In this document: one piece after another, positions 1-35,460 of the stretch
Position numbering within the stretch: the first letter of the stretch is position 1
How the letters are laid out: the number at the start of each line of letters is the position of its first letter
Assembly (NCBI GenBank): GCA_902785055.1
Contig: CACZXG010000013.1
Location: 1 to 35,460, forward strand
Reading direction: 5' to 3'
Length of the DNA: 35,460 nt
Source: an uncultured Lachnospiraceae bacterium
Lineage (GTDB): Bacteria; Bacillota; Clostridia; Lachnospirales; Lachnospiraceae
Translations under genes and position numbers: made by a program
Notes under the pieces: model-generated
Told to the model about the DNA's origin: nothing
Seen by the model: only the letters and a program-made list of their open reading frames with translations
Database searches by the model: none

Positions 1-325
1 ACAAATAGGGAAGGTACATTCGCAGGCAATTCATCCCCTCCCTGTTCACTCGCAGGAACCTTAATTCCGACCGATCAACTGTTGAGCTTGTGAACTGAGG
101 AAGGGGTCTTCTTGCTATTAAATGATAAATCCTTTTAGTCAAAATATAGATGGGGGGATTGTCTGTTTCCTGTTCATTGTAGAATAAAAGCATTTATAAT
201 ACTATTGGGAGAAAATCAGGGAATTGATTAAAGGTTTCATAATGAACCACAGAATGAAATGAATATTCCGAAATGTGAAATGGGAACACAATATACAATT
301 TGTGTATAAATTGGGAGGAGAAAGC
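1..325. other. Left-end region without a recognisable gene
   Basis: No reading frame here looks like a protein. A TATAAT hexamer lies at about 195-200 but has no convincing -35 partner, so I do not call a promoter. The first gene could be read from a GTG at 275, but the better start is the TTG at 326 (see that gene), which makes this whole stretch non-coding. Confidence 0.5.
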
Positions 326-1960
326 TTGGAGCACAGGATCACAGATATTCACTGCCCGCAGTGCGGGGCGCCGGCAGATTTTGACATAGTGAGGCAGATG
401 TACGTGTGCGGTCATTGCGGCGGCACGGTCGGCATCAGCGAGGCGCAGAAAGAAAAACAGGGATTCCGGAAATTGCAGAGGGAGGAGCTCAAGAACTCTG
501 TAAAGAAATACCGGCTCTTCAGTACGTCCTGCAGCGGATGCGGCGCGGAAGTAGTGTTTGAGGAGAATGAAGCGCTCTCGGGGTGCCCTTTCTGCGGGCG
601 GAGTCTGGTGCGGACCGAATATTTGAGTTCGAAAAATATGCCGGAGAGTGTCATTCCTTTCGGGATCACTCAGAAGGAGGCGTGTGAAAGGCTTGAGGAC
701 TGGTGCAGGAAGAATCGTGGCAAGCAGGAAGCCAAACAGCTTCTTCCTCTGATCCCGGAGCTCAAGGGATTTTATCTTCCGTATGAGATGGTCCGCGGTC
801 CGGTTCACATGCGGGCGTCCAGGATGGATGCGGAGAGCGTCTATCGCTGCGAGGGATTTATGGAGAATGCTTTTGTCAATTGCTCCAAGCAGCTGGACAA
901 TCTGCTTCTCGACGGGATGGAACCATTTGACATGAATGGACTCACGGAGTTCGAGTTCGGATATGTGGCAGGACACCATGTGAAGACGCCTGACATTAAT
1001 GGAAAGGACCTTGAGCAGCGCGTCTGTCAGGAAGTGGAGGAGTGTTACACGCCTGCGGTTAGGAAGACTCTGGAAACGAAGGCGGTCAGCATCAAAGCCT
1101 CTGCGGAATCCGCCATTACTATGCCGGTCCTGCTTCCGGTCTACTACATTTGCAAGGGAGACCTGATGGCAGCGGTCAACGGCCAGACGGGCAAAGTCAG
1201 CGTCCGCGCGCTTAAGGAGTCACACTACTATTTCCTTCCCTGGTGGCTCAAAGCGATCTTTGCGACGCTGGTAATAAGTGGCGCAGCTTTCGGCGGAATG
1301 TATCTGCTTGGAATGAACCTTGGCGGGAGCCTTCTGATCACTGCGGTGCTCGCCTTTTATTTCTTCATTGTTTTATTCTGTTATTACAGCGACACGACCA
1401 AAAACAGCTTCTCCGTCGAGGCGGGCAGAGAGATCTACACTTCCGGGGAGGTTTCCTTTCACCGGGAGAAAGGCAAGTTGGTCCAAAACGATGAAATTCT
1501 GGAAAAGAAAACCGTTCCTCCTGTCTTCTTCAGCCGCATTAACGGCGAAGACCAACCGGTAGAAATGAGATTTACAACTCCTTCCAGAGTTATCAGGATG
1601 ATCCTGCTCAGCATTGTCGCCCTGTTCCTTCCGGTCATCATTGCGCTGTTCCTGACCGGCTTCGACTTCCAGAAGATCAACCTCGGAGGCTCCGCAGTGT
1701 GGTTTTGCATAGCGGTGCCGGTCGTTCCGATCTACCTGCTGAAATTCGGCATTGTGGAACTGCACGACAGGCCCTGGATCTACACTGTGTCAGAGGATGG
1801 AAAGAAGAAACGTTATCGCCCGAAGCCGAATCCGGGTGATGTTAAGGATTTTCTGATTGGGTTCCTGCGGGCTTTGATCATCCCGCCGATCAGCCTTGCG
1901 GTTTGGTTCGGGATCATCAGCTTTTTCGTGATGGTTTATCTTACGGCGGGGGGAATGTGA
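326..1960 (+). CDS. Zinc-ribbon-containing multi-pass membrane protein
   Basis: The 544-aa product starts with two zinc ribbons: C10/C13 with C28/C31, and C69/C72 with C87/C90. A soluble domain of about 200 residues follows, ending near a CKGD turn. Next come two membrane helices around residues 310-365, a soluble loop, then about three further hydrophobic segments near the C terminus. Firmicutes proteins with this layout are usually annotated as TFIIB-type zinc-ribbon proteins; their function is unknown. I chose the TTG at 326 because GGGAGGAG lies 5 bases before it at 313-320 and translation then begins directly before the first ribbon; an in-frame GTG at 275 has no ribosome site. It is single and followed by a decayed gene on the other strand. 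The zinc binding is predicted from the motifs; any role in membrane-protein handling would be a guess. Confidence 0.8.
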   Translation: MEHRITDIHCPQCGAPADFDIVRQMYVCGHCGGTVGISEAQKEKQGFRKLQREELKNSVKKYRLFSTSCSGCGAEVVFEENEALSGCPFCGRSLVRTEYLSSKNMPESVIPFGITQKEACERLEDWCRKNRGKQEAKQLLPLIPELKGFYLPYEMVRGPVHMRASRMDAESVYRCEGFMENAFVNCSKQLDNLLLDGMEPFDMNGLTEFEFGYVAGHHVKTPDINGKDLEQRVCQEVEECYTPAVRKTLETKAVSIKASAESAITMPVLLPVYYICKGDLMAAVNGQTGKVSVRALKESHYYFLPWWLKAIFATLVISGAAFGGMYLLGMNLGGSLLITAVLAFYFFIVLFCYYSDTTKNSFSVEAGREIYTSGEVSFHREKGKLVQNDEILEKKTVPPVFFSRINGEDQPVEMRFTTPSRVIRMILLSIVALFLPVIIALFLTGFDFQKINLGGSAVWFCIAVPVVPIYLLKFGIVELHDRPWIYTVSEDGKKKRYRPKPNPGDVKDFLIGFLRALIIPPISLAVWFGIISFFVMVYLTAGGM

Positions 1961-1961
1961 T

Positions 1962-2075
1962 TCAGAACACCTTCGTCGTCCACTTAGTGCAGTCCCACTC
2001 CTCTGTCACGATATCCTGATAGAAATCGGGCTCATGGCAGACCATGAGAATGCTGCCCTTGTATTCTTTAAAATG
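1962..2075 (-). pseudogene. C-terminal remnant of an ABC-F type ATPase
   Basis: Read on the minus strand, about 37 residues ending at a TGA at 1962-1964 look like the extreme C terminus of an ABC-F ATPase: a run GSILMVCHEPDFY, the usual SHD/E...FY element after Walker B, followed by a short WTTK-type tail. The rest of the ATPase, including Walker A and the signature motif, is absent; upstream codons do not continue the similarity. It is therefore a leftover of a deleted gene and fills most of the gap between the zinc-ribbon gene and the accessory island. The match is from memory of the family. Confidence 0.5.
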
Positions 2076-2227
2076 CTCATATTGTGAGGATTCCTTTCCC
2101 GATTCTCTCTGTTTTGACGCCCATTGCGCATTATCATATCTTGTCAAAAAATAGATGTCAACGAATATATTCCGCTCAGCATATTCCTGAGAAAGTGAAG
2201 ATAATCCTGCGTGTCCCTGTAACCTTC

Positions 2228-2256
2228 TTGCGGTTTGTGTCGTCTTATTTTATAAC
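2228..2256 (+). promoter_or_regulatory. Candidate sigma-A promoter for the small-gene island
   Basis: TTGCGG (2228-2233) and TATAAC (2251-2256) are separated by exactly 17 bases and lie 25 bases before the ATG at 2282. A second possible pair further up, TTGACG (2114-2119) and TATCTT (2137-2142), also has a 17-base spacer and overlaps an inverted TTTTGAC/GTCAAAA pair that could be an operator. Neither is tested. Confidence 0.4.
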
Positions 2257-2281
2257 GAATCTATAATACAAACACTTCAGC

Positions 2282-2929
2282 ATGGGGAGGCACAAAGTGG
2301 AATTTACAATCACACCTAAAACCAAAGCGAAAGCCCAAAAGAGAAGGATCAGAAACGAGAGCAAATGGGTGACGCTGAGGACAATCTCTATCGTATCTCT
2401 GGTCATATCATTAGTATCAGGCATTGCAGGTATCTTTTTTGTTCCATATGAGAGGTATACACTCGCCGGAGTTCTGGGCGTTCTGTTCTCGGTGTGCCTA
2501 GTCCTGTTCTTTGTCTGCAGGTCTCTGATATCAAACATGTCATCCCACTGGATCGAAGACAGGCTTAACGAGCGGATCTGGGTAGAAGACGGCCGCCTCT
2601 ATCAGTTTATACAGATGAATTTCGCGGGCGGGCTGAACTACCGCTCTGCAGATGAACGAGCCAACCTGTATATCATGGATATCGATACAATCCATAATGC
2701 AAAATATGACCCGAAGTCGGGCAGGATCGAGTTCAATGCGCTCGGCGAAGGCATCTTCTATAATGATTATCAGGCCGGAGTGATCAGGGAACGATGGGAT
2801 CTTAAGGAAGATTTTGTTGCCATATTCTATGACTACACTGAGCCAAGCCTGTATGAATATTTGAAATCGGTTGGTGTTAAGTTTTCAGAGGAAACAATTC
2901 CTTTCAAGATCAGAGATGCGAGGATATAA
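2282..2929 (+). CDS. Hypothetical two-helix membrane protein
   Basis: The protein has 215 residues. A basic N-terminal stretch of about 28 residues (many K and R) is followed by two adjacent membrane helices at about 33-55 and 60-82, then a soluble C-terminal domain of about 130 residues. The predicted topology places both the tail and the soluble domain on the cytoplasmic side. I do not recognise the family; the fold could resemble the YcxB-like or PH-like domains seen after two helices in Firmicutes, but no motif proves it. It is the first gene of the plus-strand island and lies just after a plausible promoter. No good ribosome site precedes the ATG, so the start is uncertain. Confidence 0.65.
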   Translation: MGRHKVEFTITPKTKAKAQKRRIRNESKWVTLRTISIVSLVISLVSGIAGIFFVPYERYTLAGVLGVLFSVCLVLFFVCRSLISNMSSHWIEDRLNERIWVEDGRLYQFIQMNFAGGLNYRSADERANLYIMDIDTIHNAKYDPKSGRIEFNALGEGIFYNDYQAGVIRERWDLKEDFVAIFYDYTEPSLYEYLKSVGVKFSEETIPFKIRDARI

Positions 2930-3006
2930 GCAGTTTTCCCATTGAAGAGATTGGATAGTAAGCTAGCATACTATATACAAGAATCAAAGCAATAGGAGAT
3001 AATGCC

Positions 3007-3444
3007 ATGTTTAAATTAACACTGATCTGCCTGGTCGCAGCGGTCGTAGAAGCTATTCAAATGGTTGTGATCAAGAAGGACTACTTCTACGGCAAGCAGG
3101 ATCCCAACGCTGTCACATGGACAGCCCACAGAGATGATGTTCCGGCTTTTAATTACATTCCCGGAAGGACTACCTATGATGACAAACACGGGCGATATGT
3201 GGCTGACTGGCGGTATAAATGGGAGTATAGGGGTAAAGAGCATACGATCAGGGTCTGTGATGATCCCAACAGCCAGTATGAACACTACATGATGACATTC
3301 CCAGAAACAATCACGCTGACAATCCACAGGGACACCGGCAAGTATTATGTCCCAAAGAATGAGCGGGCAAGGGGAGGAAAGTATCTGTTTAGTCTGTTTA
3401 TATCGCTTCTTGCAGGCGCGTTTATCGTCAATATGCTCATGTAG
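3007..3444 (+). CDS. DUF3592-like small membrane protein
   Basis: The 145-aa product has an N-terminal hydrophobic segment (about 3-22), a polar middle rich in Tyr and Trp (ADWRYKWEYRGKEH), and a C-terminal helix (about 126-144). This helix-beta domain-helix plan, with a WxYxYxGxxH-type core, fits the DUF3592 family of unknown function; a second member with the same plan is at 5943-6452. GGAG at 2996-2999 gives a good ribosome site for the ATG. It stands between a membrane protein and a duplicated small gene in a block read in one direction, and may be a membrane-located immunity or accessory protein, but that is inference from neighbours only. Confidence 0.65.
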   Translation: MFKLTLICLVAAVVEAIQMVVIKKDYFYGKQDPNAVTWTAHRDDVPAFNYIPGRTTYDDKHGRYVADWRYKWEYRGKEHTIRVCDDPNSQYEHYMMTFPETITLTIHRDTGKYYVPKNERARGGKYLFSLFISLLAGAFIVNMLM

Positions 3445-3486
3445 CGCGCAAAACATGATATGCGAGAATATAAGAGGAAGGACAAG

Positions 3487-4098
3487 ATGCAACTATTTGG
3501 GAAAAAAGAGATGAAGCATAGCGAAGCATATACTGACTTTAAAGCGCAGCTTAAAGCTGTCGGAAGACAGAGAATGGAAGGGTATGATCCGGACCTGTTT
3601 GACAGGATTACGGAACAGGAGAGAAGCGAGGTTGAGAAGGATGTATGGATCCATTTCATGAATAAGAATGATGCCGACCTTGCTGTTCTTATGCCCTTGC
3701 TGAAAAACTACGACGGCATTGCTGCCCTGAAAAAGAAGCTGGCGGAATTTAAGATCCCGAGTTACGGAAGCGCTGACATCGCATTTGCGCTCTTCGAGGC
3801 GACCGGAGAAGCGAAGTATCTGGATATCATAATGGATAATTACCGGGGGCTTGCCGTTAATACACCGATCGCAGCAGGGCTGGCGAGGCTTGCTAAAAGG
3901 CCCGGGGTTTATGCACTGCTGGTTGATATATACCAGCACGACAAAGACGAGGCAAACCGCGGGCAAGCTATACTTGGCATGTTATGGAGAGATGGAAAGC
4001 TGAACAACATCAATGACCCTATGGAGATTTGGGAAAAGGCTGACCTGATCAGGACATTCAAGCTGGAAACAGAAGCGCTGCAAAATACAGGTGGATAA
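3487..4098 (+). CDS. Hypothetical protein, copy A of a duplicated pair
   Basis: This 203-aa protein is mostly helical, with no signal peptide or membrane segment, and reads like a HEAT-type helical repeat protein in its second half. It has a close paralogue at 8054-8662; by eye the two differ at about 30-35 positions and the first 180 bases are almost the same. The ATG at 3487 was chosen because it follows AGGAAGGA and matches the paralogue's start (LFGxKExKHSEAY); an upstream ATG at 3460 adds only nine residues. Function is unknown. Duplicated small cytoplasmic genes beside SUKH and Imm59-like genes are typical of immunity islands, so an immunity role is possible. Confidence 0.75.
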   Translation: MQLFGKKEMKHSEAYTDFKAQLKAVGRQRMEGYDPDLFDRITEQERSEVEKDVWIHFMNKNDADLAVLMPLLKNYDGIAALKKKLAEFKIPSYGSADIAFALFEATGEAKYLDIIMDNYRGLAVNTPIAAGLARLAKRPGVYALLVDIYQHDKDEANRGQAILGMLWRDGKLNNINDPMEIWEKADLIRTFKLETEALQNTGG

Positions 4099-4101
4099 GA
4101 T

Positions 4102-4320
4102 ATGAACACTAAAGAATTAGAGAAGGCACTTAAGAAAGCAAAGATTCCTGCAGAGTACTACAATCTGGACGGCAAGGGCCGCGATGATGAACGCTTATGC
4201 TTGGTTAAAGAGGATTCCAAATGGGTGGTCTACTATCTGGAGCGGGGAGTCAGGACGACTGAGCTGTTTTTTGACAGTGAAGAAGAGGCGTGCGATTACA
4301 TCCTCAAGTCATTTCGTTAA
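4102..4320 (+). CDS. Small Imm59-like protein
   Basis: A 72-aa acidic protein that begins three bases after the stop of the preceding gene, with GGTGGA as ribosome site, so the two are surely co-translated. Its core, KWVVYYLERG followed by a DSEEEACDYIL end, is the pattern of small Firmicutes immunity proteins such as Imm59: a short helix, a hairpin built on KWxVYxxERG, then an acidic E-E-A helix. If right, it would neutralise a polymorphic toxin in the cytoplasm by binding; no toxin gene is in the window. The family name is from memory and should be taken as moderate confidence. A second protein of this kind is at 7269-7553. Confidence 0.6.
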   Translation: MNTKELEKALKKAKIPAEYYNLDGKGRDDERLCLVKEDSKWVVYYLERGVRTTELFFDSEEEACDYILKSFR

Positions 4321-4364
4321 GAAGGATGTCAACCGGAAGAAATACTTAGAAAGCAGGACTTGCA

Positions 4365-4436
4365 ATGAATGATATCAGTAAAGGCGTGGGCGATACTGTT
4401 GTATTACGCGATACTGAATGGCTGAACAGAACATAG
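4365..4436 (+). pseudogene. Possible remnant of a small island gene
   Basis: A 23-codon frame with AGGA seven bases before its ATG, containing KGVGDTVVLRDTEWLN, reads like the N terminus of a protein rather than random sequence, then stops. It sits in the 126-base gap between two island genes. It is too short to assign, and could also be chance. Confidence 0.2.
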
Positions 4437-4446
4437 GTGAAGAGCG

Positions 4447-5472
4447 ATGGAACTGTTGGAAAAAGAAGAAAAACATATAGGATATGTATTTCGGAAAATA
4501 GGCGATTGTCTGATGATCGTCTTTTTTATATATACTTGTTCGGGCCTGCTGCTTGTCAGAAAAATTTTTGAAAGAGATTTGATCCTCAGCCCTGTGAACG
4601 TCATAGCATGCGTCCTATATCTGATTGTATCTATTGCAATCATCTGCCGGATCATAATCGTCTTGACGGGAAGATATATGTCAGTACCGGTGCTTCATAA
4701 GTACTTGTCACGCAGTGAAGTGAGGAAGCTGTTCGAAAATGAGCATTTCGAGAAGCCCGCAGAGTTTAAAGGAACGCTATTTGAAAATTACGTTTATGTA
4801 AGTGAGCACTGGCTTTGCCTGTATCATCATTTCGTACGCAGAGATAAAGTCGTTTTTATGTGGGAAACATCTCGTGGCGGTATGCACTCGAACTTTCGAC
4901 CATTTGTCATAAATGTTCTGTATGGATCCGGGGATACTTTTCATTTCGACGGGGACGATTGGCGGCATTTTCATAAGAGATGGGAAGAGATGGAGATATT
5001 TTGGTATTTCCTCGCACGCAGCATTGCGGGCGGGACGGAAAGAAGCTGCAGTCATCGCTTTCATTTGCGCGAAATGACGGAGGCCTGCCGCAAAAACTTC
5101 CCGACGAAGGAGGCAAAAAGAAAATACTTTCTGAGTAGGGAAGGACTGAATGCAGATATGGGACAAATAGAGGAACTGTATAAAGAAACGGATTTGGATA
5201 ATTTTGCGTTTATCAAATTGATCGATCAGGCAGTCTTGATCCTGTCTGAAAGAGAAAAGGATGATAACTATAAAACCTTTCAGGCCCGCTATGGAAAAAT
5301 GCGGATTTATCTTGAGAATCTACGCAGAGCATACATAAAAAAGACCTTAAAAAACAAAAAACAATGTCTGAGTGTTGTGCGAATGATAGATCATGGAGAC
5401 GACGAAGAATTGCAAAATGCAATAGTTGCAGTAAATCGCTATTATCAGGAGCATATTTACTCGGAAAAATAG
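4447..5472 (+). CDS. Hypothetical two-helix membrane protein with long cytoplasmic domain
   Basis: The 341-aa product has two membrane helices (about 17-36 and 49-73) near the N terminus and a soluble domain of about 265 residues that starts with a Tyr/His/Trp-rich beta part and ends in charged helices. I do not recognise it. The plan, two helices then a large soluble domain, recalls the first island gene at 2282. The last codons (E-LQNAIVAVN) matter: the same words recur after the stop of the lipoprotein gene near 7209, showing that a second copy of this gene once existed in the island. The ribosome site is weak (AGGTGAAGAG), giving some doubt about the start. Confidence 0.65.
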   Translation: MELLEKEEKHIGYVFRKIGDCLMIVFFIYTCSGLLLVRKIFERDLILSPVNVIACVLYLIVSIAIICRIIIVLTGRYMSVPVLHKYLSRSEVRKLFENEHFEKPAEFKGTLFENYVYVSEHWLCLYHHFVRRDKVVFMWETSRGGMHSNFRPFVINVLYGSGDTFHFDGDDWRHFHKRWEEMEIFWYFLARSIAGGTERSCSHRFHLREMTEACRKNFPTKEAKRKYFLSREGLNADMGQIEELYKETDLDNFAFIKLIDQAVLILSEREKDDNYKTFQARYGKMRIYLENLRRAYIKKTLKNKKQCLSVVRMIDHGDDEELQNAIVAVNRYYQEHIYSEK

Positions 5473-5506
5473 AAAGGGGAACCGGAAATACGGTGGACGG
5501 AGTATT

Positions 5507-5902
5507 ATGGAAAATTGGAAATCAGTAATTAATAAAGGCGTAATTTCATTATCGGATGATCTGGTGATCACTTCTGGGTATACATTCGACCAGTTTCGAG
5601 CCACCAGGTATTATAAAGGGCAGAAACCGGAAAGAGTATTCTGGCTCGATGAGAAGTTTATGTTTCAAGGTCATTCTTTTATGGTTAGCCTGTTTTTTAG
5701 GAGCGGTGTGATCTATATGTTGTCTCTTCTTTGTTGTGATTTGGAATTCGGCATGGAGGAAGAAAAGAAGAGGAAAGAGCTTCATGACGAAATCCTGCAG
5801 TCTTGGGGGATTGAGAGGTCTGATCAGGAATGGGGCTATGTTGAATCGGTGTATGATGCCAGATCAAATATAAGCAGTATTAATATAGTCTATAAAATGT
5901 GA
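5507..5902 (+). CDS. Hypothetical small soluble protein
   Basis: The 131-aa protein has no signal peptide. A beta-rich N-terminal half (ISLSDDLVITSGYTFDQF), a Phe-rich strand pair, and an amphipathic acidic helix (EEEKKRKELHDEIL) are followed by a short C-terminal strand region. This is the look of a small single-domain immunity-type protein, similar to those placed beside SUKH genes in Lachnospiraceae, but I cannot name a family. GGAG lies five bases before the ATG. Gap to the previous gene is 34 bases and to the next 40, so it belongs to the same transcript. Confidence 0.6.
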   Translation: MENWKSVINKGVISLSDDLVITSGYTFDQFRATRYYKGQKPERVFWLDEKFMFQGHSFMVSLFFRSGVIYMLSLLCCDLEFGMEEEKKRKELHDEILQSWGIERSDQEWGYVESVYDARSNISSINIVYKM

Positions 5903-5942
5903 AGCTTTGCTGAAATAAGAACAGCTGCAGCAGGAGGGGAAA

Positions 5943-6452
5943 ATGACACAACAACCGATCGCATTATTGGAACTGGCGCTCTTAGGAGGACTGGGGGCGA
6001 TACTGTTCATCACCGGCATACTGATCAAGACATTAACGGACAGGAAAAACAGCCGATGCACATCGAAAACTGTCGGGAAAGTGATCCGGCACTCATTTAT
6101 GGGTGACGGGCGGATAGCTCCCGTAGTCGAATATGAAGCCGGCGGGACGAAATATACATGCAAAAAAAGATTTGCTGGGATTAAAAAAGTACATAGCACA
6201 AGGCTGGATGAACCTGAGGCATGGGAAGACGAAAAGGGATACCTTCATGTTCGGACTGGAATCATAGCAAACATGCGTCAGCTCGCGCAGGCGCTATGGC
6301 CTGTTGGGTCTGAGATGGAGGTTTACTACAATCCCGATGATCCGGGGAAAAGTTACGTTAATGCTCCGGTTGACAATGCCGTTCTGGGACGTGTGTTTCT
6401 TATTACGGGAGCAGGCATCGCTGTTCTTGGGATCCTGTTGTATTTTCTTTAA
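5943..6452 (+). CDS. DUF3592-family membrane protein
   Basis: This 169-aa protein has a membrane helix at about 10-29, an extended domain, and a second helix at about 148-168. The middle contains the hallmarks of DUF3592: a strand VGKVIRHS, then PVVEYEAGGTKYTCK, and near the end a V/G-x-x-MEVYYNPDDPGKSYV element, the family's x-V-x-Y-x-P-x-x-P motif. The family is widespread and of unknown function, often found near polymorphic-toxin immunity genes in Firmicutes. GGAGGGG immediately upstream is a strong ribosome site. It is the better conserved of two such proteins here (the other at 3007). Confidence 0.75.
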   Translation: MTQQPIALLELALLGGLGAILFITGILIKTLTDRKNSRCTSKTVGKVIRHSFMGDGRIAPVVEYEAGGTKYTCKKRFAGIKKVHSTRLDEPEAWEDEKGYLHVRTGIIANMRQLAQALWPVGSEMEVYYNPDDPGKSYVNAPVDNAVLGRVFLITGAGIAVLGILLYFL

Positions 6453-6472
6453 GTATAAGGAGAAATAAAATG

Positions 6473-7208
6473 ATGAAAAAAAAAGAGTATTGTAGTATTT
6501 CTGGTTGCAGTTATGTTAACGATGGTCGCCTGCGGGAAGAAAACAGAGAAAACACCTGCGCAACCGGAAGTATCATCAGAAGAAACTCCTGCAGCGGAGT
6601 CTAAAGAGAACACGGAAGCAAAGACAGAGCCTGCTGTAGAATCTGTAGTAAGCGAAACGACAGAGACGCCGGACGAAAAGGCTGAGTCAGATAGCATTAA
6701 GTGGGATTATACAGTGCTTGAAGATGGGACGATTTCACTTTATGGCTATGAAACAGACCAAATACCGGAAGTGATGGAAGTCCCTTCCACAGTGGATGGT
6801 AAAACAGTAACAGAGATAGACAGTCTGTTCCTCAATGAAGAGAATGTAAAAAAGGTTATTCTTCCTTCAACATTAAAGAGTATTGGACCGGAAGCATTCA
6901 GAGGATCTGTTTCTATTGAGGAAGTAGAGATTAACAGTATTATAGAAAACATTCAAGCGAAAGCTTTCTATGAGTGTTCCGGAATCAGAAGTCTTACGTT
7001 TCCGGATGGTCTTAAAAAAATCGGCGAAACAGGACTTTTCAGGAATTTCGGCCTGAAGGAACTGCATGTTCCGGCTTCTGTAGAAATGTCGGCAGATGAT
7101 CTCAGCTATGCAGTATTTCTCACAGAAGACACAACGATTTACGCACCGGCAGGATCTGTTTGGGAAAAGTATGCGAATGAAATAGGGTATAAATTTGTCG
7201 CAGAATAA
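6473..7208 (+). CDS. LRR (BspA-like) lipoprotein, frameshifted in an A9 tract at its start
   Basis: From about 6480 the plus strand encodes a classical lipoprotein signal (KKKSIVVFLVAVMLTMVAC) with lipobox cysteine, an acidic low-complexity linker, and a C-terminal BspA/LRR_5 leucine-rich domain with repeats such as VILPSTLKSIGPEAF and LTFPDGLKKIGETGLF. However, the only start codons with a ribosome site (AAGGAG, then ATGATG at 6470-6475) are one base out of frame. They are separated from the signal by nine A's at 6476-6484; one A fewer would restore the frame and give MKKKSIVV. As written, the shifted frame ends after some 44 codons near 6603. The in-frame ATG at 6513 would remove most of the signal. 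The gene is thus phase-variable, rescued by slippage, a fresh pseudogene, or a base-calling error. Confidence 0.7.
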
Positions 7209-7265
7209 CTGCAAAACGCGATAGCTGTAGTAAATCAAAATAGGTTAGAGGCTGAGGGAGATTGA
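7209..7265 (+). pseudogene. 3' remnant of a paralogue of the 4447-5472 gene
   Basis: Directly after the TAA of the lipoprotein gene, and in the same frame, 18 codons read LQNAIAVVNQNRLE... and end at TGA 7263-7265. They match the last codons of the 341-aa membrane protein (LQNAIVAVNRYYQE), also at the DNA level. The most economical reading is that a copy of that gene once stood here and all but its end was deleted when the lipoprotein gene was joined to it. Confidence 0.55.
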
Positions 7266-7268
7266 TAA

Positions 7269-7553
7269 ATGAGACTAGAAGAGGTCAAAGAGATCATCAG
7301 ATCAGAAGGGTTGAAAGACTACAATATCAATCTGGACCATGAAATAGAAGCAGGAGAAATAGTAATAGTTGGCAAGGATGGAAAGTGGAAAGTCGGCATT
7401 GCTAACGATAGGGCTGAGATAGTAACAACCTCAATCAGGGAGTTTAACGCTGAAGATGAAGCGGTGGATGATTTCTTATTCAGGCTGCGTAGATTAAATG
7501 AGATCAAGGCAATAAGACTTAAGCTATTTGGAACAAACGATGCGATGGTCTGA
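7269..7553 (+). CDS. Imm59-like immunity protein
   Basis: The 94-aa cytoplasmic protein opens with a helix (EEVKEIIRSEGLKDYNI), followed by a strand pair with EIVIVGKDGKWKVGIANDRA and an acidic helix with EDEAVDDFLFRLR. This order, x-LxDYxI then GKWxVxxxxxRA then FxxEDEAxxxFxxRLR, is what I associate with Imm59, a family of small proteins thought to neutralise polymorphic toxins. It lies four bases after the remnant described above, and is followed by a SUKH gene, itself an immunity family, which supports the reading. No toxin is next to it. The assignment is from memory of the family. Confidence 0.65.
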   Translation: MRLEEVKEIIRSEGLKDYNINLDHEIEAGEIVIVGKDGKWKVGIANDRAEIVTTSIREFNAEDEAVDDFLFRLRRLNEIKAIRLKLFGTNDAMV

Positions 7554-7593
7554 CTGTTGTGAAGAGCAAGTACTACAGAGGAGAATAACAGCT

Positions 7594-8031
7594 ATGAATG
7601 TTCAGTGTTTTGGCCCTTTATCAGAAGATGCGATCTGCAAACTTGAGTCAGCTCTTGGTGTAACGCTTCCCGGAAACTATAGAGAGTTTTTAAAAGAAAC
7701 CGGCGGCGGTATTGTTAAACAGGATGGGAATAATAAAATTATGGTTACGTCGATTGGGCAGACAATCGCTGTGGATGTATTCTTCGGGTATGGCGTAACG
7801 CAGAATTCGGATATTCTGTATTGGAATGAGAAGTACAAGGACGAGATGCTGGATGGCGCGGTCCTGATCGGTTTCGATGTCCATCAGGGGTTTTTGTTCC
7901 TGATTGCCGGTGGAGATGATGCCGGCGTTTATTATTGGGACGATTCATACGTCTTCGAAGAATCCGACGATGACCAGAACGTGTATCTGCTGGTGAAGGA
8001 TTTCTCGGAACTTGCTGTCAGAGAGTCTTAA
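7594..8031 (+). CDS. SMI1/KNR4 (SUKH) family immunity-type protein
   Basis: The 145-aa product carries the typical SUKH opening: a helix ending in LESALGVTLP, then GNYREFLKETGGGIV, followed by strands with VDVFFGYG, a GFDVHQGFLFLIAGG core, and the closing helix LVKDFSELAV. SUKH proteins are the largest immunity group of bacterial polymorphic toxin systems; they bind and block nuclease and other toxins in the cytoplasm, and also occur as orphans stacked in polyimmunity islands. I took the ATG at 7594, which follows GAGGAG, rather than the in-frame ATG at 7528 inside the previous gene. There is no adjacent toxin. Confidence 0.85.
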   Translation: MNVQCFGPLSEDAICKLESALGVTLPGNYREFLKETGGGIVKQDGNNKIMVTSIGQTIAVDVFFGYGVTQNSDILYWNEKYKDEMLDGAVLIGFDVHQGFLFLIAGGDDAGVYYWDDSYVFEESDDDQNVYLLVKDFSELAVRES

Positions 8032-8053
8032 ACTACTATTATCCAGGAGATAA

Positions 8054-8662
8054 ATGATGAAACTATTTGGAAGAAAAGAAATTAAGCATAGCGAAGCGTA
8101 TACTGACTTCAAAGCGCAGCTTAAGGCTGTAGGAAGACAGAGAATGGAAGGTTACGATCCGAACCTGTTTGACAAGATTACGGAACAGGAGAGAAGCGAG
8201 GTTGAGAAGGATATATGGAATCATTTCATGAATAAGAATGATGCCGACCTTGCTGTACTTATGCCTGCTCTGAAAAACTACGACGGCATTGCTGCCTTGA
8301 AAAAGAAGCTGGCGGAATTTACGATCCCGAGCTACGGGAGCGCTGATATTGCACTTGCGCTCTTCGAGGCGACTGAAGAAGAGAAGTATCTGGATATCAT
8401 CATGGATAATTACCGGGGGCTTGCTGTCAATACACCGATCGCAGTAGGGCTGGCTGGGCTTGCTAAAAAGCCTGGAGTGTATGATCTGCTGGTTGATATT
8501 TACTTGCACGACAAAGACGAGGCAAACCGGATTCAGGCTGTAGTAGGCATGTTGTGGAGAGACAGAAAACTGAATAGTGTCAACGACCCTATGGAGATTG
8601 CCGATAAGATTGATCTGATCAGGGCATTCAAGCTGGATTCAGAAGAAGAGGGGAATCAGTAA
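8054..8662 (+). CDS. Hypothetical protein, copy B of a duplicated pair
   Basis: This 202-aa helical soluble protein is the near twin of the one at 3487-4098, with a shared opening (LFGRKEIKHSEAYTDF), the shared block EQERSEVEKDxWxHFMNKND and a shared middle IIMDNYRGLAVNTPIA. Differences are concentrated near the C terminus (e.g. EIADKID against EIWEKAD). Two ATG codons in a row (8054, 8057) follow a weak GGAG. The gene after it starts at the very next base after its stop. The pair shows tandem duplication inside the island; the divergence suggests that both copies have been kept by selection, as when immunity genes adapt to different toxin variants. Function unknown. Confidence 0.75.
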   Translation: MMKLFGRKEIKHSEAYTDFKAQLKAVGRQRMEGYDPNLFDKITEQERSEVEKDIWNHFMNKNDADLAVLMPALKNYDGIAALKKKLAEFTIPSYGSADIALALFEATEEEKYLDIIMDNYRGLAVNTPIAVGLAGLAKKPGVYDLLVDIYLHDKDEANRIQAVVGMLWRDRKLNSVNDPMEIADKIDLIRAFKLDSEEEGNQ

Positions 8663-8974
8663 ATGGATACAATAAGAGCGAAGATACTTTTCACAGAACT
8701 AAGAGATCACCTGAGAGAATATGGCGGGAAGAATCTAAAATACCAGACAAGGATCACAGAAGATGCGGTCAACGATCTTGCTGATGAATTTCCGGAAGAA
8801 GAAAAAGAAAAGGCCGTCAGGGAATATTTCCGCTATCTCTGGCCCGGCGGAAGAGGCGGACTTTCTGACGTCGTACTGTGGGATGAGGACCTTGAAAAAA
8901 GGATCGCCCTTAATGAGCCTCTGGTTAGGATCTGCAGGGAGCTTAATAAACTTATCAAAGAAGCGGATAATTAG
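8663..8974 (+). CDS. Small hypothetical protein
   Basis: The 103-aa charged protein begins at the base after the TAA of copy B (TAAATG), so its translation is probably coupled. It is helical throughout (ITEDAVNDLADEFPEEEKEKAVREYF) with a Trp/Gly turn (LWPGGRGG) in the middle; no signal peptide or membrane helix. I do not recognise it. Copy A at 3487 is followed instead by the 72-aa Imm59-like gene, so the two duplicated genes have different partners. Confidence 0.6.
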   Translation: MDTIRAKILFTELRDHLREYGGKNLKYQTRITEDAVNDLADEFPEEEKEKAVREYFRYLWPGGRGGLSDVVLWDEDLEKRIALNEPLVRICRELNKLIKEADN

Positions 8975-9008
8975 GGGAAATGAACTTGGTAAATATGGAG
9001 ATAGGCAA

Positions 9009-9341
9009 ATGAAAAAGAGATATCAAGGGGACGGCTTTGATGTAACGGAAGAAGACGGGATCTATCGGATGTCTTGGGAACAAGGCCCATTTGGCATCAT
9101 TAAGGAGTATGAAATATCGAAAGAAAACTTCGAAAAAGCGATGAAATCCAGCAAAGACGCATATGAAGTAAGTGTCTATGCACAAACGGGTTCGTGGCCT
9201 TCAAGTGAAGAAGAAAAACTTGAAGAAGCGAGAAAATTAATTCGAAGACTTCCTAAATTGCTACTAAAGAACCCGAAAAACCAAAAACTCTTCAGCCCGG
9301 AAGAACTGGAGGAGCTGTTAAAGAAAGCAGGCCTCCCGTAA
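9009..9341 (+). CDS. Small hypothetical protein
   Basis: The reading frame is open from 8763, but the natural start is the ATG at 9009, preceded by GGAG and 34 bases after the previous stop. The 110-aa product has a beta-rich first part (EDGIYRMSWEQGPFGIIKEY), then a helix with SKENFEKAMKSSKD, then a very basic/acidic helical tail. The first half has the look of a small immunity-type domain; the family is not recognised. The following lipoprotein gene begins 21 bases later. Confidence 0.6.
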   Translation: MKKRYQGDGFDVTEEDGIYRMSWEQGPFGIIKEYEISKENFEKAMKSSKDAYEVSVYAQTGSWPSSEEEKLEEARKLIRRLPKLLLKNPKNQKLFSPEELEELLKKAGLP

Positions 9342-9362
9342 CAGCACATAAGGAGATCAGTG

Positions 9363-10172
9363 ATGCAAAAAAGAATAGTTCTCCTCATTACAGTCCTTTC
9401 CTTTATGCTCTGCGGTTGTGCAGGAAAGGTGCCGTCCAGCAGCGCTTCCGGTCAGACTGAGAGTGCGGAAATCGGGCAGTCAGAAAAATACACCATCGAG
9501 CTGACCGAACGGCAGAAGAAGATCCTTCGCGATGAAGGGCTCCCCGAAGAATACGACCGGCTTACAGATTCCCAGAAAAACGCGATCGTCAAGATAGAAA
9601 GAGTATTGTCTTATCTGGAAGAGACATACGAAGACGAATTTGAGTATTTGGGATACGTTTCCGGAGGTCTTGACGGCGAATATGTCACAGCCAAAATATC
9701 GGATACTTTGCCGGAGAAGATCGTAACCGTATATATCTCTTATAAAAATGGGGAGTATACATATTCCGACAACTACGAGGCCAAAATAGCGGAAGAGGAG
9801 TATAAAAAGGAGATCACAGATTTCCTGTCCGGCTATTTGGACCCGGCAGATTTTCAGGTATATGCTGAGATCAGGGAGCTCAGAGATGCAGGAGAATCCT
9901 TAGTGGAACGTGCCGTGGGGGTCCCCTTGATCCTGGTCAACAATGTCTGTTCCGAGGAAGATGTAAGGGCAGCAGCACAGGCCTATGCGGAATGGATTGC
10001 GGCAATGGAAAATAAAAACGGCGGAGGCGCAGACTTTAAAGTTTATAAGACTGATGACTATATTTTGATGAATGAATTCAATTACAGAGATTATCTGGCA
10101 AATTGGATATATGAACTTGATGTAACTGTCGATGCGGGTGATACTATAAATATCGAGAAATATGAACCGTGA
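9363..10172 (+). CDS. Putative lipoprotein of the island
   Basis: The 269-aa product has a clear lipoprotein signal: MQKR, a hydrophobic core, and the lipobox LCGC with Cys19. It should be anchored on the outer face of the membrane. After a short Ser-rich spacer comes ELTERQKKILRDEGLPEEYD, a helical motif that I have seen at the start of many Lachnospiraceae surface lipoproteins in similar clusters, then an alpha/beta domain of about 200 residues. Function is not known. AAGGAG precedes GTGATG; I used the ATG at 9363. It closes the plus-strand island, 17 bases before an unrelated reductase gene. Confidence 0.7.
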   Translation: MQKRIVLLITVLSFMLCGCAGKVPSSSASGQTESAEIGQSEKYTIELTERQKKILRDEGLPEEYDRLTDSQKNAIVKIERVLSYLEETYEDEFEYLGYVSGGLDGEYVTAKISDTLPEKIVTVYISYKNGEYTYSDNYEAKIAEEEYKKEITDFLSGYLDPADFQVYAEIRELRDAGESLVERAVGVPLILVNNVCSEEDVRAAAQAYAEWIAAMENKNGGGADFKVYKTDDYILMNEFNYRDYLANWIYELDVTVDAGDTINIEKYEP

Positions 10173-10189
10173 TTTAAGGAGATATATGT

Positions 10190-11200
10190 ATGTACATCGC
10201 AAGCGACAAAAGATATGAAACCATGAAGTATAACCGGTGCGGCAAGAGCGGCCTGATGATGCCGGCTGTATCACTGGGGCTGTGGCACAATTTTGGCGAC
10301 ACGAGCTCCTTTACTAATATGGAGAAGCTCTGCTTTACAGCATTCGATAACGGTATTACTCACTTTGATCTGGCTAATAATTACGGGCCGGAGCCGGGCA
10401 GTGCCGAGAAGAACTTCGGCAGGATCCTCAAAGAGAATTTCCTGCCTTACAGGGATGAGATGATCATTTCTACCAAAGCCGGTTATACCATGTGGGAGGG
10501 CCCTTACGGCGACTGGGGAAGCCGCAAGTATCTGCTGGCGAGTCTGGATCAGTCCCTCAAGAGAATGGGACTGGAGTATGTCGATATCTTCTACCATCAC
10601 AGGATGGATCCGAATACGCCTCTCGAAGAGACTATGGGCGCTCTGGAGCAGGCCGTCCGAAGCGGCAAAGCACTATATGTCGGTCTTTCCAACTATGACG
10701 GGCCGACGCTGGAGAAGGCAGCGGCTATTCTGACGGATATGCGTGTGCCGTTTGTAATCAACCAGAACCGCTATAATATCCTTGATCGCACTGTGGAGAA
10801 GAACGGACTGAAGGAAACAGCCCCCAGGCTCGGCAAGGGCATCATCTGCTTCACGCCTCTTGCGCAGGGCGTTCTGACGGACCGCTATCTGAATGGTATT
10901 CCGGAGGACAGCCGCGTGCGCACGGACAGCAGATTCCTCAAGGAGAGCAGCCTGACTGCGGAGAAGATCGAGCGCGTCAGAGGCCTCAATGAGATCGCGA
11001 AGAGAAGAGGCCAGACGCTCGCCGAGATGGCGCTCGCCTGGATCCTCAAGGATGGCGCAGTGACATCTGTGCTGATCGGTGCCTCCAAGCCCGCGCAGAT
11101 CCTCGACAACATCAAGGCGCTGGAGAATACAACATTTACAGCGGAAGAACTGGCACAGATTGACGCGCTGCCTGAGAGTAAGAGGATGGAAGAGAGGTAA
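10190..11200 (+). CDS. yghZ: Aldo/keto reductase, YghZ (glyceraldehyde 3-phosphate reductase) type
   Basis: The 336-aa protein has the complete aldo/keto reductase frame: FDLANNYG holds the Asp and Tyr of the catalytic tetrad, STKAGY the Lys, and DIFYHHRMD the His. The near-constant WEGPYGDWGSRKYL block is that of the YghZ/Kv-beta-like branch, which reduces aldehydes such as L-glyceraldehyde 3-phosphate or methylglyoxal with NADPH. The GASKPAQ element near the end is the usual nucleotide phosphate site. AAGGAGATATATGT precedes the ATG. Lineage branch is well supported; the true substrate in this organism is not. It follows the lipoprotein by 17 bases and could be read through from it. Confidence 0.88.
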   Translation: MYIASDKRYETMKYNRCGKSGLMMPAVSLGLWHNFGDTSSFTNMEKLCFTAFDNGITHFDLANNYGPEPGSAEKNFGRILKENFLPYRDEMIISTKAGYTMWEGPYGDWGSRKYLLASLDQSLKRMGLEYVDIFYHHRMDPNTPLEETMGALEQAVRSGKALYVGLSNYDGPTLEKAAAILTDMRVPFVINQNRYNILDRTVEKNGLKETAPRLGKGIICFTPLAQGVLTDRYLNGIPEDSRVRTDSRFLKESSLTAEKIERVRGLNEIAKRRGQTLAEMALAWILKDGAVTSVLIGASKPAQILDNIKALENTTFTAEELAQIDALPESKRMEER

Positions 11201-11315
11201 AAAGGAAAGGAGTGTCCGGATAAAACTACCTCTTGACCGTAATAAAGCATTTGTTAATAATGGTTAAAGCAGCATCATAATGCAGGAGTTCGAACATAAA
11301 GGTGAAAAAAAGACT

Positions 11316-13049
11316 ATGGATAAAAGGCTTGGAAAAATAGACGAAAAGTGGCTGTTTATAATAAATGCAATAATCATATATATTCTTGTCTATTTTGTCG
11401 CTTATCAGGTTCCAATGCATTCAGATGATTATACTTATCTGATAAAAGGTTTATCGCTTCAATCACATATTGATCATTATTTGACCTGGAGCGGAAGGGT
11501 CATTACAGACTATACGGCGTCGATCTTGCTCAATGTGTTCAGCAAACCTGTTTACATGGCGATCAACTCGGCGGTGTTTGCGTTTGTTATCATTATGATA
11601 ACCGTTATACCAAACATCATAAATGGGAAAAAGCTGATCAATAAGCATTCATCAATATTGCTCTGGATCATCTTCATGCTTTACTGGGTTGCCAATCCCA
11701 ATCTTGGCCAAACCAGTTTCTGGCTCGTGGGATCTGCCAATTACCTGTGGCCGCTGATGTGGGCCAGCCTTTATATTTCGTATTTAATGTACTTGCTGGT
11801 CAATGATCATAATCCCGGCATTGTACAAGGCATTCTTTTATTCATCCTCGGTATTTTTGCCGGACTGACAAACGAGGCGCTTGGAATAACCGTTGTGGCC
11901 TTTACTCTTTTCCTTATTCCTCTTTTTTGGAAGAAAGGAATTAAAGCGCTTGCCATCAGCCTGATCTCTACAGGTATTGGCTATGCTATTGTTTTCTTTT
12001 CGCCCGGCAATGACTCACGTCTTCACAACGATTCTTTTAAGTCCTGGAGGGAAATGCCTTTTGCTGAAAAGATAATGAATCATTTCTTTCAAAGAATCCC
12101 AGAGGCATTGGGGGAGTTTTACTTGTTGTATCTGATACTTATTTTGATGCTGATTATCACTTTGTGGACGCAAAGCGGCAAAAAAACAGATATCAATACA
12201 GTCTGGTTTCCTCTGGTATTTATTTTGATGTCTCTGTGCGCGGTGGTCGTATTCGTCATATCGCCCGGCATGCCGCCCAGAAGCGTTAATTCTTCTTTCT
12301 ATTTTGCCTTATTGGCGGTTTCATATATCGGCAACCAGCTTTTGTATTCAGAAACAAAGACTGCAGTTTTCTCACTCTGTGCTGCCGGCCTGATCTGCTT
12401 GTCCTATTTTGTGCCAAGTTATGCATTTGTTCACTATGCATATAAGCAGACTGCTGTACAGGCAGATATCCGTATTGACAATATATTGGACGCTAAAGAC
12501 AAGGGCAGTGACACAGCGGTTGTACCCAATTGGTATTTCACGCGTCTTGCAAGAGATGCAGATAAATTTGACACTTACGCCGCACACCGCATGACACAAT
12601 ACTACGGCATAGACTATATAGATTGGAAGGATACGACTTTTAACTATGCTGTTATCAGGACATCGGAACCCATCAGTGTTAACAAAGAGATCAAGGACGG
12701 CCTGACACTTACAAATGTATATGTAAAGATTAACTCTCTATTTGAACAGACGATAGTATTGGAATTTGATAAACCTGTATTAGATTACATTGAGGACGGA
12801 GATAGAGTATTCTATATGCATCTATATGTGGACTGGCGTCATGATTATATCATTGCGGATGTTGATCTGGATGATTTCATAGAAATAGACGGAAAGTATT
12901 ATTACGGAAGAACAGTATTGAATCCGAGCCTTAAAAAGCTTGAGAAGATCAACTTCGGCTTTTACAATCCCGGTGAACAGACCAGTTCGGTTGAATGCTC
13001 ACTTGTATACGACAGAAGTGGCCGCTTAAAGCTGGAAGATCCTAATTGA
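11316..13049 (+). CDS. DUF6056-like polytopic membrane protein, possible GT-C glycosyltransferase
   Basis: The product has about 577 residues. After one helix comes an external loop with HSDDYTYL, an acidic pair placed as in GT-C glycosyltransferases, followed by some ten more membrane helices and a soluble C-terminal domain of about 180 residues. DUF6056 proteins share this HSDDxxY loop and the NPN...FWLVGSANYLWP-type second loop, and are thought to add sugars from lipid carriers at the outer face. I chose the ATG at 11316 behind AAAGGTGA; an in-frame ATG at 11280 without a ribosome site adds 12 residues. It is lower in GC than its neighbours, which suggests that it was acquired. Enzyme activity is inferred. 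Confidence 0.7.
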   Translation: MDKRLGKIDEKWLFIINAIIIYILVYFVAYQVPMHSDDYTYLIKGLSLQSHIDHYLTWSGRVITDYTASILLNVFSKPVYMAINSAVFAFVIIMITVIPNIINGKKLINKHSSILLWIIFMLYWVANPNLGQTSFWLVGSANYLWPLMWASLYISYLMYLLVNDHNPGIVQGILLFILGIFAGLTNEALGITVVAFTLFLIPLFWKKGIKALAISLISTGIGYAIVFFSPGNDSRLHNDSFKSWREMPFAEKIMNHFFQRIPEALGEFYLLYLILILMLIITLWTQSGKKTDINTVWFPLVFILMSLCAVVVFVISPGMPPRSVNSSFYFALLAVSYIGNQLLYSETKTAVFSLCAAGLICLSYFVPSYAFVHYAYKQTAVQADIRIDNILDAKDKGSDTAVVPNWYFTRLARDADKFDTYAAHRMTQYYGIDYIDWKDTTFNYAVIRTSEPISVNKEIKDGLTLTNVYVKINSLFEQTIVLEFDKPVLDYIEDGDRVFYMHLYVDWRHDYIIADVDLDDFIEIDGKYYYGRTVLNPSLKKLEKINFGFYNPGEQTSSVECSLVYDRSGRLKLEDPN

Positions 13050-13080
13050 GCTCAATTAATACATGGAAAAGAGGACAGCA

Positions 13081-13203
13081 ATGAGAAGGTCTTTTGACCT
13101 CGACGAGGTCCTGTTCGTGAATCCGGCGACTTATAAGATCGAGCCGGTTCCGGGCTGGCTGCACAAGAGGCTCTACCGGGAGAGGCACCGCGCTTGGAAA
13201 TAA
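13081..13203 (+). pseudogene. N-terminal remnant of a HAD-like hydrolase
   Basis: Forty codons start with an ATG behind AAGAGGA and contain SFDLDEVLFVNPATYK, i.e. HAD motif I (DLD) in a form typical of small clostridial HAD hydrolases, and LHKRLYRER, which leads into helix 1. The frame then runs into other sequence and stops at TAA 13201-13203. The lid, motif II and motif III are missing, so no activity is expected. A remnant of a redoxin gene follows in another frame. Confidence 0.5.
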
Positions 13204-13468
13204 GATTTCCTTTGAGACTAAGGACCTGGATGGCAACACGGTCACAAGCGAAGAAGCAAAATCAATCCTGAAAGAGAAGGGCGTCCACTATCTGAACCTG
13301 CAGCAGACAGCAGAGATCAAAAGCCTTCTCCCGCCGCTCGCCTATCCCACTACTTACTTTGTGGACAGCGAGGGAAGGCTGCTGACAGAACCGGTCGTCG
13401 GCGCATTGTTCTCGGAGTACCACGCGAGGCTTGACGAAGCGCTGGAAATTGTTGAGGACGAGGAGTGA
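13172..13468 (+). pseudogene. Internally deleted TlpA-like redoxin remnant
   Basis: In the frame ending at TGA 13466-13468, the sequence gives LGNKISFETKDLDGNTVTSE, the usual first strand of a TlpA/ResA-like domain, then jumps to AKSILKEKGVHYLNL and AYPTTYFVDSEGRLL, which belong to its last third (cis-Pro strand). The part with the WxxCxxC active site is missing. An intact domain would need about 60 more residues here. No start codon with a ribosome site is present, so this is a dead gene fused by deletion to the HAD remnant. Together they fill the gap 13050-13569. Confidence 0.6.
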
Positions 13469-13569
13469 GGGAACTTTCAGATTGGGCGTTGGCGGCAGTG
13501 CTTGGCCGCGGGGCGGCAGGATTCAGTTTTCTGCCGCGGGGCAGCGACATGATGCAGGCGGAGGCAGAT

Positions 13570-14139
13570 ATGCGGAAGTGTTATTCGGAACGGGAAATCC
13601 GGGCCAATTATGAGGAACTCACAAAGCTTCTTATCAGGAAGCATCTGACCATCACGACTATGGAGAGCGCCACATCAGGACAGATTGCTTCATTGATCAC
13701 TGATACTGAAGGGTCGTCTGCCGTCCTCAAGGGCGCGTTTGTCACCTACTCCAACGAAGCAAAAATACAGCAAGGTGTTCCACGTGAGATTTTAGAGAAG
13801 TACACAGTCTACTCAGAAGAAACCGCAGCCGCAATGGCGAGGGCTTGTCTCAAAGCATACCATGCCGACATCGGAATCGGCGTTACAGGCACCATGGGAA
13901 ATGTTGATCCGGCAAATCCGGATGCTTCGGTGCCGGGACAAGTGTATTTTGCTATAGCGGTTCGGAGGGATGAAATCCGAGTGGTGTCTTATAGCATGGA
14001 GCTTGCACCGCAGCCGACAAGACTTATGTACAAACTTGCTGTGGCCGAGGAGGTCTTTGAAGCGCTTAGCTGTATCATACAGGAAGAGTTTAACGAAGAA
14101 CATGGAACACCCCACAAAAAAAGAGCTGCCCCGGGCTGA
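13570..14139 (+). CDS. CinA C-terminal domain protein (nicotinamide-nucleotide amidohydrolase type)
   Basis: The 189-aa protein is a stand-alone CinA C-terminal (PncC-like) domain. Such enzymes hydrolyse nicotinamide mononucleotide to nicotinate mononucleotide in pyridine nucleotide salvage. Visible family motifs are TTMESATSGQIASLIT around residue 28 (usually ESCTGG), the GAFVTYSNEAK strand and GIGVTGTMGNVDP with a following GQVYFAI. The ATG at 13570 follows GGAGG by five bases; earlier in-frame ATGs at 13549 and 13552 lack a site, and the frame itself is open from 13465. The last codons and stop lie inside a hairpin that terminates the opposite strand. ESATSG instead of ESCTGG is a modest variation at the active-site turn. 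Confidence 0.8.
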   Translation: MRKCYSEREIRANYEELTKLLIRKHLTITTMESATSGQIASLITDTEGSSAVLKGAFVTYSNEAKIQQGVPREILEKYTVYSEETAAAMARACLKAYHADIGIGVTGTMGNVDPANPDASVPGQVYFAIAVRRDEIRVVSYSMELAPQPTRLMYKLAVAEEVFEALSCIIQEEFNEEHGTPHKKRAAPG

Positions 14140-14160
14140 AAATCAGCCAGGGGCAGCTCT
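14115..14160 (-). terminator. Intrinsic terminator of the minus-strand redox operon
   Basis: AGAGCTGCCCC (14122-14132) pairs perfectly with GGGGCAGCTCT (14150-14160), and the arms continue as GGCTGA/TCAGCC around a three-base loop. Read on the minus strand, the stem is followed by a run of T's. It ends transcription just after the MBL-fold gene and contains the stop codon of the convergent CinA-type gene. Confidence 0.85.
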
Positions 14161-14168
14161 GATAATGT

Positions 14169-14792
14169 TCAAGCATTCTGTGGAGTGAGAACAAGCACTT
14201 GTTCGGAAGGCAGGTTGTTGAGATCGACAGTGCAGCTTCCTGTGAAGGAAACAGAATCCATTAAATTGGTGAATTCTTTGACGGTTCCGATCACATCGAA
14301 GCCGAAGGCATTGCCGTCGCCGCGGTAGTGCATCGGGATCACGTGGGCGGGGCCAATCTTGCGGACAAGGTCGGCAGCCTGGGACGCGTCGATCGTGTAG
14401 TGACCGCCTACGGGGATCATGGCAATGTCCAAATCTTTCAGCTGTGCGAGCTGATCTGCGGGAAGCTTGCAGCCGAGGTCGCCAAAGTGGGCAATCCGCT
14501 TACCATTGGCACTGAGAATGAAGATTGTATTGCGGCCGCGCAGAACGCCTTTGAGCGGGTCGTGAAAAGTCTCGATCTTCGTAACGGTGAAAGGAGACTT
14601 GCTCCCAGAAACCAATGTAACTCTTTTCCGGGCGTTGTGGTCGCCGTGTTCGTGGCTGCACAGAACTTCATCCGCGGTCTCTCTGACCGGGCCGAGTCCG
14701 GGGACATAGCCGTCATCATAGGGGTCGAATACGATGCTGTATCCGGCTTCTTCTACTTTGAAACAAGAGTGTCCGATCCAGGTGATCTTCAT
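14169..14792 (-). CDS. MBL-fold metallo-hydrolase
   Basis: The 207-aa product begins MKITWIGHSCFKVE and contains the metal-binding motif SHEHGDHNA, a later HFGDLG aspartate strand and VIPMHY near the C terminus, the standard order of the metallo-beta-lactamase fold. It most resembles the small UPF0173/YtkL-like branch of Zn-dependent hydrolases, whose substrates are mostly unknown. AGAAAGGAG precedes the ATG at 14792; the frame is open further up to a GTG at 14849 but that would overlap the preceding stop. It is the last gene of the redox operon, 56 bases after the 4Fe-4S/TlpA gene, and is followed by a strong terminator. A link to thiol chemistry is suggested only by position. Confidence 0.82.
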   Translation of the reverse strand: MKITWIGHSCFKVEEAGYSIVFDPYDDGYVPGLGPVRETADEVLCSHEHGDHNARKRVTLVSGSKSPFTVTKIETFHDPLKGVLRGRNTIFILSANGKRIAHFGDLGCKLPADQLAQLKDLDIAMIPVGGHYTIDASQAADLVRKIGPAHVIPMHYRGDGNAFGFDVIGTVKEFTNLMDSVSFTGSCTVDLNNLPSEQVLVLTPQNA

Positions 14793-14848
14793 AGCTTTTC
14801 TCCTTTCTGAAGCGAGTCTTGATCCAAATTCAGAATGTTCCGTAGTCA

Positions 14849-16552
14849 CTATTTTGCCTTCTCGAAGAGTTCATTCAGAAGGGCGCCGGTCATGGAGCCG
14901 GTCTGGTTGTAGATGATCTCGCCGTTGCGGCCAAGGACTACGGTGTGCGGAAGGATGGACGGGTTGGCGCCGCACAGGGTGTAGAGGCGGTCGTCGTCGG
15001 AGTCGATCGCGCAGGGGAGGCCGATTCCTTTTTTCGCAAGGAATTCAGTCACGTCCTCGAGCGGGTCGGAGGCGTGAATGATGAACACAACTGCATCGTC
15101 AGCATGGGCTTTTTGGAAGCTTTCGAATTCCGGAAGTTCCTGGACGCAGGGGCCGCAGTAGGTTGCCCACATGTTGAGGATGACGACTTTGCCGCGGTGG
15201 TCGGCCAGGTGGAACTGGGTTCCGTCAAGCTGCTCGGCAGTGAAGTCTGCCAGCTGATTGCCGATCGCGGTGCCTATAGGGGCGGTGCTTGCGTAGGTGC
15301 TGCCGGGAGCAGCGGTCTCGCCGGTCTGAGTGCCGTCAGCAGCCTGAGTGCCGTCAGCAGTCTGAGTGCCGTCAGCAGTCTGGGCAGCGTCACCGGCCTG
15401 AGTGCCGTCGGCAGCCTGAGCGGCGTCACCGGTCTGAGTGCCGTCAGCAGCCTGAGCGGCGTCACCGGTCTGAGTGCCGTCACCGGTCTGTGTGCCGTCA
15501 GCAACCTGAGCAGCGTCACCGGTCTGTGAAGCCACGTTTGCCGCCTGCGATTTGGGCAGGGAAGGATCTAACACGTTGAACCACAGGAGGGCAAAACATA
15601 GAACAACGAGGGCAGCTCCCCACGCGGTCTTTCCGTTTTTGGCGCGCTTTGCGGCGGAGTCTTCGCGGTCGTCGGCACAGCCGCAGGCAGGCGCGATGAG
15701 CGTGTGGGTTCCGCATTTGAGGGACAGGGCGTTCTGATTGCAGGCGCCCATGCACTTAGCGCAGTTGATGCACTCGTGGTCGCCGACATGGCGGACATCC
15801 ATCTTGCAGCTGCGCACGCAGGCGCCGCAGCCGTTGCAGCGGTTCTCATCTACTTTGACGCTGATGAGGGCCAGCTTGTTGAAGAGGCCGTAGATCGCGC
15901 CGAGGGGACAGATGAAGCGGCAGAAGGACCTGTAGCAGAAGATGCAGGCAGTTCCGATGATGATCATGATCACGAATTTGCGAGTGAAGAGGATCTTCAG
16001 CATCGCGAAGTAGCTCGTGTTCTTGGGGTTGGAGAGGAGGCCGATGGCGCCCTCAAAAGTACCCGCCGGACAGATGTATTTGCAAAAGCCCGGCACTGCC
16101 AGGTCGTGACGGACCCCGTACCACATGGGGACCGCGACGACGAAAACCGCAAGGATCACATATTTGAGATAGGAGAGCGCGCGCGTCACGCGGCTCTTTT
16201 TGATCTTGGGAGTCGGGATCTTGTGCAGGAGTTCCTGGATCAGGCCCAGGGGGCACAGCCATCCGCAGATCGTTCTGCCGAGAGACAGCCCGAAGATCAT
16301 GATAATGCCCAGCACATACCATCCGGCGCGGTGTCCGGAATAGGCGAGCGCGTTTTGGATCGAGCCCAGAGGGCAGGCTCCGGCGGCGCCGGGGCAGGAG
16401 TAGCAGTTAAAACCGGGGACGCAGACGGCTTTTGCCTTCCCCTGATAGATCTCTCCGTCGATAAAGCCGCGAAGGTGGGCATTGTAGAGGAGAGCGCTGT
16501 ATAGCTGAATCAGCTTCCGTTTGGAAGGGCGGTGGGCTTCCCACCATGTCAT
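14849..16552 (-). CDS. NapH-like 4Fe-4S membrane protein fused to a TlpA thioredoxin domain
   Basis: The 567-aa protein is a natural fusion. The first 230 residues form a NapH/YccM-like membrane part with Cys motifs CPGAAGACPLG, CGWLCPLG, CKYICPAG and CRFICPLG. Two 4Fe-4S ferredoxin sites follow (CNGCGACVRSC and CINCAKCMGAC). Then come one membrane helix near 310-328, a repetitive linker of about 95 residues, and a C-terminal TlpA/ResA-like domain with the CGPC site at about 466-469. The logical function is to bring electrons from cytoplasmic clusters across the membrane to an external disulfide carrier. The ATG at 16552 starts four bases after the stop of the upstream gene; a TTG at 16603 behind AAGGA, overlapping that gene, is a real alternative. 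Clostridial homologues usually lie beside a CD1871A protein, as here. Confidence 0.88.
   Translation of the reverse strand: MTWWEAHRPSKRKLIQLYSALLYNAHLRGFIDGEIYQGKAKAVCVPGFNCYSCPGAAGACPLGSIQNALAYSGHRAGWYVLGIIMIFGLSLGRTICGWLCPLGLIQELLHKIPTPKIKKSRVTRALSYLKYVILAVFVVAVPMWYGVRHDLAVPGFCKYICPAGTFEGAIGLLSNPKNTSYFAMLKILFTRKFVIMIIIGTACIFCYRSFCRFICPLGAIYGLFNKLALISVKVDENRCNGCGACVRSCKMDVRHVGDHECINCAKCMGACNQNALSLKCGTHTLIAPACGCADDREDSAAKRAKNGKTAWGAALVVLCFALLWFNVLDPSLPKSQAANVASQTGDAAQVADGTQTGDGTQTGDAAQAADGTQTGDAAQAADGTQAGDAAQTADGTQTADGTQAADGTQTGETAAPGSTYASTAPIGTAIGNQLADFTAEQLDGTQFHLADHRGKVVILNMWATYCGPCVQELPEFESFQKAHADDAVVFIIHASDPLEDVTEFLAKKGIGLPCAIDSDDDRLYTLCGANPSILPHTVVLGRNGEIIYNQTGSMTGALLNELFEKAK
15300..15530 (-). 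repeat. In-frame 36-bp-type repeats coding the linker of the 4Fe-4S/TlpA protein
   Basis: The stretch codes for repeated blocks of the type DGTQTGDAAQAA on the minus strand, with units of 12 codons and shorter ones of 6. All lengths are multiples of three, so copy number can change without loss of frame. It spans the flexible linker between the membrane helix and the thioredoxin domain. Confidence 0.8.
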
Positions 16553-16556
16553 TGTA

Positions 16557-17435
16557 TTATCCAAGGCCGACACACTCCGTACATATTCTGATTGCTTTGA
16601 CAAGGACGTCCTTCATGCTTCCGTTCTGAACGCCCAGTACAACGAAAATAACCGCCGCGACTAAAAGCACTCGCCGAATGATGACCCGCCTGCGGGCGGT
16701 CTCCGGGGAGGTGTTATACAGCGGGGCGGCAGCTTTTGATGCGCTCGGCGCCTTCGCTGATTCGGCGCCGGCACTCGGCGCTTCCGCAGTCTTCGCTGAT
16801 TCGGCGGCAGCTTTTGCTGCTTTCGCGGCCTTCGCTGCAGCGGCCTCTTTCATGAGGGCGGTGGCTGCGTCCGCCTCGCGCTGCATGCTTTTGCCCTGAA
16901 GGACAGTGGTGACGATCAGGCAGGCGAGCCCCAGAACCGTCCACGGCACGACATAGGCGATCATGGAGACGATGCTGTGATCAAGCCCCTCCGCATCTGT
17001 CAGCGCGAAGTGTGCGCCGTTTGTGATGTAAAGGAGGATCGGGATCATACAGACCGCGAATCCGATCCAGCCGCCGAGCCGGAGTTTCTTCTGCAGGGCT
17101 CGCTCTTTGGCCATCTCTTCAGAAGGCTGGGCGACGCGCGCGCAAACCAGGTCCCGCGCCCGTTCGACGTCCTGAACAGGCTTGTCCGCCTCCTCGTCCT
17201 TGATGTCCTTGACAAGACTGTATACGGTCATGGCAAAAGACAGAAGGAACAGAGGAAGGATCGGCATCAGAGCGGCAGTGACTTTTTCTCTTGTGTAGAT
17301 CCATTCGGATGGGTGCCCGGCCGCCTGATAGGCGCTGCCGTCGATGAAGATCCGGACTGCGGACGATGCGAGCAAAACAGCGATCAGCACGCACAGCGCG
17401 GTCTGGACCCATAGAAATATTTTGTTTTTCACCAT
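16557..17435 (-). CDS. Membrane protein with C-terminal CD1871A-like CXXC domain
   Basis: The 292-aa protein has an N-terminal helix (about 6-32), further helices near 55-75, 120-140 and 155-180, an Ala/Lys/Ser-rich cytoplasmic linker (about 195-245), and a last helix followed by GSMKDVLVKAIRICTECVGLG. That end is the complete signature of the CD1871A family, normally a separate protein of some 50-60 residues whose CxxC follows one helix. Here it is joined to a longer four-helix part, a fusion I do not know from elsewhere. AAGGAG precedes ATGGTG. The next gene (4Fe-4S/TlpA) starts within a few bases of its stop, so both are surely co-expressed and probably work together in a membrane thiol/electron pathway. 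Confidence 0.78.
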   Translation of the reverse strand: MVKNKIFLWVQTALCVLIAVLLASSAVRIFIDGSAYQAAGHPSEWIYTREKVTAALMPILPLFLLSFAMTVYSLVKDIKDEEADKPVQDVERARDLVCARVAQPSEEMAKERALQKKLRLGGWIGFAVCMIPILLYITNGAHFALTDAEGLDHSIVSMIAYVVPWTVLGLACLIVTTVLQGKSMQREADAATALMKEAAAAKAAKAAKAAAESAKTAEAPSAGAESAKAPSASKAAAPLYNTSPETARRRVIIRRVLLVAAVIFVVLGVQNGSMKDVLVKAIRICTECVGLG

Positions 17436-17527
17436 GGAATACTCCTTATTTCGTAAAAAATATAATTACATAAGGTTATTATATCACCATATTTTCAGTT
17501 GGCGACTGCGAGGATCATATCTGTGTT

Positions 17528-17562
17528 TTGACAGATTTCTATAGCAGATTATGTTGTATAAT
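17528..17562 (+). promoter_or_regulatory. Weak candidate promoter for the GDPD gene
   Basis: A perfect TATAAT at 17557-17562 lies 35 bases before the start codon. The only good -35 word, TTGACA at 17528-17533, is 23 bases away, which is too far for normal sigma-A. Either another -35 is used or the promoter is activator-dependent. Confidence 0.25.
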
Positions 17563-17597
17563 AGATGGGCTGAAAAGTGTACGGGAGGTATTTGCTG

Positions 17598-19463
17598 ATG
17601 AAAAACTTTTTTGGTGGGACGAAGGACTGGTTTTTTACAGTCATGAAGCCCTTCGGGCTGATGAAGAAGAACTTTGGAAACATAATAGCGTTTGAAGTGA
17701 ACTTCAGGCTCTTCACTTTTTTTGTGCTGTTTCCCACAATGACATGTCTGGAGAGGCTTTGGCTTGTCGGCAATAAAACGACGGTCATTACGTGGGCCAA
17801 CCTGTTTGACATTATCAAAAATCCGTTTACATGGGTCGTGCTCATCCTTCTGGGACTTCTTCTGGTCGCGGGGACAATGTTCGAGCAGTTTGCGCTCTAT
17901 GATACACTGCACGCTTGCAAATGCGGACAGAAAAGAACGCTGAAACAGATCTTCTCGGCAGGCTTTGATCTGTGGGCGGAAAGGCTGAGTGTTGAAAATC
18001 TGCTGCTCCTGCCCTACACGATCCTTGTGCTGCGCTTCGGAACTCTGACCGGAGATGTGTCCAGTGTCGTCACGGTACTCAAGATCCCCGGTTTCATTCT
18101 TGAGGATTTCCACAAGCACAATTGGGAGAAAGTTGCTTTTCTGTGCTTCCAGGTGATCGCAATTTATTGCTTCCTTCGCTGGATCTACTCGATCCCTGTC
18201 ATGATGGAAGAGGACGAGAAGAGTTTTGTGACCGCCTGTAAGAAGAGCGCCGCGATGACTAAAGGCAAGCATGTGATCAAGGTCGGCTTCATCGCGCTCG
18301 GATGGTTGCTTTTGGTATGCTTCCTTTATTACGCCGGTACTGCCGCGATCGTAGGCATATGGTTCCTTCTGACCATCTGGCTGATGCCCGGGCAGACGCC
18401 GAACTTCAACACATTTTTCGCGCAGCGGTTCACGCCGACCGGCACTTTATTCTATATTTTCTTTTTGTGGGTCATAACTCCCATGCTGGCGTCGTCTTTC
18501 CAGTGCGCCTATTACAAAAGAAAAGAGGAACTGGGAGAGCCTATCAAGGATTATACAGAGCCGCCTCACTTCATTCGGAAATATCCGGTCCTGAAATGGG
18601 CAATCGTGGGACTGTGCGCGATCGCTTTATTTTTCTCGGGTCCCAGAAGATTCGCTCAGATCAAGTGGATGCTGGATACGGACTGCGGGGTTCCCATGAT
18701 CATGGCGCACCGCGGCTACTCGGCCAAAGCGCCTGAAAACACGATGCCCGCCTTCAAGATGTGCATGGACGAGGGCTTTACGGCTGCCGAGCTGGACGTG
18801 CAAATGCTCGCGGACGGGACGATCATTGTCATGCATGACGACAATCTCAAAAGAACCACGGGCCTCGACAAGAATGTATGGGAAGTAACCTACGACGAGA
18901 TCAAAGACCTCGACAACGGCTCTTTCTTCAGTTCGGACTTCGCGGGGACGAAGATCCCCACACTGGATGAAGTCCTCAAACTTGCCGGAAGCGGAGACAG
19001 GAAGCTCTATCTCAACATCGAGATCAAGCGGAACGGACACGACGACGGGATCACACAGAAAGTAGTAGATATCATCCTGGACAACAACTACCTGGACAAC
19101 TGCGACATAACTTCCCAGGACTATTCGACGCTCGAAGAAGTCCGCGAGTACAACCCGCATGTGCTCACCGCCTACACCTCCGTGATCGGAATCGGCGAAA
19201 TGGAATCCCTTGACGCGGCGGACATCATCAGTATTCAGGAAACTTTCGCCACCTTTGAAAACGTGGAGCGGCTCCACCGAGCCGGCAAGCGCGTCTTCGT
19301 CTGGACAGTCAACGAGAAGGAGACGATGAAGAAGCTTGTCAGCCTCAATGTCGACGCGATCCTCACGAACGACCCGGCTCTGTGCAAAACAGTGACGGAC
19401 CAGTACAGTTCGGACATGATGAACATGGTGCAGAGGGTGAGATCGGCGTTTGCGTTCTTGTGA
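17598..19463 (+). CDS. Membrane-anchored glycerophosphodiester phosphodiesterase
   Basis: The 621-aa protein joins a membrane domain of about 335 residues with some seven to eight hydrophobic segments (the GPDPase_memb type) to a C-terminal GDPD barrel. The barrel begins MIMAHRGYSAKAPENT, then has AELDVQMLADG, VMHDDNLKRTT and LNIEIKRN, i.e. the catalytic His pair and metal-binding Glu/Asp residues of GDPD enzymes, which cut glycerophosphodiesters to glycerol 3-phosphate and an alcohol. Family members of this size act at the cell surface on lipids or teichoic-acid glycerol phosphate. GGGAGG lies before the ATG at 17598; an in-frame GTG at 17577 overlaps that site and is less likely. It stands alone, followed by a repeat array. 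Confidence 0.9.
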   Translation: MKNFFGGTKDWFFTVMKPFGLMKKNFGNIIAFEVNFRLFTFFVLFPTMTCLERLWLVGNKTTVITWANLFDIIKNPFTWVVLILLGLLLVAGTMFEQFALYDTLHACKCGQKRTLKQIFSAGFDLWAERLSVENLLLLPYTILVLRFGTLTGDVSSVVTVLKIPGFILEDFHKHNWEKVAFLCFQVIAIYCFLRWIYSIPVMMEEDEKSFVTACKKSAAMTKGKHVIKVGFIALGWLLLVCFLYYAGTAAIVGIWFLLTIWLMPGQTPNFNTFFAQRFTPTGTLFYIFFLWVITPMLASSFQCAYYKRKEELGEPIKDYTEPPHFIRKYPVLKWAIVGLCAIALFFSGPRRFAQIKWMLDTDCGVPMIMAHRGYSAKAPENTMPAFKMCMDEGFTAAELDVQMLADGTIIVMHDDNLKRTTGLDKNVWEVTYDEIKDLDNGSFFSSDFAGTKIPTLDEVLKLAGSGDRKLYLNIEIKRNGHDDGITQKVVDIILDNNYLDNCDITSQDYSTLEEVREYNPHVLTAYTSVIGIGEMESLDAADIISIQETFATFENVERLHRAGKRVFVWTVNEKETMKKLVSLNVDAILTNDPALCKTVTDQYSSDMMNMVQRVRSAFAFL

Positions 19464-19485
19464 TGTGAGGGCTGTTGGGGTTGCT

Positions 19486-19980
19486 GGAGGCTTCTGGTGG
19501 TGCTTCTGGGGTGCCTTTTTAGCGGAGTTGTGCTTCTGGTGGCGCGAATTTTTGCCGGATTTGTGTTTCCGGTGGCGCAAATTTTCCCGGGTGTCCATCG
19601 GATTTGCCTTTTTTTCTGTGAGGATGGAGCCTATTTGGGCGCTTTTTGCCGGTGGCTACATCGGATTTCGTGCATAGCTTGATGTGGATGGGGCTTATTT
19701 TGGCACTTTTTGCCGGTGGCTACATCGGATTTCGTGTAGGGCTTGATGTGGATGGAGCTCATTTTAGTGCTTTTTGCCGGTGGCTACATCGGATTAGTGG
19801 CATAGCCGTAGGTGGATGGAGAGTTTGTTCACAAGGAAGCTTTTCCATACCATCGGAATTGTCGTAAGCCGTAAGTGGATGTAGGATTTGTGCCTGAGCA
19901 CTTTTTTGCAATACATCCGATTTTTCTCTAAACAATAGTGGATGGAGAGTTGTTTGCTGTCCATCCGATGGAGATGGGTC
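19486..19980 (+). repeat. Tandem repeat array 1, about 64-bp units
   Basis: This non-coding stretch fills the 595 bases between the GDPD stop and the TIR gene. At least six units begin with GGATGGAG or a variant at 19622, 19686, 19750, 19814, 19877 and 19940, a period of 63-64 bases. Each has a T-rich centre with CTTTTT and the word CATCGGATT about 40 bases into the unit. The first three are nearly identical, the later ones drift. Before them, 19501-19590 holds imperfect 30-33 base repeats around TGCTTCTGGTGGCGC. No spacers and no constant palindrome of the CRISPR kind are present. The same family recurs at 28364-28870. Confidence 0.85.
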
Positions 19981-19992
19981 ACATACTATTAA

Positions 19993-20034
19993 AAAACTTC
20001 CCGGAAGATGGAATACCATCAACCGGGAAGTTTT
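19993..20034 (-). terminator. Two-tier intrinsic terminator of the TIR gene
   Basis: AAAACTTCCCGG (19993-20004) pairs with CCGGGAAGTTTT (20023-20034), and GATGG pairs with CCATC inside the loop. On the minus strand the stem ends in a run of T's; on the plus strand TTTTCTT follows, so it may stop traffic from both sides. Confidence 0.85.
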
Positions 20035-20058
20035 CTTACTCTAAAGCTGCAATCAGAA

Positions 20059-21459
20059 TCATTCCATATAAGAATTGATCTTCACATAATCAAGTTCGTT
20101 GTATAGTGTCTGATACTGCTCCAGGATTCTCTCATTATTGGCGTAGGCCTGGAAATCAGTGGGGAACATAAGGAAGAAGTAGCCTTCCGATGTCTTGCCA
20201 AGGTCCATGAAAGAAGGATAGACTTTGTAATCCTGTGTGGGATCAAGGCACAGTCTGAAGAGATAGCCGGCGTTGTCCATACCGTCTACGGCCCAGGCTT
20301 CTCTGCTGGCTGTGTGGTAGAAAGTGACGCGATCGCCTTCATCTATAACTGTTACCTGAGAGCCCCAGGATGCGGGCATCACGATGCGCGGGCCGCGGTC
20401 GAAAGCATAGGTGGTGCTTTCTTCACTGCGGGTGATGGTGTAGTCCCAAGTGGCTGCAGTCGTGTCAGCAGCGGGCTCATCTGTTGTATTCGTGGTGGTG
20501 TCAGCGCCATTCTGGGCGGTGGTGTCAGCGACTTGAGTGGACGCGTCATTCTGAGTGCCAGCCTGAGCATCAGTTTGAGAGGCAGCATTCGCATCGTTTT
20601 GCGCATCAGAACCTGCGTTATTCTGCGCGGCAGCATTGGCGTCATCCTGAGTTCCTGAGCCGGTATCATCTTGAACAGTCGTTGCTGTTACTGCATTCTC
20701 AGGCTCTGCATTTTTCTTCTTTCCGGGGTTTACGAGGAAGAAGATTACCAGGACAGCGACGCAGGCGCCTGCGATGAGAGCAATCTTATTAGGAGCAAGT
20801 TTGGCGCCAGCAGCAGAAGTCCGCGAAGTTCCAACAGAAGAAGTCACAGAAGGCCCTGAACCAGAAGTACTGCCGGCAGCAGAAGAAGTTCCGGAAGCTC
20901 CCATGCGCCCGGAAGCGGCTCCACGCGCCGCAGATGCATCTGCAGCTTTCGCTGAAACCGAACCCCCGGTATGAGCGGCAGCTGCGCCGCTTTCAACTAC
21001 GCCGCTTCCAGCCGCGCCGCTTTCGCCCGCGGCCCGCTTGCAGGGGCGCAGGTGCTGGCAGGTCTCGATTTTGTCGAGGAAGCGCTCCTCGGAGTCGTAG
21101 GTGTAGTAGAGGACGCTCTGCTGGGAGGAGAGCTGCAGCTCGAGGCCGACAGGGAGTTCTATGTCCTCCATGTAGATGGTAAGGACGGGCTTGTTCTTGG
21201 AAAGGGCGAAGTTGATCTCTCTGCGGCAGTTTACGCTGTTAACTGCGCTGGGGGTGAGAACTGAGAGCACCATTTCCGCGCCCAGCAGGTGGTTGGCGAT
21301 GTATTCGGGCCACTCGGAGCCGGGCTCGATGCCCTCGTCGTACCAGATTCGGTAGCCTCTTTCATTGAGCTGTTCGACGAGGCGGAATACAACGGCGCTG
21401 TCTTTGTGGGCGTAGCTGACGAAAATATAAGGTTCTTTTCCTTCGTAAGCCGGAATCAT
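20059..21459 (-). CDS. TIR domain protein with transmembrane helix and extracytoplasmic domain
   Basis: The 466-aa protein starts with a TIR domain (about 8-135): YIFVSYAHKDS, GYRIWYDEGIEPGSEW and SVNCRREINFAL, where Glu81 sits at the place of the catalytic Glu of NAD-cleaving TIRs. A Gly/Ala/Ser linker leads to a single membrane helix at 225-245. Beyond it lie an Asn/Asp/Gln/Ala-rich repetitive spacer (250-335) and a folded domain (335-466) with IVMPASWGSQVTV and GYFFLMFPTDF, a beta-rich form seen in Lachnospiraceae surface lipoproteins. TIR should face the cytoplasm and the last domain the outside. GGGAGG lies before the ATG. It has no partner gene and a strong terminator. A sensor that passes an external signal to a TIR enzyme or scaffold is the natural inference; enzyme activity is unproven. 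Confidence 0.85.
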   Translation of the reverse strand: MIPAYEGKEPYIFVSYAHKDSAVVFRLVEQLNERGYRIWYDEGIEPGSEWPEYIANHLLGAEMVLSVLTPSAVNSVNCRREINFALSKNKPVLTIYMEDIELPVGLELQLSSQQSVLYYTYDSEERFLDKIETCQHLRPCKRAAGESGAAGSGVVESGAAAAHTGGSVSAKAADASAARGAASGRMGASGTSSAAGSTSGSGPSVTSSVGTSRTSAAGAKLAPNKIALIAGACVAVLVIFFLVNPGKKKNAEPENAVTATTVQDDTGSGTQDDANAAAQNNAGSDAQNDANAASQTDAQAGTQNDASTQVADTTAQNGADTTTNTTDEPAADTTAATWDYTITRSEESTTYAFDRGPRIVMPASWGSQVTVIDEGDRVTFYHTASREAWAVDGMDNAGYLFRLCLDPTQDYKVYPSFMDLGKTSEGYFFLMFPTDFQAYANNERILEQYQTLYNELDYVKINSYME

Positions 21460-21490
21460 GTAATGCCTCCCTATAATGAACTAAGATAAT

Positions 21491-21523
21491 CAACCTCCCA
21501 ACTCATAGTGAGATGGGAGGTTG
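21491..21523 (-). terminator. Hairpin downstream of cstA
   Basis: CAACCTCCCA (21491-21500) pairs with TGGGAGGTTG (21514-21523), and CTCA/TGAG extend it in the loop. On the minus strand it is followed by ATTATCTT, a poor T tract. It lies 120 bases past the cstA stop and before the TIR start, so it is either a weak terminator or a leader structure for the TIR gene. Confidence 0.45.
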
Positions 21524-21639
21524 AAGACGCATTAACCGGATAGCGCGGCAGCTCTGCGCTGCGGCGGGCGGAGTGTCTCCACTCAGATTATATACTGAAT
21601 TGAGACTACGTTCAATTATCCGTGAATATGCGGTTGTAT

Positions 21640-23385
21640 TTAGTTCTTCTTCTTCGCCTGCGCGGAAAGGGTGCGGAAGGCGATGATGGCGAGGACGACT
21701 GCCAGCACAACGAGCAGGATCGCGATCATTGCCTGGATGTAGTTCCAGATGTCTCCGCCGGCGGAAAGCTTAGCGGTGATGGTCTGGAGCAGGGAAGCGA
21801 TCGTGACGACCAGCATGAAGCACATGGGGATGAAGAACATCTTGTTGTTTCTGCCGATATCGCCGAGCCACGCGCAGACAGCGATCAGGCCGAGAGCGGC
21901 GAGGAGCTGGTTGGCTGCACCGAAGAGGGGCCATATTTTGGCATATCCGGTCATGCCGAGCGCGATGCCCAGGACAACGGTGACTGCTGTCGCGAAGTAA
22001 GGATTTACGAGGATCTTCCTGCCGTCTTTGACATCTTCAGGGGTCTCGCCGTCGACAAGCCAGAATTCCTGGAACATGTAGCGGGCCAGGCGGGTCGCGG
22101 TGTCGAGGGAGGTCAGGCAAAATACTGAGACCGCCAGGACGAGCATCTGGTACATGATGTTCTGGACGCCTTCATTTGTGAAGGAACCGATCATCCTGGA
22201 GATACCGGTCGCGAAGACTGCTGTGGGGGACGCGAAAGCGGAGGCCAGTTTGCCGGTCTCAGCGGACATCTCGCCGACGGCGTCTGTCCAGACATATCCG
22301 ACTGCGCACAGGGACAGGACTGCGACTACGCACTCGATGAGCATTGCGCCGTAGCCGATGGGCTGCGCGTCGCGCTCGTTGTCGATCTGCTTGGCGGTTG
22401 TTCCGGAGGAAACCAGTGAGTGGAAACCGGAGATAGCGCCGCATGCGATCGTGATGAACAGGGCAGGGAATACGCTGCCGGTGGTGAAGAGGCCGTTGCC
22501 TTTTGCTTCAGCGAGGCCGAAAGCGGGGATCGCGAGGGATCCTGTTCCGGTGAAGGTCGCGCCCAGAACGCCGATCACGGAGACGACGATCATGAAGTAG
22601 AGAAGGTAAGAACTCAGATAGTCACGGGGCTGCAGGAGGATCCATACAGGAGTGACGGACGCGATCAGGATGTAGAGGCCAAGGAGCCACATCCATGTGT
22701 TGTAGGAAAGCGCTACCGGATGGAAATTGAGGCCGATGAACACGATCGCTACGATTCCGACGATACCGATCAGGGTCGCGGGGCCGACAGATACGTTGCG
22801 GCGATATACGAGGAAGCCGAAGATCATAGCCAGCACGATGAACAGAAGAGAGATCATCGCTGTGGAGAGGTTCGCCTCAAGAGCCGCGCCTTCACGCATA
22901 GCGCCCGCGGATGTAGTTGTTCCGAATGTATTTGCAACAATGGAAGCGAAAGCGGCAACTACCAGAAGCAGTGTAAGGTAACTGAAGATGATGAACAGCC
23001 GCTTAGCGGTGCGGCCCATGGAACCGGAAATAACTTCGCCGATGGACTGGCCTTTGTGGCGTATTGAGGCGAAGAGCGCGCCAAAATCGTGCACGCCGCC
23101 GAAGAAGATGCCTCCGATCACTACCCAGAGAAGGACGGGGACCCAGCCGAAGACTGCCGCCTGAATAGGGCCGTTGATCGGGCCCGCGCCGGCGATCGAG
23201 GAGAAGTGGTGTCCCATCAGAACGGGTGCTTTAGCGGGGACGTAGTCCATTCCGTCTTCGAGTTCATGAGCGGGGGTCTTGCGCTTGGGATCAATGCCCC
23301 ACTCTTTCGCAAGCCATCCGCCGTAGAAGACGTATCCCGCCAAAAGCAGGAGAATGGAAATGACCAGAATCACAGCTGCATTCAT
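21640..23385 (-). CDS. cstA: Carbon starvation protein A, peptide/pyruvate transporter
   Basis: The 581-aa protein has about 15-16 hydrophobic segments and the CstA landmarks: GHHFSSIAGAGPINGP near residue 59, FGWVPVLLWVVIGGIFFGGVHDF, GFHSLVSSGTTAKQI and the TSLDTATRLARY segment. CstA proteins carry peptides or pyruvate into the cell and are induced when carbon runs out; pyruvate uptake is shown for E. coli CstA/BtsT homologues. The length is that of the shorter Firmicutes branch. AAAGGAG precedes the ATG at 23385; the frame extends upstream eight codons without a site. It lies 56 bases after a DUF8052-like gene on the same strand, which may be on the same transcript. No LytTR-type regulator is present nearby. 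Confidence 0.93.
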   Translation of the reverse strand: MNAAVILVISILLLLAGYVFYGGWLAKEWGIDPKRKTPAHELEDGMDYVPAKAPVLMGHHFSSIAGAGPINGPIQAAVFGWVPVLLWVVIGGIFFGGVHDFGALFASIRHKGQSIGEVISGSMGRTAKRLFIIFSYLTLLLVVAAFASIVANTFGTTTSAGAMREGAALEANLSTAMISLLFIVLAMIFGFLVYRRNVSVGPATLIGIVGIVAIVFIGLNFHPVALSYNTWMWLLGLYILIASVTPVWILLQPRDYLSSYLLYFMIVVSVIGVLGATFTGTGSLAIPAFGLAEAKGNGLFTTGSVFPALFITIACGAISGFHSLVSSGTTAKQIDNERDAQPIGYGAMLIECVVAVLSLCAVGYVWTDAVGEMSAETGKLASAFASPTAVFATGISRMIGSFTNEGVQNIMYQMLVLAVSVFCLTSLDTATRLARYMFQEFWLVDGETPEDVKDGRKILVNPYFATAVTVVLGIALGMTGYAKIWPLFGAANQLLAALGLIAVCAWLGDIGRNNKMFFIPMCFMLVVTIASLLQTITAKLSAGGDIWNYIQAMIAILLVVLAVVLAIIAFRTLSAQAKKKN

Positions 23386-23441
23386 AATAAACTCCTTTCG
23401 CTCATGCATTTACTGCGTGTTACTATATACACAGTGAGGCC

Positions 23442-23990
23442 TCAGAGGGCTTGCCGGAAGAAAGCGGCGACGTCCTTTGCGGCGGGACTTGTATAGACTT
23501 TTTTGCTCGGCAGGTCAACGACGATGATCCGCCCCTGGGAGAATCCCCTCAGAGAGAAGAGATAGCTCTTGTCAAAACGGTACCTGCGTACTTTCCTTAT
23601 GAGTTCCGGACCGGGGGAGCGCTCCAGCACCAATACGGCGGTGAGAAATGTGCGCATGTGATCTTTGGGCGGGTACTTCTCATTGCCGCGGGAGAGCACG
23701 GGTTCCATATAATCGGAGATCAGACACCCGGCCTCATCGAAGAGTGCTTCGGGATCAGCGCTGGGATCTGCGCCGGGATCCGCGTTTTCAGGCAGGGTCA
23801 TGAACAGGACATGCTCTGACTCGCTGACCTTCCAGAGATTCGCCTTACGCGACAAGACATACTTCTCACTGGAGGCCTCGTACAACGCATATGCCGCGAA
23901 AGTCCTGCCATCTGCCGTGAAATTCCGTGTTATATTGTGAGTGAAAGTCATCCTGTCCAGGATTTTATCGAGATAGTCGCCCGAAGTCAT
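23442..23990 (-). CDS. DUF8052-like protein of unknown function
   Basis: The 182-aa soluble protein opens with TSGDYLDKILDRMTFTHNI, has a conserved-looking middle (EKYVLSRKANLW) and ends with RRYRFDKSYLFSLRGFSQGRIIVVDLPSKKVYTS. That order, x-F/Y-D-KSYxFxxxGxxxGRxIVVDLxxxKVYTN, is the one I know from a Firmicutes family listed as DUF8052. Its role is unknown. I used the ATG at 23990 behind GGAGGAG and not the longer frame from 24077. It is upstream of cstA on the same strand and divergent from the small gene at 24150. Confidence 0.7.
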   Translation of the reverse strand: MTSGDYLDKILDRMTFTHNITRNFTADGRTFAAYALYEASSEKYVLSRKANLWKVSESEHVLFMTLPENADPGADPSADPEALFDEAGCLISDYMEPVLSRGNEKYPPKDHMRTFLTAVLVLERSPGPELIRKVRRYRFDKSYLFSLRGFSQGRIIVVDLPSKKVYTSPAAKDVAAFFRQAL

Positions 23991-24149
23991 GTAAACTCCT
24001 CCGGCGGTTGCCGTGTTATTTAACAGGTAGTGGTGTATAATTATTAAAATTCTATAAACCGCTATAAAATGTAGCACTTTGCAGTGATGAAGTCAATGGA
24101 TTTTACTTAAACGTATTCGAATTCATTTCAGAAAGGTTATAGAAGAAAA

Positions 24150-24488
24150 ATGTTCAATAAACTGAACCCCCTGATCGCAGACGGCGGCGCAGAAAATGAT
24201 GTCTCCCTGAAGGAAGACTTCAAAAAGAGTGTCCGCGTTGAGAAGTTCCGGATTGGAGAGAAGGCGGTCTATGTTCCGGCCGGTTTTTCCTGGAAATATC
24301 TGCTCAAAAAGGACATAGTCAAGGTCATTAAGGGAAAATGGCTGATCCAGTCGGAAAACGGCGTCGCGCCCTGGGCGCAGGAGGCCCCGGCCATCAGGCT
24401 CCGGCACAGAAGCGGAGAGGAGATCCTGGAACTGGAAAAGGAAAAGAGCGCGCAGAAAGCGCTGGAACTTCTGGGTCACGGGGAATAG
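24150..24488 (+). CDS. Small hypothetical protein, PH-like
   Basis: The 112-aa protein has an acidic N-terminal part, then alternating strands (SVRVEKFRIGEKAVYVPAG, KKDIVKVIKGKWLIQSENG) and a last helix (EEILELEKEKSAQKALELL). The strand pattern with a closing helix suggests a PH-like fold, but no family is recognised. AGAAAGG lies some distance before the ATG. It is followed by a strong hairpin, then by the radical SAM gene 122 bases on, so it need not be part of that operon. Confidence 0.6.
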   Translation: MFNKLNPLIADGGAENDVSLKEDFKKSVRVEKFRIGEKAVYVPAGFSWKYLLKKDIVKVIKGKWLIQSENGVAPWAQEAPAIRLRHRSGEEILELEKEKSAQKALELLGHGE

Positions 24489-24502
24489 AGAAGGGGAGCA
24501 GT

Positions 24503-24533
24503 GGTCAGACCCCTGTTTTGGAGGGGTCTGACC
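24503..24533. repeat. Perfect 12-bp hairpin of REP type
   Basis: GGTCAGACCCCT (24503-24514) and AGGGGTCTGACC (24522-24533) form a perfect inverted repeat with a seven-base loop. No T tract follows on either strand, so it is not a standard terminator. GGGTCAGACCCC-like words are common as dispersed palindromes in many genomes; only one copy is seen here. Confidence 0.6.
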
Positions 24534-24610
24534 CCTAAAGCTGTGATATACTATATTTGTAGCTGCAAACGCGGCCCCGGCGCCGCTTCGCATCGACAAG
24601 GGAGGATACA

Positions 24611-26011
24611 ATGTCAAATACGATACCCCGGGCGTTTAAGAATACCAGGACGGTCCGCAAGATCAGGAATTACATGGATACCGAATTCAACGAAGTCCTG
24701 CACACAACGCTGAATCCGAACGGTCCCGGTGCCATCCGCATCCATCTGATCCCGCCCAAGAAGGAAGAGGACGCCTTCAATCCCAGCATCGCAATCATCA
24801 ATGGAACCGACATTCTGCCGGTGAACTTTGTCTGGGCAATGATGCTGGCGGAACTGATCAAGGAGACGAACCGCTTCGACGGAAAAGAGATCTCAGAAGT
24901 AGATATCTGGAAGATCCTGGCCCGCGCGACGGGCAATGTGCGAAAGATCCTGCCTTTCTTTTCCCGGAGCAGGATCAAGGGCGATATGGAGACGATCTAC
25001 ACGACGATCAAGCAGATCGCTTTCCGGGAGGAAGTGACTACGGACGTCCATTTCATGAGCATCGGCGATTACGCGCCTTTTATGAAGGCGCCGCACCGCA
25101 TGGACCTGATGGTCAGCGCGATGACAAAGAACGGCAAGTGGCACTGCAACCAGAAATGTGTGCACTGTTACGCGGCCGGGCAGACTCTTTCCGACGAGCC
25201 TGAGCTCCCGACTGAGTCGTGGAAAGAGATCCTGGATCGGTGCCGCAGCGCCGGGATTCCCCAGGTGACCTTTACGGGCGGCGAGCCCACCATGCGTGAG
25301 GATCTATTCGAGCTGGTCAAATACGCGCGTTGGTTCATCTCCAGGCTCAACACTAACGGAATTAAGCTCACTCCGGAGTACTGCAAAAAGCTTCGCGAGG
25401 CGGAACTCGACAGCGTCCAGGTCACCTTCTACAGCTGCGATCCGGAGATCCACAACCGGCTGGTCGGGGCTCATCACTACGAAGAAACTCTGGCAGGGAT
25501 CAAAAACGCGCTGGCGCAGGGCCTTTCCGTGAGTATCAACACGCCGCTGTGCACACTCAACCGAGATTATGAAAAGACGCTGGAATTCCTGCACGGACTG
25601 GGTGTCATTTACGTGACCTGTTCCGGTCTCATTACCACAGGAAGTGCCTTAGGAGCCGCTTCGGAAGCACTGCAGCTTAGCAGCGAGGAACTGGAGGCGA
25701 TCCTGCGCAGGTCAACTCAGTATTGTCACGAAAACGGTATGGAGATCGCCTTTACTTCTCCGGGCTGGCTTAACGAGGAGGTTTTCGAGGAACTCAATAT
25801 CCCTTCGCCTTCCTGCGGTGCCTGCCTGTCCAACATGGCCATTACACCCGGAGGAAATGTGGTGCCCTGCCAGAGCTGGCTCGACGATAAGCCGCTCGGA
25901 AATATGCTCGCCGATAAATGGGAAGATATCTGGAACAGCGGAGTCTGTGAGGCCCGCAGGGATTTCTCCGCCCAGCTGACCGGCGAATGCCCCCTTAGGA
26001 GGTACTGCTGA
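24611..26011 (+). CDS. Radical SAM/SPASM enzyme, likely peptide or protein modifier
   Basis: The 466-aa protein has an N-terminal domain of about 170 residues containing IINGTDILPVNFVWAMMLAE, which could be a small winged-helix recognition domain. The radical SAM barrel follows with C179, C183 and C186 (CNQKCVHC), FTGGEPTMRED at 221-231 and RLNTNG at 245-250. The C-terminal SPASM-type region has C402, C405, C420, C446, C460 and C466 to hold extra clusters; C466 is the last residue. Enzymes of this build form thioether or other bonds on Cys-rich peptides. GGGAGG precedes the ATG. Its TGA overlaps the next gene's ATG by one base (TGATG), tying it to the Cys-tailed membrane protein, its likely substrate. 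The exact chemistry is not deducible. Confidence 0.85.
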   Translation: MSNTIPRAFKNTRTVRKIRNYMDTEFNEVLHTTLNPNGPGAIRIHLIPPKKEEDAFNPSIAIINGTDILPVNFVWAMMLAELIKETNRFDGKEISEVDIWKILARATGNVRKILPFFSRSRIKGDMETIYTTIKQIAFREEVTTDVHFMSIGDYAPFMKAPHRMDLMVSAMTKNGKWHCNQKCVHCYAAGQTLSDEPELPTESWKEILDRCRSAGIPQVTFTGGEPTMREDLFELVKYARWFISRLNTNGIKLTPEYCKKLREAELDSVQVTFYSCDPEIHNRLVGAHHYEETLAGIKNALAQGLSVSINTPLCTLNRDYEKTLEFLHGLGVIYVTCSGLITTGSALGAASEALQLSSEELEAILRRSTQYCHENGMEIAFTSPGWLNEEVFEELNIPSPSCGACLSNMAITPGGNVVPCQSWLDDKPLGNMLADKWEDIWNSGVCEARRDFSAQLTGECPLRRYC

Positions 26012-27396
26012 TGAGACAGAATGCCAAAACATTGAATAGAGGGACTGCGCGGGGCACCGCTGCTGCGCGGAACATCGGCGTCACTGAACAGAAGACTGCG
26101 TCCTGGAGGAAATGCCTGGCGTTTCTTATGGCGGGCATGCTGGCTGTGTTTTGCCTGATCATGTCCGCGCCTCTGGCGATGACCGCTAAGGCTGCAGATG
26201 CTACCGACGAAATCGAGCATTTCCTGATCACGGTGGACGTGCAGGAGGACGCGAGCCTTCTGATGACCTACCACATAGACTGGAAGGTACTGGACGATGT
26301 GCAGTACGGGCCGCTGACCTGGGCGGACATCGGCGTTCCCAACAGGAACCACACCGACGTCAAGGCGCTCAGCGACAACATCGATCATATCGAGGACAAA
26401 GGAAATACGCTGGCTATATATTTTGACCAGAGTTATTACGCGGACGATGTGGCGAGCTTCGAGTTCTCCTTTGTCCAGGATCACATGTACCAGATCGACC
26501 GGTTTGCTGAGGGCGAGACGGCCTTTATCTACACGCCGGCCTGGTTTGACGGGATCGAGGTCAAGGACCTGACCATCCGCTGGAACGCGGACAAAGCCGG
26601 TGCATGGCAGCCGGAGTGCGTGCAGGACGGGGGATATCTGGTCTTCTCCGCGAGCCTGTCAGCAGGAGAGCGCTATTCCGTTACAGTGGCTTATCCCAAC
26701 GACGCGTTTGCTTTCTCGGTCGACCGTCAGGCCGATGGAGGCGGCTCCTCGGGCGGGGGAAGCTCGGGCTCGGATTTCACGATGGAAGACTTGCCTTACG
26801 CAATATTGGGACTGGTCTTCTTCCTCATGATCTTTGTAATGCCGATCATATTCTTCGTAAAATTCGTCCGCTGGATCGCCGGTGGACTGGGATTCGGGAG
26901 CGACAGTGATTCTCCCGAAATGGAGAAAAAGATCACCCGCACCAAGATCGTGTACTATGAGAACTGCCCCGGCTGCGGCGCGGGCCGCGTGGAGGGCAAA
27001 GACGAGTGCCCTTACTGCGGACACACCATGATCAAGAGCAAAGAGATCGTGGAAGAGAAGGATCTGGAGAAGCCTGAGAAATACACAAAGACCGGCACTT
27101 ACCGCTACGGGAATTCCCCGGACACCTTTATCCTCGTTAACGTGATCAATACGCCTGTGAGCAGACCTTCGTACAGGTCTTCGGGCGGACGCGGCTCGGG
27201 AACGAGAAGCGGATCCAGGCCCCGTTCCTCCTGCGCTTCTTCCTGCGCATCCTCCTGTGCTTCCAGCTGTGCCTGCGCTTCTTCCTGCGCATGCGCGTGC
27301 GCTTGCGCGTCTTCCGGAAGAGCAGGATGCTCGGTTAAGGAATTCTTCTCGGAGCAGATCCACAGGGGAAGAGTGAAAGTAGAGAGTAAAGAATGA
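26011..27396 (+). CDS. Membrane protein with zinc ribbon and 10-Cys Ser/Cys/Ala tail, probable radical SAM substrate
   Basis: The 461-aa protein has a hydrophobic signal (about 35-60), an extracytoplasmic beta domain (65-235) with ITVDVQEDASLLMTYHIDWK, resembling DUF2207-type domains, a Gly/Ser spacer, and a membrane helix (262-286). On the cytoplasmic side are a zinc ribbon (C319, C322, C333, C336) and a tail in which ten cysteines occur in 33 residues: C408, C412, C416, C420, C422, C426, C428, C430, C432 and C440. They stand in CASS and CA units, with a SSGRAGCS end. This low-complexity Cys tail is typical of a ribosomally made precursor for a radical SAM enzyme. GGAGG inside the upstream gene serves the overlapping ATG. 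The tail probably becomes cross-linked while the rest stays in the membrane; function unknown. Confidence 0.8.
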   Translation: MRQNAKTLNRGTARGTAAARNIGVTEQKTASWRKCLAFLMAGMLAVFCLIMSAPLAMTAKAADATDEIEHFLITVDVQEDASLLMTYHIDWKVLDDVQYGPLTWADIGVPNRNHTDVKALSDNIDHIEDKGNTLAIYFDQSYYADDVASFEFSFVQDHMYQIDRFAEGETAFIYTPAWFDGIEVKDLTIRWNADKAGAWQPECVQDGGYLVFSASLSAGERYSVTVAYPNDAFAFSVDRQADGGGSSGGGSSGSDFTMEDLPYAILGLVFFLMIFVMPIIFFVKFVRWIAGGLGFGSDSDSPEMEKKITRTKIVYYENCPGCGAGRVEGKDECPYCGHTMIKSKEIVEEKDLEKPEKYTKTGTYRYGNSPDTFILVNVINTPVSRPSYRSSGGRGSGTRSGSRPRSSCASSCASSCASSCACASSCACACACASSGRAGCSVKEFFSEQIHRGRVKVESKE

Positions 27397-27406
27397 GGAG
27401 GCAATC

Positions 27407-28330
27407 ATGAAGATCACAGTTATTGGACCCGGAGCAATGGGGCTTCTGTTCGGAGGGAAACTGGCCGCGTGCGCGGACGTATCGCTGGTCGGCAGCAACG
27501 CCGCGAATCTTGAGAAGATCAACAAAGAAGGCGTCACTATCAAGAGAGGTGACGACAGCGTGACAAGAATGGTTCCCGCTTATATGGCCGGCACCTGCAC
27601 GGAGCCGGTGGACGTGGTGATGATCTTCACCAAAGCATACCAGATCCGCGATGTTCTCACGCAAAATCGCGCTCTGATCGGGCCGGATACACTGCTCCTG
27701 ACACTTCAGAACGGCGCGGGTCACGACCGGGTGATGCGCGAATTTGCTGATTCGGCGCATGTGCTGGTCGGAACGACCAAACAGGGAAGCTCCAGGGAGA
27801 GCGGCTGCGTCATCATCAACAGCGGACTCGGAGAAACAGTATTCGGAGGAACCGCCGCGGAGGGCGAGCCTTCGCCTGATCCGGAGAGGCTTGAGGAACT
27901 GCGCAGCATTTTTGAAAAATCCGGGTTCCCCTGCGCTGTCAGCGACAACGTTCGCTTTGAAGTCTGGAACAAGCTTATGATCAACGCTTCGGCGAGTGTG
28001 CTTTCCGGCGTTCTTCAGGTGCCCCAGGGCTATGTGGAGTCCAATGCGCATGCCTGGTCGATCTGCCAGGACCTGATCCGGGAAATCTGCGCGGCAGCAG
28101 CCGGCGAGGGAGCTATCTTTGATCCGGAGGAACAGATCCTCCGCGTTCAGGATCACCTTAGAAAGGCTCCGGGCGGCTTCACAAGCATTTATTCAGATAT
28201 TAAGAACGGAAGGAAGACCGAGGCAGACTTCATCTGCGGCGCTGTTGTGCGGGCGGCTCAGGATCAGGGGCTGCGCGTGCCTGTGCAGGAGACGATCCTG
28301 CGGCTGGTGCATGCGATGGAGGAGAGGTAA
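27407..28330 (+). CDS. Ketopantoate reductase family protein (PanE/ApbA-like)
   Basis: The 307-aa product begins MKITVIGPGAMGLLFGGKLA, a Rossmann NADP-binding turn, then has VDVVMIFTKAYQ, LTLQNGAGHD and the C-terminal helical domain with RFEVWNKLMINA (the catalytic Lys region) and a SIYSDIKNGRKTEADFICG segment, where the Glu and Asp of PanE lie. PanE reduces 2-dehydropantoate to pantoate with NADPH for coenzyme A synthesis, but many paralogues act on other 2-oxo acids, so I give no symbol. GAGGAGG precedes the ATG, ten bases after the Cys-tail gene, so it lies in the radical SAM operon. Why a reductase is there is unclear; it may simply be read through. Confidence 0.85.
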   Translation: MKITVIGPGAMGLLFGGKLAACADVSLVGSNAANLEKINKEGVTIKRGDDSVTRMVPAYMAGTCTEPVDVVMIFTKAYQIRDVLTQNRALIGPDTLLLTLQNGAGHDRVMREFADSAHVLVGTTKQGSSRESGCVIINSGLGETVFGGTAAEGEPSPDPERLEELRSIFEKSGFPCAVSDNVRFEVWNKLMINASASVLSGVLQVPQGYVESNAHAWSICQDLIREICAAAAGEGAIFDPEEQILRVQDHLRKAPGGFTSIYSDIKNGRKTEADFICGAVVRAAQDQGLRVPVQETILRLVHAMEER

Positions 28331-28363
28331 GAGAGAGGGTTGCTGCGGGAAGCTGTAACTTTT

Positions 28364-28870
28364 CGGGGGTCCATCGGATTTTGATTTGTGCTTGGGTGGA
28401 TGGAGTGAGTTTTTGGGTGGTCCATCGGATTTGATGGATGATGAATGTGGATGTAGCCAATATTGGCGTTTTTGGCCTGTTGGTTCATCGGATTTGGCGA
28501 TATCCTAAAGTCGATGTAGCATTTGTGCAAGACAAGCTTTTTCGAGACAATCGGATTCAGTCGAAGCTGAAAAAGGATGTATGATTTGAGCAAGACAAGC
28601 TTTTCGAGACAATCGGATTCAGTCGAAGCTGAAAAAGGATGTATGATTTGTGCAAGACAAGCTTTTTCGAGACAATCGGATTCAGTCGAAGCCGAAAAAG
28701 GATGTATGATTTGTGCAAGACAAGCCTTTTTCATACCATCGGATAATGTTGAAACCGAAATCGGATGTAGAGCTTGTGCCCAACAAGCTTTACACACACC
28801 ATCGGATAAAGTCGAGACCGAAAATGGATGTAGGACAAGTGCCAAACAAGCTGACCAAACAGCCCGACAA
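28364..28870 (+). repeat. Tandem repeat array 2, 62-63-bp units
   Basis: The non-coding stretch between the ketopantoate-reductase-like gene and the trp promoter holds eight or so units that begin GGATG[T/G]A at about 28398, 28449, 28512, 28575, 28637, 28700, 28763 and 28826. Each has GTGCAAGACAAGCTTTTT in the centre and ATCGGAT about 40 bases in. Units at 28575, 28637 and 28700 are nearly identical. The layout and several words equal those of array 1 at 19.5-20.0 kb. Because 63 is a multiple of three, long spurious frames run through it on both strands. Confidence 0.88.
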
Positions 28871-28889
28871 TTATAATCATGAAATACAG

Positions 28890-28919
28890 TTGACAAATAA
28901 ACAGTATAGTGATTATATT
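28890..28919 (+). promoter_or_regulatory. Promoter of the trp operon
   Basis: A perfect TTGACA at 28890-28895 is followed after 18 bases by TATATT at 28914-28919 (or after 17 by TTATAT). It lies just after the repeat array and about 20-25 bases before the T-box leader begins, which is the right place for transcription start. Confidence 0.7.
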
Positions 28920-28929
28920 ATATAAAAAT

Positions 28930-29228
28930 GATATCGCTTTAAACCGATGAAGTGGAGATAAAGCAAAAAGAAGCCCTTACAGAGAGCCCGGATAGGTGAG
29001 AGCCGGACAGAACGCTGTTTTGCAAATGGACCACGGAGGGCGCATTCAAAGGCCGCTGAGGCTGAGTATTATGCGACGTGAAGGCATACGTCAGTTGCCG
29101 GGAATTTGATGGAATTCCGACGAGAGTGTGCAGCGTATGCTGTACGAACCAGGGTGGCACCGCGGATCAAAGTATGTATTGTTAGATTCGTCCCTGGCAG
29201 GATGTGATTGTCCTGCCAGGGATTTTTT
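28930..29228 (+). promoter_or_regulatory. T-box riboswitch, tRNA-Trp specific
   Basis: The leader carries the T-box sequence AGGGTGGCACCGCGG at 29151-29165, which pairs its bulge with the free acceptor end of uncharged tRNA. Stem I spans roughly 28948-29050. In its specifier loop the codon TGG at 29027-29029, followed by A, reads tryptophan. CCAGGG beside the T-box can pair with CCCTGG at 29192-29197 to form the antiterminator, in competition with the terminator below. When tRNA-Trp is uncharged, the trp genes should be read; when charged, transcription should stop. The leader is followed by about 108 bases, including a small GCCGAA/TTCGGC hairpin, before trpD. Confidence 0.95.
29192..29228 (+). 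terminator. T-box-controlled attenuator
   Basis: CCCTGGCAGGA (29192-29202) and TCCTGCCAGGG (29211-29221) form a perfect 11-bp stem with an 8-base loop, followed by ATTTTTT. Its 5' arm is shared with the antiterminator. Confidence 0.95.
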
Positions 29229-29336
29229 GTGCGACAGGCACGAGGCGCGCGGCGCCGAAGCGAGCTTTCGGCCATGCTCGTTGCAGCAGAAATCCTTGTG
29301 AGGGCAGAGCGACGCGATCAAAAAGGAGGAAAAGCA

Positions 29337-30365
29337 ATGATCAAAGAAGCCATTATCAAGATCGTGAACAAGGGTGACCTTACATTCGATGAAGCCAATA
29401 CCGTGATGAATGAGATCATGAGCGGGCAGACCACGCCGACGCAGAATGCGGCGTTTCTGGCGGCACTGTCGACGAAGAGCACCAAAGCCGAGACAATTGA
29501 TGAGATCACGGGCTGCGCGCTCGCTATGAGAAATCACGCGACTCCGGTGGCGCACGAGGGAATGGAAGTCCTCGAGATCGTTGGAACGGGCGGAGATAAT
29601 GCGCGCACTTTCAATATTTCGACTACTTCGGCAATGATCGCCGCGGCGGCAGGCATCAAGGTGGCAAAACATGGAAACCGTGCAGCCTCCTCCGACAGCG
29701 GCGCGGCTGACTGCCTTGAGGCGCTCGGCGTCAATATCCAGCAGTCCCCGGAGATGTGCAGGAAGCTTCTCGAAGAAGTCGGCGTCTGCTTTATGTTCGC
29801 CCAGAAATATCACACTTCCATGAAGTATGTCGGAGCGATCAGAAGGGAACTGGGATTCAGGACGGTGTTCAATATTTTGGGCCCGCTGACGAATCCCGCT
29901 AGGCCCGAGTTCTTCATGTTGGGCGTCTATGACGAATATCTGTGCGAGCCGGTCGCAAAGGTTCTGGCTTCCATGGGCGTGAAGCACGCGCTCGTAGTAT
30001 ACGGAAGAGACAAGATGGACGAGGTTTCGCCCAGCTGCGAGACGACGGTGTGCGAGCTGAGGGACGGCTTCTACAGAACGATCGTGATAAAGCCGGAAGA
30101 TTTTGGCCTGGTCAGAGGGACGAAAGATGAGATCGTCGGCGGAACGCCGGCTGAGAACGCGGCGCTGACAAGGGCGATCCTGAGCGGAGAGGTCACCGGC
30201 ACAAAGAAGAACGCGGTGCTCCTCAACGCGGGCTGCGCGATCTACGCGGCCGGCAAAGCATCAGACATTGCGGAAGGCGTCCGGATCGCGGAAGAGAAGA
30301 TCGCCAGCGGGGAAGCGCTCGCTGTGCTCGACAAGTTCATCCGCGTGTCGAACGAGGAGGCATAA
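29337..30365 (+). CDS. trpD: Anthranilate phosphoribosyltransferase
   Basis: The 342-aa enzyme joins anthranilate to PRPP, the second committed step of tryptophan synthesis. It shows [15 protein letters not shown] (PRPP loop), [33 protein letters not shown] and [10 protein letters not shown], all in the usual order, and is of normal length. The ATG at 29337 follows AAAGGAGG by six bases; the frame is open from 29208 but those codons belong to the leader. It is the first gene of the operon, directly after the T-box attenuator. trpE and trpG, which usually come before it in Clostridia, are not in this window and must lie elsewhere or be missing, in which case anthranilate would have to be supplied. 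Confidence 0.97.
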
Positions 30366-31145
30366 ATGACGATCCTGGACACGCTGGCCGAACACGCGAG
30401 GGCCAGAACGGAACGGAATAAGGGGCGGGTATCTTTTGACAAGATGAAGAAGCAGGCGCTTTCCATGAATGCGGACACGGGCTATCCTTTTGAGAAGGCG
30501 CTGGGCGCGCTGGGCATTTCTTTTATCTGCGAGGTGAAGAAGGCCTCCCCGTCCAAGGGGCTGATCGCAGCGGAATTCCCGTACCTGTCGATTGCGCGGG
30601 AGTACGAGGCGGCGGGCGCCGCGGCCATTTCCTGCCTGACGGAGCCGGATTTCTTCCTGGGGAGCGACGAGTATCTGCGCGAGATCGCCGCTGCGGTGAA
30701 GATCCCCGTCCTGCGCAAAGACTTCACGGTGGATCCCTATATGATCTACGAGGCGAAAGTATTGGGCGCTTCGGCTGTTCTGCTCATCTGCGCGATCCTT
30801 TCGGACGAAGAGCTCCTCGAATATGGCAAAATAGCGCGCGCCCTCGGCCTCTCCGCCTTAGTGGAGGCGCACGACGAGAGGGAAGTGGAGCGGGCGCTGC
30901 GCGTAGAGCATGGCATAGTCGGCGTCAACAACAGAGATCTGAAGTCTTTCACCGTGGACTGCAATAATTCGGTGCGGCTCAGGAAACTGGTCCCTGACGA
31001 CAGACTCTTTGTCTCGGAGAGCGGGATCCGGACGGCGGAGGACATCGCGGTCCTGCGGCAGAACGGAACTGACGCGGTCCTCATCGGCGAGACGCTGATG
31101 AGGAACCCGGACAAGGCAGCGGCGCTGAGGGCGCTCAGAGGGTAA
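30366..31145 (+). CDS. trpC: Indole-3-glycerol phosphate synthase
   Basis: The 259-aa enzyme closes the indole ring from CdRP. Family motifs are FICEVKKASPSKG (catalytic Lys), AISCLTEPDFFLGS, VLRKDFTVDPYMIYEA, LVEAHDEREVERAL, VGVNNRDLKSF and FVSESGIRTAEDI. It starts at the base after the trpD stop (TAAATG), with GAGGAGG inside the end of trpD, so translation is coupled. Its own stop codon (31143-31145) overlaps the first base pairs of a repeat block that separates it from trpF. Confidence 0.97.
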   Translation: MTILDTLAEHARARTERNKGRVSFDKMKKQALSMNADTGYPFEKALGALGISFICEVKKASPSKGLIAAEFPYLSIAREYEAAGAAAISCLTEPDFFLGSDEYLREIAAAVKIPVLRKDFTVDPYMIYEAKVLGASAVLLICAILSDEELLEYGKIARALGLSALVEAHDEREVERALRVEHGIVGVNNRDLKSFTVDCNNSVRLRKLVPDDRLFVSESGIRTAEDIAVLRQNGTDAVLIGETLMRNPDKAAALRALRG

Positions 31146-31281
31146 AGGTACCCCAGAGGTCGGATGCGGCGCGCGCCGCAGCGGACGCAAAGGTACCCCA
31201 GAGATCAGATGAAGTAAAGGTACCCCAGAGGTCGGATGCGGTGTGCGGCGCAGCGGACGCAAAGGTACCCCAGAGGTGGAA
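31144..31281 (+). repeat. trpC-trpF junction repeats
   Basis: AAAGGTACCCCAGAG occurs at 31144, 31189, 31216 and 31261. Copies 1 and 3, and 2 and 4, are exactly 72 bases apart, so a 72-base block with two inner copies has been duplicated. The last copy gives AGAGGTGG, the ribosome site of trpF. The first and third copies are each followed by an ATG (31164 and about 31236) that opens a short frame of 17-18 codons; the second such frame runs into the start of trpF. Confidence 0.9.
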
Positions 31282-32004
31282 ATGATGTGTGAGACCGGGA
31301 TCAAGATCTGCGGGATGCGCAGGGTAGAAGATATCGAGGCGGCGAACGCCTGCAGGCCCGATTACATAGGGTTTATCCTGTCTCCGGGATTCAGGAGATC
31401 GGTGACGCCGGAAGCCGCAGAGCAGCTGGCCCGGAGGCTGGCGCCGGGGATCTTGAAAGTCGGCGTTTTCGTCAATGAAAGTGTTGAGAATGTTGCGGCT
31501 GCGGCCGGTTTTCTGGATATGATCCAGCTGCATGGCAAAGAAGACAACGCCTATATCAGAGACCTCAGAGGTCGATTGACGACAACAAACGACCTCAGAG
31601 GTCGATTGACGACAACAAACGACCCCAGAGGTCGGTTGATGACAAACGACCCCAAAGGTCGGTTGTTAATACAGGCGTTCCGCATAAGATGTGCTAATGA
31701 CCTGAAGAGGGCGATGGAGAGTGAAGCGGACTATCTTTTGCTCGATAATGGAACGGGAACCGGGGAGGCTTTTGACTGGTCGCTGATCAGGGATGCAGAG
31801 GCACTAAAGCGCGGAGAAGCCGCAAGACCGTGGATTCTGGCAGGCGGGCTTGGGCCCGATAATGTGGCGGAAGCCGTGCGGAGGTTCAGGCCGTATGCGG
31901 TGGATCTGAGCAGCGGAGCGGAGACGGACGGATGGAAGGATCCGGAAAAGATGGCAAGGTGTGTGCAGGCAGTGAGAGAAGCCGGCAGAGAAACCGGCCG
32001 GTGA
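31282..32004 (+). CDS. trpF: Phosphoribosylanthranilate isomerase with an in-frame repeat insertion
   Basis: The 240-aa enzyme isomerises PRA to CdRP. It has IKICGMRRVEDIEAA (catalytic Cys), GFILSPGFRRSV, VGVFVNES, DMIQLHGKED, DYLLLDNGTGTGEAFDW (catalytic Asp), LAGGLGPDNV and VDLSSGAET. Normal TrpF proteins have about 200 residues; the extra length comes from residues 94-128, where LRGRLTTTND-like blocks repeat four times between helix 3 (DNAYIRDLRG) and strand 4 (IQAFRI). This loop is on the barrel face away from the active site side strands' centre, so the enzyme may still work. The ATG at 31282 follows AGAGGTGG from the junction repeat. Another in-frame start at 31243 lies within that repeat and is less likely. 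Confidence 0.93.
   Translation: MMCETGIKICGMRRVEDIEAANACRPDYIGFILSPGFRRSVTPEAAEQLARRLAPGILKVGVFVNESVENVAAAAGFLDMIQLHGKEDNAYIRDLRGRLTTTNDLRGRLTTTNDPRGRLMTNDPKGRLLIQAFRIRCANDLKRAMESEADYLLLDNGTGTGEAFDWSLIRDAEALKRGEAARPWILAGGLGPDNVAEAVRRFRPYAVDLSSGAETDGWKDPEKMARCVQAVREAGRETGR
31561..31665 (+). repeat. 30-bp tandem repeats inside trpF
   Basis: Two perfect 30-base copies (31561-31590 and 31591-31620) are followed by a 27-base copy (31621-31647) and an 18-base part copy. Each starts with GACCTCAGAGGTC or a variant, a 13-base inverted repeat. All units are multiples of three, so the frame is kept. CCCAGAGGTCGG is shared with the repeats of the trpC-trpF junction. Confidence 0.95.
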
Positions 32005-32092
32005 AGCCGGCAAAGAAGGCAGCTTGTGAAATCGGCAATCAAGGCGGCAGTCAGATGAGACGGCAGAGAAATGATTCGGCAGGGAGGTTAAG

Positions 32093-33277
32093 ATGTCCAG
32101 AGGCAGATTTGGAAAATTCGGCGGTCAGTATGTTCCGGAGACACTGATGAACGAGCTGATCCGGCTGGAGGAGCAGTACAACTTTTATAAGAAAGATCCC
32201 GCATTTAACGCAGAGCTGACAAAGCTTCTGAATGAGTACGCGGGCAGGCCTTCCCGCCTTTATTATGCGGAGAAGATGACAAAGGACCTGGGCGGAGCAA
32301 AGATCTATCTCAAGAGGGAAGATCTCAATCATACCGGCGCCCACAAGATCAACAATTGCATCGGGCAGGTGCTTTTGGCCAAAAAAATGGGTAAAACGCG
32401 GGTGATCGCGGAGACCGGCGCGGGACAGCACGGCGTTGCGACTGCGACGGTGGCGGCACTTCTTGGTATGGAGTGCGAAGTTTTTATGGGGAAGCTGGAC
32501 TGCGAGAGGCAGAGGCTCAATGTTTACCGCATGGAGCTGCTGGGCGCGAAGGTGCATCCGGTGGAGAGCGGAACGCAGGTGCTCAAAGACGCAGTCAATG
32601 AGACTATGCGCGAATGGGCCGGCAGAGTGGATGACACGCATTATGTGCTTGGCTCAGTGATGGGACCGCATCCTTTCCCTACGATCGTGAGGGATTTCCA
32701 GGCGGTCATCTCCAGAGAAGCCCGGCAGCAGATCCTCGAGGCTCAGGGGAAACTCCCGGATGCGGTGGTCGCCTGTGTGGGCGGCGGCAGCAACGCCATG
32801 GGAATGTTCTATCACTTTATTGGCGATGAGGGCGTGAAACTGATCGGCTGCGAAGCGGCCGGGCGCGGGATCGAGACCGGGGAGCACGCGGCGACGATCG
32901 CGGACGGAAGTCTCGGGGTATTTCATGGGATGAAGTCACTGTTTTGCCAGAATGAGTATGGGCAGATCAAAGAAGTCTACTCGATCTCGGCCGGCCTCGA
33001 CTACCCCGGAATCGGCCCTGAGCATGCTTGGCTGCATGATATCGGCCGCGCAGAGTATGTGCCGGTCACGGACGACGAGGCAGTGGAGGCCTTCGAATAT
33101 CTTGCGCGGACGGAAGGCATCATTTGCGCGATCGAGAGCGCGCACGCGGTGGCGCAGGCCAGGAAGATCGCTCCTTTGATGAGCAGCGACCAGAGCATGA
33201 TCATCTGCCTGTCGGGCCGGGGCGACAAGGACGTCGCGGCGATCGCCCGCTACAGGGGCATTCAGATTTCGGACTAA
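32093..33277 (+). CDS. trpB: Tryptophan synthase beta subunit
   Basis: The 394-aa PLP enzyme joins indole and serine. It has [13 protein letters not shown] at the start, [14 protein letters not shown] with the PLP lysine, [13 protein letters not shown], the [14 protein letters not shown] phosphate-binding loop and a C-terminal LSGRGDKDV. This is the TrpB1 type, which works with TrpA. GGGAGG precedes the ATG. The 88 bases between trpF and trpB consist of Gly/Cys-codon-like GCCGGCAGAGAAA word repeats with no gene. The last codons (QISD and stop) are copied twice downstream. Confidence 0.98.
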
Positions 33278-33359
33278 TTCAGATTGCCCGATGCAGGGCA
33301 TTCAGATTTCGGACTAATTTAGATTGCCCGTTGCTGGGTTTTCAGATTTCGGACTAATT
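33241..33359 (+). repeat. Three 40-bp copies of the trpB 3' end
   Basis: TTCAGATTTCGGACTAATT starts at 33261, 33301 and 33341, exactly 40 bases apart, each preceded by a version of ATTGCCCG[A/C/T]T. The first copy is the trpB end with its stop; the other two fill most of the gap to trpA. The unit is not a multiple of three and lies outside coding sequence apart from the first copy. Confidence 0.92.
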
Positions 33360-33375
33360 CAAGGAGGGGCTTTCG

Positions 33376-34152
33376 ATGGCACGAAGAATCAAAGACGCCT
33401 TTGCGGGCGGAAAAGCATTTATCGCGTTTATCACAGCGGGCGACCCGAACCTCGCTGCGACAGAAGAATACATTTTGGAGATGGAGCGCGCGGGAGCGGA
33501 CCTCATCGAAATCGGGATTCCGTTCTCCGATCCGATCGCAGAAGGCGTCGTGATCCAGGAGGCGGACCTGCGGGCGCTGAAGTCGGGAACGACTACGGAC
33601 AAGATTTTTGACATGGTAGGGCGTTTACGTCAAAAAACAGACATGCCCCTCGTATTCATGGGCTATCTCAATCCGGTGTTCCATTACGGTTATGAGAGGT
33701 TCTTTGCAAGATGTGAGGAGTGCGGCATCAGCGGAATCATCATCCCGGACCTGCCTTATGAAGAAAAAGGCGAGTGCGAGGCGATCGCGGCTGCGCACGG
33801 CGTGGACGTGATCTCGATGATCGCGCCGACCTCGGAGTCCCGGATCCGGGCGATCGCATCAGAAGCGCGGGGATTTCTGTATGTTGTCTCATCCATGGGC
33901 GTCACAGGCGTGCGCTCCGAGATCAAAACAGACCTGGCCTCTATTCTGTCAGCGATCCGGAAGGCGACGGATATTCCTGCAGCAGTCGGATTCGGAATCA
34001 ACACGCCGGAACAGGCGGCAAAAATTGCTGCGATCTGCGACGGAGTGATCGTAGGCAGCGCGATCGTGCGGATCGTGGCTCAGTATGGGACCGAGGCAGG
34101 ACCGCACATTTATGAGTATGTGAAGAGGATGAAGGAGGCGCTTAGGCCGTAA
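33376..34152 (+). CDS. trpA: Tryptophan synthase alpha subunit
   Basis: The 258-aa protein splits indole-3-glycerol phosphate and passes indole to TrpB. It contains AFITAGDPNLAATEEYI, ADLIEIGIPFSDPIAEGVVIQ (catalytic Glu), VFMGYLNPVFHYGYERF, GIIIPDLPYEEKGE (catalytic Asp), MIAPTSESR, GFLYVVSSMGVTGVR and VGFGINTPEQAA. Length is normal. AAGGAGGGG precedes the ATG. It is the last gene of the operon; a convergent gene ends 16 bases later and no clear terminator is visible between them. Confidence 0.98.
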   Translation: MARRIKDAFAGGKAFIAFITAGDPNLAATEEYILEMERAGADLIEIGIPFSDPIAEGVVIQEADLRALKSGTTTDKIFDMVGRLRQKTDMPLVFMGYLNPVFHYGYERFFARCEECGISGIIIPDLPYEEKGECEAIAAAHGVDVISMIAPTSESRIRAIASEARGFLYVVSSMGVTGVRSEIKTDLASILSAIRKATDIPAAVGFGINTPEQAAKIAAICDGVIVGSAIVRIVAQYGTEAGPHIYEYVKRMKEALRP

Positions 34153-34168
34153 CATCAATTTGGCACCC

Positions 34169-35134
34169 TTATTGGCTGCCTCTTTGACTCTTTACATAAG
34201 CTGCAAGATCATACATGTTAAATGACTTGTCTGGTGGAATATCGGGAAATGCGAGTCTATAACGGCTTTCAATCCAGCTAATTACATGATCGACTTGCTC
34301 TTCGGTCAGTGGATTCTGTTTGGTCTCATAAGTCGTGAGCATATTAATTCCAGGAAACCATTGATGATCCAAATAGTCCATTATCCTGCCTCTTGTGCGA
34401 TTAAAATAGAGAGGCTTGTCCATTGCACCGAAGTGTTCCCATGCGTATTTCCTATATAAAGTGATTGGGATGTTGAAGTCCGGATAGGAACTGTGGTCAG
34501 AGAGAATCAGTTGCTCCTCATAGTGGTACAGGATGCCTTCTTCATACAGACGGTCAGCGATAAGCACCTCTGACTTGGAGCGAACTTTAAAACCAAGTTT
34601 CACCGGAAATATCAATTGCTCGGGGTGATCAGGATTTTTCTTATAAGGATTGAGATACCATTCAATGACCCACGAATATTCGCTTTGTAGGTGGGAAAGG
34701 ATGAATTGTCTGTAAGGCGAATTGAGATCAAAGAAATCAGCCGGCGATTGTGGGCGGCGGCGGAAATTGTTAAGAAGATCTTTAAATGGATGATTTGGCA
34801 AAATATTGTCGAGAGGAAATTTGCTCTGTTTTCCTGATTCAAGGCAACGAATTGTGCTGTTTATAGTATCAATTTGAATCTGGAGGTGTTGGATGCATAT
34901 AATTCTGTATAGATTAACGGCAAGCTTTTCTGCCAGCTGCTTATCTGTCTTGCGGAGTGGAGATGTTACAAGACGCCCATCATGAAGATCTTTAATCAGC
35001 CAGCGATAATCATTATCTTTTTTTTGGCACACAAGAATTCCGGAAGGATTATCCGGAGTATACATTTTTTCCAAATGAGTTTTTTGGATCTTTTGCAACA
35101 GTGTTTTTTCTTGATACAAGTTGTTAATGAACAA
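34169..35134 (-). CDS. Protein with PD-(D/E)XK nuclease-like C-terminal domain
   Basis: The 321-aa protein has a coiled, basic N-terminal half (LLQKIQKTHLEK; later a LQIQIDTINSTIRCLESGKQ helix) and a C-terminal part with RSKSEVLIADRLYEEGILYHYEEQLIL, SSYPDFNIPI, then YAWEHFGAMDKPLYF and NMLTTYET. The order E...PDF...WEHxG...xLxTT is that of a PD-(D/E)XK-type domain widespread in uncharacterised Firmicutes proteins and fused to helicases elsewhere. So nucleic-acid cleavage or repair is possible. The TTG start follows AAGGAGG by five or six bases; no ATG fits. Low GC compared with the trp genes suggests acquisition. No methylase or helicase is adjacent within the window. Confidence 0.7.
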   Translation of the reverse strand: MFINNLYQEKTLLQKIQKTHLEKMYTPDNPSGILVCQKKDNDYRWLIKDLHDGRLVTSPLRKTDKQLAEKLAVNLYRIICIQHLQIQIDTINSTIRCLESGKQSKFPLDNILPNHPFKDLLNNFRRRPQSPADFFDLNSPYRQFILSHLQSEYSWVIEWYLNPYKKNPDHPEQLIFPVKLGFKVRSKSEVLIADRLYEEGILYHYEEQLILSDHSSYPDFNIPITLYRKYAWEHFGAMDKPLYFNRTRGRIMDYLDHQWFPGINMLTTYETKQNPLTEEQVDHVISWIESRYRLAFPDIPPDKSFNMYDLAAYVKSQRGSQ

Positions 35135-35460
35135 AGATTCCTCCTTCTGTCAAAAGAAATGGGCAACACTTAATGAAGCGTCGCAGCTAAACGCTTTACT
35201 GTGTTTATATGATGGATGCTCAACCGTTTTGGGACTTTGCGGATATCGCACAGAATTTAAGAAATATTAGATCTGCTCTTCGTTATACCAAAGAAGAGTG
35301 AGATTAAGGTAGCATATTTTGTGCAGAAAAACAAGGGGAGCACAGACCTTGAAATGATTTACCTTGAATGAAAAACTAAATTCTACCCTGTGCCGGAATT
35401 TAGTCTTTCACAAATGTGCCGATTCCTGTAGCATGTCGTATTGTCTCCTACTCCGCAGTA
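35135..35460. other. Right-end region without a recognisable gene
   Basis: AT-rich, no supported reading frame. It should hold the promoter of the minus-strand nuclease-like gene, but I see no convincing pair of hexamers. A hairpin near 35371-35404 is listed separately. Confidence 0.4.
35371..35404 (-). terminator. Weak terminator-like hairpin near the right edge
   Basis: ACTAAATTC (35375-35383) pairs perfectly with GAATTTAGT (35396-35404) around a 12-base loop. On the minus strand it ends in TTTTT, so it may stop a leftward gene that lies beyond the edge of the window. Confidence 0.4.

Follow-up and report, generated by a model that had tools for sequence, protein, structure and literature searches.

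Radical SAM enzymes of the SPASM type that carry a RiPP recognition element (RRE) bind ribosomally made substrates and introduce bonds at residues within them, as described in the parts of three sources drawn on here (PMC8172795, PMC6231123, PMC8326336). In the sporulation killing factor system, the sactisynthase SkfB is a modular protein with an RRE, a radical SAM domain and a single-cluster Twitch domain (PMC6231123, in part), and its substrate SkfA is a short peptide. Maturases of the CteB and SuiB type, as the same extract describes them, carry a full SPASM domain with two auxiliary clusters (PMC6231123) and act on small substrates with no membrane carrier; CteB processes CteA into a thioether RiPP (PMC8326336, in part). 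Ruminococcin C1 and thuricin CD have sactionines with alanine as an acceptor, but AlbA variants refuse it, according to the cited section of PMC8172795.

Peptide products are not the only place where thioethers are made; a protein subunit can carry them too. QhpD makes them in QhpC, a 9 kDa subunit of quinohaemoprotein amine dehydrogenase with Asp/Glu acceptors and, within the text cited, no repeat tail or membrane anchor (PMC8172795). Low-complexity repeats beside a radical SAM enzyme are described for TvgA/TvgB (TVGG repeats), an Asp-Cys repeat peptide and His-Xaa-Ser motif peptides; these are peptide precursors with other motifs and, in the portion cited, no membrane-protein carrier, and TvgB makes cyclopropylglycine (PMC9062424). 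Throughout these extracts, the substrates of radical SAM RiPP systems are small precursor peptides or, for QhpD, a small enzyme subunit. DUF2207 proteins, among them SMU.243 of Streptococcus mutans, are described in the excerpt cited as having a large N-terminus outside and a Gly/Ser-rich C-terminus inside, and the function of DUF2207-like proteins as unknown (PMC10457818).

Here we describe a two-gene cassette from an uncultured Lachnospiraceae bacterium that, on comparison, resembles the maturation step of sactipeptides and ranthipeptides, the repeat-motif radical SAM systems and the protein-level chemistry of QhpD. By our reading its enzyme has a reduced SPASM region, unlike CteB and SuiB. 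Where SkfB acts on a short peptide, the candidate substrate here is an integral membrane protein (300–500 aa in intact loci) with a Cys region near its C-terminus and without processing genes. Compared with DUF2207 proteins, its C-terminal stretch is a conserved Cys-Ala repeat tied to a dedicated radical SAM gene. Among the open-licence papers listed in our literature searches, none describes the enzyme/Cys-tail pair by title or abstract.

The cassette lies in a 35,460-nt stretch of DNA analysed as a whole (the window), from a 3.13 Mb genome in 196 contigs that is 87% complete. A search of that genome found one full-length copy of each gene. The features are as follows.

24611..26011, + strand: radical SAM/SPASM enzyme gene, 466 aa (Pfam matches PF04055 and PF13186; AlphaFold2 pLDDT 88.8; SuiB/SkfB-like fold)
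24692..25021, + strand: enzyme N-terminal domain, residues 28–137, strands then three helices in predicted secondary structure, RRE-like by fold only
25145..25168, + strand: CNQKCVHC, the CX3CX2C radical SAM cluster motif (Cys 179, 183, 186), invariant in 57/57 aligned enzymes
25814..25990, + strand: reduced SPASM region, Cys 402, 420 and 460 in 57/57 and Cys 405 in 56/57
25997..26013, + strand: AGGAGG ribosome-binding-like site and TGATG stop/start overlap, read from the sequence
26011..27396, + strand: membrane partner protein with Cys tail, 461 aa, the presumed substrate (open reading frame, model, alignment)
26089..26181, + strand: predicted N-terminal signal or anchor helix, residues 27–57 (model)
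26206..26697, + strand: predicted extracytoplasmic beta-sandwich, residues 66–229, distantly DUF2207-like (model, pLDDT mostly >90)
26782..26880, + strand: putative membrane helix, residues 258–290 (model; assigned to the membrane by hydrophobicity)
26920..27156, + strand: zinc-ribbon-like region, residues 304–382, with Cys 319, 322, 333 and 336 (model; cytoplasmic by predicted topology)
27232..27330, + strand: Cys tail, residues 408–440, CASSCASSCASSCACASSCACACACASSGRAGC, 10 Cys in 33 residues
27331..27348, + strand: post-tail motif SVKEFF, S-x-K-[DE]-[FL]-[FY] in most relatives, Lys in 58/58 tails

The two genes overlap. TGATG at 26009–26013 holds the enzyme's TGA (26009–26011) and the partner's ATG from 26011, with one base common to both, and AGGAGG (25997–26002) stands eight bases ahead of that ATG. 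A promoter and terminator scan of the cassette gave values close to those of shuffled sequence. The same arrangement recurs among 60 enzyme loci of close relatives, 50–99% identical, which we gathered by a pattern-based scan of genome contigs; going by record title, most belong to Lachnospiraceae or other Clostridia, and many come from ruminant gut. One of them, L057, is from the cultured Roseburia inulinivorans DSM 16841, which has both genes. Of 50 partners downstream of the enzyme, 42 have an in-frame ATG that overlaps the enzyme stop by 1 or 4 bases, as TGATG in 24 and as another in-frame ATG in 18 (hand count of listed starts). These 50 include the broken genes of L053 and L058, and L014 and L016 fall outside the cluster used. 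The reverse order, with the partner upstream, is seen for five partners from four loci; L060 has two such partners in tandem. Two frames that looked like free RiPP peptides were rejected: the 67–72 aa tail peptide of L058 is the last part of an ordinary partner gene that a frameshift has split, and the 71 aa frame of L053 is the remnant of an internal deletion that also removed the enzyme's end.

The window enzyme matches Radical_SAM (PF04055, E 3.6e-26) and SPASM (PF13186, E 2.8e-07), and both profiles match all 57 aligned enzymes. In the usual description, a full SPASM domain has the pattern CX2CX5CX3C, with ligand roles for its cysteines. The region in the window appears reduced to the Cys for one auxiliary cluster, going by a ligand assignment that we infer from the sequence. 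The best match by PDB sequence and profile searches and the top Foldseek match are all SkfB; the sequence match spans enzyme residues 174–437, with the N-terminal domain outside it. The predicted fold most resembles those of SuiB and SkfB, both RiPP maturases, followed at a short distance by anSME and viperins, and its top fold matches include SuiB, CteB (PDB entries 5wgg and 5why, which we take to be this protein) and other SCIFF/ranthipeptide maturases. Structure alignments to SuiB and SkfB start at model residue 42 or 30 and take in the N-terminal domain. By sequence, neither profile comparison of this domain with RREs (E 0.11) nor the PDB profile search gave a significant match; PqqD gave a sub-cut-off match (E 0.012) in one divergent relative. 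Among the matches listed (25 of 61 matched models), no curated NCBIfam radical SAM family reached its cut-off, the best at 106 bits against 500. An anti-phage reading was set aside: the viperin matches are at superfamily level only, at most 58 bits and confined to the radical SAM part. A plasmid collection searched at E <= 1e-30 yielded no plasmid-borne copies.

The partner is modelled as an N-terminal helix, a beta-sandwich, a second hydrophobic helix, a CxxC-bearing region and a tail, the last at low confidence. A weak match to PF09972 (DUF2207) occurs in 13 of 22 partners (best E 0.0016); the window's partner is not among the matches listed, and the window genome has no PF09972 match at E <= 0.1. 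The topology described for DUF2207 proteins, outside N-terminus and inside C-terminus, would put tail and enzyme on one side of the membrane, so we take the tail to be cytoplasmic and the folded domain to lie outside. Between helix and tail, CxxC pairs at 319/322 and 333/336 mark the zinc-ribbon-like region. Zinc-ribbon profiles match 3–4 of 22 partners, the window's own partner being without a match, and the region is absent from 9 of 22 aligned partners; it therefore falls outside the core mechanism. The partner's fold gave no lead to function. Its Foldseek matches are to a generic beta-sandwich only (E >= 6e-07, TM-score about 0.3), in oligosaccharyltransferase complex chains, leukotriene A4 hydrolase and M1 aminopeptidases.

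Among the partner regions compared, conservation is highest around the tail. In 29 non-redundant partners less than 70% identical, its mean is 0.86 for residues 420–446, against 0.62 in the ectodomain and 0.55 in the zinc-ribbon region, and it drops to 0.31 over the linker and membrane helix. Beyond its ten cysteines the window's partner continues GRAGCS-VKEFF..., and at the local Cys frequency of 2.1% a simple binomial gives a probability of 9e-10 for at least ten Cys in a given 33-mer. Runs of three or more consecutive C[AV] units occur in 53 of 632 open reading frames from the 60 related loci and the window, and all 53 are the partner protein. Ahead of GRAGC, the 462 cysteines of 58 tails are followed by Ala in 450 cases, Val in 11 and Thr in 1, and CACA is invariant. 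Because GRAGC was the motif used to gather these tails, its own invariance is in part a product of that choice; relaxing the pattern to G.AGC or CACACA brought up no further tail type among the 60 loci. All synonymous codons are used at the invariant Cys, Ala, Gly and Arg positions, which indicates conservation at the protein level. The SVKEFF motif that follows is possibly a recognition (follower) element.

On these results, what the first-pass annotation saw in the sequence is confirmed and its interpretation is supported in part. It had read a stop/start overlap of the two genes, ten Cys in 33 residues, an extracytoplasmic domain followed by a membrane helix, a membrane-held substrate and a likeness to thioether-forming peptide systems; the last accords with an enzyme fold nearest to crosslink-forming RiPP maturases. 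Two labels need trimming. The enzyme is of SPASM type by its PF13186 match, with the domain reduced as above, and the zinc ribbon stands as a CxxC region in the model of the window's partner, though not as a profile match there or as a constant part of the family.

The two-gene pairing is real. The tail motif adjoins the enzyme in 56 of the 60 loci, and in the other four (L011, L015, L024, L036) the contig ends inside the partner gene, for L011 within the Cys tail itself. In a family sample of 250 genomes that includes the window's, the enzyme profile (E <= 1e-60) and a tail-only profile each matched the same 22 genomes, side by side on one contig in all 22; tail homologues regularly without the enzyme, which the annotation had named as evidence against itself, were not found. 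An ectodomain-only profile matched 23 genomes, those 22 and G082, whose homologue is a 281 aa protein without a Cys tail in a genome with no enzyme match at the same threshold. In this sample tail and enzyme therefore come and go together, while the ectodomain can occur without both. The enzyme is patchy in the window's genus (28 of 61 genomes; 8 of the 25 more complete ones). Enzyme and ectodomain distances correlate across 23 pairs (Mantel r 0.90), a value that common descent of both genes could alone give.

Wider sampling brought in divergent versions. In a class sample the tail occurs in 11 of 391 genomes, the window's included, and the enzyme lies next to or near it in nine; in the other two (G443, G481) the contig ends inside the partner gene. 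A transposase gene separates enzyme and partner in G562, and GRVGC replaces GRAGC in G554, G562 and G481. A phylum sample of 398 genomes returned the window and a weak match in G638 (E 8e-4), a divergent version in which the membrane protein ends GGGSSCACACACACASSGGCT and a radical SAM/SPASM gene starts at its end.

Searching 101 genomes around G638 with its enzyme gave 20 matches at E <= 1e-30. A Cys-repeat tail adjoins each of the best eight of these 20 (E <= 1.4e-47), and the other 12 (E >= 5.8e-37) have none in the stretch read; the tail types are (CA)n, CACVSCACACVSCACACACAGGGGAGC and (CHSA)n. Around G717, 101 genomes gave 16 matches with a tail in 13 loci, one of them cut by a contig end; the three tailless cases are a contig end, an assembly gap in the partner and G831, where the enzyme is a fragment and neither a partner nor a Cys repeat lies within the 5 kb read. 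The search around G640, again of 101 genomes, added no new genome: its five matches all fall in genomes previously known. Divergent (CA)n, CACVSCACA and (CHSA)n tails adjoin related enzymes in other classes of the phylum. These divergent-branch enzymes match the window-family enzyme profile at E 1.1e-38 or better. The ectodomain profile matches partners of the G717 and G554/G562 types at E 3.4e-16 or better and those of the G638 type at best at E 0.0015 (L136); the G640 type has no match.

Combining these observations, we consider the tail very probably to be the enzyme's substrate in some way. More specifically, we propose, with a probability of roughly 0.6, that the integral membrane protein has its cytoplasmic Cys tail cross-linked by the enzyme, most likely through thioethers, and that the product stays membrane-bound. 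In this proposal, where topology, tail modification, bond type and final role are all conditional, the cassette would be a self-contained modification system made of a cytosolic enzyme, its N-terminal domain RRE-like and its SPASM region reduced, and a dedicated membrane substrate. The substrate's tail, built from Cys-Ala and Cys-Ala-Ser-Ser units and capped by GRAGCS-x-K-[DE]-F, would lie in the cytoplasm. Coupled translation could bring enzyme and tail side by side. The enzyme would abstract hydrogens from the tail, most likely from the Ala after each Cys, and Cys sulphur would be joined to those residues to give several thioether rings. The tail would then be neither cut nor exported; it would stay under the membrane as a rigid, protease-resistant, thiol-derived knob that may act for the outer domain in metal binding, redox chemistry or protein docking. 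The arrangement suggests a permanent structure on the inner membrane face instead of a secreted peptide.

The strongest competitor, itself unlikely, is that the enzyme acts on the tail without making thioethers, for example by epimerising alternate residues to D-amino acids so that the Cys-Ala run forms a beta-helix, an idea that goes back to gramicidin and polytheonamide. The fold score of EpeE is well below those of SuiB and SkfB, and CASS- and CHSA-spaced tails lack the alternation. Cys 314, a candidate hydrogen donor, is present in 57/57 aligned enzymes but is Val in G562 and missing in G638.

We also doubt that the tail is an unmodified metal or iron-sulphur Cys cluster, with the enzyme modifying some other substrate and the two proteins forming a functional pair such as a sensor or electron donor and its enzyme. 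Ten close cysteines in a reducing cytosol could hold soft metals, and pairing alone does not prove modification. Yet the Ala after each Cys is conserved too, which metal binding does not need; the repeat type shifts among branches while the enzyme partner is kept; and the window's family has no third recurring gene to supply the other substrate.

That gene count bears equally on a classical RiPP pathway, in which an unlinked protease would cut the tail and the peptide would be released or exported. Clustering predicted genes from up to 6 kb per side (less at contig ends) in 61 sources, the window plus the 60 related loci, places the enzyme family in 59 sources, the partner family in 56 and the next family in only five. 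No protease, transporter or exporter, or second modification gene recurs near these loci, as the first-pass annotation had said of protease and export genes in the window. Because a small precursor (N-terminal leader, C-terminal core) and processing genes were looked for and not found, the former in intact loci, we place the cassette outside the sactipeptide and ranthipeptide systems. A RiPP-like enzyme fold and a Cys-rich substrate do fit such a pathway, and the linker could hold leader-like recognition. Against this, the tail would be cytoplasmic, a membrane protein with so conserved an ectodomain is an odd leader, and tail and membrane part share one frame in all listed partners except the frameshifted L058 and the deleted L053, which makes the pathway quite improbable. 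That the genes are chance neighbours and that repeat expansion produced the Cys run as a low-complexity artefact, as a short tandem repeat of 12-nt period in the tail DNA (27225–27264) might suggest, is already refuted by the counts: co-occurrence in the same 22 genomes, varied synonymous codons at conserved positions and a tail core conserved across 29 non-redundant proteins.

If the cross-linking reading is true, radical SAM chemistry would extend to permanent membrane components through a dedicated maturase of integral-membrane-protein tails, and DUF2207-like proteins would gain a first biochemical handle. The system is minimal, with two overlapping genes, occurs in about a tenth of the family genomes sampled, and offers unlike tail variants for comparison. 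We give even odds to a broader version, in which radical SAM maturases acting on integral membrane proteins would form a widespread class: each would work the cytoplasmic Cys-dipeptide tail of its DUF2207-like partner into a lasting polycyclic or metal-holding structure that the cell retains for good. The tail languages (CA)n, CASS, CACVS and (CHSA)n would then have evolved around the same principle, as built-in membrane cofactors and not natural products.

As a separate observation, a third gene adjoins the enzyme in both loci read from the (CHSA)n branch, where the two-gene rule may break.

At locus L060 (4096-6023) and in genome G487 (C13), a single radical SAM/SPASM enzyme gene is preceded upstream by two genes for the Cys-tailed membrane partner in tandem; one tail of these tandem partners carries CACACAYACACA, in which Tyr takes the place of one Cys. 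Two other loci are decaying. At L053 (5992-7162), an internal deletion has fused the 5' part of the enzyme gene with the tail sequence; in genome G831 (L173 1854-2438) the enzyme gene is reduced to a fragment, beside which no partner was found within 5 kb.

In the two loci read from the branch with divergent (CHSA)n-tailed partners, a further gene, encoding a hydrophobic protein, adjoins the enzyme gene:

L132 5957-6934, hydrophobic protein, 325 aa
L133 2310-3143, hydrophobic protein, 277 aa

Compared by eye, the two proteins are similar to each other, and a Pfam search of the L133 protein gave no significant match.

Two genes of the window contain repetitive or low-complexity sequence:

20059-21459 (-), TIR-domain protein (PF13676, E 1.2e-20)
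31243-32004 (+), ORF with a repeat insertion, which we take to be trpF-like

Besides a hydrophobic stretch, the TIR-domain protein has a long region of low complexity (Ala/Ser/Gly/Thr), and it weakly matches several defence TIR families. In the trpF-like ORF, an in-frame insertion (31561-31665) consists of a 30-nt unit (GACCTCAGAGGTCGATTGACGACAACAAAC) repeated ~3.6 times. Elements related to this unit (GACCTCTGGGGT) lie just upstream, at 31142-31275, and peptides that look similar to the translated repeat also occur elsewhere in this genome, on a different contig (L007). The 30-nt repeat has the appearance of a short interspersed repeat able to tolerate translation. Elsewhere in the window, a 63-nt tandem repeat of ~5 copies (28513-28832) lies in the gap that follows the panE-like gene, and the 18 rows of the repeat scan include further tandem arrays at 15321-15526, 19622-19821 and 33241-33361.
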